The translations under genes were made by a program, and so were the position numbers. A DNA stretch of 64,000 nt from NCBI RefSeq assembly GCF_008806975.1, contig NZ_CP031728.1, positions 682,001 through 746,000 on the forward strand. The letters are read 5' to 3'. This stretch comes from Cellvibrio sp. KY-GH-1. GTDB lineage: Bacteria; Pseudomonadota; Gammaproteobacteria; Pseudomonadales; Cellvibrionaceae. The notes under the pieces were generated by a model that was not told the DNA's origin, searched no databases, and saw only the letters and a program-made list of their open reading frames with translations. The stretch's first letter is position 1. Every line of letters begins with the position of its first letter. Below, in pieces: positions 1 through 64,000 of this stretch.

Positions 1-138
1 TTTCGTCATATTCCTTCGTCAAAAACTTTGAATTTCCGGGATATAGTCTAAAGTTGTAACAAGAGCAGCCTGTAGCACAATTAATAATTGCTAGGCATAA
101 GCTCCTGTTTTGTTCTATTCTCATTATGAATAATCTAA

Positions 139-1206
<1,068 letters not shown>

Positions 1207-1231
1207 CCTTTCCAAAGGTAATGTTGTTTTG

Positions 1232-1263
1232 AAAAAGCCGGGCAAATCGCCCGGCTTTTTCAT
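1232..1263 (+). terminator. rho-independent terminator of cysB
   Basis: Inverted repeat AAAAAGCCGGGC/GCCCGGCTTTTT with an AAATC loop, ending in a T-run, 26 bases after the cysB stop codon. Confidence 0.9.
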
Positions 1264-1346
1264 TTTAATCAATAGGTTAAAAAGCTTGCTTAAAGTGATC
1301 CTAATCATATTTACCAGAATTAAGTAAATCTCGAAACTTTTAAAAC

Positions 1347-1414
1347 TTATACAAAAATATTGCAATGTATAGGTTTTGAGTTTATACCTATACAAAGATT
1401 CTAATTTGTATAGG
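1347..1414 (+). promoter_or_regulatory. twin LitR/CarH-like operators over the light-type operon promoter
   Basis: Two dyads share the pattern TATACA-N12-TGTATA, at 1348-1371 and 1389-1412, exactly 41 bp apart. The second extends to a perfect CCTATACAAA/TTTGTATAGG pair (1387-1396 and 1405-1414). A promoter candidate lies over it: -35 TTGAGT at 1376-1381 and -10 TTCTAA or TCTAAT at 1399-1405. LitR/CarH-type MerR proteins are known to bind such TGTATA-containing dyads across the promoter and repress in the dark; assignment of these sites to the regulator at 2378 is inference. The second dyad ends 8 bp before the ATG at 1422, so the mRNA leader must be very short. Confidence 0.7.
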
Positions 1415-1421
1415 TTTTTCT

Positions 1422-2378
1422 ATGCGCAAGATTCCGATCGGTGTTAGTCAGTGTCTGCTTGGTGAAAAAGTGCGCTATGACGGTGGTCATAAACGTAATC
1501 GCTTTTTGGTAGAGGATCTGGCGGAGGTGGTCGATTTTCGCCCGGTATGTCCTGAAGTGGCTATAGGCTTGGGGATTCCTCGAAAGCCTATACGGCTCGT
1601 AATTAATGGTGGGGACACGCGGGTACTCGGAATTGAAAATCCCGATCAGGATGTGACCGACGCTTTGGTTGCCCAAGCTGAAGCTGCCGTCCAACAAATG
1701 CCTGATATCTGCGGTTATGTTTTTATTCAAAACTCTCCGAGCTGTGGTGTCTTTGGTGTTAAACGCTACCTTCCTAACGGCTACTCAATTGATCGCGACG
1801 GTCGTGGCGCCTACGCGAAGCGTTTTATGGAGTTAATGCCCTTGTTACCGGTTGAGGAAGCTGGACGCTTGAATGATGCCGGGTTGCGAGACAATTTTTT
1901 AACCCGTGTCTTTGCCTACCATGATTTCAAAACCCGTATCCTGCCTGCTCCAACGGCCAAAAAGCTGATCGACTTTTACTCGCGGTACAAATATCAAGTG
2001 ATGGCTCACCACGTGCCTAGTTATTTTGCGATAGGCAGGTTCCTGGCCAATCTTTCATTACGAGACATTCAATCCAGTTGTGATGAGTTTTTTCAGTTGT
2101 TTATGGACGCGCTTAAACATCACGCGACTCGTAAGGGAAACACCAACGCCATGATGCATTTGCGTGGTTATCTGAAGGAAATATTAACCACGCAGGATAA
2201 GCAGGAATTATCCCAGTTAATAGATTCCTACAAAGCGGGGAGAGTTCCGTTAGTTGTCCCCTTAACTCTGCTGAAACATCATCTGCAGAAGTTAGACAAT
2301 CCCTATTTGAAATCTCAAACGTTTTGGGAGCCTCATCCGGAGCAATTGGGTTTGCGAAACCATATTGTTGAAAACTAA
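1422..2378 (+). CDS. DUF523 and DUF1722 two-domain protein (YbgA-related)
   Basis: A 318-residue cytosolic protein with an N-terminal DUF523 (about 1-150; CLLGEKVRYDGGHKR near the start, conserved Cys in NSPSCG) and a C-terminal DUF1722 domain (about 190-305), related to E. coli YbgA. Its biochemical function is not established. In E. coli ybgA sits beside the photolyase gene, and here it heads an operon containing a photolyase, so a role in the light or UV response fits. It starts 8 bp after the second LitR-like operator. Only AGG at 1412-1414 resembles a ribosome site. Its stop codon overlaps the next start by one base. Confidence 0.85.
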   Translation: MRKIPIGVSQCLLGEKVRYDGGHKRNRFLVEDLAEVVDFRPVCPEVAIGLGIPRKPIRLVINGGDTRVLGIENPDQDVTDALVAQAEAAVQQMPDICGYVFIQNSPSCGVFGVKRYLPNGYSIDRDGRGAYAKRFMELMPLLPVEEAGRLNDAGLRDNFLTRVFAYHDFKTRILPAPTAKKLIDFYSRYKYQVMAHHVPSYFAIGRFLANLSLRDIQSSCDEFFQLFMDALKHHATRKGNTNAMMHLRGYLKEILTTQDKQELSQLIDSYKAGRVPLVVPLTLLKHHLQKLDNPYLKSQTFWEPHPEQLGLRNHIVEN

Positions 2379-3304
2379 TGATGAATACTGACACCGCTGT
2401 TATTGAATCCGTGGCAAGTGATCAATCCGAAGAAGGTTTGGTTCCGATTCGTGAAATTTCGCGCGCAACGGGAATCAATACAGTCACTCTACGCGCATGG
2501 GAAAGACGCTATGGTTTGCTGATTCCGCAACGTACGGCCAAGGGACACAGGTTATACAGTTTGGCTGATATTAGCCGTGTTAAAGAGATTCAAGTCTGGC
2601 TAGGGCGGGGCGTAGCTATTAGCAAGATTAAAGCGTTGCTAACGGGTCAACCCCAAGAGCACTCGGTGGCGGAAATCGATTCCATCTGGCTTAGTTTGAT
2701 TGATCAAATCCACATGCAGATTAACGCGTTTCATCGCGGGCGTTTGGTGCATATTTTGGCGGATACCTATGCGCTTTATCCGGCGGAAATGGTTGCTGAT
2801 TATTTGCTGGTTCCGTTAATAAATAGCTTGCAAGCGAATGAATTCGGCATGGTCGCCAAGCGAAGTTTCTTTGCAAGTGTGTTACAAGAATATTTGTATG
2901 CCGCTATTTATAGGCAGCGCCAGCCCTTGGGCCAGAGCAAAATTTTACTCGTCTCATTATCTCAAGATGGGAATGATTTATTACCTTTGGCACTAAGTTA
3001 CAGTTTATTAGTCCATCAATATCATGCGGAATATCTTGGTGCCCTGGAATTGAATGAAGCTCGCCTCTGCGCGGAAGTATTACAAGCAAAAATAGTTGTG
3101 CTAATTAGCTCGCCAAACGTCAATACCGGCGAGCTACAGCTACACTTGAAGGCATGGCGAGATAAAAATGCCATACCGGTAGTCTTGGCAGGGGGGCTGG
3201 CGACTGTGTATCCCGCGCTGGGTTTGAGGGAGGATAGTGACGTTTACCCCTGTGCCACTTTGGAGCTGGTTCACACTGCAATTAATTTATTGGTAAAGGG
3301 ATAA
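2378..3304 (+). CDS. MerR-family regulator, LitR/CarH type, with degenerate cobalamin site
   Basis: A 308-residue regulator. A MerR helix-turn-helix (about 22-90; TVTLRAWERRYGL) is followed by a helical cap and a Rossmann-like B12-binding fold (about 185-308). In CarH/LitR photoreceptors the cap carries a W-x9-EH motif and the fold a histidine that ligates adenosylcobalamin (E-x-H-x-x-G type). Here the matching stretch reads QDGNDLLP with N199 in place of the His, and I find no W-x9-EH. B12-based light sensing is therefore unlikely, as in LitR relatives that depend on a separate partner. It probably autoregulates from the dyads at 1347-1414. Start is ATG 2378 (or the adjacent ATG 2381), coupled to the upstream stop. 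Confidence 0.82.
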   Translation: MMNTDTAVIESVASDQSEEGLVPIREISRATGINTVTLRAWERRYGLLIPQRTAKGHRLYSLADISRVKEIQVWLGRGVAISKIKALLTGQPQEHSVAEIDSIWLSLIDQIHMQINAFHRGRLVHILADTYALYPAEMVADYLLVPLINSLQANEFGMVAKRSFFASVLQEYLYAAIYRQRQPLGQSKILLVSLSQDGNDLLPLALSYSLLVHQYHAEYLGALELNEARLCAEVLQAKIVVLISSPNVNTGELQLHLKAWRDKNAIPVVLAGGLATVYPALGLREDSDVYPCATLELVHTAINLLVKG

Positions 3305-3313
3305 GTCATCATC

Positions 3314-3769
3314 ATGACCCATAGTGCTCCACCTCTCGTTCACACTATTCCACAAAAGATACGCAATCTTTATCTGCGCTTTGATAAAAAAATGCTGGCT
3401 AACCTCGCTAATGTGTACAGCGAGGATATTCAATTTCGCGATCCATTACACGCGTTAAATGGTTTACAGAATTTGACAGATTACTACAGCGGTATGATGG
3501 GAGATTTACTGGAGTGTCGTTTTGAATTTCATCACTCCATGGAAATGTTGGATCGCGGCGAAGCGATCTTATTTTGGACCATGCATTACCGTCATAAACA
3601 ACTCGCCGGGGGAAGGCTGCTTGAACTAACGGGTAATACCCATATTTTGTTTAACGATAAAGTGTATTACCACCGTGACTATTACGACGCGGGTTCCATG
3701 TTGTACGAGCACTTGCCGGTAATGGGGTTTGCGATACGGCAAGTAAAAAAACGGATTGGTGCCAAATGA
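3314..3769 (+). CDS. NTF2/SnoaL-like protein of photolyase operons
   Basis: A 151-residue cytosolic protein with an NTF2/SnoaL-like look: an N-terminal helix pair (RNLYLRFDKKMLANLANVYS), then VYSEDIQFRDPLH, which is typical of this fold, then beta strands. No signal peptide. Such nuclear-transport-factor-2-like proteins accompany phr and LitR genes in gammaproteobacteria; ligand and activity are unknown. It overlaps the photolyase start by 4 bases (ATGA), indicating translational coupling. Confidence 0.75.
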   Translation: MTHSAPPLVHTIPQKIRNLYLRFDKKMLANLANVYSEDIQFRDPLHALNGLQNLTDYYSGMMGDLLECRFEFHHSMEMLDRGEAILFWTMHYRHKQLAGGRLLELTGNTHILFNDKVYYHRDYYDAGSMLYEHLPVMGFAIRQVKKRIGAK

Positions 3770-5178
3770 CAGCGCTTGTTTGGTTTCGGCACGATTTGCG
3801 CGTTTACGACAATCCCGCTTTGTTTAAAGCGGCGGAGACACGTGAGGGAGTGGTTGCTGTTTATGTCCATTGTGAAGCTTATGTGCGTCTGCATACTATT
3901 GCCCCCACACGTCTGGATTTTATTCGGCGACATTTGCATTTGCTCCAGCAAGCGTTGCAAACATTAAATATCCCTTTAAAGGTTATTTGCGTACAAAAAT
4001 CAGCGGAGATTGCTCCGGCTCTTCTTAAGCTCGCTCAGGTTGTTAATGCATCCCAATTGTTTTTTAACGCGGAATATCCAATCAATGAAATCAACCGCGA
4101 CTTATCCGTTAATCAATTGCTTAGGGAGCAGGGTGTTCTCGTAAAACGCTGCCATGATCGCTGCGTCGTGCCGCCCGGGATGATCCGTAACGGGCAGGGC
4201 GAGCCATATAAAGTGTTTACCGCATTCAAAAAGAAATGGCTGCAAACCGTCATGCCCATCAGCATGAAGCCTCATGGATTGCCGGCAGTACAGCCTGCAT
4301 TAACTGTGTGTAACGCATCACCTGAAGAGATTGACCAACTGTTTGTTTCCCATGAGTTGCGCGATCTTGCCGCGTTATGGCCAGCCGGTGAAGAGGAAGC
4401 CTGTCGCCGTTTGGATTTATTTATTGAAAAATCCATTACCCGTTACCAGGAACAGCGCGACTTTCCCGCTATTGACGGAACTTCATCACTCTCACCGTAT
4501 TTGTCTGTTGGTTCATTATCTCCGCGGCAAGCGATTGCTGCCGTGTTGGCGTTTACCCAGGGGGAATGGGAGGGGGGAAATGCCGGTGCAAATTGTTGGA
4601 TCAGTGAATTGATCTGGCGAGAGTTTTACCAGCATGTCGTAGTCGATTATCCGCAAGTTTGTAAACGCAAGGCAATGCAAGCCCACACCGAGGCTTTCCC
4701 TTGGAGTTATGACAAAGCTTTTTTCAACGCCTGGTGTGAGGGCAGAACCGGCATTCCGATTGTGGATGCCGCTATGCGTCAGCTAAATGCCACCGGCTGG
4801 ATGCACAATCGTTTGCGGATGGTAGTGGCGATGTTCCTCACCAAAAATGGCCAAATCGATTGGCGTATGGGCGAAGACTATTTTATGTCGCAGTTGGTCG
4901 ATGGTGATTTCGCCGCTAACAACGGTGGCTGGCAGTGGAGCGCATCGACCGGAACAGATGCTGCGCCTTACTTCCGTATTTTTAACCCTGTTAGTCAATC
5001 CGAACGCTTTGATCCAAATGGCGATTTTATTCGTAAATGGATTCCAGAAATTGCGTATTTATCGAATCGGCAAATTCATAATCCACCGGCGATGGCCAAT
5101 TATCCCGCCCCAATAGTGGATTTGTCGGCGAGCAGAAAATCGACGATTGCTTTATTTGCGCAACTCCCGAGTGTTTAG
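3766..5178 (+). CDS. phrB: deoxyribodipyrimidine photolyase (class I CPD)
   Basis: A 470-residue FAD flavoprotein that uses blue/near-UV light to split cyclobutane pyrimidine dimers in DNA. The N-terminal antenna-binding alpha/beta domain begins at residue 1 (LVWFRHDLRVYDNPAL), and the C-terminal FAD-binding region contains ELIWREFY, the stretch MHNRLRM and DGDFAANNGGWQW, followed by the NPVSQSERFDP motif of class I enzymes. Length equals the usual 470-480. It overlaps the preceding gene by 4 bases and lies mid-operon, so its expression should follow the LitR-like promoter at 1376. Confidence 0.96.
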   Translation: MTALVWFRHDLRVYDNPALFKAAETREGVVAVYVHCEAYVRLHTIAPTRLDFIRRHLHLLQQALQTLNIPLKVICVQKSAEIAPALLKLAQVVNASQLFFNAEYPINEINRDLSVNQLLREQGVLVKRCHDRCVVPPGMIRNGQGEPYKVFTAFKKKWLQTVMPISMKPHGLPAVQPALTVCNASPEEIDQLFVSHELRDLAALWPAGEEEACRRLDLFIEKSITRYQEQRDFPAIDGTSSLSPYLSVGSLSPRQAIAAVLAFTQGEWEGGNAGANCWISELIWREFYQHVVVDYPQVCKRKAMQAHTEAFPWSYDKAFFNAWCEGRTGIPIVDAAMRQLNATGWMHNRLRMVVAMFLTKNGQIDWRMGEDYFMSQLVDGDFAANNGGWQWSASTGTDAAPYFRIFNPVSQSERFDPNGDFIRKWIPEIAYLSNRQIHNPPAMANYPAPIVDLSASRKSTIALFAQLPSV

Positions 5179-5206
5179 CAGTAATTGATCCGCAGGAGAC
5201 AATCCA

Positions 5207-5986
5207 TTGAGCCGCTATTCAAATGTGCCATCGAGGGTTCTTGTTACCGGTGCTTCCAGCGGCATTGGCTATGAGCTTGCGCGCTTGTATTTACAGCAAG
5301 GCAGCGATGTATTTTTGATTGCGCGTTCTGTGGATGCGTTGTCCAGCTTGGTTGAAGAATTTCCCGACCATTGCACAGCGTTGCCTGCGGACCTTTCTAG
5401 TGAGCAGGATTCTTTGCGAGTGGGGGCATTGCTTTCAGCCGCGACAGATTACCTGGATCTGGTCATTTTAAATGCAGGCACCTGCGAATATGTGGATGTT
5501 GAAAATTTAACACGCGAGCCATTTTTCAAAGTAATGAATATTAATTGGTGGGGCTGTGTACACAGCCTCCTGTTTTGCATGCCGCTTTTACGCAATGCAG
5601 CAGCAATGATGCGGTCTCCGCAGTTGGTGGGTGTTTCCAGTATGGCAAGTTTGTTACCTATGCCTCGGTCGCAGGCCTATGGCTCCTCAAAAGTTGCTTT
5701 GGAATATTTATTGAATTCCCTGCGCGTAGATTTGAGCAATCAGGATATTGACATCACTATTGTGCGCCCGGGGTTTGTAAAAACGCCGTTAACTGAGCGC
5801 AATGATTTTGCTATGCCTTGGTTGATAACAGCTGAGGTTGCGGCGAAAAAAATCAAACTAGGTATACAGGCTCGCAAGTGGGTGGTGCAGTTCCCCTGGC
5901 CGTTGGTTGTGCTCATGAAATTTGTGGCTTGGTTGCCGCTGGTGGTGCAAATTAGTTTACTAAAAAAAATTTCCCGAAATTCCTAA
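5207..5986 (+). CDS. short-chain dehydrogenase/reductase
   Basis: A 259-residue classical SDR. The cofactor motif is TGASSGIG at 14-21, NAG at 89-91, and the catalytic set is S145, Y158 and K162 (YGSSK). The C-terminal hydrophobic stretch (about 228-252) suggests membrane association. TTG 5207 is used as start because CAGGAG lies nine bases ahead and no ATG is near. SDRs of this kind recur beside the FAD oxidoreductase, DUF1365 and Cfa-like genes in light or singlet-oxygen operons; the substrate is probably lipid-linked, but that is inference. Confidence 0.85.
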   Translation: MSRYSNVPSRVLVTGASSGIGYELARLYLQQGSDVFLIARSVDALSSLVEEFPDHCTALPADLSSEQDSLRVGALLSAATDYLDLVILNAGTCEYVDVENLTREPFFKVMNINWWGCVHSLLFCMPLLRNAAAMMRSPQLVGVSSMASLLPMPRSQAYGSSKVALEYLLNSLRVDLSNQDIDITIVRPGFVKTPLTERNDFAMPWLITAEVAAKKIKLGIQARKWVVQFPWPLVVLMKFVAWLPLVVQISLLKKISRNS

Positions 5987-6001
5987 AAACAGGTTGTATC
6001 T

Positions 6002-7267
6002 ATGTCCGCTGCAGGGAAAAAAATTGCTATTGTTGGGTCGGGTATTAGTGGATTGGTCTGTGCGTATTTGCTCGCCAAGCGCAATCAGGTCAGCGTCTTT
6101 GAGGCGGCCAACGAAATCGGCGGCCACACCGCAACCAAGCGGGTGTGCACTGCACAGGGCAATTATGATATCGACACCGGATTTATTGTTTTCAATGATC
6201 GTACCTATCCAAACTTCATGCGCTTGCTGAGTACATTGGGTGTTGCCTACCAACCAACAGAAATGGGCTTTAGTGTTTCCTGTCGGCGTACGGCATTTGA
6301 GTACGCCGGAACATCTGTTAATGGTTTATTTGCGCAGCGCAAAAATGTTTTTAGCGTTGAACATTGGCGGATGTTATTAGACATTGTGCGTTTTAATAAA
6401 GATTGTATTGCTCGCTACGAGCAAAATGCATTGCCAGAAGGGCAAACTTTAGGCGAATTTCTTTCTGCCCAGGGTTATTCACAGCGGTTTAGAGATTTCT
6501 ATATTTTGCCAATGGTTTCCGCTATTTGGTCGTCATCGTTGGAAACGGCGGCGGCGATGCCGTTAGTGTTTTTTATTCGTTTTTTTTACAACCACGGTTT
6601 ATTAACTGTGACCCAACAGCCTCAGTGGTACACCATTGTTGGTGGGTCAAATAAATACCTTGGTCCGTTAACTGAATCTTTTAAAGATACTATTTTTACC
6701 AATTGCCCAATCACACGAGTCGAGCGCCTGGATGCCGGCGTACGAATTGTCTCAAAACAGTTTGGCGAGCAGGACTTTGATGAAGTGATCTTCGCCTGCC
6801 ATAGTGATCAGGCGCTACAGCTGCTAACGGACGCAAGCGCGGCAGAATCGGACATTCTCGGCGCTATTCCTTATGCACCAAATCAGGTGGTTTTGCATTC
6901 TGATGCTAGCGTGTTACCGCGTGCTGGTACTGCGTGGGCGAGCTGGAATTATTTACTCCCCGCACAAAACACCAATGAGGCGGTGTTGACTTACAACATG
7001 AATATTCTGCAGCGATTGATCTCCGCTGAAGTATTCTGCGTATCAGTGAATGCAGGTTCAGTTATCGATCCAACCAAGGTTTATGGAACTTATAACTATA
7101 GTCACCCAATGTTTACGTTGGGTTCCTTAACTGCCCAGTCGCGCTGGGGTGAAATAAGTGGTCATCGCCACACCCATTTTTGTGGGGCATATTGGCGCAA
7201 TGGTTTTCATGAAGATGGTGTGGTCTCGGCAATTCGCGTTGCAGCGGCCTTGGGTGAAATCTGGTAA
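6002..7267 (+). CDS. FAD/NAD(P)-binding oxidoreductase (amine oxidase/desaturase-like)
   Basis: A 421-residue flavoprotein with the dinucleotide motif GSGISG at about 12-17, then the FEAANEIGGHTAT stretch typical of the amine-oxidase/phytoene-desaturase superfamily. The family partners with DUF1365 and Cfa-like proteins; in Rhodobacter sphaeroides relatives take part in methyl and furan fatty acid formation under singlet-oxygen control. A role in modifying membrane acyl chains is therefore likely but not proven for this copy. Its last codons and stop lie in a 16-bp tandem duplication (7256-7287). Confidence 0.85.
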   Translation: MSAAGKKIAIVGSGISGLVCAYLLAKRNQVSVFEAANEIGGHTATKRVCTAQGNYDIDTGFIVFNDRTYPNFMRLLSTLGVAYQPTEMGFSVSCRRTAFEYAGTSVNGLFAQRKNVFSVEHWRMLLDIVRFNKDCIARYEQNALPEGQTLGEFLSAQGYSQRFRDFYILPMVSAIWSSSLETAAAMPLVFFIRFFYNHGLLTVTQQPQWYTIVGGSNKYLGPLTESFKDTIFTNCPITRVERLDAGVRIVSKQFGEQDFDEVIFACHSDQALQLLTDASAAESDILGAIPYAPNQVVLHSDASVLPRAGTAWASWNYLLPAQNTNEAVLTYNMNILQRLISAEVFCVSVNAGSVIDPTKVYGTYNYSHPMFTLGSLTAQSRWGEISGHRHTHFCGAYWRNGFHEDGVVSAIRVAAALGEIW

Positions 7268-7287
7268 TCGTGAAATCTGTTAATCGT
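7256..7287 (+). repeat. 16-bp tandem duplication across a stop codon
   Basis: GAAATCTGGTAATCGT at 7256-7271 is followed directly by GAAATCTGTTAATCGT at 7272-7287, one mismatch. The first copy holds the end of the FAD oxidoreductase gene including its TAA; the second lies in the 44-bp spacer before the DUF1365 gene. Confidence 0.85.
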
Positions 7288-7311
7288 AAATAAATTTTTC
7301 TGCGGTGAGTT

Positions 7312-8124
7312 ATGCACAGTGCGATTTATAAAGGCATCCTAAAGCACCGTCGCTTCATTCCCAAGCGTCATGAATTTAGTTATTCATCGACGCTGTTTTA
7401 CATAGATCTGGATGAGCTGCCCCATCTATTTGACAAAGTGACAGGCTGGTCACTGGAATCAATGAATTTTGGGAGTTTTCGTCGTAGTGATTATTTGGGA
7501 AATCCGGAGCTTCCGTTAGTTGATGAAGTACGGGGAAAAGCCCGGGAGTTGGCCGGATATTGTCCAGATGGAGCGGTGCGCATGCTGACGAATCTGCGCA
7601 TTCTGGGGGTTTGTTTTAATCCGGTAACGTTTTATTACCTGTTCAATCGTGGTCAAACGCATCCTGAATTAATTTTGGCGCAAGTCAATAATACCCCCTG
7701 GAATGAACGACACGTTTACGTCGTGCAGTGCAACAGTCAGACAGGCAAAACGGATTGCACTTTCGCTAAAACTTTTCATGTCTCGCCATTTAACCCTCTT
7801 GCGATGGAGTATCGATGGGTGAGTACCAGTCCTGCGGAAAATATTCTCGTGCATATGGAAAATCATACGGCAAATCCCGGTCAAGGAAACGACTCTTTGC
7901 ATATGGATGCTACTCTCAGTTTAAAGCGCTACGAATGGTCCGCTAGCGCGCTTCGCAAAATTCTCTGGTCGCAGCCTTGGGCTGCGATAAAAGTTCCTTT
8001 CGCTATTTATTGGCAGGCTCTGAAACTATTAGTTAAACGGGCGCCTGTTTACGACCACATTGATTTAAAAACAACGGGGGAAAACCGTGAAGACTTCCAG
8101 CATCGCACTCCTACCCAGCCATAG
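7312..8124 (+). CDS. DUF1365 family protein
   Basis: A 270-residue protein of the DUF1365 family. Typical features are the start AIYKGILKHRRFIPKRHEF, the central NPVTFYYLF and VNNTPWNERHVYV, and the KTFHVSPFNP stretch. The family is almost always found between an FAD-dependent oxidoreductase and a Cfa-type methyltransferase, exactly as here, and is thought to act with them on membrane fatty acids; the chemistry is unresolved. Its 3' end overlaps the next gene by 38 bases. Confidence 0.88.
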   Translation: MHSAIYKGILKHRRFIPKRHEFSYSSTLFYIDLDELPHLFDKVTGWSLESMNFGSFRRSDYLGNPELPLVDEVRGKARELAGYCPDGAVRMLTNLRILGVCFNPVTFYYLFNRGQTHPELILAQVNNTPWNERHVYVVQCNSQTGKTDCTFAKTFHVSPFNPLAMEYRWVSTSPAENILVHMENHTANPGQGNDSLHMDATLSLKRYEWSASALRKILWSQPWAAIKVPFAIYWQALKLLVKRAPVYDHIDLKTTGENREDFQHRTPTQP

Positions 8125-9352
8125 AGCCTCGTCGCTGAGTCGTAGCCAGGTAATGGCACGGCGCTTGTTGATGAAATTATTTTCCCGCTTGCAATGGGGT
8201 TGTTTACGTATTCACGAGCAGGGTGAGTTGTATCAGTTTGGTCAATCGCCAGAAAAGACGGATTTGATCGCAGATATCTATGTACACGACGCTCAGCTTT
8301 ACTGTGAAGTAGCCTTTTCTGGTTCTATCGGATCAGGGGAAGCCTATATGAGCGGTTATTGGTCTACGCCTAATCTCACAGCAGTGATGCGGCTATTCGT
8401 TCGTAATCTGGATGCGTTGGATGCAATGGATTCGCAGCAGTCGCGCCTGGGTAAATGGGTTTTGAAACTATTCCACTGGTTCAATCGCAATACTCGCGAG
8501 GGTTCTCGCAACAATATCTCTGCCCACTATGATCTGGGGAACGAATTTTTTAAGCTGTTTCTTGATAAGAGCATGATGTATTCCGCTGCTATATACCCTC
8601 GTCCTGATGCATCTTTGGCTGAGGCCGCAGAGTTTAAATTGCAGCGAGTGTGCGAAAAACTGCAATTGAATGAGCAGGACCATTTGCTGGAAATAGGTAC
8701 TGGCTGGGGTGGTTTGGCAATTCATGCAGCAACTCATTATGGCTGCAAAGTAACTACCACAACAATCTCCAAAGAACAGCGTGATTTTGCAACAGCACAA
8801 ATTAATGCGCTTGGCCTTGAAGATAAAATTACTGTTCTGTTTGATGATTATCGCGATTTGCAGGGCCAGTTTTCCAAACTGGTTTCTATCGAAATGATAG
8901 AGGCGGTTGGTCATGAACATTACGACCAATACTTTTCGATTTGTTCCAGGTTACTTGCGCCGAATGGTTTGATGCTTATACAGGCAATCACAATAGCCGA
9001 CCAGCGTTATGAGCAGGCGAGGCAGACGGTAGATTTTATCCAGCGCTATATTTTCCCGGGGGGTTGCTTGCCGTCTATTGCGGTGATTGCTGATTCCGTC
9101 AAACGAAACACTACTATGAATATTCTCCAGATTGAAGATATTGGTGAGCATTATGCACAAACGCTCAAGCATTGGAGAGAAGCATTTAATGGGAGCTTGG
9201 AGCAGGTAAGGGCACAAGGGTTTGATGAGCGCTTTATTCGCATGTGGGAGTTCTACCTGTGCTACTGCGAAGGGGGGTTTATCGAGCGCAGCATAGGTAC
9301 CGCTCAAATAGTGTTTGCTAAATCGGGTTACCGTAGCGGGTACTTTCAATAA
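8087..9352 (+). CDS. cyclopropane-fatty-acid synthase-like SAM methyltransferase
   Basis: A 421-residue member of the Cfa/mycolic acid cyclopropane synthase family, which methylates unsaturated acyl chains of phospholipids using S-adenosylmethionine. It has the N-terminal lipid-binding part, the YDLGNEFF motif (148-155), SAM motif I EIGTGWGG (202-209) and IEMIEAVGHEHY further on. GTG 8087 is chosen as start because GGGGGA lies just upstream, which makes a 38-bp overlap with DUF1365; a later start (ATG 8153, residue 23) is possible. Whether the product is a cyclopropane or a methyl/furan fatty acid cannot be told from sequence. Confidence 0.9.
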   Translation: MKTSSIALLPSHRASSLSRSQVMARRLLMKLFSRLQWGCLRIHEQGELYQFGQSPEKTDLIADIYVHDAQLYCEVAFSGSIGSGEAYMSGYWSTPNLTAVMRLFVRNLDALDAMDSQQSRLGKWVLKLFHWFNRNTREGSRNNISAHYDLGNEFFKLFLDKSMMYSAAIYPRPDASLAEAAEFKLQRVCEKLQLNEQDHLLEIGTGWGGLAIHAATHYGCKVTTTTISKEQRDFATAQINALGLEDKITVLFDDYRDLQGQFSKLVSIEMIEAVGHEHYDQYFSICSRLLAPNGLMLIQAITIADQRYEQARQTVDFIQRYIFPGGCLPSIAVIADSVKRNTTMNILQIEDIGEHYAQTLKHWREAFNGSLEQVRAQGFDERFIRMWEFYLCYCEGGFIERSIGTAQIVFAKSGYRSGYFQ

Positions 9353-9879
9353 TGCAGCGAGCATTGGTTTTTATCCTGGCCAATGCTGCCCTGTTTCAAA
9401 TTGGCTGGTTTGTTTGTGTATTACTGGGAAGTTTTTCAGCCGCTTTGTTTACCTGCTCATTATTGATAATGCATTTTTATTTCAGTCCGATCCGCATCCG
9501 TGATGCGATCTCGGTAGTCGTTGCAGTGATTTTAGGTATTGTCCACGATGTAAGCCTTATGCAACTAGGACTGGTTGAATTTACTGAATCATCCGCATTC
9601 CCTCCATTATGGTTAAACTGCCTGTGGGTTTTGTTTGCTATAACCCTCAATCACTCTATGCTGTGGCTTTATAAGCGCTGGTTACTGGCATCCCTGGTGG
9701 GCGGTATCGCAGGTCCGTTGACGTATTTAGCTGGCGTACAGCTTTCATCTGCACAATGGTCTAGCTCCTTGGTCGAAGTTGTTCCTATAATAGTCGGCTT
9801 ATGGCTATTGATATTGCCGTTGCATCGTCTGCTTTGTTTGAGGGTTGAGCGTTATGTTTATGAATTTCATTCGATTTAA
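9352..9879 (+). CDS. DUF2878 family inner-membrane protein
   Basis: A 175-residue, very hydrophobic protein with about five membrane segments (for example near 3-22, 25-42, 48-66, 83-100 and 140-160). It matches the DUF2878 layout seen at the end of Cfa/DUF1365 operons. Its function is unknown. Its ATG overlaps the preceding stop codon by one base and its own end overlaps the next gene, so it is embedded in the operon. Confidence 0.78.
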   Translation: MQRALVFILANAALFQIGWFVCVLLGSFSAALFTCSLLIMHFYFSPIRIRDAISVVVAVILGIVHDVSLMQLGLVEFTESSAFPPLWLNCLWVLFAITLNHSMLWLYKRWLLASLVGGIAGPLTYLAGVQLSSAQWSSSLVEVVPIIVGLWLLILPLHRLLCLRVERYVYEFHSI

Positions 9880-10582
9880 TCCAGTAATTTTTACATTGCT
9901 AATGCTGCCCGGAATTGCAGCTGCACAAGACAATTACGTTGTTGCGGGCAGTGCCTATAGTTTGGAAAACAATCAGTTGTTGTATCGCGAGTTATACACG
10001 GCGCTAGATGAAAATAAATCTGCTCGAGTTGATTACGTTTCCCCCGAGGGAAAAACGTTCGCAACGAAAACCCTTGTTTACCAAGGCGAGCCGTTCCAAC
10101 CGAGCTTTAATTTTCAAGACTCTCGCGATAATGAGGTTGTCTCTGCTCAGTTTGAAGGTGCGCGGCTGGTCTTAACTCATGGTATAGACGGTTCGCAAAA
10201 TCAAAAAAGCATTATGGACAATGCCAATATGGTGATTGATGCAGGGTTTGATTCGTACATCCAATTAAATTGGGATAAATTGGTAGCGGGAAAGCGCCTT
10301 AAATTCGATTTTGCGTTGCCCAATCGTTTGAGTAGCGTGCAATTGGAGGTTCGGCAGATCAAGCCCGCAGAGTCACCCATCTATGACAAAGATTATGGCC
10401 GTGATTGGATTTACTTTCGCATCTCTCCGGCAAAAAAATTCTTGTCCTTGTTTGCCGATCCAATCAACCTTGCGTATGACCCAAAAGGGAAGTATTTGAT
10501 GCGGTTCCATGGGCGCTCAAATCTGGATGATGATCAGGGCGCGCCGGTAGATGTGCGGATTGAATATGAATATTTGAACTGA
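9854..10582 (+). CDS. exported protein of unknown function, last gene of the light-type operon
   Basis: A 242-residue protein starting MFMNFIRFNP, with a signal peptide cleaved probably after GIAAA. The mature part is rich in charged and aromatic residues and looks like an all-beta periplasmic domain; I do not recognise the family. It is not the DUF3833 lipoprotein often found at this position, since no lipobox Cys is present. ATG 9854 is chosen (GAGGG nine bases before); an in-frame TTG at 9845 is the alternative. It overlaps the DUF2878 gene by 26 bases. A terminator follows, so it closes the operon. Confidence 0.75.
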   Translation: MFMNFIRFNPVIFTLLMLPGIAAAQDNYVVAGSAYSLENNQLLYRELYTALDENKSARVDYVSPEGKTFATKTLVYQGEPFQPSFNFQDSRDNEVVSAQFEGARLVLTHGIDGSQNQKSIMDNANMVIDAGFDSYIQLNWDKLVAGKRLKFDFALPNRLSSVQLEVRQIKPAESPIYDKDYGRDWIYFRISPAKKFLSLFADPINLAYDPKGKYLMRFHGRSNLDDDQGAPVDVRIEYEYLN

Positions 10583-10587
10583 TAAAT

Positions 10588-10616
10588 AAAAACGGGCACG
10601 CAAGTGCCCGTTTTTA
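10588..10616 (+). terminator. bidirectional terminator between the light-type operon and sseA
   Basis: Stem AAAAACGGGCAC/GTGCCCGTTTTT with a GCAA tetraloop. A- and T-runs flank it on both sides, so it can serve both the plus-strand operon and the convergent sulfurtransferase gene. Confidence 0.92.
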
Positions 10617-10638
10617 TATTGTGTCGGACAAATCTAAA

Positions 10639-11439
10639 TCATGCTTGCTCATAGGAGCACCAATCGCTCCAACTTCCAGGGTAAAGTTTCGCATCTAATC
10701 CGCTTAATTCCAGCGATAACAAATTTACACAGGCGGTGACGCCGGAGCCGCAATACACTAGAAGGCTTTTATCGTTCGGCAATTCTTTCCAGCGTGCTTG
10801 TTGTTCATTGACGGGTTTAATAAAACCCTGCTCGTTGGTGGCTTCTTGCCAGAAATAATTTATTGCACCAGGAATATGGCCAGCCACGGGATCTATAGGT
10901 TCCTCTTCACCGCGATAGCGTTTGGCTTCGCGCGAATCAATTAATAGTAATTTCCCGTCGTCTTTCAATATATCGTCACGACTGAGTATCTGGTCGGCGC
11001 GGATACTAGCTTTGAAATTTCCATTTTTTATCCCGGGTTCGCGTCTGTCCAATTGATTTCCTGCGTTGTTCCATGCGCTGAAACCGCCATCTAAAATAAG
11101 GATATGAGTATGGCCCAAGTACCGTAATAACCACCAGGCACGTGCGGCGTAAGCCATACGTGAATCATCATATACCACGATTTGCGTATGTTGATGAACA
11201 CCACAATCACGCATTTTTTTTGCGAAGACTTCGGTATCGGGCAATGGGTGGCGGCCGCCATGTTGTGCTACTGGCGAGGATAAATCTTTTTCCAAATCCA
11301 GATAATAGGCGCCGGGAATATGGCCGCTACGGTATTGTTCATAGCCTTGGGATTTATTGCCCAGATTAAAGCGGCAATCAAAAACCACCACTTTGCCCAG
11401 TTGGTTTTGCAGTTCTGCAACAGAAATAAAATGAGACAT
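10639..11439 (-). CDS. sseA: 3-mercaptopyruvate/thiosulfate sulfurtransferase
   Basis: A 266-residue cytosolic protein with two rhodanese domains (about 5-130 and 150-262). The active-site loop in the second domain is CGSGVTA with catalytic C230; this six-residue loop type is characteristic of mercaptopyruvate sulfurtransferases rather than classical rhodanese. It would transfer sulfur from 3-mercaptopyruvate to thiols or cyanide. There is no clear Shine-Dalgarno before the ATG at 11439. It is monocistronic and convergent with the preceding operon. Confidence 0.9.
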   Translation of the reverse strand: MSHFISVAELQNQLGKVVVFDCRFNLGNKSQGYEQYRSGHIPGAYYLDLEKDLSSPVAQHGGRHPLPDTEVFAKKMRDCGVHQHTQIVVYDDSRMAYAARAWWLLRYLGHTHILILDGGFSAWNNAGNQLDRREPGIKNGNFKASIRADQILSRDDILKDDGKLLLIDSREAKRYRGEEEPIDPVAGHIPGAINYFWQEATNEQGFIKPVNEQQARWKELPNDKSLLVYCGSGVTACVNLLSLELSGLDAKLYPGSWSDWCSYEQA

Positions 11440-11552
11440 TGTTATATAGGAGGGTCGTCAAAATAGTGACGCCATAATCGCACTAATAGCCTGGTCTGTG
11501 AAGGGTGAAAACTGAACGTATCGTGTATTTTTTGTGGTTTTCTGTGAGTGGA

Positions 11553-11858
11553 TTACCGGAAGCTTGCATTAGCGTTATTATTTTCCGGTGCTTTCCCTTC
11601 CAGTTGGTAAGCGAAAGCAATGATGTAGGCAACGGCAATGTAGAGGTTTTCAGGAATTTCATCACCCAGTTCCAACGTAACCAGTAGATCAACCAGTCCG
11701 GGGTTATCGCATAAGGGAACATCATGTTCGCGCGCTATGGCTATGATTTGCTCCGCCACTTGGCCCGTACCTTTCGCACTGACATGAGGCGCATTCTTGC
11801 CGTCGTAATAAAGTGCAACGGCTTTTTGCAATTGATTGGAGGAAAACTGGTTGGTCAT
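11553..11858 (-). CDS. FlhB C-terminal-domain-like protein (FlhX type)
   Basis: A 101-residue protein equal to only the cytoplasmic domain of the flagellar export switch FlhB/YscU (KAVALYYDGKNAPHVSAKG, then VPLCDNPGLVDLL). The autocleavage motif NPTH is absent: the equivalent position reads NQLQ. Such stand-alone homologs are often encoded after a fliK-like gene and may supplement FlhB in substrate switching. It follows the FliK-like gene by 7 bp on the same strand, so the two form an operon. Confidence 0.82.
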   Translation of the reverse strand: MTNQFSSNQLQKAVALYYDGKNAPHVSAKGTGQVAEQIIAIAREHDVPLCDNPGLVDLLVTLELGDEIPENLYIAVAYIIAFAYQLEGKAPENNNANASFR

Positions 11859-11865
11859 CGTGGCC

Positions 11866-13728
11866 TCAGGTTTTTATATCTACCAGGGAATAACCCAGCA
11901 TCATTTTGGGCTTTGGAGGTAAGCCGGGAACGCATTGCATATGTGTAACCTTGATACCTTGTTGCTCCAGGTGTTGCTTGAGTTCATCCATTTTTGTTTT
12001 GGCTTCTGCCAGTGTGTTTTCTTGCTCTGCCCAAAATTTAGCGCTGAGATTATCGCCGAGCAATCCTAGTTGTGCATAAAATTTCCCCACTATCGGCAAA
12101 TCAAAATTGAGCATCACATTCCATTGCCGAACCCGGGTGGAAGCGGGCGATTCTGATTCCTGCTGCTCTTCAATCCATTGCTGTTCAATATGGATCTGTA
12201 ATGGATGAACATCTTGCCCGTGGCGCACCGGCAGTTCAAATTGCCATGACTGATTGGGCTGGGCGACGTCTGGTTGACTGAGTTGTTGGTTAACCGTGTG
12301 TATTTGCTGCAACTGAATTTTGGCAATGCTGCCAAGTGTGTATTGATGCATCAATAATATCAGTTGCGTGCGGAGCTGTTTTTGGTTGAGTTCGCCTTGC
12401 TGTTTGCTCATTAACAACCCAAGGAGTTGCGGCAAGGCATTGAGCAGATTATTTTTGGTTGTGTCTGTTGGGTTTAGTGGTGATGCACCTGCGCTACTAA
12501 TTTCTGTATCCAGTTGATGTAATAAAGACAACAAGCTGCCTTTTAAGTCTTGGGCAATTATTTTATCAATATTCAACGTGCTGTTATTGCTGCTATTGGT
12601 GTTGCTCAATAGAGGTATTGATTTGCTTGTAGTTAACAGTGAATTGGTTGGATTTAGCAGCTTATTGGCAGCGGTCGGGGTGCTTTTGGAAGCTGTGTTG
12701 ACCGCAGTTGTATTGGTGTTTGTCACGCCGGTTGTCGCAGTTGTTGAGGCTTGTGATTGAGTTGTCGCGGTTGATAATAGTTGTGCCAGTTTATTTTCAA
12801 ATCCTTGTCCATTGTTGGTTAGCGCCATCGCCAGCAGTTTTGGATTCTGTAGCTGTTCACTGAGGCGAATATGGTTGGCAAGTGTTTTTAGCGCATCTTG
12901 TATTTGGTTGGGGAGCCACTCTTTCCGTTGCGCAATGGGTAGTTGCTGAATAAATTGGGCAATTTTTGGCAAGGTGCTTACCAAATCCTGTCCGGAATCT
13001 TTCCGTGGTAAGAGTGTGCGTAAGCTGTTGCTAATGGCAGTGCGAGCTTGTTCGTTGATTGAGGATTTTTGTTCAGTTGTGGTGTTTTCGCTCAGTAACG
13101 AACTTAAGTTCAGTTTCGCAATTTGTGCAATCAGGTCTTTTGTAAGCGGTAAACCCAGGTTGGTGGAATTGGATGGGTTGTTGGTGTTCCCCGTGTTTGC
13201 AGGGGGCGATATGTTAATTCCTTGAGTTTGTAATACGCGAATCAGTGTTTCTACCTGTGTCTGACTCAATGGTTGCAATAGTTGCAGGCGCGAACCTTCA
13301 GCAATTTGTAGCAACAGGGTTTGGCCAGTTTGCAGTGGAAGGTTGGTGTAAGTGAGTAAATTCTGTAATGTCGGGTTGCTGCTCATCGCTGTTGATGTTG
13401 CAGTTCCCGTCATCAATTGCGGGGTCACATTTAAGCTGGCAAGTTTTATGGCTGGTTCTTGCAGGAGTTTTTTTTGTTCAGTTAATTGGTTGATTAAAGC
13501 TTGGGTTGCAGGTGCTGAAGAGTTTTTGTTGAGTTGGGCCAAGGTTGCATCGATTGTTTTAATAATCTCTTCGCGCTGGGCCGGCGTAGCTTGGTTGATT
13601 TTTTGTACTTGCGCCAGAAATTGGCTGCCGATCTTTAGCCCCAGAGTTTTACTAATCAGGGTAACTTGTTCAATTTGTGCTCGCTGGATAGTGTGCAGAA
13701 GCTTTTCATTGATGGAACCCAAGTCCAT
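11866..13728 (-). CDS. FliK-like flagellar hook-length control protein
   Basis: A 620-residue protein with a long low-complexity N-terminal and middle region rich in Gln, Thr, Asn and Ser (about 300-400) and a compact C-terminal Flg_hook-type domain (about 480-600; LNFDLPIVGKFYAQLGLLGDNLSAKFWAE). FliK proteins measure hook length and signal to FlhB. ATG 13728 is used; an in-frame TTG at 13743 would add five residues. No other flagellar genes are in the window, so this may be a second FliK-like protein. A fliK-like/flhB-like pair beside ccmA is, as I recall, also seen in Pseudomonas. Confidence 0.82.
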   Translation of the reverse strand: MDLGSINEKLLHTIQRAQIEQVTLISKTLGLKIGSQFLAQVQKINQATPAQREEIIKTIDATLAQLNKNSSAPATQALINQLTEQKKLLQEPAIKLASLNVTPQLMTGTATSTAMSSNPTLQNLLTYTNLPLQTGQTLLLQIAEGSRLQLLQPLSQTQVETLIRVLQTQGINISPPANTGNTNNPSNSTNLGLPLTKDLIAQIAKLNLSSLLSENTTTEQKSSINEQARTAISNSLRTLLPRKDSGQDLVSTLPKIAQFIQQLPIAQRKEWLPNQIQDALKTLANHIRLSEQLQNPKLLAMALTNNGQGFENKLAQLLSTATTQSQASTTATTGVTNTNTTAVNTASKSTPTAANKLLNPTNSLLTTSKSIPLLSNTNSSNNSTLNIDKIIAQDLKGSLLSLLHQLDTEISSAGASPLNPTDTTKNNLLNALPQLLGLLMSKQQGELNQKQLRTQLILLMHQYTLGSIAKIQLQQIHTVNQQLSQPDVAQPNQSWQFELPVRHGQDVHPLQIHIEQQWIEEQQESESPASTRVRQWNVMLNFDLPIVGKFYAQLGLLGDNLSAKFWAEQENTLAEAKTKMDELKQHLEQQGIKVTHMQCVPGLPPKPKMMLGYSLVDIKT

Positions 13729-13811
13729 AAGTCGCGCTCTCAAAGCTCATTTAAATCGTGGTAGTGTGATGAAAATCGTAAATGGGGATGCGTTGCCGGC
13801 AATTTCGTCGT

Positions 13812-13817
13812 TATAAT
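13812..13817 (+). promoter_or_regulatory. candidate -10 box for the ccm operon
   Basis: A consensus TATAAT at 13812-13817 followed by a GC-rich stretch, 155 bp before ccmA. The best -35-like TTGCCG (13793-13798) is only 13 bp away, so the pairing is poor and an activator or another promoter may be used. The rest of the 243-bp gap between fliK and ccmA shows nothing else I can name. Confidence 0.3.
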
Positions 13818-13971
13818 CGCGCTCATATAGTGCAGCCGTGCAATCGGTCCCTTGGCAAACCCGGTAATCTCTGGCTCCAATCCGGTAAAGAGTATAGCGG
13901 CTGCCGGAATTATTTCTGTATTCAGGTTTGCAGGCCTGAAGTTGTTCGGTATTCCTAGGCCCATAATAACT

Positions 13972-14694
13972 ATGAGTTCCCCCAATATTCCCTTGCTTGA
14001 ATTGCGTAATCTCGGCTGCGAACGGGACGAGCGGTTGTTATTTTCAGGTTTGAATTTGCAACTTGGTACCGGAGATGTAGTGCAGATTGGCGGCCCCAAT
14101 GGTGCCGGTAAAACGACATTACTACGTGCATTGGCGGGAATTAGCGGAGATTATCAGGGCCAGATCCTTTACGCTGGCCAAGCCTTGCCTGAGGCCGGCT
14201 GGGATTTTTCCCGTGACCGACTTTATCTTGGCCACTTACCTGGTATCAAGAAATCCCTCACTCCTTCTGAAAACCTCGCCTGGTACCTCGCCCAGACAGG
14301 AGCGCGAATCAGTATCGATGAAGCCTTGGCTGCAGTCGGCTTATATGGTTATGAGGACACACCTTGCTACCAGCTTTCTGCGGGGCAATTGCGTCGTGTG
14401 GCTTTGGCTCGGTTGCATTTGACGGAAGCACGCGTCTGGATTCTTGATGAGCCTTTTACCGCTATTGATAAGTTAGGTGTTAGCCAGTTGGAAGCCTTGA
14501 TTGCCCGGCAGTCAGCGCAGGGTGGGGTGGTGATACTCACTTCCCACCAGGATTTAACTCTGCCGCAGTTGCGTCTGGTGAATTTACAAGACTATCGCCC
14601 GGGATCTGCAAAAAATTCAGCTGCACATCAAACCAAAACAGAATTAAATGGTCAGAGTGGCGCACCGGTCGGAGCAGGGGTGGGGCATGGCTGA
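13972..14694 (+). CDS. ccmA: heme exporter ATP-binding subunit CcmA
   Basis: A 240-residue ABC ATPase of cytochrome c maturation (system I). With CcmB and CcmC it powers release of heme-loaded CcmE in the periplasm. Walker A is GPNGAGKTT (about 37-45), the signature is LSAGQLRRVALAR, and Walker B is WILDEPF followed by the switch His in LTSHQ. The ATG at 13972 is chosen because it gives the family's length; an in-frame upstream extension of 40 residues has no similarity. It is the first gene of a contiguous ccmABCDEFG run and overlaps ccmB by 8 bases. Confidence 0.94.
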   Translation: MSSPNIPLLELRNLGCERDERLLFSGLNLQLGTGDVVQIGGPNGAGKTTLLRALAGISGDYQGQILYAGQALPEAGWDFSRDRLYLGHLPGIKKSLTPSENLAWYLAQTGARISIDEALAAVGLYGYEDTPCYQLSAGQLRRVALARLHLTEARVWILDEPFTAIDKLGVSQLEALIARQSAQGGVVILTSHQDLTLPQLRLVNLQDYRPGSAKNSAAHQTKTELNGQSGAPVGAGVGHG

Positions 14695-15385
14695 TCAATC
14701 TGCTACTACCTCAGTGTTGAGCGGTTTCCTGGCTAGCATTCGTCGCGATCTATTGGTCGCTGCGCGCCACAAGGCAGAGCTGACCAATCCGTTAGTGTTT
14801 TTCTTAATCGCGGTGACCCTGATTCCGTTAGGTGTCAGTCCGGAAAAATCAGTGTTGGTGTTGCTGGCGCCGGGCATAGTATGGGTGATGGCGCTGTTGG
14901 CCACGCTTTTGTCTCTGGATGGTTTGTTTCGCAGTGATTATGAAGATGGTTCACTGGAGCAAATGCTGATCAGCCCGCAATCGCTCTATTTTACGGTGAT
15001 GGCCAAAATTCTCGTGCATTGGTTGGTATCTGGCCTGCCAGTAACCTTGATGGCGCCCGTTCTTGGGTTGATGTTGCATTTGCCGGGCGATGGCTTCCTG
15101 CCGTTGCTGACTTCTCTTGCACTGGGAACGGCGTCTATGAGTTTAATCGGCGCCGTAGGTGCTGCACTTACGGTATCCTTGCGCAAGGGCGGGCTATTGC
15201 TCTCACTGATCGTGATGCCGCTGTATATCCCGGTGTTAATTTTCGGTGCCAGCGCGGTGCAAAGCGCTATTCAGGGTGGAGCAATTGGCATGCAGCTGGC
15301 AGTTCTCGGTGCGTTCCTCGCCCTCGCTATAGTGCTTGCACCAATTGCAGCACTGGGTGCGCTTAAAATCAGTAGTAATGGATAA
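14687..15385 (+). CDS. ccmB: heme exporter permease CcmB
   Basis: A 232-residue inner-membrane protein with six hydrophobic segments and the family's early motif RRDLLVAARHKAELTNPLVF. It forms the CcmAB transporter that works with CcmC and CcmE in heme delivery to apocytochromes c. ATG 14687 follows a purine-rich AGGGGTGGGG stretch and overlaps the end of ccmA by 8 bases, fitting translational coupling. Confidence 0.94.
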   Translation: MADQSATTSVLSGFLASIRRDLLVAARHKAELTNPLVFFLIAVTLIPLGVSPEKSVLVLLAPGIVWVMALLATLLSLDGLFRSDYEDGSLEQMLISPQSLYFTVMAKILVHWLVSGLPVTLMAPVLGLMLHLPGDGFLPLLTSLALGTASMSLIGAVGAALTVSLRKGGLLLSLIVMPLYIPVLIFGASAVQSAIQGGAIGMQLAVLGAFLALAIVLAPIAALGALKISSNG

Positions 15386-15426
15386 CTCATAATAACGACA
15401 AACGACACATTTGAAGGTAGGCAACT

Positions 15427-16170
15427 ATGGCATGGCAGTGGTTTCACCGTTTAGGTTCTCCCCGCTGGTTCTATGAAAAAACAAGCCCCTGGCTTCCCTG
15501 GCTTACTGTAATCAGTATTGCGCTTATTGTTACCGCTGCCGTGTGGGGGTTGGCTTTTGCTCCGGCGGATTACAAGCAAGGCAACAGCTATCGCATCATT
15601 TATATTCATGTTCCCGCTGCGTTTCTTGCTCTGGCTGGGTATTACATCATGGCGATTTCTGGCGCAGTTGGCCTTATCTGGAAAATGAAATTGCCGTTTA
15701 TGGTAATGAAGTCGGCCGCTCCTATTGGTGCAATTCTTACGTTTATTTCTTTGGTAACTGGATCTATCTGGGGTAAACCAACCTGGGGTACATGGTGGGA
15801 ATGGGATGCGCGCATCACCTCTATGTTAATTTTGTTTTTCCTCTACTTGGGCATGATTGCGCTCCAGCAGGCTTATCAGCACCGCGACACTGCCGATAAA
15901 TCCAGCGCGGTATTGGCTTTGGTGGGCATGGTAAACATCCCGATCATTTATAAGTCGGTTGATTGGTGGAATACGCTGCATCAACCAGCCACTATCAAGT
16001 TCACCAGCAAATCCACCATTGACCCTTCCATGCTCTACCCATTATTAATCATGGTGATTGGCTTTTACTGCTTCTATGCCCTGGTGCTGCTGTTGTATAC
16101 CCGCGTGGAAATTTTGCGACGCGAGAACCGCACTCAATGGGTTAACGATCTGATTGCGAATAACAAGTAA
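15427..16170 (+). CDS. ccmC: heme lyase/transfer protein CcmC
   Basis: A 247-residue six-segment membrane protein of the heme-handling family. The tryptophan-rich WWD motif lies at 115-127 (WGKPTWGTWWEWD), flanked by the heme-ligand histidines H61 (YIHVPAA) and H185 (TLHQPA). It attaches heme to CcmE. GAAGG precedes the ATG. The short AACGACA repeat in the 41-bp spacer after ccmB appears insignificant. Confidence 0.95.
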   Translation: MAWQWFHRLGSPRWFYEKTSPWLPWLTVISIALIVTAAVWGLAFAPADYKQGNSYRIIYIHVPAAFLALAGYYIMAISGAVGLIWKMKLPFMVMKSAAPIGAILTFISLVTGSIWGKPTWGTWWEWDARITSMLILFFLYLGMIALQQAYQHRDTADKSSAVLALVGMVNIPIIYKSVDWWNTLHQPATIKFTSKSTIDPSMLYPLLIMVIGFYCFYALVLLLYTRVEILRRENRTQWVNDLIANNK

Positions 16171-16182
16171 AAGGGCATAACG

Positions 16183-16386
16183 ATGAAATTTCAATTTGAA
16201 ACCTTTGCTGATTTTATTGCTATGAATGGCCACGGCCCATTTGTGTGGGCGGCCTATGGTATTACCTTTGCGGCGTTGATTTTTTTATTGTTTAGCCCGG
16301 TGCTGCAAAAAAAGGCATTTATCAAACAGCAACAAAAGTTGCAGAAATTAGCCCAGGTTAATCCCGATGGACAGGGTGTTGATTAA
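16183..16386 (+). CDS. ccmD: CcmD small membrane protein
   Basis: A 67-residue protein with one membrane segment (about 20-38) and a basic, Gln/Lys-rich cytoplasmic tail, beginning with FADFIAMNGHGPFVWAAYG, a typical CcmD start. CcmD stabilises the CcmABC-CcmE complex and aids release of holo-CcmE. It lies 12 bp after ccmC and 27 bp before ccmE. Confidence 0.92.
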   Translation: MKFQFETFADFIAMNGHGPFVWAAYGITFAALIFLLFSPVLQKKAFIKQQQKLQKLAQVNPDGQGVD

Positions 16387-16413
16387 TTATTTAATTTTAT
16401 AGAGACCCAAACC

Positions 16414-16878
16414 ATGCATCCGGTTCGTAAGCAGCGTTTAATGATTGTTGTTTTTATTGTGGTGTTTTCCAGTATTGCGGTGGGTCTTATGGCCTATGCC
16501 CTGCGCGAAAATATCAATTTGTTTTATCCACCCAGTAAAATTGCGGCGGGCGATGTTCCGCACAATACACGCATTCGTGCTGGCGGTTGTGTTAAGCCCG
16601 GCAGTGTTCAACGCTCCGACACGTCATTGGAAATCCACTTTCTGATTACGGATGGCATGGCTGATGTAAAAGTAAATTTCAACGGGATTTTGCCTGATTT
16701 ATTCGCTGAGGGTGAGGCCGCTGTAATTAATGGTGTAGTGACGGAATCTGGTGAAATAAATGCCAGCGAGGTGCTCGCCAAACATGATGAAAACTACACG
16801 CCGCCTGAAGTTGCTGACGCCATGAAGGATAAGGGCGAGCATCAAAAAACCTGTGAGGGATTGAAGTATGGCGCTTGA
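16414..16878 (+). CDS. ccmE: periplasmic heme chaperone CcmE
   Basis: A 154-residue membrane-anchored heme chaperone: one N-terminal membrane segment (about 9-29) and a periplasmic OB-fold. The covalent heme-binding motif LAKHDENY carries H124 and Y128, matching the H-x3-Y pattern of proteobacterial CcmE. One oddity is a Cys at residue 59 (RAGGCVKPGS), where a hydrophobic residue is more usual. Its 3' end overlaps ccmF by 11 bases. Confidence 0.94.
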   Translation: MHPVRKQRLMIVVFIVVFSSIAVGLMAYALRENINLFYPPSKIAAGDVPHNTRIRAGGCVKPGSVQRSDTSLEIHFLITDGMADVKVNFNGILPDLFAEGEAAVINGVVTESGEINASEVLAKHDENYTPPEVADAMKDKGEHQKTCEGLKYGA

Positions 16879-18877
16879 TCTGATTCAACTGGCTCCTGAG
16901 CTTGGCCAGTTCTCATTAATTCTCTCCTTGTGCTTGAGTGCTGCTCTGTTTGTCCTTCCGCTTAGCGGTACTTATCTCGGCAGTACACTGTTAATGCAAT
17001 CTGCCCGCTCATTGGCGACCGGTTTCTTTATTTTTGTCGCCTTTTCTTTTTGCTGTTTGGTTTATTCATTTATTCATGATGACTTTTCGGTGAAATATGT
17101 TGCGTCCAACTCCAATTCACTGTTGCCGGTGTATTACAAAATTAGTGCCGTTTGGGGGGGGCACGAAGGTTCACTGTTGCTATGGATTTTAATGTTGTCT
17201 GGTTGGACATTTGCGGTAGCTATTTTTAGCAAGTCGTTGCCTCTGGATATGCAAGCGCGAGTGTTATCTATTCTGGGATTTGTAGCCGTTGGTTTCTTGC
17301 TGTTCATTTTATTAACTTCCAATCCCTTTGACCGCATATTACCGATTCCACCGCAAGACGGTGGCGATTTGAATCCGTTGTTGCAAGATATTGGTTTAAT
17401 TATCCACCCGCCCGTGCTTTACATGGGTTATGTGGGCTTTAGTGTGAGCTTTGCATTTGCAATTGCAGCCTTGTTAACCGGCCGTTTGGATAGTGCATGG
17501 GCTCGTTGGTCTCGTCCCTGGGCAACAATGGCTTGGGGTTTTTTGTCAGTGGGTATTGCGTTGGGCAGCTGGTGGGCGTACTACGAGTTGGGTTGGGGTG
17601 GCTGGTGGTTTTGGGATCCGGTAGAAAATGCGTCCTTCTTGCCTTGGTTAATTGGCACAGCGCTAATTCACTCCTTGGCAGTGACTGAAAAGCGCAGCCT
17701 TTTTAAAAGCTGGACAATTCTGTTGGCGATCTTTACGTTTTCGTTGAGTTTGTTGGGGACATTTCTGGTGCGCTCCGGGGTATTAACCTCGGTTCACGCA
17801 TTCGCCAATGATCCTGAGCGCGGTGTTTTTGTGTTGGGTTTTTTACTGGTTGTGGTGGGCGCATCATTAACGCTCTATGCGTTGCGTGCGCCAGTAGTGA
17901 AAGGTTCGACCGGTTTCGACTGGTTTTCCCGCGAGACATTATTGCTGGGTAATAATATTTTGCTCACCATTATTATGATCATGGTGTTGTTGGGCACTTT
18001 GTATCCGTTAATTGCCGATGCCCTGAATCTTGGAAAAATATCCGTAGGCCCTCCTTACTTTAATTTGTTTTTCCTGCCGTTGATGGGATTGTTGTGTCTG
18101 TTGATGGCGTTAGGCCCGATATCGAACTGGAAACGCACTTCGGGTAAACAATTTTTGCAGGTCTTATGGAAACCCTGGGTAATTAGCCTGGCGATTGGGT
18201 TAGCATTTCCATTTTTTTACCGCGATAAGTATGAAATTCTGGCGGCGTTGACAGTGTTTATCGCGAGTTGGATTTTTGTTGCGCTGTTTGCTGATCTTCT
18301 GTATCGCTTGCGCAATGCAGAGACGATTTTTTCTGGCCTGAAAAAACTTAGCTTGAGTTATTACGCTATGGTAATTGCTCACGCGGGCATCGCAGTAACT
18401 ACCGTCGGCGTTGGTCTCACCAGTATCTACACCGAACAGCGCGATATTCGAATGGAAGTAGGGCAGCACGTTGAGGTAATTGATTACGAATTTGTGCTGG
18501 AAAAGCTGGAACATATCGAAGGCCCCAACTATCAAGCCGAGCAGGCGCTGATTAAAGTCATGCAAGGCGGAAAATTTCTGCGCGAAATGAAACCGCAAAA
18601 ACGTCGCTATATTGCCACTGGCAGCACCATGACCGAAGTTGCTTTGGATGTAAGCTTGTTCCGTGATCTGTACGTTGCTATGGGTGAGCCGTTAACGGAA
18701 ACAGCCTGGGCAATGCGTGTGCATTTAAAACCATTTGTCCGCTGGATTTGGTTGGGAGCATTGATGATGGCGTTTGGCGCTGTGCTAGCTGTAGCCGATA
18801 AACGCTATCGTAAAGTAATTAAGGTAGACCAACAGGCATCGACAGAAGTGCCTAAAGGAACGTTAATCAATGAATAA
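16868..18877 (+). CDS. ccmF: cytochrome c heme lyase CcmF
   Basis: A 669-residue polytopic membrane protein with many hydrophobic segments and the WWD heme-binding domain near 242-252 (GWGGWWFWDP). It takes heme from holo-CcmE and ligates it to the CxxCH sites of apocytochromes together with CcmH. Motifs HPPVLYMGYVGF and LLGTFLVRSGVL are characteristic. It overlaps ccmE by 11 bases and ccmG by 8, so the genes are translationally coupled. Confidence 0.96.
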   Translation: MALDLIQLAPELGQFSLILSLCLSAALFVLPLSGTYLGSTLLMQSARSLATGFFIFVAFSFCCLVYSFIHDDFSVKYVASNSNSLLPVYYKISAVWGGHEGSLLLWILMLSGWTFAVAIFSKSLPLDMQARVLSILGFVAVGFLLFILLTSNPFDRILPIPPQDGGDLNPLLQDIGLIIHPPVLYMGYVGFSVSFAFAIAALLTGRLDSAWARWSRPWATMAWGFLSVGIALGSWWAYYELGWGGWWFWDPVENASFLPWLIGTALIHSLAVTEKRSLFKSWTILLAIFTFSLSLLGTFLVRSGVLTSVHAFANDPERGVFVLGFLLVVVGASLTLYALRAPVVKGSTGFDWFSRETLLLGNNILLTIIMIMVLLGTLYPLIADALNLGKISVGPPYFNLFFLPLMGLLCLLMALGPISNWKRTSGKQFLQVLWKPWVISLAIGLAFPFFYRDKYEILAALTVFIASWIFVALFADLLYRLRNAETIFSGLKKLSLSYYAMVIAHAGIAVTTVGVGLTSIYTEQRDIRMEVGQHVEVIDYEFVLEKLEHIEGPNYQAEQALIKVMQGGKFLREMKPQKRRYIATGSTMTEVALDVSLFRDLYVAMGEPLTETAWAMRVHLKPFVRWIWLGALMMAFGAVLAVADKRYRKVIKVDQQASTEVPKGTLINE

Positions 18878-19415
18878 GCAACGGTTATTGTTATTTATTC
18901 CGCTGGTAATTTTTGCAGTTTTGGTGGTGCTGTTTTGGCGGGGGCTCTCGCTGGACCCGAGTGAGATGCCTTCTGCGTTGCTGGATAAGCCTGTTCCCAA
19001 TTTTGAACTTGCCGTGGTGCCTGCGGAGGAAAACCCGGCTGGCTTATCAAAAGCGAACCAGGAAATGGTGCGGGGCAAGGCGGGATTGTTAAATGTCTGG
19101 GCTACTTGGTGTCTCCCTTGTAAACAAGAGCATCCATACCTCAATATTCTCAAATCGCAAGGAGTACCTATCTATGGTGTTAATTATAAGGACAATGCTG
19201 AGGATGCGCAGCGGTGGCTAGCTGAGTTGCATAATCCTTATGTGTTTTCTGTGTTGGATGACGATGGTCGCTTGGCATTAAACCTTGGTGTATTTGGATA
19301 TCCAGAAACTTATGTGATCGATAAGCAGGGCGTTATTCGCTATAAACATATTGGTATCGTGAACGAAAAAAATTGGAATGAAACTATCAAGCCAATCTAC
19401 GAAAGTCTTAAGTAG
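18870..19415 (+). CDS. ccmG: thiol:disulfide oxidoreductase CcmG/DsbE
   Basis: A 181-residue membrane-tethered thioredoxin-like protein, with an N-terminal anchor (about 5-23) and active site WCLPC (C81, C84). It keeps apocytochrome c heme-site cysteines reduced before heme attachment. The family's acidic GVNYKDN stretch and cis-Pro segment GYPETYV are present. It is the last gene of the first ccm block; an FNR-box/terminator palindrome begins 32 bp after its stop. Confidence 0.95.
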   Translation: MNKQRLLLFIPLVIFAVLVVLFWRGLSLDPSEMPSALLDKPVPNFELAVVPAEENPAGLSKANQEMVRGKAGLLNVWATWCLPCKQEHPYLNILKSQGVPIYGVNYKDNAEDAQRWLAELHNPYVFSVLDDDGRLALNLGVFGYPETYVIDKQGVIRYKHIGIVNEKNWNETIKPIYESLK

Positions 19416-19447
19416 CGCTCACTAGCCAGGCTTAGCTATTCAAGTGG

Positions 19448-19478
19448 GGGATTTGATGCATATCAAATCCCTTTTTTT
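19448..19478 (+). terminator. terminator hairpin of ccmG, coincident with an FNR box
   Basis: A perfect inverted repeat GGGATTTGAT-GCAT-ATCAAATCCC (19448-19471) is followed by seven T, giving a good rho-independent terminator after ccmG. The same palindrome contains a perfect FNR site, described separately. Confidence 0.7.
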
Positions 19479-19493
19479 GTCTCCGCGTACACT
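19453..19493 (+). promoter_or_regulatory. class II FNR/Anr-type promoter of the micro-gene
   Basis: TTGAT-GCAT-ATCAA at 19453-19466 is an exact FNR/Anr consensus. A -10-like TACACT lies at 19488-19493, which puts the transcription start near 19500 and the box centre (19459.5) about 40-42 bases upstream, the position known for class II FNR activation. The next gene begins at 19525. The match and spacing are seen; activation at low oxygen is inferred. Confidence 0.72.
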
Positions 19494-19524
19494 GAAATTA
19501 TTGTAGGTAAATGCGGAGGTAAAT

Positions 19525-19668
19525 ATGTATTTGGATTTCGTAGTGGTGCTGGGGTTGATAATTGTTGCGCTAACTTGTGCGATGATTTCGTATGTTGGTG
19601 TTTATGCTTACAAACATATAAAGGCTGATATTGCTTCTCACCCAGAAGAAGCGACCAAAAAAATGTAG
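19525..19668 (+). CDS. 47-residue single-span membrane protein, CcoM-like candidate
   Basis: A short reading frame starting MYLDFVVVLGLIIVALTC and ending ATKKM. It holds one membrane segment (about 4-31) and a short charged tail (KHIKADIASHPEE). GCGGAGGT lies right before the ATG, and AGGTAAAT occurs twice in the leader (19505-19512 and 19517-19524). The arrangement (Met-aromatic-x-Asp then a single span then Tyr-Lys) resembles CcoM, the small subunit of cbb3 cytochrome oxidase in Pseudomonas stutzeri. That link is from memory and needs testing. The FNR-type promoter and the flanking cytochrome c maturation genes fit a respiratory role. Confidence 0.72.
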   Translation: MYLDFVVVLGLIIVALTCAMISYVGVYAYKHIKADIASHPEEATKKM

Positions 19669-19698
19669 GTTTGCGTGGAGCTGGAAAACAGCAGGCAT

Positions 19699-19727
19699 AA
19701 AAAAAGCCCCTAATGCGGGGCTTTTTT
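19699..19727. terminator. bidirectional terminator between the micro-gene and the tRNA genes
   Basis: Stem AAAAAAGCCCC/GGGGCTTTTTT with loop TAATGC. It is downstream of the plus-strand micro-gene and of the minus-strand tRNA genes, with A- and T-runs for both directions. Confidence 0.9.
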
Positions 19728-19739
19728 CATTTCTAATAG

Positions 19740-19816
19740 TGGCGGACCGGACGGGGCTCGAACCCGCGACCTCCGGCGTGACAGGCCGGCATTCTAACCA
19801 ACTGAACTACCGGTCC
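19740..19816 (-). tRNA. tRNA-Asp (anticodon GTC)
   Basis: A 77-nt cloverleaf on the minus strand: acceptor GGACCGG/CCGGTCC, D arm starting GTTCAGTTGGTTAGA, anticodon loop CTGTCAC, T arm GGGTTCGAGCCC, discriminator G and encoded CCA. It is downstream of tRNA-Val in the same transcript. Confidence 0.96.
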
Positions 19817-19854
19817 GCGGCAGTCAAAAACCACAATCACCTTATGAGTAAGAG

Positions 19855-19930
19855 TGGTGGGCGGTACAAGACTCGAACTTGTGACCCATGCCTTGTAAGG
19901 GCATTGCTCTACCAACTGAGCTAACCGCCC
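19855..19930 (-). tRNA. tRNA-Val (anticodon TAC)
   Basis: A 76-nt cloverleaf on the minus strand: acceptor GGGCGGT/ACCGCCC, D arm GCTCAGTTGGTAGAGC, anticodon loop CTTACAA, T loop TTCGAGT, discriminator A and encoded CCA. It is first in the two-tRNA transcript. Confidence 0.96.
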
Positions 19931-19971
19931 AAGATTTTCGCTTTTCAACGATCACCTTGTTGGTGGCGCGT

Positions 19972-19999
19972 ATTCTAATCATGTAAAACTATCGGTCAA
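19972..19999 (-). promoter_or_regulatory. sigma-70 promoter of the tRNA-Val/tRNA-Asp unit
   Basis: On the minus strand TTGACC (19994-19999) and TAGAAT (19972-19977) are 16 bp apart. The GC-rich ACGCGCC follows the -10, a discriminator typical of stable-RNA promoters under stringent control. Confidence 0.8.
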
Positions 20000-20157
20000 C
20001 CTTTTTTTAATGGTTTCGTCATTTTTTTGAAAAATATTCAAAAAATGGATGGAAAACAAACACTTGTGATTAGTTTTTGGGCTCGCAAGCAAGCATTCCT
20101 GCGATGACTCGGAGTTGTTATACTCGTCGGGAATTTTTTAGGTATCTGGAATAAGTC

Positions 20158-20664
20158 ATGTACAAGATTCTAATAAAAGTAATTGTTGTGTCGGGCCTGT
20201 TGTTGGCTTCACACCTGAGTTCTGCGGCTATTGAAGTGCATGAATTTAAAAATGAAATTGATCGTCAGCGCTACCAAAGCTTTATCGATGAAATGCGTTG
20301 CCCAAAATGCCAAAACCAAAATTTATCCGGTTCGGATTCTCCAATCGCGTTGGATTTGCGCAACGAGCTTTATTTAATGATTGAAGAAGGTAAGTCGGAT
20401 CAGCAAATTGTTGATTTTATGGTGGAGCGCTACGGAGAGTTTATTTTGTATCGCCCGCGCCTTAGTCCAGCAACAGTACTCCTATGGGCAGCACCGGTTT
20501 TACTACTGGTGTTTGGTGCGTTGTTTCTATGGTTGCTTGTGCGCAAGCGTCGCCGCTTGGCGCGAGAGGCGGAAACCGGGTTGTCTCAGCAAGAGCGCGC
20601 GCGTCTGGACGCTCTATTGAATGCTGACTCTAAAGATAAAGATAAAAAGGAGAAATCTAAATGA
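20158..20664 (+). CDS. ccmH: cytochrome c maturation protein CcmH (thioreductase part)
   Basis: A 168-residue protein with a signal peptide (1-24) and the RCPKCQNQ motif with redox Cys C48 and C51. One membrane segment lies near 107-127 and a charged Lys/Asp tail follows. It corresponds to the N-terminal half of E. coli CcmH (CcmL/CycL in other species); it reduces apocytochrome and works with CcmF and CcmI. It stands 742 bp away from ccmG, separated by the micro-gene and two tRNAs, so it must have its own promoter, which I could not pinpoint in 20000-20157. It overlaps ccmI by 4 bases. Confidence 0.93.
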   Translation: MYKILIKVIVVSGLLLASHLSSAAIEVHEFKNEIDRQRYQSFIDEMRCPKCQNQNLSGSDSPIALDLRNELYLMIEEGKSDQQIVDFMVERYGEFILYRPRLSPATVLLWAAPVLLLVFGALFLWLLVRKRRRLAREAETGLSQQERARLDALLNADSKDKDKKEKSK

Positions 20665-21941
20665 TGTCCTTATGGTTAGGGGCGTCGCTCCTGTGTGTTA
20701 TTGCGCTAGGTTTTGTTTTCTGGCCCTTGTTGTGGCAGCGTAAAGCAGTAACAGCAGCCGCACTTGTCACTGAAGTTAATGCCCGTCTCGACGAAAACAT
20801 TCGCTTGTTTCGGGAGCATATTGGGGAGCTGGATACACAGTTAGCCGATGGGCGAATTGACCAGGTCCAATATGATCAATTAAAGCTGGAGCAAGAGCGG
20901 ACATTGCTGGAAGACGAGGCGAGCGTGCGAGCTTCATTGCCATCGGCGGCTGGAAAGTTTGGCCTTAAAACATTGTTCGTCGTCGCCGTTGCAGTGGTGG
21001 CAGGTGCGTGGTTGCTGTACCAGCACTTGGGTAGCAGCGCAGACGTAGAAGTGCGGCAGGCGCAAGAACTGAAGCAGCAGTTGGATGCAGAGGATATCAA
21101 AGCAGGGCGTAATCCTGATCCGGTCCGTACACGTGAAGTCAATCGCTTGATCGAGGCTCGTCTGGCTGATGTTCCGGATCATCTGCAGTATTGGTTTTTT
21201 CTTGCACGCAACTACATGGAGTTGAATGAGTTCGATAAGGCCGTCGGTGCTTATCAGCAAGTGCTGGAGCGCGATAAAGAATCGCCAATGGTAATGGCGG
21301 AGCTGGCTCAAGCAATGTTTCTGCGCGATGGTCGCAAAACTAACCCTGCTATTAACGATCTCGTAGCCAAGGTATTAAAGGCTGAGCCAGACAACACTAT
21401 GGCGCTAGGAATGGCGGGTATTGATGCATTCAGTAAAAAGGATTACATCAATGCAATCAAGCATTGGGAGCGGGTAGTGAAGCTGGTAGGAGCTGAGTCG
21501 CCCGCGGGGCAGTCGTTGGCATCGGGTATCGAGCATGCGGCCACGCTGTTCTTTAATGACGGCGGGACTCTGGAGCAGTTGGAGGCATCGCGTAAGGGGC
21601 GTCAAATTGGTGTGATGGTTAAATTGGCTGATGGCGTGGAGGTAGGTCAGGATCAAGTGGTGTTTGTTTATGCGCGTGCCTATCAAGGCGCAAAAATGCC
21701 CTTGGCTATAGATCGAGTAAAAGTATCCGAACTTCCCCGGGTTGTGCTGTTGAATGAATCTATGGCCATGACGCCGGCGATGAGCCTGGCAGCATTTGAT
21801 AAAATTGAGTTGGTGGCTCGCGTATCCAGCGATGGTACTGCTGCAGCAAAAACAGGAGATTGGGAGGGGAGTCTCGGTCCTGTGGATCTAACAGCTAGTG
21901 CGCCAGTGGTCGATATCACTATTGACCGCCAAGTGAAGTAG
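20661..21941 (+). CDS. ccmI: cytochrome c maturation TPR protein CcmI (CycH)
   Basis: A 426-residue membrane protein: segments at about 4-24 and 98-118, then periplasmic TPR helices (about 160-285; YWFFLARNYMELNEFDKAVGAYQQVLE) and a C-terminal beta domain. CcmI chaperones apocytochrome c to the heme lyase. The N-terminal cytoplasmic segment ARLDENIRLFREHIGELD is usual for the family. ATG 20661 is preferred, with AAGGAGA eight bases upstream; ATG 20664 is next to it. It is the last ccm gene. Confidence 0.92.
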   Translation: MMSLWLGASLLCVIALGFVFWPLLWQRKAVTAAALVTEVNARLDENIRLFREHIGELDTQLADGRIDQVQYDQLKLEQERTLLEDEASVRASLPSAAGKFGLKTLFVVAVAVVAGAWLLYQHLGSSADVEVRQAQELKQQLDAEDIKAGRNPDPVRTREVNRLIEARLADVPDHLQYWFFLARNYMELNEFDKAVGAYQQVLERDKESPMVMAELAQAMFLRDGRKTNPAINDLVAKVLKAEPDNTMALGMAGIDAFSKKDYINAIKHWERVVKLVGAESPAGQSLASGIEHAATLFFNDGGTLEQLEASRKGRQIGVMVKLADGVEVGQDQVVFVYARAYQGAKMPLAIDRVKVSELPRVVLLNESMAMTPAMSLAAFDKIELVARVSSDGTAAAKTGDWEGSLGPVDLTASAPVVDITIDRQVK

Positions 21942-22040
21942 AGCGTCGGCACTTAATGAGTTGAGTGAAAAACATACGCTTTGTGGGCCCGTTTGGCTTT
22001 GTGTTTCACGGCGGGTGTAAAGCGTGGCGTAAATGTGTAG

Positions 22041-22083
22041 AATCCCGCCCTTAAATGTTTTTTACGGGGCGGGATTTTTTTTG
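22041..22083 (+). terminator. terminator after ccmI
   Basis: Stem AATCCCGCCC (22041-22050) pairs with GGGCGGGATT (22067-22076) and a run of T follows. It separates ccmHI from smc. I see no gene in 21942-22224 apart from this hairpin. Confidence 0.88.
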
Positions 22084-22224
22084 CTAGTCTAAAAAACATT
22101 AATAAAATCAAGTGGCTAGGCGATATTGGTGCCGGCGACTAAAAAGTGAACAGGGGTTGCTTAAAGTGGGGGCGCTTTAGGTACTAAAAACCTGGTTAGA
22201 TACAAATAATGGTGATGTGGAACT

Positions 22225-25200
22225 ATGCGGTTAAAGTGCATCAAGCTGGCTGGATTTAAATCTTTCGTTGATCCGACGACGGTCAACTTTCCCAGCAATT
22301 TGTGCGCTGTTGTAGGTCCCAATGGTTGCGGAAAATCCAACATCATCGACGCAGTGCGCTGGGTAATGGGTGAGTCCTCCGCCAAAAACCTGCGTGGCGA
22401 AAACATGACTGACGTTATTTTTAACGGTTCCAGCGGTCGCAAGCCCGTCGGTCAGGCATCAATCGAATTGGTATTTGATAACTCGGATGCCACCCTCACT
22501 GGCGAATATGCCGCATTCACTGAAATCAGTATCAAACGCAAAGTGTCGCGTGATGGTGATAACAGCTATTACCTGAATGGCACCAAGTGTCGCCGTCGCG
22601 ATATTACCGACATCTTTTTGGGTACTGGCCTTGGTCCGCGTAGTTACGCGATTATCGAGCAGGGCATGATCTCCAAATTGATCGAAGCCAAGCCAGAAGA
22701 GTTGCGCGTTTATATCGAAGAAGCAGCGGGAATTTCCAAATACAAAGAGCGCCGTAAAGATACCGAAAGCCGTATGCGTCGAACCCAGGAAAACCTGGAG
22801 CGTTTAACCGATATTCGCGATGAATTGGAACGCCAATTGTCGCGCTTGCAGCGTCAGGCGCAAGCAGCAGAAAAATACGCGGAATACAAAAAAGAAGAGC
22901 GTTTATTAAAGGCGCAGTTGCAGGCATTGAAATACCAGCAATTAGATGTGCAGGCGAAAGCCAAGCAAGCCGGTATTCGCGACCTTGAATTGCGTATGGA
23001 ATCGTTCGTTACCGATCAGGTTAACAAAGATACCCAAATCGAAAAATATCGTACCCAGTACACTGAGTTGGGCGATAAGTTTAATGAAGTACAAGGTCGT
23101 TATTATGCGATAGGCGCAGAAATAGCGCGCCTTGAACAAAGCATCCAGCACGCGAACGAGCGTGCGCGTCAATTGCAGGTGGATCTTGATCAAACCGCGC
23201 GCGACAGCAAAGAGGCTGAAGAAAATTTAGCAATAGATACGCAAAAAGCGGAAACTTGGGAAGCTGAGTTGCTGGAGTTGGAGCCAGAACTGGATTTGAT
23301 CAAAGCGGCCGAAGAAACTTCCAGTGAATCGCTCATTGATGCCGAAGAATCTATGCAGCGGTGGCAAAATGAATGGGATAGTTTTAACCAGCGCGCTTCC
23401 GAGCCGCGTCAGCGCGCAGAAGTGCAACAATCACGCATTCAGCATCTTGAGCAAGTACAGCAGCGTTTATTGCAACGCATCGAAAAATTGCGCGAAGAAA
23501 AAAATAATCTGCAAGAAGGTTCTGAAGACGAATCCATTAATCAATTGAATGAGCAATTGGCAGAAATGGATTTGGTTGCCGAAGAAAAACGCGCGCAATT
23601 AGATGTGCAATCTGAGCAACTTGATACTACTCGCAACGACAATAATCGTTTGGTGAATGAGCTAGATCAGGTGAAGAGCAAACTGCAAACCATGCGTGGT
23701 CGTCACGCCTCCTTGGAGGCCTTACAGCAAGCAGCATTGGGCGAAAAAAATAAAGCAGTTACCCAATGGTTAAATCAACAAGGTTTGAGTAGCAATACTC
23801 GCCTCGCTGAATCCGTTAGTGTGAATGATGGATGGGATAAAGCACTGGAAACCGTTTTGGGGTCCAGCTTGCAAGCGGTTTGCGCGGAAAATCTGGATTC
23901 GGTAGCAGAACTCTTGGGTGATCTTACCCAAGGTGAGTTGGTGCTGTTTGATACGGCGGCAAAAACCGCGGCAACTTCTTTCTCTAAAGCGAAATTGCTG
24001 AGTGAAAAGGTTAGTGCAGCCTGGGATGTTAGCGGTGTGCTTGCTGGGATTTATATCGTCGAAGACTTAAATGAAGCCTTGGCGCTGCGCAAACAATTGC
24101 ATGCGAATGAATCAGTTATAACTCGCGATGGTATCTGGTTGAGCCCGCACTGGGTTCGGGTGACGCGCGATACAGATGCGAGCTCAGGTGTAATTGCGCG
24201 TCGCCAGGAGCTGGAAGAGCTTAATGCACAAATAGCTGATGCAGAAGAGCAAGTCGAATTATTAGCCCTGCAATTGGAAGAAGGGCGAGCTACTGTTAAA
24301 CGTCTTGAGCAAGATCGCGAAATTTTGCGTCGTGAAGTGGATGAGCAAAACCGTAAATACGGCGAGTTGCGTTCACAGCTGAGTGCAAAACAGGTTCGTG
24401 TAGAGCAAATCACGATGCGTCGCGAGCGCGCTGAAAACGAAATCCGCGAGGCGCGCGAACAAATGGAACAGGAAGCGGAACATCTCTCTGAGGCGCGAAT
24501 GATCCTGAGCGAAGCTATCGAGATGATGGAGCAGGATACCGAGCTGCGCGAAACTCTGTTGCAACAGCGCGATGACATTCGCACAGGTCTTGATTCTGCC
24601 CGTCAGCGCGCGCGTCACGATAAAGACAAGGCTCATGAATTGGCAATGCGTTTCCAATCGGTAAAAACGCAGTTGGATTCCATTCGTTTGGGTATCGGTC
24701 GATTGCAGGAGCAAACCGCGCGGTTACATGAGCGTCGCGAAAATTTGTTGGCCAGCATTGCTGATAATCGCGACCCCGTTGAAGAATATAAGCTTGAGCT
24801 AGAGGCGAGCCTCGCCAAGCGTTTATCCGTAGAAGCTTCATTAACAGAGGCGCGTCGTGCGTTGGAAACTGTTGAACACGAGTTGCGCAACTCCGAGCAA
24901 GCGCGCAGCCGCGCTGAGCAGGAAGTGCAAGCAGTGCGTGCGCACTTGGAACAAGAGCGCCTCGCTGCGCAAATGTTTGAAGTACAACGCGCGACTATTG
25001 TTGAACAGTTGCAGGAAGAAGAATTAAATCTGGAAGCTATTCTGGCAGAAATGCCAGAAGCGACAGAGGTGAAACCGCTTGAAGAAGAACTGGATGCGAT
25101 TGCCGGGCGTGTTGCTCGCCTCGGTCCAATCAACCTTGCTGCGATTGATGAATACAAAACTGAATCCGAGCGCAAGAATTATCTCGATGCGCAAAATGCG

Positions 25201-25734
25201 GATTTACTTGAAGCATTAGAAACCTTGGAAAATGCCATCAAGCGTATTGACCGTGAAACTCGCACGCGTTTTAAAGAAACCTTTGATCAAGTTAATAAAA
25301 GTTTGCAAGAGCTGTTCCCCAAAGTCTTTGGTGGCGGCCATGCTTACCTTGAGTTAACAGGCGACGAGCTGCTGGATACCGGCATTACTATCATGGCGCG
25401 CCCACCGGGCAAACGTAACAGTACGATTCACTTGTTGTCCGGTGGCGAAAAAGCGCTGACCGCAATTGCATTGGTATTTTCGATTTTCCGTTTAAACCCT
25501 GCACCTTTCTGTATGCTCGATGAGGTGGATGCTCCGCTCGATGATGCCAACGTGGGCCGTTACGCGCGCATGGTGGAAGAGATGTCCGAGCACGTGCAAT
25601 TTATTTATATCACCCACAATAAAAACGCGATGGAAATGGCGCACCAGTTATTAGGCGTTACCATGCATGAGCCGGGTGTTTCCCGGTTGGTAACGGTAGA
25701 TGTGGATGAAGCTGCAGAATTAGCTGCAGTTTAA
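22225..25734 (+). CDS. smc: chromosome segregation ATPase SMC
   Basis: A 1169-residue SMC protein, the usual length. N-terminal Walker A is GPNGCGKSN (31-39). Two long coiled-coil arms flank a hinge around 505-660, and the C-terminal head has the signature LSGGEKALTAIAL and Walker B CMLDEVDAPLDD. It forms a ring that organises and compacts chromosomal DNA, normally with ScpA and ScpB, which are not in this window. It is followed 28 bp later by zipA, so smc-zipA-ligA is likely co-transcribed as in Pseudomonas. Confidence 0.97.
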   Translation: MRLKCIKLAGFKSFVDPTTVNFPSNLCAVVGPNGCGKSNIIDAVRWVMGESSAKNLRGENMTDVIFNGSSGRKPVGQASIELVFDNSDATLTGEYAAFTEISIKRKVSRDGDNSYYLNGTKCRRRDITDIFLGTGLGPRSYAIIEQGMISKLIEAKPEELRVYIEEAAGISKYKERRKDTESRMRRTQENLERLTDIRDELERQLSRLQRQAQAAEKYAEYKKEERLLKAQLQALKYQQLDVQAKAKQAGIRDLELRMESFVTDQVNKDTQIEKYRTQYTELGDKFNEVQGRYYAIGAEIARLEQSIQHANERARQLQVDLDQTARDSKEAEENLAIDTQKAETWEAELLELEPELDLIKAAEETSSESLIDAEESMQRWQNEWDSFNQRASEPRQRAEVQQSRIQHLEQVQQRLLQRIEKLREEKNNLQEGSEDESINQLNEQLAEMDLVAEEKRAQLDVQSEQLDTTRNDNNRLVNELDQVKSKLQTMRGRHASLEALQQAALGEKNKAVTQWLNQQGLSSNTRLAESVSVNDGWDKALETVLGSSLQAVCAENLDSVAELLGDLTQGELVLFDTAAKTAATSFSKAKLLSEKVSAAWDVSGVLAGIYIVEDLNEALALRKQLHANESVITRDGIWLSPHWVRVTRDTDASSGVIARRQELEELNAQIADAEEQVELLALQLEEGRATVKRLEQDREILRREVDEQNRKYGELRSQLSAKQVRVEQITMRRERAENEIREAREQMEQEAEHLSEARMILSEAIEMMEQDTELRETLLQQRDDIRTGLDSARQRARHDKDKAHELAMRFQSVKTQLDSIRLGIGRLQEQTARLHERRENLLASIADNRDPVEEYKLELEASLAKRLSVEASLTEARRALETVEHELRNSEQARSRAEQEVQAVRAHLEQERLAAQMFEVQRATIVEQLQEEELNLEAILAEMPEATEVKPLEEELDAIAGRVARLGPINLAAIDEYKTESERKNYLDAQNADLLEALETLENAIKRIDRETRTRFKETFDQVNKSLQELFPKVFGGGHAYLELTGDELLDTGITIMARPPGKRNSTIHLLSGGEKALTAIALVFSIFRLNPAPFCMLDEVDAPLDDANVGRYARMVEEMSEHVQFIYITHNKNAMEMAHQLLGVTMHEPGVSRLVTVDVDEAAELAAV

Positions 25735-25762
25735 CGTTGAATAATTATTTACGGATCACCTT

Positions 25763-26950
25763 ATGATTAAAGATTGGGCCATCATCATAGGTACTCTTTT
25801 GATTCTGGTTATTCTTATTGACGGAATCAGACGTAAGCGCAATGAACGCTACGGCAATATTAAAGTGTCGCGCTCATTGAAAAAAAGCTTGAAGCATCAT
25901 GATGACCATGATGAAGAGGCGTTAGAAGAGGCTCCCAGTTATACCAGTGAATTGCCGAATGGTGGTGCACGGGTAATTGGGCAGCGCGACCCCAGCATTC
26001 CTGTGCCGAGCATTGAGAAAAAAGCCCAGGCGAAATCGTTTATTGAGAAACGCACGCGTCAGCAGGGTGAGGCTCCGGCGGTGGAGCGCCGTGCGGCCCG
26101 CGAGCCGCAACAAACCAGTTTGAATTTGGGCGAGTCGGTACCCATGCTTATGGAGTCGGTAGAGGATGCCAAAGGGCAGCCGCTGGCCCAGCATGAACGT
26201 ATTGAACCAAGCTTTTCAGCATTGCGTGATGATTTGGATGAGCGCTACGACGAGAGCGAGCAGGATTATCGAGATGACGATGCCTACGAACGTGAAGATT
26301 ATGAATCTGATAGTCGCTATGAGGCATCAGACGATTATCCCGATGAAGAGTTGCAAGAAGAATCCGACGTTTACGCCGAAGCCGATGATGAGCGCGGTTA
26401 CGACGAAGAGCAAGACGAAGACGATGATGAATATGATGAGCAGGATGATGAAGATGATCATAGTGCACAATCATCGCAACAAAATATCGCCGCTAAGCAA
26501 CCGACAGAGCCAGAAGAAGTTTTAATTATTAACGTAATGGCTCACAAGGGGGAAATGCTTAAAGGCGCGGATTTGCTCGACATTATTTTGCGTTGCGGAA
26601 TGCGTTACGGCAGCATGGATATTTTTCATCGTCACAGCGATGCGAAAGGTGATGGCGCTTTGTTGTTTAGTATGGCGAATATGGTAAAGCCCGGCACGTT
26701 TGATCTGGATGCTATGGATGATTTTGAGACTCCAGGCGTGAGTTTGTTTATGACCCTGCCAATTGATGCAGATTCCATGCAGTCGTTTGAATTGATGGTG
26801 GATACTGCTCACGCAATTGCCGAAGGTTTAAACGGTGAAATGAAAGACGAGCAACGCAGTGCAATGACTCGCCAGACGTTGGAGCACTGTCGTCAACGCA
26901 TTCGTGATTTTGAGCGTATGCGTTTATTCCGCCGTCCTCCACGCAATTAA
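25763..26950 (+). CDS. zipA: cell division protein ZipA
   Basis: A 395-residue protein. It has an N-terminal membrane anchor with outside N-terminus (IIIGTLLILVILIDG, about 6-21), a basic patch, a long linker and a C-terminal ZipA domain (about 250-392) that binds the FtsZ tail and tethers the division ring to the membrane. The linker is unusual: residues about 155-233 are almost only Asp, Glu, Tyr, Arg, Gln and Ser (for example DEEQDEDDDEYDEQDDEDD) instead of the Pro/Gln-rich linker of the E. coli protein. The gene lies between smc and ligA as in Pseudomonas. The 123 bp after it hold no gene. Confidence 0.93.
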   Translation: MIKDWAIIIGTLLILVILIDGIRRKRNERYGNIKVSRSLKKSLKHHDDHDEEALEEAPSYTSELPNGGARVIGQRDPSIPVPSIEKKAQAKSFIEKRTRQQGEAPAVERRAAREPQQTSLNLGESVPMLMESVEDAKGQPLAQHERIEPSFSALRDDLDERYDESEQDYRDDDAYEREDYESDSRYEASDDYPDEELQEESDVYAEADDERGYDEEQDEDDDEYDEQDDEDDHSAQSSQQNIAAKQPTEPEEVLIINVMAHKGEMLKGADLLDIILRCGMRYGSMDIFHRHSDAKGDGALLFSMANMVKPGTFDLDAMDDFETPGVSLFMTLPIDADSMQSFELMVDTAHAIAEGLNGEMKDEQRSAMTRQTLEHCRQRIRDFERMRLFRRPPRN

Positions 26951-27070
26951 GAATTTATTTTTATCGCACACGGAGGTGCAAGTAAGTTTTTTAAAAGTCG
27001 TAATTAGAACAACACCGCAAGCTAAGGCATGAATCGCGCATCGCCCCAAGCCGAATCATCAGGTAATTAA

Positions 27071-29116
<2,046 letters not shown>

Positions 29117-29118
29117 CA

Positions 29119-29727
29119 ATGAGTTCATTGATTAAATTATTGCTGGTGACGGGTTTGTTGGGAATGGTGGGTTGTTCCACGTTACCGCCATCAAACCCCA
29201 ACAACCTGTGCGATATTTTCGATGAGAAATCCTCTTGGTATAAAGATGCCAAAAAAGCAGAAAGGCGCTGGGGTTCACCGGTTCCCATCATGATGTCGAT
29301 GATGTACCAGGAATCCATGTTCAAACACAATGCACGTACACCGCGCACAAAAATTTTGTGGATTTTTCCGGGGCCACGTAAGAGCGATGCTTTTGGTTAT
29401 CCGCAAGCCAAAAACGCGGTATGGAATGAGTACCAGGATCAGGGTGGAAACAGTTTTGCACGGCGCGATAATTTTGGTGATGCGATAGATTTTATCGGTT
29501 GGTATAACAAACAGAGCCAAAAGCGCAGTCGTATTGGTTTGAATGATGGTTACAGTCTTTACCTCGCCTATCACGAAGGTCATGGTGGCTATAATCGCGG
29601 GACTTATCGGCAGAAAAATTGGTTGATGAATACTGCCCACAAAGTTGATAGCCGCGCGCAACAATACGCGAACCAATTGCAAAGTTGCGAAGAGCGCTTT
29701 AAGGGCAGTTGGTGGTGGCCTTTTTAA
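29119..29727 (+). CDS. lipoprotein with SLT/lysozyme-like fold
   Basis: A 202-residue lipoprotein: signal peptide with probable lipobox MVGC (C19). The mature part contains PVPIMMSMMYQESMF, whose catalytic-Glu setting (YQES) and later YLAYHEGHGGY resemble the transglycosylase SLT family of peptidoglycan-cleaving enzymes. Muramidase activity is inferred. The 2-bp gap to ligA and the ribosome site inside the ligA end suggest co-translation. WWWPF at the C-terminus is unusual. Confidence 0.72.
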   Translation: MSSLIKLLLVTGLLGMVGCSTLPPSNPNNLCDIFDEKSSWYKDAKKAERRWGSPVPIMMSMMYQESMFKHNARTPRTKILWIFPGPRKSDAFGYPQAKNAVWNEYQDQGGNSFARRDNFGDAIDFIGWYNKQSQKRSRIGLNDGYSLYLAYHEGHGGYNRGTYRQKNWLMNTAHKVDSRAQQYANQLQSCEERFKGSWWWPF

Positions 29728-29742
29728 ATTAGAGAAACAGCT

Positions 29743-30168
29743 ATGGATCAAGAATCTATTGTTTATGGTTGTATCAAGGATTTAGCGCCGGTAAGCGGCG
29801 AGTCGGAACGGATTCGGGTGAATCGCGATGCAATGTTGTCATTGCCGCGCGCCGATGAGTGGCCGTTCTTAAGTCAGGAAATGTTTGCCATTCCGAGTGT
29901 GGAATCGGCGTTTTACAATTATCAAACCGAAGTGATGCACTTCGGGGCTTCCTACAAGGCAGTGGAATACGAGTGGGATCAATGGATTGCACAGTTTGAA
30001 TCACTGCTCAGCAAAATGTATTGGGTTTCTGCCACAGTGCATTTGGAAACAGAATTGTCGGGTACGCACACCTTTACCTGGGAAGCTGAAAGTGGCTATC
30101 ACAAGCCAGGCTCGGGTGATATGCGCGTACGCTGCGAGTGGAGTCATGAAGGCTCGCTCAGTATTTAA
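29743..30168 (+). CDS. conserved-looking protein of unknown function
   Basis: A 141-residue soluble protein without signal peptide or membrane segment. I do not recognise it. The start (ESIVYGCIKD) and the aromatic-rich C-terminal strands (HTFTWEAESGY, RVRCEWSHEG) suggest an alpha/beta domain. It is 15 bp after the lipoprotein gene and 73 bp before hemB. The ribosome site is weak (AGAGAA). Confidence 0.6.
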   Translation: MDQESIVYGCIKDLAPVSGESERIRVNRDAMLSLPRADEWPFLSQEMFAIPSVESAFYNYQTEVMHFGASYKAVEYEWDQWIAQFESLLSKMYWVSATVHLETELSGTHTFTWEAESGYHKPGSGDMRVRCEWSHEGSLSI

Positions 30169-30204
30169 TTTTTACTTGCGCTCTAATTCAGTTTTATTTG
30201 CGCG

Positions 30205-30236
30205 AAATTTAATAGGCACAAAATTTAATAGGCACA
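30205..30236 (+). repeat. perfect 16-bp tandem duplication in the hemB leader
   Basis: AAATTTAATAGGCACA occurs twice in direct succession (30205-30220 and 30221-30236) without mismatch; hemB starts 5 bp later. Each copy has an AATAGG that could act as a weak ribosome site. Confidence 0.92.
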
Positions 30237-30241
30237 AGGCT

Positions 30242-31225
30242 ATGCAAATTCCATTAACAACACCGGATTTTCGATTTCGCCGATTGCGGAAAACCGCTGC
30301 ATTGCGTGAACTGGTGCGTGAAACTCACGTGCGTATGAGCGATTTTATCCTTCCTATTTTTGTGGAGGAAGGAATTACTGAGCCAGTGCCCATCAAGTCT
30401 ATGCCTGATGTTTACCGCTACCCTGAAGCGCAGCTTGCTGAAATTGTTCAACGCGCCTGGAGTAAAGGTGTTCGCGCCGTGATTTTATTTGGTGTTTCTA
30501 CCCATAAGGATCACGATGGTTCCGATACCTGGTGTGAGGATGGTTTGCTAGCACGCATGATCCGTACCGCAAAACAAGCGCAACCAGAAATGCTGGTCAT
30601 TAGCGATAATTGTTTCTGTGAGTACACTACACACGGTCATTGCGGTGTGGTGCACGATCAAGATGTAGATAACGATAAAACCCTGGCCAATTTGCAAAAG
30701 CAGGTAGTACTGGCTGCTCAAGCTGGCGTAGATATGATTGCTCCATCCGGCATGATGGACGGGATGATCAGTGCTATTCGCGAAGCACTGGATACTGCGG
30801 GTTTTACCTATATTCCGGTGATGTCTTACTCAACGAAATTTGCGTCTGCGTTTTACGGTCCATTTAGAGACGCCGTTGATAGTAGTTTTAAAGGCACGCG
30901 TAACACCTACCAAATGGACCCCGCTAATGCTCGCGAAGCCTTGGCAGAATCGTTACAGGACGATGCAGAAGGTGCCGATATTCTAATGGTGAAGCCGGGC
31001 ATCGCCTATCTGGATGTGCTTGCACACATTCGCGCTAATTCTGCGCGACCTTTGGCGGTTTATCACGTGAGTGGTGAGTACGCGATGATTAAAGCGGGTG
31101 CAGCGGCAGGTGTGATCGACGAAAAAGCGATAGTGTTGGAAACCATGACTGCATTCAAGCGTGCGGGTGCAGACTTAATTATTACCTACTATGCCGAAAA
31201 GCTTGCAGACTGGTTACCTGCATAG
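30242..31225 (+). CDS. hemB: delta-aminolevulinic acid dehydratase (porphobilinogen synthase)
   Basis: A 327-residue TIM-barrel enzyme that condenses two 5-aminolevulinate molecules to porphobilinogen in heme synthesis. Zinc-site Cys are C124, C126 and C134 (NCFCEYTTHGHC), and active-site lysines are K199 (STKF) and K251 (MVKPG). ATG 30242 gives the family's length; the open frame continues upstream to 29987, overlapping the previous gene in another frame, and that part is not credible. CAAGG precedes the start, right after the tandem duplication. Confidence 0.96.
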   Translation: MQIPLTTPDFRFRRLRKTAALRELVRETHVRMSDFILPIFVEEGITEPVPIKSMPDVYRYPEAQLAEIVQRAWSKGVRAVILFGVSTHKDHDGSDTWCEDGLLARMIRTAKQAQPEMLVISDNCFCEYTTHGHCGVVHDQDVDNDKTLANLQKQVVLAAQAGVDMIAPSGMMDGMISAIREALDTAGFTYIPVMSYSTKFASAFYGPFRDAVDSSFKGTRNTYQMDPANAREALAESLQDDAEGADILMVKPGIAYLDVLAHIRANSARPLAVYHVSGEYAMIKAGAAAGVIDEKAIVLETMTAFKRAGADLIITYYAEKLADWLPA

Positions 31226-31272
31226 TTCTCAGTAACTATTCGCTTATCCGGTGTTTTCTGCGTGGAATGTGT

Positions 31273-31644
31273 ATGTTGAATTTTTTTCGTGAGAATAAAT
31301 TGTTGGCGGCGTTGTTTGTTGTCAGTTTTTTGGTGATTTTATTCGGCGTAGCATTGCTGATGTACTCCAAGCAACAAATGGCTCAACAAGCAAAAGAGCA
31401 AGCGCAGGTTCAATCCCTGAGTAAAATCGCCAACGACGCTCAGGCGCAGTTGATGCAAACTGTAGCTCACCCGGAAGTTCCGATTACAGATGTTGTTCCG
31501 GAGGATTCGGTAGCCAAGGTGGCTGCTATGAAAGATAAGAATCCGGAAGCCGGCACCGATGACTGGTGCGAAGTAATGATGGTTAAGCCCTCTAAAGAGT
31601 GGACAACCGAAGAGCAACAAACTTTTGCCAAAAACTGCATTTAA
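31273..31644 (+). CDS. membrane-anchored protein with DUF3012-like C-terminus
   Basis: About 123 residues. One N-terminal membrane segment (about 10-32), a Gln/Ala-rich stretch that looks helical (about 34-60), and a C-terminal module DWCEVMMVKPSKEWTTEEQ...AKNCI that strongly resembles the DUF3012 family of small lipoproteins, with its two conserved Cys. Here the anchor is a membrane helix and not a lipobox. Function is unknown. The start may be ATG 31267 or 31273. It lies between hemB and mksF. Confidence 0.68.
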   Translation: MLNFFRENKLLAALFVVSFLVILFGVALLMYSKQQMAQQAKEQAQVQSLSKIANDAQAQLMQTVAHPEVPITDVVPEDSVAKVAAMKDKNPEAGTDDWCEVMMVKPSKEWTTEEQQTFAKNCI

Positions 31645-31672
31645 CGCAGTCTTTTGGTTGTGATGTGTCCTG

Positions 31673-33175
31673 ATGTTTTTTAGCGATTCCCGCCAGCACT
31701 TTTTCAATCCGCTCACCGGTAAATACCGCGAGCTGGTCGCCGAGTGCCTGCGCCTTTTGTACCAGCGTCTTTATACCGACTTGCGCGATTATGGTCACTC
31801 AATGAATCGCGAACAGCTCATCGATATCTTCAAAGAAGCCATAGCTCGAGCACCAATTTTGGATGCCGACACGGGCGACGTCGATGATAGCGAAGGGCGG
31901 TTTAAAACGCAGCGTGATCTTGCCGGTTTTATTATCACCAGGCTGATTGAAAGCGGTTGGTTGGAAAAGCAAGTAGATGAAACTACCTTGCAAAGTAGCT
32001 ATGGTTTTAGTCGGATGGGACGATTGTTTACGCAGCCGTTTGCCGACAACCATTCCAATCAATTTCGCACCCGCAATCGCAACACCCGCAACACACGTAA
32101 CAGCTTGCAAGCGTTTTATGAACAAGCTGAAATTAATGATTTACTGGATGCCTACGAATATTCCGAACGTATTATTAGTGATTTCACCGATGTTATTGCC
32201 GAATTGGAAGAGCGTAAACGCCAATTGGTACGCGAGGTGGAGTCGCGTCAGCTAATTCAGCAGGCCAGTGACGAATTTTTCGATTTTATGGAAACAGTAT
32301 TCAAGCCGGATCTCGAAGTGCGCTTGTCGGCTGACAGTGTAGAAAAATACCGCGACCAGATTTCGGATCTCATCACAAAAATTCGCCGCAAACGTAAATT
32401 CGGGCAGGGTGACGAAGAAACGGCCGCGAAAGATTGGCGCGCGGTAATGGAGATTCGTTTACGCAAGGCATTGCCGCAGCGAGTTATTCCGGGCGTGTCG
32501 CTGTTAGAAACGCTGTTGGAAACCATCGATTCCCGCTTAAAGAATGCTTGTGAAATTATGTTGCCGGCACTGCGGCGTGCGTTGAATACATTTACACAAC
32601 GCGCTGACATCATTATTCGTCAACTGAGTTACATCAATAGTCGCGGGCAAGATGATGTGATGGACGTGTATCGCTCGCTCGCCGAGTTGACCTCAGAAGA
32701 ACAAGACCAGGTGTTTCTCTCACAGGGTGATAGTTTGGCGAGTTTGCAAATGGCTTATATCGACCCCGCCCAGATTCAGTTGCGCGCTCCGCGAACTATT
32801 CAAATCATTCGCTCGCAGGTGGATGAGGATAAAGCCCTGGATGCAGAAGCGCAGAAGAATCTGTTTATTCAGCAGGCGTTGGACAAAGCATTTATTTTGC
32901 AATCGAGCAATATTCGCGACTTCGTCCATAAAGCGCTGGTAGAGACGGGCAGTGTAAGCAGCCGTGATTTGAAAGCCGAAAATATGCAGGAGCTGTTGGG
33001 GCTTTCCCATGCCGTCGAAGTGGGTGCGGCTGCCAACCTGACGTCCCGGTACAAGTTCGTGGTGCATCAGCAGGATGAATGGTTACATGAATCTCCACGT
33101 GTGCGTAACGATCAATATTTTAGACAGCGCGATGAGTTTGTCATCAGCCTGATAGATGAAGGTGAAGCTTCATGA
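31673..33175 (+). CDS. mksF: condensin subunit MksF (JetA-like kleisin)
   Basis: A 500-residue kleisin-like subunit of the MksBEF condensin. It begins [20 protein letters not shown], and the body is helical with a coiled-coil (about 160-215). The length agrees with Pseudomonas MksF. An internal Asn-Thr-Arg repeat lies near residues 124-142 ([12 protein letters not shown]). The related Wadjet JetA acts with a nuclease in plasmid defence, but no such nuclease gene is adjacent here. It overlaps mksE by 4 bases. Confidence 0.87.
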
Positions 33176-33936
33176 GTGAAGTATTAACGGCCGCTCTACA
33201 AGAGCAGTTGGACAAACATAATTTATCGCTCGATAACTGGCGAGAATTGATTCAGCGCTTACTCGATTACGGTGTGTTATGCCGCGATGATAGTCAGGTG
33301 GAAGCGGAGCTCTATGATCGCTTTGTGCGCATCGAGGCGTTGGTCAACGATTTTCTCAGCTTGATTGGTTTGCGTTTCCAGCACGATAGTAATTTTCGAT
33401 TTGTCCGTGTATTGCCTCCAGGTGCTCGATTGCCGGGGATGGACGATGAAAGCGATGAGTCATTTAATGCGGGGCTACGCAATCGTTTGAATCAGCACGA
33501 AGTTGCTTTGATTCTGGTGTTGCGAGCGGAATATGACAAAGCCTTACGCGAAGGTGGTATTGATGAGCAAGGATGCGCGACCTTATCCCTCGAAGCCATC
33601 GCTATGGCGATGAAGAGTTTGTTGCGTCGCAGTTTGCCGGAAAATATCGGTGAACGCCGCGCGGCCTTTAAACGCCTGCGTCAATTGCGATTAGTACACT
33701 TTATGGCGGAAGCGGATATCGATTCGGGCGAGAGTTGGATCAAAATTCGTCCGCTCATTATCAATTTGGTTAATAACGAATGGTTGGCGCAAATCCGCAA
33801 CCATTTGGCTGAAAACTTGTTGTTAGTGGATGAAGAGCAAGAACAAACTGCTGACGATGACGACGCTAAAGTCGAACGCAAAAAAGCAAGCCCGCATTTG
33901 AATCGTTCGCTGTTTGCGACCGATGCCGAAAATTAA
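33172..33936 (+). CDS. mksE: condensin subunit MksE (JetB-like)
   Basis: A 254-residue winged-helix KITE-type subunit that would bind MksF and the MksB heads. The N-terminus is helical, the middle part (RYEY-like [17 protein letters not shown]) is characteristic, and the C-terminus is charged ([14 protein letters not shown]). The start overlaps the mksF stop (ATGA). It is 24 bp upstream of mksB. Confidence 0.86.
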
Positions 33937-33960
33937 TTCTAGATTCGCTGAAACACTACT

Positions 33961-36900
33961 ATGTACTTAAAACGTTTTATTTACGTCAATTGGGGCAACG
34001 TGCCCAATGCTGAATTTGAATTCGGGCCGATTAATTTATTTTCCGGTGGCAACGGTTCGGGCAAAACAACGGCAGCGGACGCGATTCAAACTATTATGAC
34101 GGCGGCGCACGATAATCTGTTTCACTTTAACCCGGGGCAGGATGAATCCAGCCAGCGTGGGCGCGGCGGAAAATTAGTTCGTACCCTCGGTTCCTATGTG
34201 CTGGGGTGTGACGATGGTGCCTATTCGCGTCCGCAAGGCTGCGATGGATATTTGGGCGCGGTGTTTTACCCTACTCAGGGTGAGCATGGAGAGCCCTTCA
34301 CGGCATTGATCGGAATGCGCGCGTTTTTAGAAACGACAGGCCAGGGCGCCAGCTTGCAAAAAGTTGCTCGCTTGGACGACAGCCAGTTTTTTATTTTGCC
34401 GCATGTTGAGTTGACCCTGGCAGATTTATTAAAGGAAGAGAAAACTCATAAGTACATAGTGCCTCTGGACAAACTTTACGCCAGCCTGCGCCGTCAATAT
34501 GGTCAGGAAAATGTAGAGAAGTACGATAAGAAAAAATCTTACTTGTGCCGTTTTTACGGAATTTTGCGCGGCAAGGTGGATGCCGTGTCTGAACGCGAGG
34601 CGATGAACGCCGCACGCGCGTTTTCGCGCTTTATGGCCTACAAACCGATCAAAGGAATCGATGAATTTGTCGCTAACGAAATTCTTGAGTACCGCGATTT
34701 GGGAGAGGCTATTCGCAGCGTTTCCACCATGCTTAAACGAATTCATACCATGGAGGCGGATGCTCGTCAGTTGCGCCAGGGTATTGAGCGTATGGCCCAT
34801 GGCCGGGAGCAAGCGGACAAATTTATTAGCAACTGGTTGGAGCAGCAAGTGCTGCTTTATTCAGTTGCTCGCCGTCGCTATTCGGACTCACAGCAACATT
34901 ATCTGGAAGCCAAGCACAAACAGCAGTTGTTGCGTGAAACATCAGCCAGCAATCAACAGGCTCTGGCGGCCTGTGAGGCTCAGCGTGAAGAAATTAACCA
35001 ATTGATTCTTGCGGCGACCGCGCGTCGGCTGGGTGTTCCGGCACTGCGCGACAAAGATCAATTAGAACAAGAAAAACAAACTCAGGAAAAATTAATGCAG
35101 GCGCAAGTGCCGGAGCTGCGCAAGCAACACCAGCAATTGCAAACTAATATGGAAGCGGCACAGCAGTTGCAGCAAGCGCTCAAACAAACTTCGATCAGTG
35201 TGGATTTGCCTGCATTCAAAGAAGCTAGTCTTGGCAATTTAATCAAAGCTATTTGTACTGATTCCCCAGTGCAGGACATTCATCAGTTGCTCAATCGCGA
35301 CTGGATTCAAGCGCATCCATTGGATGGGCAGCTAGCGGCGAGTTTGGATCTGCAAAAAAATCACAACGCTTTTTATGCAAGCCTGTTTGAAGCAGCGGCG
35401 GGGCGCGTGCATCTGCGTGATCAATTGGCACAAGAGCGCGATAAACGCAAAGGCCAGGCGGAGCGCCTGCAAAAAAGTATTGATAATAAGCGGCGCGAAA
35501 TTCAAACGCTGGAAACCAAACAGGTCAGTTACCCGGCATTTGTGCGCGCTGCGTTGGACGCGATTAATAGCCAATGCCCGAAGGCGGACGCACGTGTGCT
35601 CTGTGATTATGTGGAAGTACGGGATCGCGAATGGCAAGCAGCCATTGAAGGTTATATAGGCGCTGCACGGTTTGGCATTATTGTAGAGCCTGAGTACGAG
35701 GCGGATGCTATCTCTATAGTGCGTAACATGAGCGGGCAGGGCAATCGCGCCCGGGTTATTCAAGGTGATAAAGCAGGAAAGGATTTGGAGAAGCTGAATG
35801 AAACGGCGTCCAACTCTATTATCCAAATTATGAGCTTTGCCCACGCCACTGCCGAGGCTTACATCAAAGCAAGTTATGGCAATGTTCAGCGCGTGGAAAA
35901 TGCAAAGGAATTAAAAAACACACGCCGTGGTATTACTAAAGATGCGATGGGTTCTGGTAACTATGCCATGTTCCGTTGTGATATGCCTGAATCGGAATTG
36001 GTGTTTGGTCAGGGCGCGCGTGAACGTGCACTGGATGCGAAACGGAATGAATTCCATGATTTGGTAGCAGAATGGCAGGCATCTGGCCAACAAGCAGAAG
36101 AAGTGCAGGAATTGTTACTGGCCATTGATAAATTAAAACCGCTCGCCTATGCCGAATCCCTGCAGGCGATGCTCAATGCGCAAACGCGTATTCAGGCAAT
36201 TGAAGCCAAGCTGCAGCAATTGGATTTAAGTGATACCAAAGCACTGGAAGCAGAACTCGCTGACCTGAACCAGCGGTTGCAAGCGCAAAACACGCAGTAT
36301 GCAAAATTAAATAATACCCAGGTGGATTGCCGTGCGGAATTAAAACTGGCGGATAACCAGTGCCATAAGCTGGATACCGAGCAAGATAAAAATCTGGCGA
36401 TTGCAGATAACTGTGAAACCAATGTACAAGCCATTACAGCACTCTGGCCTGAATTCGATGCGGACGCGCGCTTGCAGGGGGCGGATGAATCGCTCACGCA
36501 ATTTAGCGCCCAATATTTTGATACCCAGCTTGCGGGCGTGAGCGCAGAATTAAAAACTATTCTGCATCGCTTACAGCAAGCCGCCATGATGCACAACCAA
36601 TTCTGTTCCAGCAGCGATTCCATTTTATTCGATGTGGATTACAACGATGATCTGGGTAGCCAAAACTTCCGTGCAATTTGTGAGATTCGTCGCCAGTTTG
36701 ATGCGCTTTATAATCGTGATAAAAACCATATCCTCGCGCAGCGTCACAAAGAAATTGAATCCCTGCGGGAGAGTTTCAATAACGCATTTGTGAGTAACCT
36801 CTGCCACTCCATCTTCCAGGCAATTAATGATGGCAAGAAAATCCTTGAGGATTTAAACAAGGAATTGGAGCATCACCGCTTTGGTGCTGATCGCGAACGT

Positions 36901-37608
36901 TTCCGTTTTGATTGGGATTGGGTTCCGGAATTCAAAGAGTATTGGCAGTTCTTCAAAGCGGTAATGGATAGCCCAACTGCCGGCGGCGACGAAAATGAAA
37001 CGCTCTTTACTATGAAGTTGGATGATAAACATCAAAAAGTGCGCGAGCGCTTGATGACCATGTTGCTGGATGAAGATGAACAAAAAGCATTGCGTGAATT
37101 AAGCCGCATTGCCGATTATCGCAACTATCGCCGCTATGAAATTTACAAAGAGCCGGAAGGCAAAGCACCGATTGCGCTGAGTCAGTACGGTACCGGCTCT
37201 GGAGGTCAGCTGGAAACGCCGGCGTATATTATTCGCAGCGCTGCAATTACGTCGGCATTCCGCTTTAATGAAGGCAACAGCCATTTGCGCATGGTATTGG
37301 TGGATGAGGCTTTCTCTAAAATGGACGAACACCGCTCGCGCGAGGTGATTAACTACTTAACGGAAAGCCTCGGCTTGCAGCTGTTATTTATTATGCCGAG
37401 CAGTAAATCCGGCCCCTTTATGGATTTAATTTCGAACCAGTTTGTATTCAGTAAATGCCCAACCGCTGAACCAATGGGTGAACTTAAAACCCGTGTAATG
37501 TTGGATAGACAAGTGTGCGACCAGGAAAAAATCATCAAACTGATGGCCAACCACCGCAAAGCTATTCGCCAGCAAGCTGCGTTGGATTTTATGGCCGAAG
37601 TAGAGTAA
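33961..37608 (+). CDS. mksB: SMC-like ATPase MksB of the alternative condensin
   Basis: A 1215-residue SMC-like ATPase: Walker A GGNGSGKT (29-36), long coiled-coils split by a small hinge (around 530-650), the C-terminal signature GTGSGGQ near 1076-1083 and Walker B LVDEAF with D1115-E1116. It is the motor of MksBEF, which helps organise the chromosome in Pseudomonas alongside SMC-ScpAB. It is related to MukB and to JetC of Wadjet. No topoisomerase VI-like nuclease gene (MksG/JetD) follows; the next gene is a signalling protein on the same strand, so this is most likely the housekeeping type. Confidence 0.9.
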   Translation: MYLKRFIYVNWGNVPNAEFEFGPINLFSGGNGSGKTTAADAIQTIMTAAHDNLFHFNPGQDESSQRGRGGKLVRTLGSYVLGCDDGAYSRPQGCDGYLGAVFYPTQGEHGEPFTALIGMRAFLETTGQGASLQKVARLDDSQFFILPHVELTLADLLKEEKTHKYIVPLDKLYASLRRQYGQENVEKYDKKKSYLCRFYGILRGKVDAVSEREAMNAARAFSRFMAYKPIKGIDEFVANEILEYRDLGEAIRSVSTMLKRIHTMEADARQLRQGIERMAHGREQADKFISNWLEQQVLLYSVARRRYSDSQQHYLEAKHKQQLLRETSASNQQALAACEAQREEINQLILAATARRLGVPALRDKDQLEQEKQTQEKLMQAQVPELRKQHQQLQTNMEAAQQLQQALKQTSISVDLPAFKEASLGNLIKAICTDSPVQDIHQLLNRDWIQAHPLDGQLAASLDLQKNHNAFYASLFEAAAGRVHLRDQLAQERDKRKGQAERLQKSIDNKRREIQTLETKQVSYPAFVRAALDAINSQCPKADARVLCDYVEVRDREWQAAIEGYIGAARFGIIVEPEYEADAISIVRNMSGQGNRARVIQGDKAGKDLEKLNETASNSIIQIMSFAHATAEAYIKASYGNVQRVENAKELKNTRRGITKDAMGSGNYAMFRCDMPESELVFGQGARERALDAKRNEFHDLVAEWQASGQQAEEVQELLLAIDKLKPLAYAESLQAMLNAQTRIQAIEAKLQQLDLSDTKALEAELADLNQRLQAQNTQYAKLNNTQVDCRAELKLADNQCHKLDTEQDKNLAIADNCETNVQAITALWPEFDADARLQGADESLTQFSAQYFDTQLAGVSAELKTILHRLQQAAMMHNQFCSSSDSILFDVDYNDDLGSQNFRAICEIRRQFDALYNRDKNHILAQRHKEIESLRESFNNAFVSNLCHSIFQAINDGKKILEDLNKELEHHRFGADRERFRFDWDWVPEFKEYWQFFKAVMDSPTAGGDENETLFTMKLDDKHQKVRERLMTMLLDEDEQKALRELSRIADYRNYRRYEIYKEPEGKAPIALSQYGTGSGGQLETPAYIIRSAAITSAFRFNEGNSHLRMVLVDEAFSKMDEHRSREVINYLTESLGLQLLFIMPSSKSGPFMDLISNQFVFSKCPTAEPMGELKTRVMLDRQVCDQEKIIKLMANHRKAIRQQAALDFMAEVE

Positions 37609-37714
37609 TGCCAACGCTAAATAACCGGGCCGTCAGCGCCCGGCGCTAACTGGAAAACAAGCGGCGCAATGCTAGGCTGTATAGATGTTGTAAATCTAGC
37701 CTGGGATTGCGTCG

Positions 37715-40189
37715 ATGTTCGCCAGTGGACCTACCGAACCCGTCATCCTGATTGCGGATGATATACCGAGCAATATTCACCTGATCAATGAGGCGGTAAA
37801 GGGCCTTGGCAAGTGCGTGTTTGCGACTGATGGACGATCCGCGCTCCAGGCTGCCTACACCCATCACCCAACCCTGATTCTGCTCGATGTTGAGATGCCT
37901 AACCTGGATGGTTACGACGTTTGCCGCTTGTTAAAAGCGGACGCTCAGCTTCAGGAAACACCGATCATATTTATTACCAGCCATGCAGAGCCAGCCTATG
38001 AGTTGCGTGCGCTGCAACTGGGTGCCGTTGATTTTATTCCCAAGCCCATAGTTCCTGAAATTGCGCGGGCGAGGGCAAAAACCCAATTATTACTCCAGCA
38101 GCAACGTATCGCATTGGGCGAAATCACGCGCGATTTAAACTTGCTGGTCTCTTCCTTGCCGGTGTTTGTCTCATATTGGAATGAGGGATTGGTTAATTGC
38201 TTTAGTAACGATGTGAACGGCCAATGGTTCGGATTGGCGCCTGATTCTATGCGTGGCCAACCACTAGTGAGTGTCGTAGGGCAATCGGTCGCTAAACTTA
38301 TCCAACACCAACTAAGCGCCTACTCCCTTGGTGATATTCCTCCCTTCGATATCAGCTTTGTTACCCAACGCCGTCCACTCTGTGCCCAGGTTTCGCTGGT
38401 AAGGCGCCTTGGTAGCGCGGGTGAACTCGGTTATTTGATGCTACTGACAGATATCACCGAACGTAAACGCGCGGAACAGTCTTTGGCCGAAGAAAAAGAG
38501 CGCATCCGCATTATGTTGAATTCCATTGGCGATGCCGTCATCGCGACGGATAGTAATGGCTTCGTCACCTTTATGAACCCCATTGCGGAGGACCTCACCG
38601 ATTGTATGGCCAAAGATGGCATTGGACGGCCGATTGAAAATGTCATGAAGCTGCACGATGGTATGACGGGAAGTCGCTTGCAAAACCCGGTGCGGATTGC
38701 GCTGGAAGATAAGCGCGTAGTCGGAATGGCTTTGAACTCGCGCTTGCAGAGCGCCGGGCAATCCATAGAAGTAGAAGATTCTGCAGCGCCGATTTTGGAT
38801 CAGCAGGGTGAGCTTACCGGGGCAATTATTGTTTTCCATGATGTGAGTGAAGCCCGTGCCATGGCGTTGAAAATGACACATCTTGCGCATCATGACCCTT
38901 TAACTAATCTCCCCAACAGAATGTTGTTACAGGATCGCGCACACCAATCCTTTCAATTGGCGCGTCGGGAAAATCAGCGCGTTGCGATGATTCTTTTGGA
39001 TATCGATAAATTTAAAGAAATCAACGACGCCTATGGTCACAGTATTGGCGATACGCTCATAAAACAGGTCGCCAATCAGCTACAAAAAGAACTGCGGGGC
39101 GGTGATACGCTTTGCCGCCAAGGGGGCGATGAATTTGTGGTGTTGGTCCCCAAGTTTGAGACCTCCGAACAGGTTGGAACCCTGACACAGCGGTTGTTGG
39201 CCTCGTTCCAGCGCAAGTGGTTGGTGGGGGATAGGGAATTCGTATTTACCGCAAGTGCAGGCGTGAGCGTGTTCCCGGATGATGCTGATGATGTGGAGCA
39301 ACTTTACCGCCACGCCGACGCCGCTATGTATTCCGCGAAACAAGCCGGCGGTAATCGATTCCATTTTTACAGCGCCGATATTGAGGCAAAGCAGTCCTTG
39401 CGGCGCATGCTCGAGCATGACCTGGCGTCTGACTTGGGCGACCCCTTCGTTTTATTGTTTCAACCAAAAATCCAAGCCAGTACGGGCGCCATTGTGGGTG
39501 CCGAGGCACTGGTCAGATGGCGACAAGCGAATGGCGAGCTTCTTGGGCCCCAAGTATTTATCCCTTTGGCTGAAGAGACCGGTTTGATTATTCCCTTGGG
39601 GAAAATAATTTTTCAAAAGGCGTGTGAGCAAGCGGCGGTGTGGGCTGCCATGGGCAAGCCCATTCGGATGGCAATCAACGTGTCTGCAATTCAAGTGGAA
39701 GATCCCGGTTTTATCAATCTGGTGGGTGAGTTGCTAGCCACCACGCAAGTCGACCCACAGCAAATTGAGGTAGAGATTACCGAATCCGTCTTTGCGCGCG
39801 ATGTGGACAAGGCTTCGTATTTAATGCGCGAGCTAAAAACCATGGGCATAAAAATCGCGCTCGACGATTTTGGTACTGGTTATTCCAGCCTTTCTTACAT
39901 TAAAAACTACCCGCTCGACGTATTAAAGATCGACCAAAGTTTTGTGCGCAACATGCTGGAAGACCCGATAGACCAATCTATTATTAAAACAATTATTCAA
40001 TTGGCTAATGATTTGGCATTGCGTGTTGTGGCGGAAGGCGTAGAAACGTTGGAGCACGCCAACAAATTGATGGCAATGGGCTGTGACATTATGCAAGGGT
40101 TTTACTATGCGAGACCTTTGCCCGTTGCGGAAGTGACGGAATGTCTACGTGGAAACAAGACTCTGCCGCTAATTAAAGAGCGATTATGA
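37715..40189 (+). CDS. response regulator with PAS, GGDEF and EAL domains
   Basis: An 824-residue cytosolic c-di-GMP enzyme. Receiver domain with D58 as phospho-acceptor (LLDVEMP), then a PAS-like region (about 145-245), a second PAS (about 265-375), GGDEF (motif at 470-474) and EAL (EAL at 597-599). The I-site RGGD stands five residues before GGDEF, so product inhibition is expected. Both catalytic motifs are intact, so it could both make and break c-di-GMP. It overlaps the next gene, a hybrid kinase, by 4 bases, which suggests a cognate pair. Confidence 0.92.
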   Translation: MFASGPTEPVILIADDIPSNIHLINEAVKGLGKCVFATDGRSALQAAYTHHPTLILLDVEMPNLDGYDVCRLLKADAQLQETPIIFITSHAEPAYELRALQLGAVDFIPKPIVPEIARARAKTQLLLQQQRIALGEITRDLNLLVSSLPVFVSYWNEGLVNCFSNDVNGQWFGLAPDSMRGQPLVSVVGQSVAKLIQHQLSAYSLGDIPPFDISFVTQRRPLCAQVSLVRRLGSAGELGYLMLLTDITERKRAEQSLAEEKERIRIMLNSIGDAVIATDSNGFVTFMNPIAEDLTDCMAKDGIGRPIENVMKLHDGMTGSRLQNPVRIALEDKRVVGMALNSRLQSAGQSIEVEDSAAPILDQQGELTGAIIVFHDVSEARAMALKMTHLAHHDPLTNLPNRMLLQDRAHQSFQLARRENQRVAMILLDIDKFKEINDAYGHSIGDTLIKQVANQLQKELRGGDTLCRQGGDEFVVLVPKFETSEQVGTLTQRLLASFQRKWLVGDREFVFTASAGVSVFPDDADDVEQLYRHADAAMYSAKQAGGNRFHFYSADIEAKQSLRRMLEHDLASDLGDPFVLLFQPKIQASTGAIVGAEALVRWRQANGELLGPQVFIPLAEETGLIIPLGKIIFQKACEQAAVWAAMGKPIRMAINVSAIQVEDPGFINLVGELLATTQVDPQQIEVEITESVFARDVDKASYLMRELKTMGIKIALDDFGTGYSSLSYIKNYPLDVLKIDQSFVRNMLEDPIDQSIIKTIIQLANDLALRVVAEGVETLEHANKLMAMGCDIMQGFYYARPLPVAEVTECLRGNKTLPLIKERL

Positions 40190-43100
40190 AGTACACAAAA
40201 TATAATAAACCAGTCATTGCCGGCTTGCTTTTTCTGCTACTCGGATTGAGCTTGTCATTGGGCGCCGCGCGGATTTACACCCTCAATAACCAACAAGAAG
40301 TGCGTGACCATGTTGACGAGGAAGTAGAAAAGCTTGTCGATAAAATTTCAATGCGCATGTATTCCTACCAGTATGGGTTACGTGGTGCCCGCGCATTTAT
40401 ATTGAGTAGTGGGGATTCGCTTGATCGTGAGTTATTTCGCCACTACGCCGACTCACGTGATTTAACCAAAGAGTTCCCTGGTGCGCGCGGGTTTGGTTTT
40501 ATTCGGCGGGTATTATCAGAGCAGGAGCCAGGGTTCCTCGCTCATGCGCGACTCGACGGAAAGCCCAATTTTGCCATTCGCCAACTTAGCCCCCACCTTG
40601 ACGAACGTTACGTTATTGAATACATCGAGCCAATGTTGAATAACGAACAAGCGATCGGGCTCGATATCGCGTCTGAAGTTAATCGCCGCACCGCTGCGCA
40701 AAAAGCAGTTAATAGTGGTGAAGTGCAAATAACTGCGCCTATTACTTTGGTACAAGTCACGGGGCAGCCGCTTCAATCATTTCTTATGTTATTGCCAGTT
40801 TATAAAACCTGGAGTACACCAGTGGTAAGTACCGAGCGCTGGCAAGCGGCGATTGGTTGGGCCTGTGCCCCGCTGGTTACCGAGGACGTTATTAGCACGC
40901 TCGGCGTTAATCGCGAGTTTTTTAACCTTCGCCTGACTGACGTAGGTGATTTTGAAAAAAAAGTTGTGTTTCACCAGAGTGAAGGGTTTAACGCTGAACA
41001 GGCTGTTATTGGCTCCAAAGTGTTTACGGTGTTTGGGCGAGATTGGCAGGTTGAGTTAGAACCACGAACCCTGTACATCAGTTCATTGCGTCAAACCAAC
41101 CCTTGGGGGGTATTTGGCGTAGGTGTAATCATCAGTTTTATTCTCGCGTTGCTAATTTTTGTTACGGCAGTCGTGTTGCGTAACAAAAGTGAACTGGTAA
41201 AACATCAGGCAAACCTAGCGGCGATAGTTGCGAGTACGAATGACGCAATAGTAGGAATGGATTTGCAGGGTGTTGTTACAGCCTGGAACCTTGGCGCCGC
41301 AACAATGTTTGGATTCAGTGCTGAAGAAATACTCGGCAAACGGGTAGTGGATTTACTTATTCCGGAAGGGCTTAAGGCAGAAGAGATTACCATTCTGAAT
41401 TACGCAAAAAATGGGCTTCCTGTGCAGAATATGGTGAGCAAACGGCAGAAAAAAAATGGCGAAGTTTTTGATGCGTTAATTAATGTATCGCCTGTTTTCA
41501 ACGTGCGCGGTGCGGTAGTTGCCGTTTCCAAAACCTTAAGAGATATTTCCGACATTAAGGCGGCTGAACGGAAAATGCTGGAGTTAAACGTTACTCTGGA
41601 AACGCGAGTGCAAGAACGTACCGCCGAGTTATCCAAAGCTTTGCGCGAAAATACCGCGATACTGGGAACAATTAACGCCCAGTATTTATTTTCCGTTACC
41701 GATTCGGCGGGAAAAATTCTTGAAGTCAATGATAACTTTTGCGCGGCGAGCGGCTTTACTCGTGAACAATTGGTGGGTAGCAACCATCGCATTATTAATT
41801 CCAAGGTCCATGAGCGCCAGTTTTGGGTTGACATGTGGCAGCAAGTGATGGGCGGTAAACCCTGGCATGCCGAAGTCTGCAATCGTACCAGTGGCGGTGA
41901 ATTTCGGTGGTTTGACAGCGTAATCGCGCCGATTCTGGATGCGAATGGCAAGGTTGAACGTATCATTGCATTGCGCACCGACATCACCACGCGTAAATCA
42001 ATTGAGGCAGATTTGTCGGCTGCCCGTGATCAGCTTTCTATTGCGGCAGATGTAGCCAAGTTGGGCGTGTGGACTTGGGATGTTGCAACTAACCAATTGC
42101 ATTGGAATGACCGCATGTATTCCATGTATCAGCAGCCCTTGTATTTAAAGAATCATGGCTTGGAATATAAACACTGGCGGGAGCGGCTGCATCCGGATGA
42201 CGTCGCCAACGCTGAGCAAAAGCTACAAGATGCAGTAGCGGGTGTTGGTGCATTTGATCCGGTGTTTCGCATTATTACACCCGATCAGGAAGTGCATTAC
42301 ATTCTAGCCGGCGCACAAATTGAGCGCGATAGATTCGGAAATGCTAAACGCGTAACCGGTATAAATTTGGATATTACCGATCAAACGTTATTAGAAGCCG
42401 AGTTGCGCCACGCGAAAGAAATGTCGGAAGCGGCGAGCGAAGCCAAATCGCAATTCCTCGCGAATATGAGTCACGAAATACGCACGCCCATGAATGCCGT
42501 CTTGGGGATGCTGACCCTGGTTAAGCAAACCAATTTAAATATTCAGCAACAGGATTACATCGGTAAAGCAGACACGGCTGCTCGTTCATTACTTGGGATC
42601 TTAAATGACATCCTCGATTTTTCTAAAATCGCAGCGAATAAATTGGTGTTGGACCCGATTGAATTTGAACTGGAAGTTATGTTGCGTGAATTGGCTGTAG
42701 TGCTGGCGGGCAATCACGGCGAAAAACCGGTAGAAATTGTATTTGATATTGATCCTAAATTGCCGCGTTCAGTGGTGGCAGACAAACTTCGCTTACAGCA
42801 AATTTTAATTAATCTTGCGGGCAATGCGTTGAAGTTTACACACCAGGGCCATGTAGCCGTAAGGTTGCGTCAACAGGCCATTAGCGAAACCCATGTGAAA
42901 ATCATGGTAGAGATTGAGGATACCGGAATCGGCATTGCCCCCGAGCAGCACCAACGGATATTCGAAGGCTTTGTTCAAGCGGAGGCTTCTACCTCACGCC
43001 GATTTGGTGGGTCGGGATTAGGGTTGGTAATTTCCAAACGCCTGTTGGAATTAATGGGTGCGGATCTACATCTTCACAGTCAACCTGGCCTTGGAACTAC

Positions 43101-44631
43101 ATTTTCCTTCGCGCTTGATTTACTCATTGGTGCTCACTCCATAGCTTCACAAACCATCCCTGAGGCATCGCTTACCCAATTGCGGGTGTTAATCGTTGAT
43201 GACAATCCGCTAATGAAAGATGTGCTGGGTATTGGTATGCAGGATGCCGGCTGCGAAGTAGTTACCGCCAGCTCGGGTACTGAGGCACTAGAGAAAGTCG
43301 CGCAGGCCGATGCGGAAGGGCGCCCGTACGACGTTATCCTCATGGATTGGAATATGCCGGAAATGAATGGTCTGGAGGCCAGCCGGTTGATTCGGGCGAG
43401 CGAAAATCATGAAGCTAAACCACTTATTATTATGGTCACTGCATTTGAACGCGAATTGCTTATGCAGACCGCGAAGTTGGAACGCCGGCCGTTTAACGAA
43501 CTATTGGTAAAACCGGTAACTACCAAGCAAGTTAGTGAAGTGATTGCAAAATTAGGTACACCACAAACAGTACCTACAGCGGCTGATTCTAAAATTCTTA
43601 ATCATGACCTGGATGGCTTTAATATTTTGGTGGTGGAAGACAACGAGCTGAATCGTCAGGTAGCGCGTGAGCTGTTAACAATTGTTGGCGCGCGCGTCGT
43701 AGAGGCCGAGGGCGGTTTAATCGGGGTCGAAAAAGTCATTAAATCCGGCGAACACTTCGACATCGTATTAATGGATTTACAAATGCCCGACATTGACGGC
43801 TTTGAAGCCACTCGCCGAATTCGCAGCGATGGGCGCTTTGCGCGCTTACCTATTTTAGCAATGACGGCCAATGCGAGTGCGAATGACAGGGAAGCCTGCC
43901 TGCAGGCCGGAATGGATGAACATATCGGCAAACCGTTTGATATGAATAAGCTGGTTCCGCTGATTCTGAAATTGTGCGGCGAAGGAAATTACGTTGCGTC
44001 GGTTGATAGCGTACCGGTCGGCACAATCGATACCGCCCCCCTGGACACCTACCCCTTAATTGAACCGCTGGAGTCGATTCTTTCCCGCTTTGGCAATAAT
44101 GCGGAACTCGCGTTACGCATGTGTAGCCGTTTTGAGTCGGAAACAAAAAGCTTATTCGATAAGTTAGTGAGTTCGGTTGGTCAACAGGATTCCGTTGCAG
44201 CAATCGTAGCTACCCACTCTTTAAAAGGTGTTGGCGGTACCTTGGGTGCAATACGTTTGTCAAAACTGGCAGGAAGGCTAGAACAACAGTTGCGTTCAGG
44301 AGATTTGCCGTCCGACGAGGAAATTCGTGCGGTTTACACGCTAATTCATACTAGTCTTGCTGCATACAACGAGCTCGACTTTCAACTGCCATCAACCCCA
44401 AGTACACCGACCTTGAGTCGCGAACAGCTCTTGTTGCTCACGGCGCAGTTACAAGGTTATTTGCGTGAGGACAACATGAATGCAGTTGATTTGTGTCACC
44501 AGGTAGCCGCTGCACTGGGTGGTGACCCCTTGGCACAGTTGCTAAACGAACAAGCATCGGAGCTCAATTTTGGAGCTGCCATAATTACCCTGGAAACCTT
44601 GGTGGAAAAAATTATCCATGCCGCAGCCTAA
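40186..44631 (+). CDS. hybrid sensor histidine kinase: CHASE, three PAS, HisKA, HATPase, two REC, Hpt
   Basis: A 1481-residue membrane kinase. An N-terminal helix (about 10-30) and a second near 308-330 bracket a periplasmic CHASE domain. Three PAS/PAC units follow (about 345-460, 490-605, 615-740). Then come HisKA with H763 (SHEIRTPMN), HATPase (motifs GSGLGL and others), two receivers with D1054 (LMDWNMP) and D1197 (LMDLQMP), and an Hpt with H1344 (THSLKGVGG). This is a complete phosphorelay in one protein, likely feeding the receivers of the flanking GGDEF proteins. The CHASE ligand is unknown. Confidence 0.93.
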   Translation: MKYTKYNKPVIAGLLFLLLGLSLSLGAARIYTLNNQQEVRDHVDEEVEKLVDKISMRMYSYQYGLRGARAFILSSGDSLDRELFRHYADSRDLTKEFPGARGFGFIRRVLSEQEPGFLAHARLDGKPNFAIRQLSPHLDERYVIEYIEPMLNNEQAIGLDIASEVNRRTAAQKAVNSGEVQITAPITLVQVTGQPLQSFLMLLPVYKTWSTPVVSTERWQAAIGWACAPLVTEDVISTLGVNREFFNLRLTDVGDFEKKVVFHQSEGFNAEQAVIGSKVFTVFGRDWQVELEPRTLYISSLRQTNPWGVFGVGVIISFILALLIFVTAVVLRNKSELVKHQANLAAIVASTNDAIVGMDLQGVVTAWNLGAATMFGFSAEEILGKRVVDLLIPEGLKAEEITILNYAKNGLPVQNMVSKRQKKNGEVFDALINVSPVFNVRGAVVAVSKTLRDISDIKAAERKMLELNVTLETRVQERTAELSKALRENTAILGTINAQYLFSVTDSAGKILEVNDNFCAASGFTREQLVGSNHRIINSKVHERQFWVDMWQQVMGGKPWHAEVCNRTSGGEFRWFDSVIAPILDANGKVERIIALRTDITTRKSIEADLSAARDQLSIAADVAKLGVWTWDVATNQLHWNDRMYSMYQQPLYLKNHGLEYKHWRERLHPDDVANAEQKLQDAVAGVGAFDPVFRIITPDQEVHYILAGAQIERDRFGNAKRVTGINLDITDQTLLEAELRHAKEMSEAASEAKSQFLANMSHEIRTPMNAVLGMLTLVKQTNLNIQQQDYIGKADTAARSLLGILNDILDFSKIAANKLVLDPIEFELEVMLRELAVVLAGNHGEKPVEIVFDIDPKLPRSVVADKLRLQQILINLAGNALKFTHQGHVAVRLRQQAISETHVKIMVEIEDTGIGIAPEQHQRIFEGFVQAEASTSRRFGGSGLGLVISKRLLELMGADLHLHSQPGLGTTFSFALDLLIGAHSIASQTIPEASLTQLRVLIVDDNPLMKDVLGIGMQDAGCEVVTASSGTEALEKVAQADAEGRPYDVILMDWNMPEMNGLEASRLIRASENHEAKPLIIMVTAFERELLMQTAKLERRPFNELLVKPVTTKQVSEVIAKLGTPQTVPTAADSKILNHDLDGFNILVVEDNELNRQVARELLTIVGARVVEAEGGLIGVEKVIKSGEHFDIVLMDLQMPDIDGFEATRRIRSDGRFARLPILAMTANASANDREACLQAGMDEHIGKPFDMNKLVPLILKLCGEGNYVASVDSVPVGTIDTAPLDTYPLIEPLESILSRFGNNAELALRMCSRFESETKSLFDKLVSSVGQQDSVAAIVATHSLKGVGGTLGAIRLSKLAGRLEQQLRSGDLPSDEEIRAVYTLIHTSLAAYNELDFQLPSTPSTPTLSREQLLLLTAQLQGYLREDNMNAVDLCHQVAAALGGDPLAQLLNEQASELNFGAAIITLETLVEKIIHAAA

Positions 44632-45571
44632 TGAGTGGGGCAAATTACCTCACGCAAAACCGCGCTTATTGGTGGTAGACGATCAGCCGATAAATATTCG
44701 GTTGATTCACGAACTATTTAGCCAGGAGTTTGATGTGTTCATGGCAACCAGTGGCCAACAGGCATTAGAAAAATGCAAATCGCTAATGCCGGATTTGGTG
44801 CTACTGGATATTGTCATGCCCGGTATGGATGGTTACCAAGTTTGTGCCGCGCTAAAGGCCGATCCTGCGCTGAGTGATATTCCGGTCATTTTTATTACCG
44901 GAAATTCAAACGAAGAAGATGAAGTTAAGGGGCTGGAATTGGGTGCGGTAGATTTTATCCATAAACCCATAAATCCTGTCATCACGCGTGCACGCGTTAA
45001 CACCCAATTGAAATTAAAACGGCAATCGGATTTGTTACGTCAGGTTGCATTAATCGATGGGTTAACCGGCTTGGCGAATCGGCGTCGCTATGAGCAGGAG
45101 TTGCTAACTGCCTGGTTGCAATGTGCGCGTGATAATCAGCCAATCAGTGTAGTGATATGCGATATCGATAATTTCAAACTCTACAACGATACCTACGGCC
45201 ATGTGGCCGGTGATGCTTGTTTGCGCGAAGTGGCGCAATGCATGGCTAACAGCGTTCAACGCCCTTATGATTTAGTAGCACGGTATGGCGGTGAAGAATT
45301 TATTGCGGTTCTCCCCAGAACCTGGAATGAAGGTGCACAGCAGGTAGCGACCAATTTTTTCGCGATGCTGCAACTTTCTGCATTAAAACACGAAAAAAAT
45401 GTGACTGGCCTGGTTACCGTGAGTGCAGGAGTCGCTACAGTAGTTCCCTTGCCAAATAGTTCACCGGAAAAATTAATCGCAATCGCCGATGAAGCCTTAT
45501 ACGTTGCCAAAAAATCAGGTCGCAACCGTTTTCATTGTATAGCAATGGACTCCAGCCATGTCTCTGAATAG
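44618..45571 (+). CDS. response regulator diguanylate cyclase (REC-GGDEF)
   Basis: A 317-residue cytosolic protein: receiver with D64 (LLDIVMP) and GGDEF domain with active GGEEF at 224-228 and I-site RPYD five residues before it. It should make c-di-GMP when phosphorylated. It begins 14 bases before the end of the kinase gene and its own 3' end overlaps the next gene by 14 bases. The architecture resembles PleD/WspR-type output proteins. Confidence 0.93.
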   Translation: MPQPNEWGKLPHAKPRLLVVDDQPINIRLIHELFSQEFDVFMATSGQQALEKCKSLMPDLVLLDIVMPGMDGYQVCAALKADPALSDIPVIFITGNSNEEDEVKGLELGAVDFIHKPINPVITRARVNTQLKLKRQSDLLRQVALIDGLTGLANRRRYEQELLTAWLQCARDNQPISVVICDIDNFKLYNDTYGHVAGDACLREVAQCMANSVQRPYDLVARYGGEEFIAVLPRTWNEGAQQVATNFFAMLQLSALKHEKNVTGLVTVSAGVATVVPLPNSSPEKLIAIADEALYVAKKSGRNRFHCIAMDSSHVSE

Positions 45572-46292
45572 TCTTGCCCGCTTCGGCGTGATTTTGGTGA
45601 GTGGCCTGGGTGTAATGCAGGCAAACGCAGTGACGCAAAATACCAAGGGGGGCTTTGTTGATCTTAATGTTTACCCTTACTTATCTGATGTAGAGGCAGA
45701 CTCGGTGGCAACGATTAATATCGCCGCCAACTTGGAAAACAGATTTTCCTATTTCAGTTTAACCAATTTCATTAATCAGCCAGCAACGGACGAATTGCAA
45801 GACACAACTGGCTACTACACTGAGCAAAATATCCGCTGGCAAATTGCCGACCAGTCACCGCTGGATTTAACCGCGCAATTTAATTTTCGTACCGGGCAAG
45901 ATAATGACCGTCATCGTTTGGGTTTTCGTTGGCGAATGGCGGATACGGAATGGTTGAAAGAATATTTTGCCGCGGTACATCTTAGTTGGTCGATGAATTT
46001 TCACCTTTACCAATGGGATTCAGAGCCCGGACACGTTTGGCAAATCGAGCATTCCTTTCGCATGACTTTTCCTTATGTAAGTGATCGGCTTTACTTGGCC
46101 GGGTTTATCGATCATACGTTTAATCAGGATTTGCCGGATTCTTATCCTGCAAGTCCGGTAGTTTGGGAAACCCAGTTGGGTTATGAAGTGTTTGAAAATT
46201 TTTTTGCGATCGCAGAGTACAGAGTGAATCAATACAATCGCCAGGATGTAAATAATGTGGCGGTTGGAGTGGAGTATTTAATGAAATGGTAG
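45558..46292 (+). CDS. predicted outer-membrane beta-barrel protein of unknown function
   Basis: A 244-residue exported protein. The signal peptide ends at about MQANA (residue 25). The mature part shows alternating hydrophobic and polar strands rich in Phe, Tyr and Trp and ends in an aromatic-rich VEYLMKW, as barrel proteins do. I do not recognise the family. It is translationally linked to the preceding diguanylate cyclase by a 14-base overlap, which makes a part in the same surface-related response likely. Confidence 0.65.
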   Translation: MSLNSLARFGVILVSGLGVMQANAVTQNTKGGFVDLNVYPYLSDVEADSVATINIAANLENRFSYFSLTNFINQPATDELQDTTGYYTEQNIRWQIADQSPLDLTAQFNFRTGQDNDRHRLGFRWRMADTEWLKEYFAAVHLSWSMNFHLYQWDSEPGHVWQIEHSFRMTFPYVSDRLYLAGFIDHTFNQDLPDSYPASPVVWETQLGYEVFENFFAIAEYRVNQYNRQDVNNVAVGVEYLMKW

Positions 46293-46314
46293 CAATCCTA
46301 TTCCCGGGGTTGCT
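46291..46314. terminator. possible weak hairpin between convergent genes
   Basis: AGCAATCC and GGGTTGCT can pair (one T-G pair) across the 21-bp gap between the barrel gene and the convergent CheY-like gene. There is no T-run, so function is uncertain. Confidence 0.3.
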
Positions 46315-46973
46315 TACTGTCGGTTAGTGACCAAGGGAAAGAACCGCGCAATTTTTTTAACCAGTTTTTCCTGTTCGATGGGTTTAACCACGTAATCGTC
46401 TACACCGTCTTCAATCGCTGCGCGAATTAATTTGGCTTCGGTGACGGCAGTCACCAACATGAACACAGTGCCCAGGTAACGTTCGGCGGCACGCATGGCG
46501 TTATGTACTTCAATGCCGGATTTCTCTGGCATATTCCAATCACACAACACCAGGTCGTAGGGTGGGTTGGCGTCATACATCAAGCTGACACCTTTCATTC
46601 CGTCATTGGCAAAATCGACCAGGAATATTCCAACCGAATGGAGATAGGCGCTAACGAGTTCGCAGATTAGCTGGTCATCATCCACGATCAAGGCTCTTAT
46701 TTGCCCGGGTGCGAGTTCCAATCGGCGATGAATCGCGGCCTGACGAAGCGGAGAAACAGATTTTTCGGAGATGTAGTGATTAACGGGTGCTTTTTCAGCA
46801 CTAGCCGGGCGCAATTGCGCCGTAATTTTTTGTAAAGCGGATTCTATGGTTTGCAGGGTTTGTTCCATTTGTGTTTTTGCGCTGCCTTCGGCATTTGCAA
46901 TGTTTTTGGTTATCCAGTCACGTTTTTGTGTGAGTGTTTGTCCGATAACCTGTAATTCCAATTTGGTAAACAT
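46314..46973 (-). CDS. CheY-like response regulator with N-terminal helical extension
   Basis: A 219-residue protein: an N-terminal helical, coiled-coil-like part (about 1-60) and a C-terminal receiver with acidic pair VDDD near 97-100, phospho-acceptor D145 (LCDWNMP) and Lys in VVKPIE. There is no output domain. ATG 46973 is chosen, with AAGG seven bases before; the frame could extend 13 residues upstream. It is convergent with the c-di-GMP operon and may take part in the same relay. Confidence 0.8.
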   Translation of the reverse strand: MFTKLELQVIGQTLTQKRDWITKNIANAEGSAKTQMEQTLQTIESALQKITAQLRPASAEKAPVNHYISEKSVSPLRQAAIHRRLELAPGQIRALIVDDDQLICELVSAYLHSVGIFLVDFANDGMKGVSLMYDANPPYDLVLCDWNMPEKSGIEVHNAMRAAERYLGTVFMLVTAVTEAKLIRAAIEDGVDDYVVKPIEQEKLVKKIARFFPLVTNRQ

Positions 46974-47067
46974 AATCGGCCTTAACTTGTGCGTAAATGA
47001 AACTTCTTTCAATATAGACCAGTCTCGTTTTATGGCTAGTAACCTTTTATCAGGGTGAGCGTCATTC

Positions 47068-47101
47068 TTTAATAACCGAAGGGCTTTAATAACAGAAGGG
47101 C
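47068..47101 (+). repeat. 17-bp tandem duplication at the ribosome site of the DUF815 gene
   Basis: TTTAATAACCGAAGGGC (47068-47084) and TTTAATAACAGAAGGGC (47085-47101) follow each other with one mismatch. Each has a GAAGGG able to act as a ribosome site; the start codon is at 47108, so the second copy is correctly spaced. Confidence 0.88.
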
Positions 47102-47107
47102 TTTTGT

Positions 47108-47968
47108 GTGGCAGATTTTGATCAGTTTATAACCCGGCTCGAACAGCTAGTTACTCGCGTAGAAACGCTATTACCTCCGGCGAGGGCGGCGGTTGATTGG
47201 TCGGCCACCGCATTTCGCTGGCGAGTAGGGGCCAGCGGAGCGGGTTTCTTGCAGGCTGTTAAGCATCCGCATTATGTGGATTTGGATGCGTTGAAAAATA
47301 TCGAAACGCAAAAAGACTCAATAGTTCGCAATACGCGTCAGTTTGTGACCGGGCGACAGGCGAATAACGTACTGCTAACCGGCGCGCGGGGTACGGGTAA
47401 ATCCACCCTGGTAAAAGCTGCCTGGACAGCATTTGCCAACGAGGGTTTAAAAATCATCGAAGTGGATAAAACGGATTTGTTGCATCTGGCCGATATTGTG
47501 GATCTGGTTGGTGAGCGTCCGGAAAAATTCATCATCTTTTGCGACGATTTATCGTTTGAAGAAGGTGAGATCAGCTATAAAGCCCTGAAATCGGTGTTGG
47601 ATGGATCTATTTCTGCGCCCACTGCGAATATGTTGTTCTATGCAACGAGTAATCGGCGCCATCTGTTGCCGCAAAAGATGCGTGATAATCTGGATGTTGT
47701 TAGTTACGAGGATGGCGAGGTGCGCCCTAACGACAGTATTGAGGAGAAGGTTTCATTATCAGAGCGTTTTGGGCTTTGGTTGAGCTTTTATCCCTTCAGT
47801 CAGGATGATTATTTAGCGGCGGCGCATCACTGGGTGACAGAACTTGGCGGAGCCTGGGGGGATAATGCCCGGGATGCCGCACTCCTGTGGCATAGAACAC
47901 GCGGTGCACGCAGTGGCCGGGTCGCTTGGCAATTTGCTAAAGACTACGTAGGTCGCCACCAGAATTAA
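47108..47968 (+). CDS. AAA-type ATPase, DUF815 family
   Basis: A 286-residue P-loop ATPase with Walker A GARGTGKST (92-100), Walker B-like FIIFCDDLSF and a sensor stretch YATSNRRHLLP. DUF815 proteins are widespread in proteobacteria without a defined role. GTG 47108 is the start, with GAAGGG from the tandem duplication upstream. It is monocistronic in appearance and precedes ovoA by 128 bp. Confidence 0.85.
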   Translation: MADFDQFITRLEQLVTRVETLLPPARAAVDWSATAFRWRVGASGAGFLQAVKHPHYVDLDALKNIETQKDSIVRNTRQFVTGRQANNVLLTGARGTGKSTLVKAAWTAFANEGLKIIEVDKTDLLHLADIVDLVGERPEKFIIFCDDLSFEEGEISYKALKSVLDGSISAPTANMLFYATSNRRHLLPQKMRDNLDVVSYEDGEVRPNDSIEEKVSLSERFGLWLSFYPFSQDDYLAAAHHWVTELGGAWGDNARDAALLWHRTRGARSGRVAWQFAKDYVGRHQN

Positions 47969-48096
47969 TCGTTTTTAAGGTTATGTTCTGTAACTTTTTG
48001 GCTGTTGCTGCATCTCTTTTACACTTAAACCTTGTCGTTTGCGGGGCACTTATACCCCCCATGTCACCTAACATATAGGACACATCAGGAGTTTTA

Positions 48097-50295
48097 ATGA
48101 TGCATTCAGGACAATCCGTTTTGCGCAAATCGGTTGATGAATCCCACTCCGTTGCGGTGGAGGCAGCGCCAACGAGTCCATTGTTGTCTCGCACAACCTT
48201 GTTTACCAGAACGCCCAATTTACGTGATAACGATGAAGCCGGGATGCGGCGTGTGCTGCGTGAGTATTTCCTGGATACCTTCAACACGTACGAATCCTTG
48301 TTTGAATGCTTGGCCAATGACCAGGCGTTTTACACCAAGTCGATCAGGTTGCGTCATCCGCTCATTTTTTATTACGGTCACACCGCTACATTTTTCGTTA
48401 ACAAATTATTGCTCACCCGCATGATTAGCGAGCGTTTGAATCATCGTTTTGAATCTATGTTTGCGGTGGGTGTGGATGAAATGAGTTGGGATGATCTCAA
48501 CGATGCCCACTACCAATGGCCAACACCCACGGAAGTAAAAAGTTATCGCGATCAAGTGCGCTCACTGGTGCTGAATTTAATTGACAATGCGCCGCTGCAA
48601 TTACCGGTTGATTGGAATAATCCCTGGTGGGCGATCATCATGGGGATTGAGCATGAGCGTATCCACCTTGAAACTTCATCGGTGTTAATTCGTCAGCACA
48701 AATTGGAATTCGTAAAAAGCTCGCCGAATTGGCAGCCCAATCGCGTTACTGGCATGCCGCCGCAAAATGAACTGGTTAAGGTGAGTGCAGGGCAGGTGCG
48801 TTTGGTAAAAGAAAAAAGCGATCAGTTTTACGGCTGGGACAACGAATACGGAATACATGAAGCAGATATTCCCGAATTTGAAGCGGCAAAATTTTTAGTG
48901 AGTAACCAGGAATTTTTGCAATTTGTGGAAGCGGGTGGTTATCGCAATACTCACAATTGGGAAGAAGAGGGCAAAGGCTGGTTGGGTTTTACGCGCGCGC
49001 AGCATCCCACCTTTTGGGTGAAGAAAACCAACGGTTGGTATCTACGTTTGATGACCGAAGAGGTGCCCATGCCTTGGGATTGGCCGGTGGAAGTAAATTA
49101 TCACGAGGCCAAAGCGTTTTGTAATTGGAAAAAATCCGAAACAGGTATGGCGGTGCGTTTACCCACGGAAGATGAGTGGTATCGCCTATATGACACTGCA
49201 GGACTAACCCAAGTAACCGAAAATATTGCCAACGCCAATGTGCAGCTAGATCATGGTGCATCGTCATGCCCGGTAAATTATTTTGCCCATGGTGAGTTTT
49301 ATGATGTGGTAGGTAACGTGTGGCAATGGACAGAAACACCTATCTATCCGTTCGACGGTTTTGAAGTTCACGCGATTTACGATGATTTCACTACACCCAC
49401 ATTCGACGAGCGCCATAATTTAATTAAAGGTGGCTCGTGGATTTCTTGCGGTAATGAAAGTTTGCGCTCATCGCGCTATGCATTCCGCCGCCATTTTTTC
49501 CAACATGCGGGTTTCCGTTATGTTGTTTCCGGAGAGATAAAGCCTGTGCCCAGTTCCCATTACGAAACCGATAAATTAGTGTCCGAATACGCTGAATTTC
49601 ACTACGGTGACGAATATTTTGGTGTACCCAACTTTTCCAAAGCCTTGGTAGATTTGGCAGTGACCGCATTAGTGGATAAACCCAAACGCAAAGCACTGGA
49701 TTTGGGTTGCGCCACCGGTCGCGCCACCTTTGAATTAGCAAAATATTTTAACCATGTTACTGGCGTGGATTTTTCTGCACGTTTTATAAATGTGGGTGTT
49801 CAGTTGGCCAGCGGTGAAACCTTACGTTACACCCTTGCCGATGAAGGCGAACTGGTTTCTTATAAATCCCGCTCACTTGCCGAATTAGGTCTGGCGGAAA
49901 CCAAGGACAATGTGGAATTCTCCCAAGGGGACGCCTGCAACCTAAAAACCATTTTCACCGGTTACGATTTTATTCTCGCTGCCAACTTGATAGATCGCCT
50001 TTACAATCCCGCGAAATTTCTGAGTGCTATTCATGAACGCCTGAATATCGGCGGCATACTCATGCTCACATCGCCATACACCTGGCTGGCAGAACACACA
50101 CCACGTGAAGATTGGGTAGGCGGCTTTAAAAAAGATGGAGAAAGCTTTACCACACTCGACGGGTTAAAAGCGCACCTCGGTAAACATTTCCGGTTAATTA
50201 AAGGCCCGGAAGAAGTCCCGTTTGTAATCCGTGAAACTAAACGCAAGTTTCAGCATACGCTTTCTGAGGTTACGGTTTGGGAGCGGATTCAATAA
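48097..50295 (+). CDS. ovoA: OvoA: 5-histidylcysteine sulfoxide synthase with N-methyltransferase domain
   Basis: A 732-residue enzyme for ovothiol synthesis. The N-terminal DinB-like domain has metal-ligand histidines H95, H186 and H190 (HERIH), followed by the FGE-sulfatase domain (VRLPTEDEW, then RYAFRRHFF) that joins cysteine to histidine C5 with oxygen. The C-terminal SAM methyltransferase (about 500-732, DLGCATG near 534) adds the N1 methyl after C-S cleavage. Length and three-domain order equal full OvoA. CAGGAG lies six bases before ATG 48097 (ATG 48100 adjacent). The separate PLP lyase step is not encoded beside it. Confidence 0.94.
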   Translation: MMHSGQSVLRKSVDESHSVAVEAAPTSPLLSRTTLFTRTPNLRDNDEAGMRRVLREYFLDTFNTYESLFECLANDQAFYTKSIRLRHPLIFYYGHTATFFVNKLLLTRMISERLNHRFESMFAVGVDEMSWDDLNDAHYQWPTPTEVKSYRDQVRSLVLNLIDNAPLQLPVDWNNPWWAIIMGIEHERIHLETSSVLIRQHKLEFVKSSPNWQPNRVTGMPPQNELVKVSAGQVRLVKEKSDQFYGWDNEYGIHEADIPEFEAAKFLVSNQEFLQFVEAGGYRNTHNWEEEGKGWLGFTRAQHPTFWVKKTNGWYLRLMTEEVPMPWDWPVEVNYHEAKAFCNWKKSETGMAVRLPTEDEWYRLYDTAGLTQVTENIANANVQLDHGASSCPVNYFAHGEFYDVVGNVWQWTETPIYPFDGFEVHAIYDDFTTPTFDERHNLIKGGSWISCGNESLRSSRYAFRRHFFQHAGFRYVVSGEIKPVPSSHYETDKLVSEYAEFHYGDEYFGVPNFSKALVDLAVTALVDKPKRKALDLGCATGRATFELAKYFNHVTGVDFSARFINVGVQLASGETLRYTLADEGELVSYKSRSLAELGLAETKDNVEFSQGDACNLKTIFTGYDFILAANLIDRLYNPAKFLSAIHERLNIGGILMLTSPYTWLAEHTPREDWVGGFKKDGESFTTLDGLKAHLGKHFRLIKGPEEVPFVIRETKRKFQHTLSEVTVWERIQ

Positions 50296-50374
50296 ATCCG
50301 TTGTTCCGTTAGGTTGCTGCTAATGTAGGGTTAGTTTGGGTTCGTTCCTCACCACCAAGCTACAAAAACGCCGC

Positions 50375-50427
50375 TTGACGAAAATAGGACAGGTGACCTA
50401 TATTGATTAGGTCAACTGTCCTATTTT
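50375..50427 (+). promoter_or_regulatory. promoter with nested twin operators of the TetR gene
   Basis: TTGACG (50375-50380) and TATATT (50399-50404) form a promoter with 18-bp spacing. Two 16-bp half-mirror sites, each TAGG-N8-CCTA, lie at 50385-50400 and 50408-50423, 23 bp apart, and are inverted copies of each other. Together they make a 47-bp inverted repeat (50381-50427; arms of 12 and 7 bp with one mismatch). Binding by the adjacent TetR protein is inferred from position and symmetry. Confidence 0.72.
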
Positions 50428-50434
50428 TATTTCT

Positions 50435-51010
50435 ATGCCTGATCTATCCACTCGCAATCTAATTATCAGCAAAGCCGATGAGCTGTTTTATCAGCAGGGT
50501 TTTGAGTTTACGTCGTTTGCGCATATTGCTGAGGCGGTAGGGATTTCGCGCGGGAATTTTTATCATCATTTTAAAAGTAAAGACGAAATTTTGAGTGCGG
50601 TTATTGAGCGGCGCAGGGAGGGCACCCAAAAGCTGCTGGAGACTTGGGGGCAGCAAGCGCCAACACCAGAGGCGCGGATTCGTTTATTTATTCAGATTCT
50701 TATTATGAATCAGGCCAAAATCCAGCAGTATGGCTGTCCGGTGGGAAGTTTATGTTCTGAACTTGCCAAATTGGGACATGGCTTACACGCTAACGCATTG
50801 GAGTTATTTGGTTTATTTCGTACATGGCTGGCATCACAGTTTGTTGAGCTCGGGTTGGTAAAAAAGGCCGATGAATTCGCTATGCATGTATTGGCTGCAA
50901 GCCAAGGTATTGCATTGATGGCCAGCAATTTTCACGATCTAGATTTTGTGCGGCGCGAAGTAAAAGGTCTGGAAACTTGGTTAGAGCGGGTGGTTTCCGA
51001 CGTTCGTTAA
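50435..51010 (+). CDS. TetR/AcrR-family transcriptional regulator
   Basis: A 191-residue regulator: N-terminal helix-turn-helix (about 8-54; FTSFAHIAEAVGISRGNFYHHFKSKDE), then a ligand-binding helical domain including the TetR_C-like region with a Cys in YGCPVGSLCSEL. There is almost no ribosome site, and the leader is short because the promoter is only about 30 bp away. It probably represses itself and the YciI gene 25 bp downstream. The ligand is unknown. Confidence 0.88.
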   Translation: MPDLSTRNLIISKADELFYQQGFEFTSFAHIAEAVGISRGNFYHHFKSKDEILSAVIERRREGTQKLLETWGQQAPTPEARIRLFIQILIMNQAKIQQYGCPVGSLCSELAKLGHGLHANALELFGLFRTWLASQFVELGLVKKADEFAMHVLAASQGIALMASNFHDLDFVRREVKGLETWLERVVSDVR

Positions 51011-51035
51011 GTTTTTTCATACGGAAGGATTTTCT

Positions 51036-51320
51036 ATGTTTATCGTATTACTCAGCTTTGCGGAAAATAAACACTTGGCCAGTGAGTTTATGGCGGGCCA
51101 TAAACGCTGGATCCAACAGGGAATGGATGACAACGTATTTTTGCTTGTCGGCAGTAAACAACCCATTCCCGGTGGTTGCATTATTGCTCATGGTTTATCG
51201 GCTGATGAGCTGGAAATTCGGATAGCAAAAGATCCTTTTGTTGAGCAGAAAATTGTTTCGGCGGAAATAATTCAGGTTACGCCCAATCAATTAGATGAAC
51301 GTCTTGCCTTTCTTCAATAG
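51036..51320 (+). CDS. YciI-like protein
   Basis: A 94-residue protein of the YciI/YCII ferredoxin-like fold: N-terminal FIVLLSFAENK, central HKRWIQQGMDDN and GxxIPGG, and C-terminal DPFVEQKIVSAEII. YCII proteins often lie beside regulators; the activity is generally unknown. GGAAGGA precedes the start. It is likely in one unit with the TetR gene. Confidence 0.78.
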   Translation: MFIVLLSFAENKHLASEFMAGHKRWIQQGMDDNVFLLVGSKQPIPGGCIIAHGLSADELEIRIAKDPFVEQKIVSAEIIQVTPNQLDERLAFLQ

Positions 51321-51398
51321 ACAGCTCTTACTGACATCCTTTGGCTTCGATTGGATTTACCATACTGGAAAATTTATCTAACAATTTAAGGAAAACCT

Positions 51399-51686
51399 AT
51401 GCCTATCACTCGCATCAACCATTTCGAGGCAAAACCCGGCGCTGAGCAGGCGCTGTGTGAATTTTTGCAGTCGGTTATTGCGACCATCGAAAATTGTTCC
51501 GGCTGCCTCGGGTGTCAGTTGTTGCTTAGTCTGGATAACTCGGCAAATATTGCAATTGTTGAGCAGTGGGTGGATGTGGAGTCTCATCAACGGGCGGCAG
51601 GTGCGATTCCGCCTGAGCAGTTAAAGGCGGCGTTTGAGTTCTTTGCCAAACCACCGTCGGGTAGTTATTACACTAGCGTGAATTGA
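51399..51686 (+). CDS. antibiotic biosynthesis monooxygenase (ABM) domain protein
   Basis: A 95-residue dimeric alpha/beta-barrel type protein: ITRINHFEAKPGAEQALCEFL, the GCLGCQLLLSLDN turn and EQWVDVESHQRA are typical of the ABM family (quinol monooxygenase-like or quinone/electrophile handling). The active residues are not fixed in this family, so the substrate cannot be named. TAAGGA precedes the ATG. It is 78 bp after the YciI gene. Confidence 0.8.
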   Translation: MPITRINHFEAKPGAEQALCEFLQSVIATIENCSGCLGCQLLLSLDNSANIAIVEQWVDVESHQRAAGAIPPEQLKAAFEFFAKPPSGSYYTSVN

Positions 51687-51692
51687 TGCGTT

Positions 51693-52148
51693 ATGAGTTA
51701 TGACCAGCTGGATGCAATTGCCGATTCCTACATTCCTTTGCTATTTGTTTTATTTTTGGCTGGGCTTGGAAGGGATGTTTATCTGCTTTGGCCCAATTAT
51801 CGCGCTTCCTTAATTTCCCTTTTTTATGTAATCGGCTTATTGGTAACTGCCTACGGTTTAATGTTTATTGATAATACAGTGCGCCTTTGGCCATCGTTTG
51901 GGTTGGATTACAGTACCCATGCCGCGGTATCACTAGCAATGGTGCTGGGGTTGGCGAGGGTGTTTCCTGCACGGTGGTCGCTGCTGGCGGTTTCGTTTGT
52001 TGGGTATTTAGCGTTAATGCTTTATCAACAATACCACTCTTTATTGGATGTGCTGACCACCTCGGTAGTTATTGGTGCTTGCGCCGCGCTGTTATCAAAA
52101 GCGTTGGATTTTATCGAGAAGCCAACACGTCACAGTGCTCAGGACTGA
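51693..52148 (+). CDS. small membrane protein, possibly diverged PAP2-like
   Basis: A 151-residue protein with four hydrophobic segments (about 13-32, 38-60, 75-98, 104-130). STHAAVSLAM and, further on, YHSLLDVLT echo the PSGHA and SRxxxxxHxxxD motifs of PAP2 phosphatases, but the first motif lacks the Pro-Ser-Gly and no Arg is in place. Activity is thus doubtful. It starts 6 bp after the ABM gene without a clear ribosome site. The 264 bp after it contain no gene or clear signal. Confidence 0.6.
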   Translation: MSYDQLDAIADSYIPLLFVLFLAGLGRDVYLLWPNYRASLISLFYVIGLLVTAYGLMFIDNTVRLWPSFGLDYSTHAAVSLAMVLGLARVFPARWSLLAVSFVGYLALMLYQQYHSLLDVLTTSVVIGACAALLSKALDFIEKPTRHSAQD

Positions 52149-52412
52149 TAGCCACTTTCATTTTGGTTAACCTGGTTGTTCGGATAACCGCGTGCGTGCC
52201 GTTATTTTGATACGCATTAGCAGCCTAATCCACCTATTTGGTCCTACGAATTCCGTTTTTATTTTATCTAATTCTAAAAGCCTTCGTCGGGCCCCCAGGT
52301 TCTATTTTCTCATCTGGGTTTCGCTAGATTAACCGGATTTGTCGGCCTACACTTTTTAGTTAAATGCGAGGGGTAATCCCGGGAAAATTGGGTGTAGGAA
52401 TAGGAGAGCATC

Positions 52413-53720
52413 GTGAATCTGTTTTTTTTAAAGAAAGCGGCTGATGATAAAGAAAACGCTAGAATGGCGAAAATGGAACTAGAGGCTTTGCATCAGGATA
52501 TGGCAGCCATAAAGGACAACACGGCCTATATCAGTTTTGATCCTTATGGAAACATAAAGGAAGTTAACGATTTGTTTTTGGCGACCGTTGGCTATTCGCG
52601 TACAGAGGTCATTGGTAAGCACCACCGGGTATTTTGCAGCAGCGCGATTGTTAACACCCGAGAGTATGAAAATTTCTGGCGCGATCTTGCTCAAGGAAAA
52701 GCATTTTCAGGGACTTTTGAGCGGGTCAAAAAAAGCGGCGAAACCGTATTTCTATCGGCAAACTACTTTCCGGTTAAGGATGCTAGTGGCAGGGTTGTAC
52801 AAATTATCAAAATCGCGTCCTATGTTACTGAATCGCAACTGGCGCTCAAGGCAACATCTGCCGTACTTCAGGCGTTAGATAAGTCCCTGGCGGTGATTGA
52901 GTTCACGCCCGAGGGCGACATCATAACGGCAAATGAAAATTTTCAAAAAACAATGGGCTATTCCCTAAACGCTATGGTTGGTAAACATCACCGGATTTTT
53001 TGCGATGTGGAATTTTATCGAGACAACCCGGATTTTTGGCAAAGACTGAGCAAAGGGCAGCACTTCGCTGGTAAGTTCAAGCGCAAAGGTTCTGCGGGAG
53101 AAATTATTTGGCTGGAGGCAACCTACAATCCTATTTTTGATCTGAATGGCAAGGTGGTAAAAGTCATTAAATTTGCGTCGGATATTACCGAGCGCGTTGA
53201 CACCGCAATGAGAGCGATAGACTTGGCGGCAGCGACTTCAGAACAGACTTCCCAGATTACGTCGAATGCGGTGGGTGTCCTCAATGATGCAATCGAAACC
53301 TCTCACCACATTGCAGGGCAAGTAAAAGAAGCGTCGATTATTGGTGGTCAGCTGAGTATTCAATCCAAGAGTATTAATGAAATAGTGACGACTATTCGCT
53401 CCATCGCAGATCAGACCAATTTGTTGGCGTTAAATGCAGCCATAGAAGCAGCAAGGGCCGGTGATTCCGGGCGTGGTTTTTCCGTAGTGGCAGATGAGGT
53501 GCGCAAACTCGCTGCCGATACTTCTCAAGCGACCTCTGAAATATCCAAGGTTGTGCAAAACAACACGACGTTGATTAGCGAAATAGATGCCAAGCTAAAT
53601 ACGATCACGGGCATTGCCCTGCACGGAGAAGATAGTATTAGCGAAGTGGCTGCTGGATTAGCTGATGTACGCAACGGTGTTAATCAATTTGTGGAAATGG
53701 TTGAAACCATGCGGCCCTGA
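52413..53720 (+). CDS. soluble PAS-PAS chemoreceptor, BdlA-like architecture
   Basis: A 435-residue receptor without membrane segments or HAMP: two PAS/PAC domains (about 25-140 and 150-262) and a short methyl-accepting signalling domain, whose tip [16 protein letters not shown] is near 336-351. The C-terminus is short and ends right after the returning helix, without the usual CheR/CheB-docking pentapeptide. The layout equals BdlA of Pseudomonas aeruginosa (biofilm dispersal) and some energy-taxis receptors. GTG 52413 follows AGGAGA. Confidence 0.85.
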
Positions 53721-53803
53721 TTTGGATACTCGCTTGTTTCTCCCCAATATTTATTGCATGTCCTGCCTAACAATCCTATAGGGATTACCCCCGTTTTGGT
53801 CTA

Positions 53804-53833
53804 TCATCACCGAGCCTGTTGGCTCGGCGATGA
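53804..53833. repeat. strong inverted repeat after the chemoreceptor gene
   Basis: TCATC-A-CCGAGCC, loop TGTT, GGCTCGG-C-GATGA: 12 of 13 pairs match. There is no T-run after it, so it may be a factor-assisted terminator or an mRNA end-stabilising hairpin. Confidence 0.6.
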
Positions 53834-53917
53834 TCCCCAATTGTCGTGTCATTCTTGGCAAGTCTTACAGCTGAGTTCATTCAGGTTAAATTACACCGAC
53901 AAGGAGTTGCATTAAGC

Positions 53918-54373
53918 ATGAATATTGTTATACGTGAGGCCGCGTTTAGTGATTTGCGGAATCTGGCAGAGTTGTTTGATCTCTACCGTCAATTCTATGA
54001 GCAAGAGCCGGATTATGAACTTGCCTTTCAGTTCCTTTCCAGTCGTTTTAAAAATAGTGAGTCGACCATTCTAATTGCAGAGAGTGATGATTTAGGATTG
54101 GTAGGGTTTTGCCAGCTATACCCAACCTTTTGCTCGGTCGAAGCCACACCCATTTACTCGTTATATGATTTGTTTGTGCTGCCTGATGCGAGAAAGCTTG
54201 GCGTAGGCCGCCAGTTGTTGCTGGCTGCCGAAGTTCGTGCGCTCGCCGATGGAAAAGCGCGCATGGACCTAACCACCGCCAAAACCAATTTACCCGCGCG
54301 GTCGCTGTATGAATCCCTGGGCTGGCAGCGCGATGAAGTTTTCTATGCATACAACAAACGCCCGAAGCATTAG
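53918..54373 (+). CDS. GNAT-family N-acetyltransferase
   Basis: A 151-residue acetyltransferase: N-terminal IVIREAAFSDLRNLAELFDLYR, acetyl-CoA motif around RKLGVGRQLLLAAE (Q/RxxGxG/A type) and C-terminal SLYESLGWQRDE. ATG 53918 is chosen with AAGGAG eleven bases before it; an upstream frame to 53846 shows no family features. The substrate is unknown. Confidence 0.86.
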   Translation: MNIVIREAAFSDLRNLAELFDLYRQFYEQEPDYELAFQFLSSRFKNSESTILIAESDDLGLVGFCQLYPTFCSVEATPIYSLYDLFVLPDARKLGVGRQLLLAAEVRALADGKARMDLTTAKTNLPARSLYESLGWQRDEVFYAYNKRPKH

Positions 54374-54410
54374 TTTGCAGGAATAATAAAATTAACGTTC
54401 GAGGTAATTT

Positions 54411-54977
54411 GTGGAAATTCGCATAGCGCAAGAATCGGATCTGAAGTCATTTTTTCAGTATCTTGATGTTCATTTGCAGGATAACGGTGTAAATGAAAAA
54501 CCTATATTCCAGCCTTTATCACGCGAAGAGTCCAAGGTTAGTGACGCGCTCAAAAATAAATTTTTAAGCGGCGTTAACAAAACCGTTTCTGAAGAAGGTT
54601 GGCGAATTTTAATGCTGGCATTGAGTGGGGAACAATTTCCGGGGCAAGACATTCCCGGGCAGAAAATTGTCGGGCATATCGATATTCGACCACACCCCAA
54701 TAAATACGCTAGCCATCGCGCGCTTCTGGGAATGGGGGTTGATGTGCTGCATCGCCGAGCCGGTATCGGTGAGCGGTTGCTTAACTTCCTGCTCGATTGG
54801 ATGCAAGCAAATACACAGTTCGAATATCTGGATTTGCAGGTTATGTCTGATAACCTTCCCGCGATTAGCCTTTATAGAAAACTGGGTTTTATTACCTATG
54901 GTCAGATTGGCGATATGTACCGGATCGATGGCAAATCTGTGTCTGAAACCTTGATGTCGCGTCGCGTAAAAAATTAG
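54411..54977 (+). CDS. GNAT-family N-acetyltransferase, possibly PaiA-like
   Basis: A 188-residue acetyltransferase: MEIRIAQESDLKSFFQYLD, acetyl-CoA motif RRAGIGERLLNFLLDW and the closing SLYRKLGFITYGQIGDMYRIDG. GTG 54411 is the start, with GAGGTAA upstream. It lies 32 bp before a PaiB-like gene, and paiA-paiB pairs an acetyltransferase with an FMN-binding regulator in Bacillus, so a related couple is possible. Confidence 0.83.
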   Translation: MEIRIAQESDLKSFFQYLDVHLQDNGVNEKPIFQPLSREESKVSDALKNKFLSGVNKTVSEEGWRILMLALSGEQFPGQDIPGQKIVGHIDIRPHPNKYASHRALLGMGVDVLHRRAGIGERLLNFLLDWMQANTQFEYLDLQVMSDNLPAISLYRKLGFITYGQIGDMYRIDGKSVSETLMSRRVKN

Positions 54978-55009
54978 CAATTTTTTATTACAACAGGAAT
55001 TGGATATTT

Positions 55010-55648
55010 ATGTATACCCCAAAACTTCATGAGGAAAAACGCCTCGATGTATTACATCAGCTGATTAAGGATTATCCCTTGGGAACATTGGTGGTAATGG
55101 GGCAGGGCGAGTTGGTTGCGAATGCTATTCCGTTTTATCTGGATGCCGGTCGTGGGGAGTTCGGTACGTTGGTTGCGCATATTTCCCGCGCAAATCCATT
55201 GTGGGAGTTGCCCGAGAGCGATATTTCCGCATTGGTTATTTTTCAGGGGCCACAGGCCTATATTTCTCCGGCTTGGTATCCTAGTAAAGCTGAGCACGGT
55301 AAAGCGGTACCAACCTGGAATTATGTAATGGTGCAAGCGAGTGGCAAGCCGCGTTTTATTCAGGATCGCGCGTGGCTATTGGCACATGTGGAGGAATTAA
55401 CTAGCACTCATGAGCAGGGTCGAGCGCAGCCATGGTTGGTGACTGATGCCCCGGAGGACTTTATCGAGCGCTTGTTAAAAGGAATTGTCGGGATAGAAAT
55501 TCCATTGAAAAAAATTGTGGGTAAATGGAAGGTCAGCAAAGATCGACCAGAAGTAGACAAGGTTGGAATAATCGATGGTTTAAAGGAGTCCGGAAAACGG
55601 GAAGTTGCAACTATGGTCGATTTGGTCGCCGCTCATACAGATGCTTGA
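55010..55648 (+). CDS. PaiB-like FMN-binding regulator family protein
   Basis: A 212-residue protein of the PaiB family: MYTPKLHEEKR start, GELVANAIPFYLD, HISRANPLW and VIFQGPQAYISPAWYPSK, all family landmarks with a split-barrel flavin-binding fold. In Bacillus subtilis PaiB affects sporulation and degradative enzymes; here the function is unknown. The end of the gene lies in a perfect 11-bp hairpin. Confidence 0.9.
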   Translation: MYTPKLHEEKRLDVLHQLIKDYPLGTLVVMGQGELVANAIPFYLDAGRGEFGTLVAHISRANPLWELPESDISALVIFQGPQAYISPAWYPSKAEHGKAVPTWNYVMVQASGKPRFIQDRAWLLAHVEELTSTHEQGRAQPWLVTDAPEDFIERLLKGIVGIEIPLKKIVGKWKVSKDRPEVDKVGIIDGLKESGKREVATMVDLVAAHTDA

Positions 55649-55665
55649 GCATTCGCTCAAGCATC
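55640..55665. terminator. hairpin between convergent paiB-like and lipase genes
   Basis: GATGCTTGAGC, loop ATTC, GCTCAAGCATC: perfect 11-bp stem containing the PaiB-like stop codon, 11 bp from the end of the convergent lipase gene. T-runs are absent on both sides. Confidence 0.55.
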
Positions 55666-55675
55666 TCGGATTGCA

Positions 55676-56683
55676 TTAAGCGGAAGCTGCTTTGTCATTT
55701 TTGTTTCTGGGGAAAAAGTGCGCTAATTCTTGATCAATATCCAATTCGTTATGGGTGTCGGGGTTGACGCTAACCATATCCCAGGAAAGTTTTTCTTGAT
55801 CCACAAATGTGCCAGTCCAAACTTGCGGCGTTGCGTTTACGGCACGACTGATCACCCAGGTGTAGTTAGTCAACGCATGCCGTGCGAGCACTACATCCTG
55901 AACTTCAAAATGCGGTTTTGCCACCGTAAAGCTTGCCGTGAACTCTTGTCCGATCGCGTAAAAATCAATCGGCGGGAGACGCGGAACCCAGTCATAGCTA
56001 TTACATACGCGAATTGTTTTTGTCAGGAGCTTGTAGGCCTGATTGTAAGTGCTTTGCCAAACATGCGCGCCAACTTTTGGGCTGGCAAAGGTGATGCTGG
56101 TAATGCCTATGTCGGGATAACTGACGGCTAAATCCAACGTAAATAAGCTGGCCAATGCGCCGCCCAGGCTGTGACCCGTAATAAATATTTCAGTTGGGGT
56201 ATCGGGCAAATCTTGCAATGCGGTAAATATTTGCGTTTGCAATGATGCATTCATTTGATTGCTTTTGGTGGCGTAGACATCATTAAAACCTTCGCCTACA
56301 TGAACGTTGCCAGGGAAAGTGGCTGAATTCTTATAAGGTTTGAATGGGGTGGTGGTCGCTGATTCGAGATCAATGATGGCATCCCACACTGATGAAGTTC
56401 CACGAAATGCCACGATATACGTGTTAGCTTGGTTGGCTGCTTGATACAGCAGTGCATAGCGTTCTTCCTTTCCGCTGCCCCAGGCTACATCATCAAAACC
56501 GGTAAATCGTTGTACAAATTTAAAAGTTATGTTGTCAACCGTTAGGTCTGGCACTTGATAAGTCGGGTTGTTGGTATTGGCGAAGTCGGTATAGGCTTCC
56601 GCAGAGGCTGCCATTAACAAGTTGGCAAAGGTGGTATCCAGATGCGGGCTGGAATTGTTTGCGCTGTTGTTATCGCTGCTCAT
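55676..56683 (-). CDS. class 3 lipase family protein
   Basis: A 335-residue alpha/beta hydrolase of the Lipase_3 family. Nucleophile elbow GHSLGG with S172, probable catalytic D231 (NSYDWVPRLPP) and H269 (ARHALTNY); oxyanion region FRGT at 93-96. No signal peptide is seen from the chosen ATG 56683, which has AAGGAG before it; an upstream extension of 40 residues is possible but not preferred. The substrate (triacylglycerol or other ester) is inferred. Confidence 0.87.
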   Translation of the reverse strand: MSSDNNSANNSSPHLDTTFANLLMAASAEAYTDFANTNNPTYQVPDLTVDNITFKFVQRFTGFDDVAWGSGKEERYALLYQAANQANTYIVAFRGTSSVWDAIIDLESATTTPFKPYKNSATFPGNVHVGEGFNDVYATKSNQMNASLQTQIFTALQDLPDTPTEIFITGHSLGGALASLFTLDLAVSYPDIGITSITFASPKVGAHVWQSTYNQAYKLLTKTIRVCNSYDWVPRLPPIDFYAIGQEFTASFTVAKPHFEVQDVVLARHALTNYTWVISRAVNATPQVWTGTFVDQEKLSWDMVSVNPDTHNELDIDQELAHFFPRNKNDKAASA

Positions 56684-56830
56684 TGTTTTCTCCTTAACAC
56701 AGGTTGTTTGCGGTGAAATTTCCTGCTTAGTATAGGGGATATTTCCCATGCAACTATTACGTGCTATAACAAGGTTTCGTTTTAAATTGCATTTTTGCAG
56801 CAATCAAATAGGGTAGGGGCTGTGGGTGTG

Positions 56831-57256
56831 ATGATTGGAAAATGTTTGTGTGAAGCGGTTGAGTACACGATCGATGGTGCCTTAGGGCCGGTTTACAACT
56901 GCCATTGTTCAAAGTGTCGCCGTTGGCATGGGGCTGCATTTAGAACGCGTGCTTCAATTAATAAAAATCAATTCACTTGGATTAAAGGTGAGGCGAATTT
57001 ATCCAGCTATAAATCGTCTGATTATGTCACTAAATTTTTTTGTAAAACCTGTGGTTCTCCCCTTATCAGTACTTATGACAATAAGCCCGATATTCTAGGT
57101 GTTCCACTCGGTGGTATTGAGGGGATTGAGCACGTGGAAGTGCAAGCACATATTTTTGTGGGTTCAAAAGCGAGTTGGTATGAGATTGCTGATTTAGCGC
57201 CTCAGTACGACGCCTGGCCAGGGAGTGAAGAGGCTGTCCGTGAAACTAATCAATAG
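56831..57256 (+). CDS. GFA/CENP-V-domain zinc protein
   Basis: A 141-residue protein of the glutathione-dependent formaldehyde-activating (GFA) family: zinc-ligand Cys C5, C7 (GKCLC), C24, C26, C29 (NCHCSKC) and C71, C74 (CKTCGSP). The family includes Gfa, but many members have no proven formaldehyde activity. ATG 56831 is preferred; GTG 56828 is adjacent. It starts 147 bp from the divergent lipase gene. Confidence 0.87.
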   Translation: MIGKCLCEAVEYTIDGALGPVYNCHCSKCRRWHGAAFRTRASINKNQFTWIKGEANLSSYKSSDYVTKFFCKTCGSPLISTYDNKPDILGVPLGGIEGIEHVEVQAHIFVGSKASWYEIADLAPQYDAWPGSEEAVRETNQ

Positions 57257-57312
57257 TGTTTAGTTAGGTAATTACCTTTTCGTTTTTCGATTATTTTTCA
57301 GTAGATGTAACT

Positions 57313-58491
57313 ATGACTTTTAATTTTGATACGACCATTCGGCGGGAACAAACCAACTCTGTAAAGTTTGACGGTCGCCAGCAGTATTTTGGTACCACAG
57401 ATGTGGCGCCGCTGTGGGTGGCGGATATGGATTTCGCCGTGCCCGAATGCATTACCCAGACATTGCAGGAGCGATTGAATCACCCGGTGTTCGGTTATTC
57501 GCTTTATCCGGAAAGCCTGTATCAAGCTACCATTGATTGGTTTGCGCGTCGGCATCAATGGCATATTGAGCAGGAATGGATTTTGATGGCACCCGGTGTG
57601 GTTCCCTCGCTGTTTGCAGCGGTGCAGGCATTCGCGCACGAAGGCGAAGGGGTAATTGTGCAATCACCGGTGTATTTTCCATTCTTCTCGGCAGTAACCA
57701 CTAATCGCCGTAAATTATTGAATAACGCCTTGCGTGAGTCGAATGGGCGCTATGAAATAGATTTTGAGCATTTGGAACATTGCGCGCAGCAAGGCGCACG
57801 TTTGTTAATGTTATGTACTCCACACAATCCGGTAGGGCGAGTTTGGTCTGTTGCCGAATTGAATCGGGTGTTGGAAATTGCACGGCGTTATGATTTAACA
57901 ATTCTTTCTGACGATATTCATTGCGATTTAATTTACCCCGGCAACACGCACACTATGCTTGGGCGTTTGGCGCAGCCGGGCGATAAAATTGTGACCACCA
58001 TTGCACCCAATAAGACTTTTAACATTCCCGGTTTGGGTTTGTCTGCATTGGTGATTCCCGATAAGACTCAACGTGAGGCAATGAAGCGGGAATTTGAAAA
58101 ACTGCATGTTGGCAATAGTAACCCCTTTAGTATTGCGGCTTATGAAGCGGCCTATCGCGGTGGTGATGAGTGGTTGGATGCGCTTATGGGTTATTTGCAA
58201 AGTTCGCGCGATTTTGCTGCTGATTTTATCGCGCAGCATATTCCACAGATTCGTATGGTGAAGCCTGAGGCTACCTATCTATTATGGTTGGATTGCCGGC
58301 AACTGGGGTTGAGTGATTCAGCCTTGCGCGATTTTTTTATTCAGGAATGCAAGTTGGGTTTAAGTCCGGGCGCTGTATTTGGCGAAGGTGGTAGTGGTTT
58401 TATGCGGATGAATATCGGCACCCCACGAGCGAATATTCATGCGGCGCTGACGCAGTTAAGGCAAGGTCTCCACAGAATAGGTTATGAATAA
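57313..58491 (+). CDS. PLP-dependent C-S lyase/aminotransferase, MalY/PatB type
   Basis: A 392-residue fold type I PLP enzyme of the MalY/PatB (cystathionine beta-lyase) subfamily: PLWVADMDF at 34-42, SPVYFPF, HNPVGRVW at 171-178, SDDIHCDL and PLP lysine K234 in APNKTFNIPGL. These enzymes cleave cystathionine and other cysteine conjugates. The context offers no pathway. It is 56 bp after the GFA gene. Confidence 0.9.
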   Translation: MTFNFDTTIRREQTNSVKFDGRQQYFGTTDVAPLWVADMDFAVPECITQTLQERLNHPVFGYSLYPESLYQATIDWFARRHQWHIEQEWILMAPGVVPSLFAAVQAFAHEGEGVIVQSPVYFPFFSAVTTNRRKLLNNALRESNGRYEIDFEHLEHCAQQGARLLMLCTPHNPVGRVWSVAELNRVLEIARRYDLTILSDDIHCDLIYPGNTHTMLGRLAQPGDKIVTTIAPNKTFNIPGLGLSALVIPDKTQREAMKREFEKLHVGNSNPFSIAAYEAAYRGGDEWLDALMGYLQSSRDFAADFIAQHIPQIRMVKPEATYLLWLDCRQLGLSDSALRDFFIQECKLGLSPGAVFGEGGSGFMRMNIGTPRANIHAALTQLRQGLHRIGYE

Positions 58492-58639
58492 CTCAGCTGA
58501 TATATCTTCATATATAGCGTAATACTACTCAGGGGTTGGCGCTCGTAAATCTCGCATCTCCCGTTATATTTATTTGGGTAGTTGTTAATCATCATCATAG
58601 AGTTATACCTGAACCGCCAAGGTTTGCGGAGCCTCCTTC

Positions 58640-60562
58640 ATGTCCATTTCTAAAAAGTTCACCGTTGCTCTTGTGGCAATTCTGGTGTCTGGAATTTTTG
58701 TCTCGGCGCTGAGTATTTATTTTATCGAGCGTGACCATATTGCATCGCGTGCCATCGGAGAAAGCGAACGTATTAGTCGTGACTCGTTACGTTTGCTAGG
58801 CGTTATTGATTCGATAATGGCCGAGCGCGTGAAAAGTAGCATGGCTGCGCTGCGGCAACTTGGCGGTAATATAGGTCAGCCTCGCCAAGGCGAGCGGGTA
58901 AGGGTGAATAATCGCGAGGTGCCTAATTTATATTTAGGTGACTCGCCTATCGCCAATGATGTCGTATTGGTGGATAAGTTGACCTCGATGATGGGTGGTA
59001 CAGCAACCATCTTTTCAAAAGACGGTGAGGATTTCGTTCGCATAGCAACAAACGTGATGACACCTACCGGAAGGGCAACAGGTACGGTGCTTGCTCCTCA
59101 AGGGGCAGCTATCAAGCAAATCCAACAAGACAGGCCGTTTTACGGATTGGTGGATATTCTGGGTAATCCCTATTTAACGGGTTATGAGCCAATTCAAGAT
59201 GCGAGTGGCAATACTATTGGCGTGTGGTATGTCGGTTACAAAGCGGATTTGCAAGAGTTATTCACAGCAATACAAGAGAGCCGTGTCTTGGCGCAAGGTT
59301 TCGTCGCGATTCGCGATAATCTGGGTGTAACCCGCGTTCACTCAAATAATATTGATTCTGCCGAAGTTGATCGAATTATAAATTCGGAGGACCCTGCGTG
59401 GCATTTGACGCGCGACCGTTTTGATCCTTGGGGGTACGAAATCGTTACGGCTTACTCGAATGCAGAAATAGGCGCGCTGGTTAATCAAGCCTTGTTATTC
59501 ACGTCAGTTATGCTCGCAATCGCGAGCTTGGTAATACTGGCTATTGTGTATGGTTTGCTGCAATGGGTGATCGTTAAACCTTTGTATCAAACAATCAATC
59601 GCGTGCGGAATATTGTCAGCGGGGAAGGTGATTTGACCTTGCGCTTCAACTCTACCGGGGAGGACGAGTTAGCCGAACTCTCCAACGGATTCGATGGTTT
59701 GTTGGACAAGCTCCAAAACACAATCAATTCTGTCGCGAAATCTACAGAGCAACTCTTTGGTGCAGCGTCTGAGTTGAAAGATATTGCCAGCGAATCGTCG
59801 AGAGCGGCCACCAACCAAAGTCACGATATCAGCAGTATTGCCAGCGCAATTTATGAAATGAGTACCACCGCCCAGCAGGTTGCGGTGCACGCGCATAATG
59901 TCGCCCAAGCAGCGACAAGCGCTAAAAAAGATGCTGAAACAGGCTATCGGAATTTGCGCCAAACTATCGACTCCACGCAATTGCTTGCAGGCAATATTGA
60001 ACAAGCTGCACAAGGTATTGATGCGTTGGCAGGTGCGAGTAATGAGATTGGCGCTGTATTGGGCGTGATTCGTTCGATTGCCGAGCAAACTAATTTGTTG
60101 GCTCTTAATGCGGCGATTGAGGCTGCTCGTGCGGGAGAGCAGGGCAGAGGTTTTGCCGTGGTGGCCGATGAAGTCCGTTCACTCGCGAGCCGCACTCAAG
60201 CGTCCACCGAGGAAGTGGACAAAATGGTTAAACGCTTTAGAGAGAATTCAGTAATTGCCTTCGACAAAATGCGAATGGCGGAAGATCAGGTTCATGCAAA
60301 TGTTAACGGAGCAGATGAATCCGGTCGATCTATTCAGCAAGTCTTGTCAGCAGTGTCGGACTTAAGTGGGTTAAACGAAGAAATCTCAACCTCGGTCAAC
60401 GAGCAAAGCAAGGTCGCCGAGGACATCAATGCAAATATTACGCGTATCAATAGCAATAGCGACCAAAGTCATCGAAGGGTTCAGGAAACGCTACGAGCGT
60501 CGGAGCGACTAAGCCAAATTACGGGCGAAATACAACGTCAATTGGCAACGTATAAAACCTAA
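58640..60562 (+). CDS. methyl-accepting chemotaxis protein with Cache domain
   Basis: A 640-residue membrane receptor: first membrane helix about 8-29, periplasmic Cache-type sensor (about 35-280; [21 protein letters not shown] and [11 protein letters not shown] fit the Cache 3/Cache 2 fusion type), second helix about 284-310, HAMP, and a signalling domain with [27 protein letters not shown] tip near 482-500. No C-terminal docking pentapeptide. The ligand is unknown. No other che genes are near. Confidence 0.9.
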
Positions 60563-60677
60563 GTGACCGCAAAAAAAGGGGAGGTGCACGGATTAATCCA
60601 TCTTGTGCATGCAAATCTGTACCTAAACGCCTACAATAGCGGCCTTTTTTCAGTACCTCCCCATTTCGCGAGACACT

Positions 60678-62081
60678 ATGAGCGTAAATACCTTTGATCC
60701 AACCCAAACCACAACCCTGGATACCCCGGCCAAAACCCTGGCCAGTCAGGTCCAAGCAGGCGGCAACAAAGGGAATACCATAGGTTTTGTATCGTTGGGT
60801 TGCCCCAAGAATCTGGTGGATTCCGAGCGCATCCTCACCCAGCTACGGATGGAAGGCTACAACATTGTGCCTACTTATAATGATGCCGATATGGTGATTG
60901 TTAACACCTGTGGCTTTATCGATAGCGCTGTACAAGAATCCTTGGGTGCGATTGGCGAGGCTCTGTCCGAAAACGGCAAAGTACTGGTGACGGGTTGTTT
61001 GGGTGCCAAGAAGGATGAAATCATTCAGGTACACCCAAATGTGTTGGGAATAACCGGAGCCCACGCTTACGAAGAGGTTCTATCGCAGGTGCATGAGCAC
61101 TTGCCGCCCAAGCCACAACACAATCCCTTTACCGATTTGGTTCCGCCTCAGGGTATCAAGCTGACGCCACGTCATTACGCCTACTTGAAAATCTCTGAAG
61201 GCTGCAATCACTCCTGCAGTTTTTGCATCATCCCCGATATGCGCGGCAAGCTGGTAAGCCGGCCGATCGGCCAGGTAATGGGTGAAGCCGAGCGGCTGGT
61301 TAAGGCTGGTGTAAAAGAATTGCTCGTGATTTCGCAAGACACTTCAGCCTACGGTGTAGATATTAAACACCGCACCGATTTCTGGGATGGTCGCCCGATG
61401 AAGACCGATATGTACCAACTCGCAGCGGCGCTGGGTGAGTTGGGCGTATGGGTTCGCCTGCATTACGTATACCCCTATCCGCACGTAGATAACATTATTC
61501 CGCTGATGGCGCAGGGCAAGGTGCTGCCATACCTGGATATTCCGTTCCAGCATGCCAGCCCAACCATACTGCGCAAAATGCGTCGCCCTGGGCAGGTGGA
61601 GAAAACTCTGGAGCGGATTAAGAGCTGGCGCGAGCAAGTACCCAGCCTGACGATTCGCTCGACTTTTATTGTTGGTTTCCCTGGGGAAACTGAAGAGGAT
61701 TTTCAGGAGTTGCTGAACTTCCTTGAAGAAGCGCAATTGGACCGCGTGGGTTGCTTCCAGTACTCACCGGTAGATGGTGCAAAAGCCAACGATCTGCCTG
61801 ACCCGGTGCCGGATGATATCAAGCAAGAACGCTATGATCGTTTTATGCAATTGCAACAACGAATTTCTACGGAACGGCTGAAGTTAAAAGTAGGTCAGAC
61901 ATTGCAAGTGCTGATCGATGAAGTGGATGAAGAAGGTGCAATTGGGCGCTGTTTTGCTGATGCGCCAGAGATTGATGGTTGTGTATATCTTAATGGAGAA
62001 GAAAATGTACAGCCGGGCGATTTGGTGAATGTATTAATTGAGCATTCAGATGAATACGACCTATGGGGAACCAAGGTTTAA
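60678..62081 (+). CDS. rimO: ribosomal protein S12 methylthiotransferase RimO
   Basis: A 467-residue radical-SAM enzyme that methylthiolates an Asp of ribosomal protein S12. UPF0004 domain with cluster Cys C42, C78 and C107, radical-SAM motif C176-x3-C180-x2-C183 (CNHSCSFC), and C-terminal TRAM domain (about 400-467). The N-terminal 30 residues are a Thr/Gln-rich extension. It is monocistronic with a terminator after it. Confidence 0.96.
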
Positions 62082-62096
62082 TATTCACCCGGATCG

Positions 62097-62135
62097 AAAA
62101 ATCCCCTGTACACGCAAGTGACAGGGGATTTTTTT
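62097..62135 (+). terminator. terminator of rimO
   Basis: Stem AAAATCCCCTGT/ACAGGGGATTTT followed by a T-run, about 15 bp after the rimO stop. Confidence 0.92.
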
Positions 62136-62173
62136 ATGGGCTATAGTTCGCCTATCAATTTTTGGAGCTGGTT

Positions 62174-62428
62174 ATGGTTGACGTTCAACATCGAGAAAAC
62201 GACCAAAAATTTGTAATCCGCCATGGGGGTAATGAAGCGGTATTGGCCTATCGCCTGCATTCAGTGGGTGATGCACGAGAAATAGATTTCTATAGTACCT
62301 ACGTACCACCGGAATTTCGCGGCCAGGGGCTTGCAGAAAAATTAGTGCGTACAGGGCTAACCTGGGCGCGCGAACAGGGCTTTCAGGTTCATGCCAGCTG
62401 CTGGTATGTAGCAAAATTTTTGCGCTAA
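62174..62428 (+). CDS. small GNAT-like acetyltransferase (YjdJ type)
   Basis: An 84-residue minimal acetyltransferase-like protein: YSTYVPPEFRGQGLAEKLV with RGQGLA acetyl-CoA motif, then a Cys-Trp-Tyr-Val segment near the end, as in the short N-acetyltransferase family of E. coli YjdJ. ATG 62174 is chosen with GGAG six bases before. The substrate is unknown. Confidence 0.85.
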   Translation: MVDVQHRENDQKFVIRHGGNEAVLAYRLHSVGDAREIDFYSTYVPPEFRGQGLAEKLVRTGLTWAREQGFQVHASCWYVAKFLR

Positions 62429-62504
62429 AAGGAATGCACGGAAGCCTGAAGTTCCGTTCGTAATTAAATGTTGCTTCGTTGAATGTATTGAAGGATTTAC
62501 GTGT

Positions 62505-62984
62505 ATGTTACTCAAGCGTGGGTTTACCCTGATTGAAATGCTGGTCGTTGTCGCGATTATTGCAATATTGGCGTTGATGGCACTTCCATCTCCCGATCCG
62601 GCCATTGCAAGAAAACAAGTGACCGAATCAATGGCGTTGATTGATGATTACCAAAAGTTGGTAGTTTTTTATCACCAGAGTGCCCAGGCCTTTTTGAAAG
62701 ATAATCAGGAGGCAGGCATTCCACCCGCCGATAAATTACTGGGGAATTATGTCGATCGAATTGATTTAATCAACGGTGCATTTCACATTCATTTTGGCAA
62801 TAAGGCGCATCCGGAAATTAAGAATAAAACCCTCAGTGTTCGACCGATCGTTGTAATAGGATCGCCGCAAAGCCCAATTTCCTGGATTTGTGGTAAGGCC
62901 GCTGCACCGGCAGGAATGGAAGCTGTCGGTGAAAACCGAACCGATATTGAAGTTAAAAGTTTACCGTTGAATTGCCGAATTTAA
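62505..62984 (+). CDS. type IV pilin-like/pseudopilin protein
   Basis: A 159-residue protein with a type IV prepilin leader: MLLKRG before FTLIEML, mature residue Phe and conserved Glu at +5, followed by the hydrophobic helix (about 7-28). The C-terminal domain contains Cys in WICGKAAAP and NCRI, perhaps a disulfide. It could be a minor pilin or a pseudopilin; no pilus genes are near. It is 6 bp upstream of the glutaredoxin gene. Confidence 0.8.
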   Translation: MLLKRGFTLIEMLVVVAIIAILALMALPSPDPAIARKQVTESMALIDDYQKLVVFYHQSAQAFLKDNQEAGIPPADKLLGNYVDRIDLINGAFHIHFGNKAHPEIKNKTLSVRPIVVIGSPQSPISWICGKAAAPAGMEAVGENRTDIEVKSLPLNCRI

Positions 62985-62990
62985 GGTGTT

Positions 62991-63338
62991 GTGTTGATTA
63001 GCTTTGGAAAAATAGTTGTAATTCTGCTGGCAGCCTTGGTTATTTTCAAATGGAATGTGATTCGCGACGAGCTAAGTCCGCCGCCGGATTTTTCCGCGCA
63101 GCATCCCGAAGGTGTCGTGCTTTATGCCACCGACTGGTGTGGTTACTGTAAAAAAACGCGCGAGTTTTTCAAACAAAACAACATCGCCTATGTTGAGTAC
63201 GATATTGAAAAGTCAGCCGAAGGGCGCGCGCAATATGACCAGTTACATGGCAGCGGTATTCCATTGGTGATGATCCACGGCCAGGTGTTACGCGGGTATG
63301 ACCCCGAAGCTCTGAAAGCGGCATTGCGCATTCAATAA
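62991..63338 (+). CDS. membrane-anchored glutaredoxin-family protein
   Basis: A 115-residue protein with an N-terminal membrane helix (about 5-22) and a glutaredoxin/NrdH-like fold: active-site CGYC (C50, C53) and GIPLVMIHGQVLRGY with the cis-Pro. It is probably placed outside the cytosol or at its surface. The GTG at 62991 or TTG at 62994 are both possible; AAGG at 62983-62986 fits the latter better. It forms a pair with the pilin-like gene upstream. Confidence 0.8.
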   Translation: MLISFGKIVVILLAALVIFKWNVIRDELSPPPDFSAQHPEGVVLYATDWCGYCKKTREFFKQNNIAYVEYDIEKSAEGRAQYDQLHGSGIPLVMIHGQVLRGYDPEALKAALRIQ

Positions 63339-63398
63339 ATTAACTGCAGCCAATTTATTGGTATAAGTTTACAGCAACAAACTAACGGGGATGATGTA

Positions 63399-63794
63399 AT
63401 GATTCAGCTGCAAAAAAATGATACCGGAATCTATCGCCAGCGTATTCGTATAGATGGTCATGAAATTCTGGCGGATGTTAAAGCTGATGTGGGCGGTGAA
63501 GATTCCGCTCCTGACCCGCACGGGTTGCTGGATTCCTCTCTCGCTGCATGCACGGCAATTACACTCACAATGTTTGCCAAGCGTAGAGGTATGCCGCTTG
63601 ACTCCATTAATATTGATATAGAGCGCGACGATTCAAAAGAAAAGGCTGGTGAATATAATCTGGCGATGAAAATAGAATTTGTTGGTTCCTTAAGTGAAGA
63701 GCAGAAACAACAGCTTGCTGGTATTGTGGAGAAGTGTCCGATTCATAAACTCCTGTCTCATGGTAGTTTTAATATCACAACAACTACCGTCTGA
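63399..63794 (+). CDS. OsmC family peroxidase-like protein
   Basis: A 131-residue OsmC/Ohr-superfamily protein with the two conserved Cys C51 (SLAACTA) and C113 (EKCPIHK). OsmC proteins reduce organic hydroperoxides; members of this shorter YhfA-like branch have less clear roles. It lies 28 bp before a pirin gene, a common pairing. Confidence 0.9.
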   Translation: MIQLQKNDTGIYRQRIRIDGHEILADVKADVGGEDSAPDPHGLLDSSLAACTAITLTMFAKRRGMPLDSINIDIERDDSKEKAGEYNLAMKIEFVGSLSEEQKQQLAGIVEKCPIHKLLSHGSFNITTTTV

Positions 63795-63822
63795 TTGAAT
63801 CCTCATTAAAAGGGAGAGCTCC

Positions 63823-64000
63823 GTGAGTGTTTTAATTCCGCCGCGAACGCAGGATATTGGCTTTACTGTAAAGCGTTTATTGCCTTCACGTTTACAACAA
63901 CGGGTAGGTCCGTTTATTTTTGTTGATCATATGGGGCCCGCCCACTTTGCTGCAGGAACTGCAGAAGGCGATGTTCGCCAGCATCCGCATATTGGTTTGG
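63823..64000 (+). CDS. pirin family protein, 5' part only
   Basis: The first 59 residues of a pirin: IGFTVKRLLPSRLQQRVGPFIFVDHMGPAHF and the metal-ligand histidines in DVRQHPHIGL. GTG 63823 is the start, with AAGGGAGAG upstream. The gene runs off the right edge. Pirins are iron-binding cupins, some with quercetinase activity. Confidence 0.93.
   Translation, partial: MSVLIPPRTQDIGFTVKRLLPSRLQQRVGPFIFVDHMGPAHFAAGTAEGDVRQHPHIGL

Follow-up and report, generated by a model that had tools for sequence, protein, structure and literature searches.

An FNR-type promoter conserved ahead of a CcoM-like gene in Cellvibrio, with its box inside a probable ccmG terminator

CcoM is a one-helix subunit of the cbb3 oxidase of Pseudomonas stutzeri, and deletion of ccoM in this organism reportedly affects assembly or stability of the oxidase as well as denitrifying growth. 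Class II promoters that depend on FNR or Anr have a box centred near -41.5. In the stretch of Cellvibrio sp. KY-GH-1 DNA analysed here (the window; 64,000 nucleotides of contig NZ_CP031728.1), a short gene behind ccmG and the region ahead of it show likeness to both. The product shares with CcoM a start of the form M-[YF]-x-D, one hydrophobic stretch and colinearity over 30-33 residues, and eight of the nine loci that score over the curated cut-off for CcoM (all but L055) have an FNR-type box and a TAnnnT hexamer at the spacing seen in the window, 21-22 nt. It differs from CcoM in its longer charged tail (47 versus 36 residues), in scoring under the equivalog cut-off, and in the position of its gene between ccmG and tRNA-Asp/tRNA-Val/ccmH, whereas eight over-cut-off loci showed no such neighbours within 1.5 kb. 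The upstream region resembles a class II FNR/Anr promoter in having an exact box, no -35/-10 pair and a weak -10 at the class II distance; it departs from such promoters in that, at 8 of the 19 loci of the genus, a longer stem with the operator at its centre follows the upstream gene. The features of the region are as follows, in window coordinates.

18870..19415, plus strand: ccmG (dsbE), thiol:disulfide interchange protein, end of the upstream ccm run (TIGR00385, 180.6 bits, cut-off 123.15)
19448..19471, no strand assigned: hairpin with a 10-bp stem and loop GCAT, the FNR box within it; probably, together with the T run, the intrinsic terminator of ccmG (sequence, scan, fold, compensatory changes in relatives)
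19453..19466, no strand assigned: FNR/Anr box TTGATGCATATCAA, exact match to TTGAT-N4-ATCAA
19472..19478, plus strand: T7 run behind the stem, terminator tail (sequence and terminator scan)
19488..19493, plus strand: -10-like TACACT, 21 nt past the box, with a predicted transcription start near 19500 (sequence)
19515..19519, plus strand: ribosome-binding site GGAGG (sequence)
19525..19668, plus strand: CcoM-like gene, ATG at 19525, 47 amino acids, one hydrophobic helix by eye (homology, conservation, dN/dS)
19700..19727, no strand assigned: terminator-like hairpin between the CcoM-like gene and tRNA-Asp (plus-strand scan; fold of 19695-19735, -16.1 kcal/mol)
19740-19816, strand opposite to the ccm genes: tRNA-Asp
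19855-19930, strand opposite to the ccm genes: tRNA-Val
20158 onwards: ccmH

A sequence-only reading of this DNA had described an exact FNR box, TTGAT-GCAT-ATCAA, with a TACACT hexamer at class II distance and a strong ribosome site, and we found all three in place. The box is the sole exact TTGAT-N4-ATCAA that a pattern search finds in the window; when up to one mismatch is allowed there are nine such sites against 3.72 expected, a number reached in 2 of 100 shuffles. With a gap of 21 nt between box and hexamer, a transcription start at 19500-19501 would place the box centre at about -40.5 to -41.5, so that the -10 stands at the distance that matches a class II promoter for this predicted start. 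The box is itself part of an inverted repeat of 24 bases at 19448-19471, GGGATTTGAT-GCAT-ATCAAATCCC, followed by seven T. This had been called a 24-bp palindrome plus seven T; repeat and T run are there, and the repeat is more exactly a 10-bp stem with a 4-nt loop. A promoter scan of 19000-20300 returned two matches, both on the minus strand, against 2.4 expected, and no -35/-10 pair on the plus strand, which is as expected of a promoter that requires an activator.

Downstream of the gene, the A and T runs of the hairpin at 19700-19727 would, judged by eye, permit it to serve on both strands. The two tRNA genes (19740-19930), which run opposite to the ccm genes, part ccmG from ccmH. Apart from these tRNAs an Rfam search at E <= 0.1 gave just a sub-threshold Thr_leader match, which we judged to be due to chance.

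The 47-codon open reading frame is a real gene. Its product is present in 26 of 57 searched genomes (its own included), and the gene is found in 19 of the 21 genomes of the genus. Over the first 37 codons, synonymous differences outnumbered non-synonymous ones in all of 13 hand-picked pairs, despite more than threefold more non-synonymous sites; dN/dS was 0.01-0.10 in 11 of these pairs and undefined in the other two, where synonymous sites were saturated. The frame was open in all 17 loci checked, and none of the other five frames was free of stops in more than two of them. We conclude that the gene is under purifying selection.

We did not find the gene in two genomes of the genus, G003 (99% completeness) and G008. 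In the first of these, a stretch with ccmG, tRNA-Asp, tRNA-Val and ccmH (L105, G003:C211) lacks both an exact box and the CcoM-like frame; ccmG is tandemly duplicated there. In the second (L103, G008:C420), the box, an extended stem (six outer pairs, of which two are G-T as judged by eye) and the hexamer TAAACT are all kept behind ccmG, and the CcoM-like frame is absent, reflecting either a recent loss or an assembly fault in this 79% complete genome.

The surroundings of the gene are shared within the genus. A search for box and frame between ccm genes in related genomes had been suggested as a check, and they do recur, with ccmG directly upstream in 16 of the 19 genus loci. Within 1.5 kb downstream, the tRNA-Asp/tRNA-Val pair is present in 14 of 19 and ccmH likewise in 14 of 19, some of the misses being contig ends. 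At eight over-cut-off loci from other families of the order (the A2 set, see below; six of them also read for frames), a search within 1.5 kb turned up no tRNA and none of ccmF, ccmG and ccmH; box and gene therefore seem to have stayed together while their neighbours changed.

To assess conservation of the promoter we scored a box where there was at most one mismatch to TTGAT-N4-RTCAA no more than 200 nt from the start codon. Genomes with a match in the 57-genome search (26) or in a search of 145 relatives (56) came to 59 together, 46 in a first set and 13 held out; L060, L063, L065, L072, L073, L075, L076 and L077 were omitted as repeats of genomes already included. In the first set the box was present at 42 of 46 loci, 27 of them perfect at all ten TTGAT/ATCAA half-site positions, while the inner tetranucleotide took 35 different forms in the 42. 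The box starts 66-98 nt before the start codon at 37 of these loci and 120-176 nt at the others. TAnnnT occurred 21 or 22 nt past the box at 40 of 42, against a background of 0.36 loci per gap (gaps 0-45 outside 20-23). Counting any box, box plus TAnnnT at 21-22 was found at 41 of 46 loci and in none of 1085 control windows (overlapping, 200 nt, drawn from the 46 loci), 24 of which had a box alone. The box was absent at L021, L022 (87 nt from a contig end), L055 and L061, and TAnnnT at 21-22 was absent despite a box at L026 and L069 (best box) and, among the held-out loci, at L111 and L114.

Since the box pattern and the 21/22 gap were chosen after the 46 loci had been seen, only the 13 held-out loci are an independent test; all 13 had the box and 11 had box plus TAnnnT at 21-22. 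Over all loci the figures are 55/59 for the box and 52/59 for both elements, many of the genomes being related so that these counts are not independent events. A bound class II activator would be expected to leave such traces: half-sites that are kept, inner bases that vary freely and a spacing that is fixed. We conclude that the FNR-type promoter of the CcoM-like gene is conserved. Conservation of frame and box in relatives, on which the sequence-only reading had staked its claim, is thus borne out by 19/21 genus genomes and 55/59 loci respectively. Outside the family the box was found at 9 of 11 loci and both elements at 8 of 11, from which FNR control looks old for the CcoM subunit. At one locus, L051 (G136, reverse strand), a frame for a Crp/Fnr-type regulator with C-x2-C-x5-C (by eye) immediately precedes the CcoM gene, and two FNR-type boxes lie ahead of that gene.

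With regard to the identity of the protein, the best NCBIfam match was the CcoM model NF041600 (E 8.2e-6, positions 1-33 of 34), so that the CcoM-like layout that had been claimed is matched from residue 1; the score of 26.2 bits falls short of the 40 bits set as curated cut-off, and we accordingly use the name CcoM-like and do not count the protein among the formal members of NF041600. The second match, to another membrane protein family (TIGR03745), scored 18.9 bits with a cut-off of 52.5. No Pfam family was over its cut-off (best DUF2976, 15 bits against 28.2), and a PDB search with the single sequence returned nothing at E <= 10. We then worked with two alignments, A1 from 16 of the 26 loci of the 57-genome search, and A2 from eight of the nine loci over the NF041600 cut-off in the 145-relative search, all in other families of the order. 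All 16 members of A1 match NF041600 at E <= 0.1 and 13 match TIGR03745 weakly, from which part of the NF041600 signal is that of a generic membrane helix. The M-Y-x-D start is kept in 16/16 rows of A1, and the tail past the helix is variable.

Searched against the PDB, A1 had chain 5djq_N on top (E 0.01) and A2 gave the same chain (E 8.2e-18); we take this chain, a putative uncharacterized protein in its PDB entry, to be CcoM of the P. stutzeri cbb3 oxidase. A direct hhalign comparison of A1 with A2 gave a probability of 97.2 and E 3.6e-11 (for a single comparison), colinear from Met1 with residues 1-32 against 1-32. Among the 145 relatives, 56 gave a match, with scores from 67.7 down to about 20 bits; in the other 89 no CcoM match was found at E <= 0.01 with a short profile of limited sensitivity. 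Nine of the 145 passed the cut-off, one of the 45 matching in the family of the window (genus included; G070) and 8 of the 11 in the rest of the order. The profile comparisons indicate that the window protein is a remote homologue of CcoM and probably its orthologue. It can be seen that the observation made in the sequence-only reading is confirmed and that its interpretation, a likely CcoM identity, is supported.

The same genome encodes the partners that such a promoter and such a protein would call for. One protein scores 278.6 bits with the Fnr model NF008365 (cut-off 228) and contains C-x2-C-x5-C near its start as well as ETVSR, which we take to be marks of the oxygen-sensing Fnr; such a regulator is thus encoded. 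A cbb3 operon is present, with ccoN, ccoP and ccoG over their cut-offs and the ccoO, ccoQ and ccoH frames assigned by position only; the frames in the ccoQ and ccoH places matched no NCBIfam family at E <= 1e-5. An exact box (G000:C1:5576623-5576636) ends about 157 nt ahead of the ATG of ccoN. It has no TAnnnT at gaps of 19-24, the best hexamer being CAAAAT at 22, and the ccoN promoter may therefore work differently. Co-occurrence with ccoN was rejected as a test of the oxidase link because ccoN is near-universal (140/145 relatives).

Throughout the genome there are 30 exact boxes, 20 of them inside frames of more than 100 codons. A control with the reversed pattern (1 match per strand against 30) was set aside as evidence, since TAG/CTA in the reversed pattern depletes it in coding DNA. 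One further exact box outside frames of more than 100 codons (L031:1501-1514, that is G000:C1:1069231-1069244) is followed exactly 21 nt later by TATACT and is likely to mark another Fnr-dependent promoter.

The stem around the box begins 32 nt past the ccmG stop codon, and with G+C-containing pairs, a T run and a position behind a gene it has the makings of an intrinsic terminator. The terminator scan reads it as 12 pairs (4 G-C) at 19446-19473 followed by the T run, and the fold of 19440-19480 is -16.1 kcal/mol. In 19000-20300 the scan lists two sites, against a shuffle mean of 1.3, and so proves nothing by itself. We counted a stem as extended where five or more of the seven positions outside the box form Watson-Crick pairs. 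Such a stem is present at 8 of 19 genus loci (L001-L004, L009, L010, L012 and L015), and among the 30 exact boxes in the genome only that of the window is extended by at least five pairs. The sequence-only reading had the box coincide with a ccmG terminator; stem and T7 are indeed present, and on these two counts (8/19 and 1/30) the overlap lies outside the conserved core. At the stem-bearing loci the outer pairs at positions 1, 2, 5 and 6 vary on both sides, that is, with compensatory changes. Permutations that swapped flanks were as good in 9 of 20000 cases for the eight stem loci and 29 of 20000 for all 19, with kinship ignored. The T run is T7 in L001-L004 and T6 in L010, and its longest form is 2-4 in L009, L012 and L015.

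Half of the genus loci with ccmG directly upstream (8/16) have no extended stem, so that a terminator role would be optional at best. On a tree built from ccmF/ccmG pieces of 16 of the 19 genus loci (L011, L016 and L023, with no ccmF/ccmG upstream, were left out; of the two ccmG copies of L017 the first was used) two changes are required to account for the stem. L017, which has no stem, is nested among L001-L004, and the second stem-bearing group joins at an unresolved fork. The hairpin extension is younger than the conserved promoter of box and -10. In G001 about 3.9 kb separate ccmG from the gene, and the box is kept and the stem lost; this case and that of G008, in which box and stem persist behind ccmG, would fit a ccmG terminator. 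At L017 (184-1365) two tandem copies of ccmG stand ahead of the CcoM-like gene.

We think it very probable that the CcoM-like gene, probably the Cellvibrio orthologue of ccoM, is transcribed alone, under a class II promoter that depends on FNR (Anr). As oxygen falls, iron-sulfur FNR would dimerise and bind the box centred about 41 bases ahead of the predicted start, where it would substitute for the missing -35 and recruit RNA polymerase to the weak -10 (TAnACT). The resulting short message would be translated into a one-helix membrane protein whose C-terminus, from its charges, is predicted to be inside. This protein may then join or stabilise the cbb3 oxidase; upstream of the oxidase operon, too, stands an exact FNR box. 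In the species of the window and a subset of the genus, ccmG transcription probably also terminates at the stem that surrounds the box, and ccm readthrough would then be kept from blurring the oxygen switch.

An alternative is that the gene encodes a small FNR-controlled membrane protein that has only the one-helix layout in common with CcoM and serves some other low-oxygen function. The sub-threshold NF041600 score, the weak match to a different helix family, the variable tail and the failure of the single-sequence search to find a solved relative would all sit well with this. Set against it are the colinear match from Met1 with the invariant M-Y-x-D start, the E value of the profile-profile comparison, and the box with TAnnnT that eight of the nine over-cut-off loci also carry, and we consider it very improbable. 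It might also be that the box serves another activator of the Crp/Fnr family, for example of the Dnr or FixK type, in place of the oxygen-sensing Fnr; factors of both types can use TTGAT-N4-ATCAA too, and the genome holds three further matches to the Fnr model. These are weak, at 26.3, 36.1 and 45.6 bits against 228, with only one match in four passing the cut-off, and we give this alternative a low probability.

As for the hairpin, it could be an extended operator, or arise from chance flanks, and not terminate ccmG. The short T runs of L009, L012 and L015, the stemless loci next to ccmG and a terminator count close to the shuffle mean point that way, whereas the compensatory changes at the outer pairs, the T7 and T6 runs of the other five loci and the absence of such extension from the exact boxes elsewhere in the genome argue for a terminator; we regard the non-terminator reading as rather doubtful. 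A bolder version of the terminator role would have the 24-base repeat act as a composite element, DNA operator and RNA terminator in one, at which low-oxygen Fnr activates the CcoM-like gene while blocking or sharpening the ccm end. Cytochrome c maturation would thereby be coupled to supply of an oxidase subunit, and within the genus the RNA stem would have arisen by selection about an operator that was there before it. This we put forward tentatively, as an unlikely proposal.

The preferred reading, a CcoM-like gene under an FNR-dependent class II promoter, extends the CcoM family into the bacterial family of the window, where the NCBI curated cut-off would miss 44 of 45 matching genomes, as against 3 of 11 in the rest of the order. 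It also supplies a rule by which such genes may be sought: a short frame starting M-[YF]-x-D, behind an FNR box with TAnnnT 21-22 nt past the box. An operator set within a stem offers a small, testable example of a single sequence that is read at two levels. The finding is modest but solid. A known family of oxidase subunits has a branch here that its curated model scores under the cut-off; the FNR-type promoter of this branch is strongly conserved, and locally operator and probable terminator have come to share one repeat. What precedes the CcoM-like gene resembles a switch for low oxygen, a similar one is present in most relatives that we examined, and in some of them the hairpin around it could double as the stop signal of the preceding gene.
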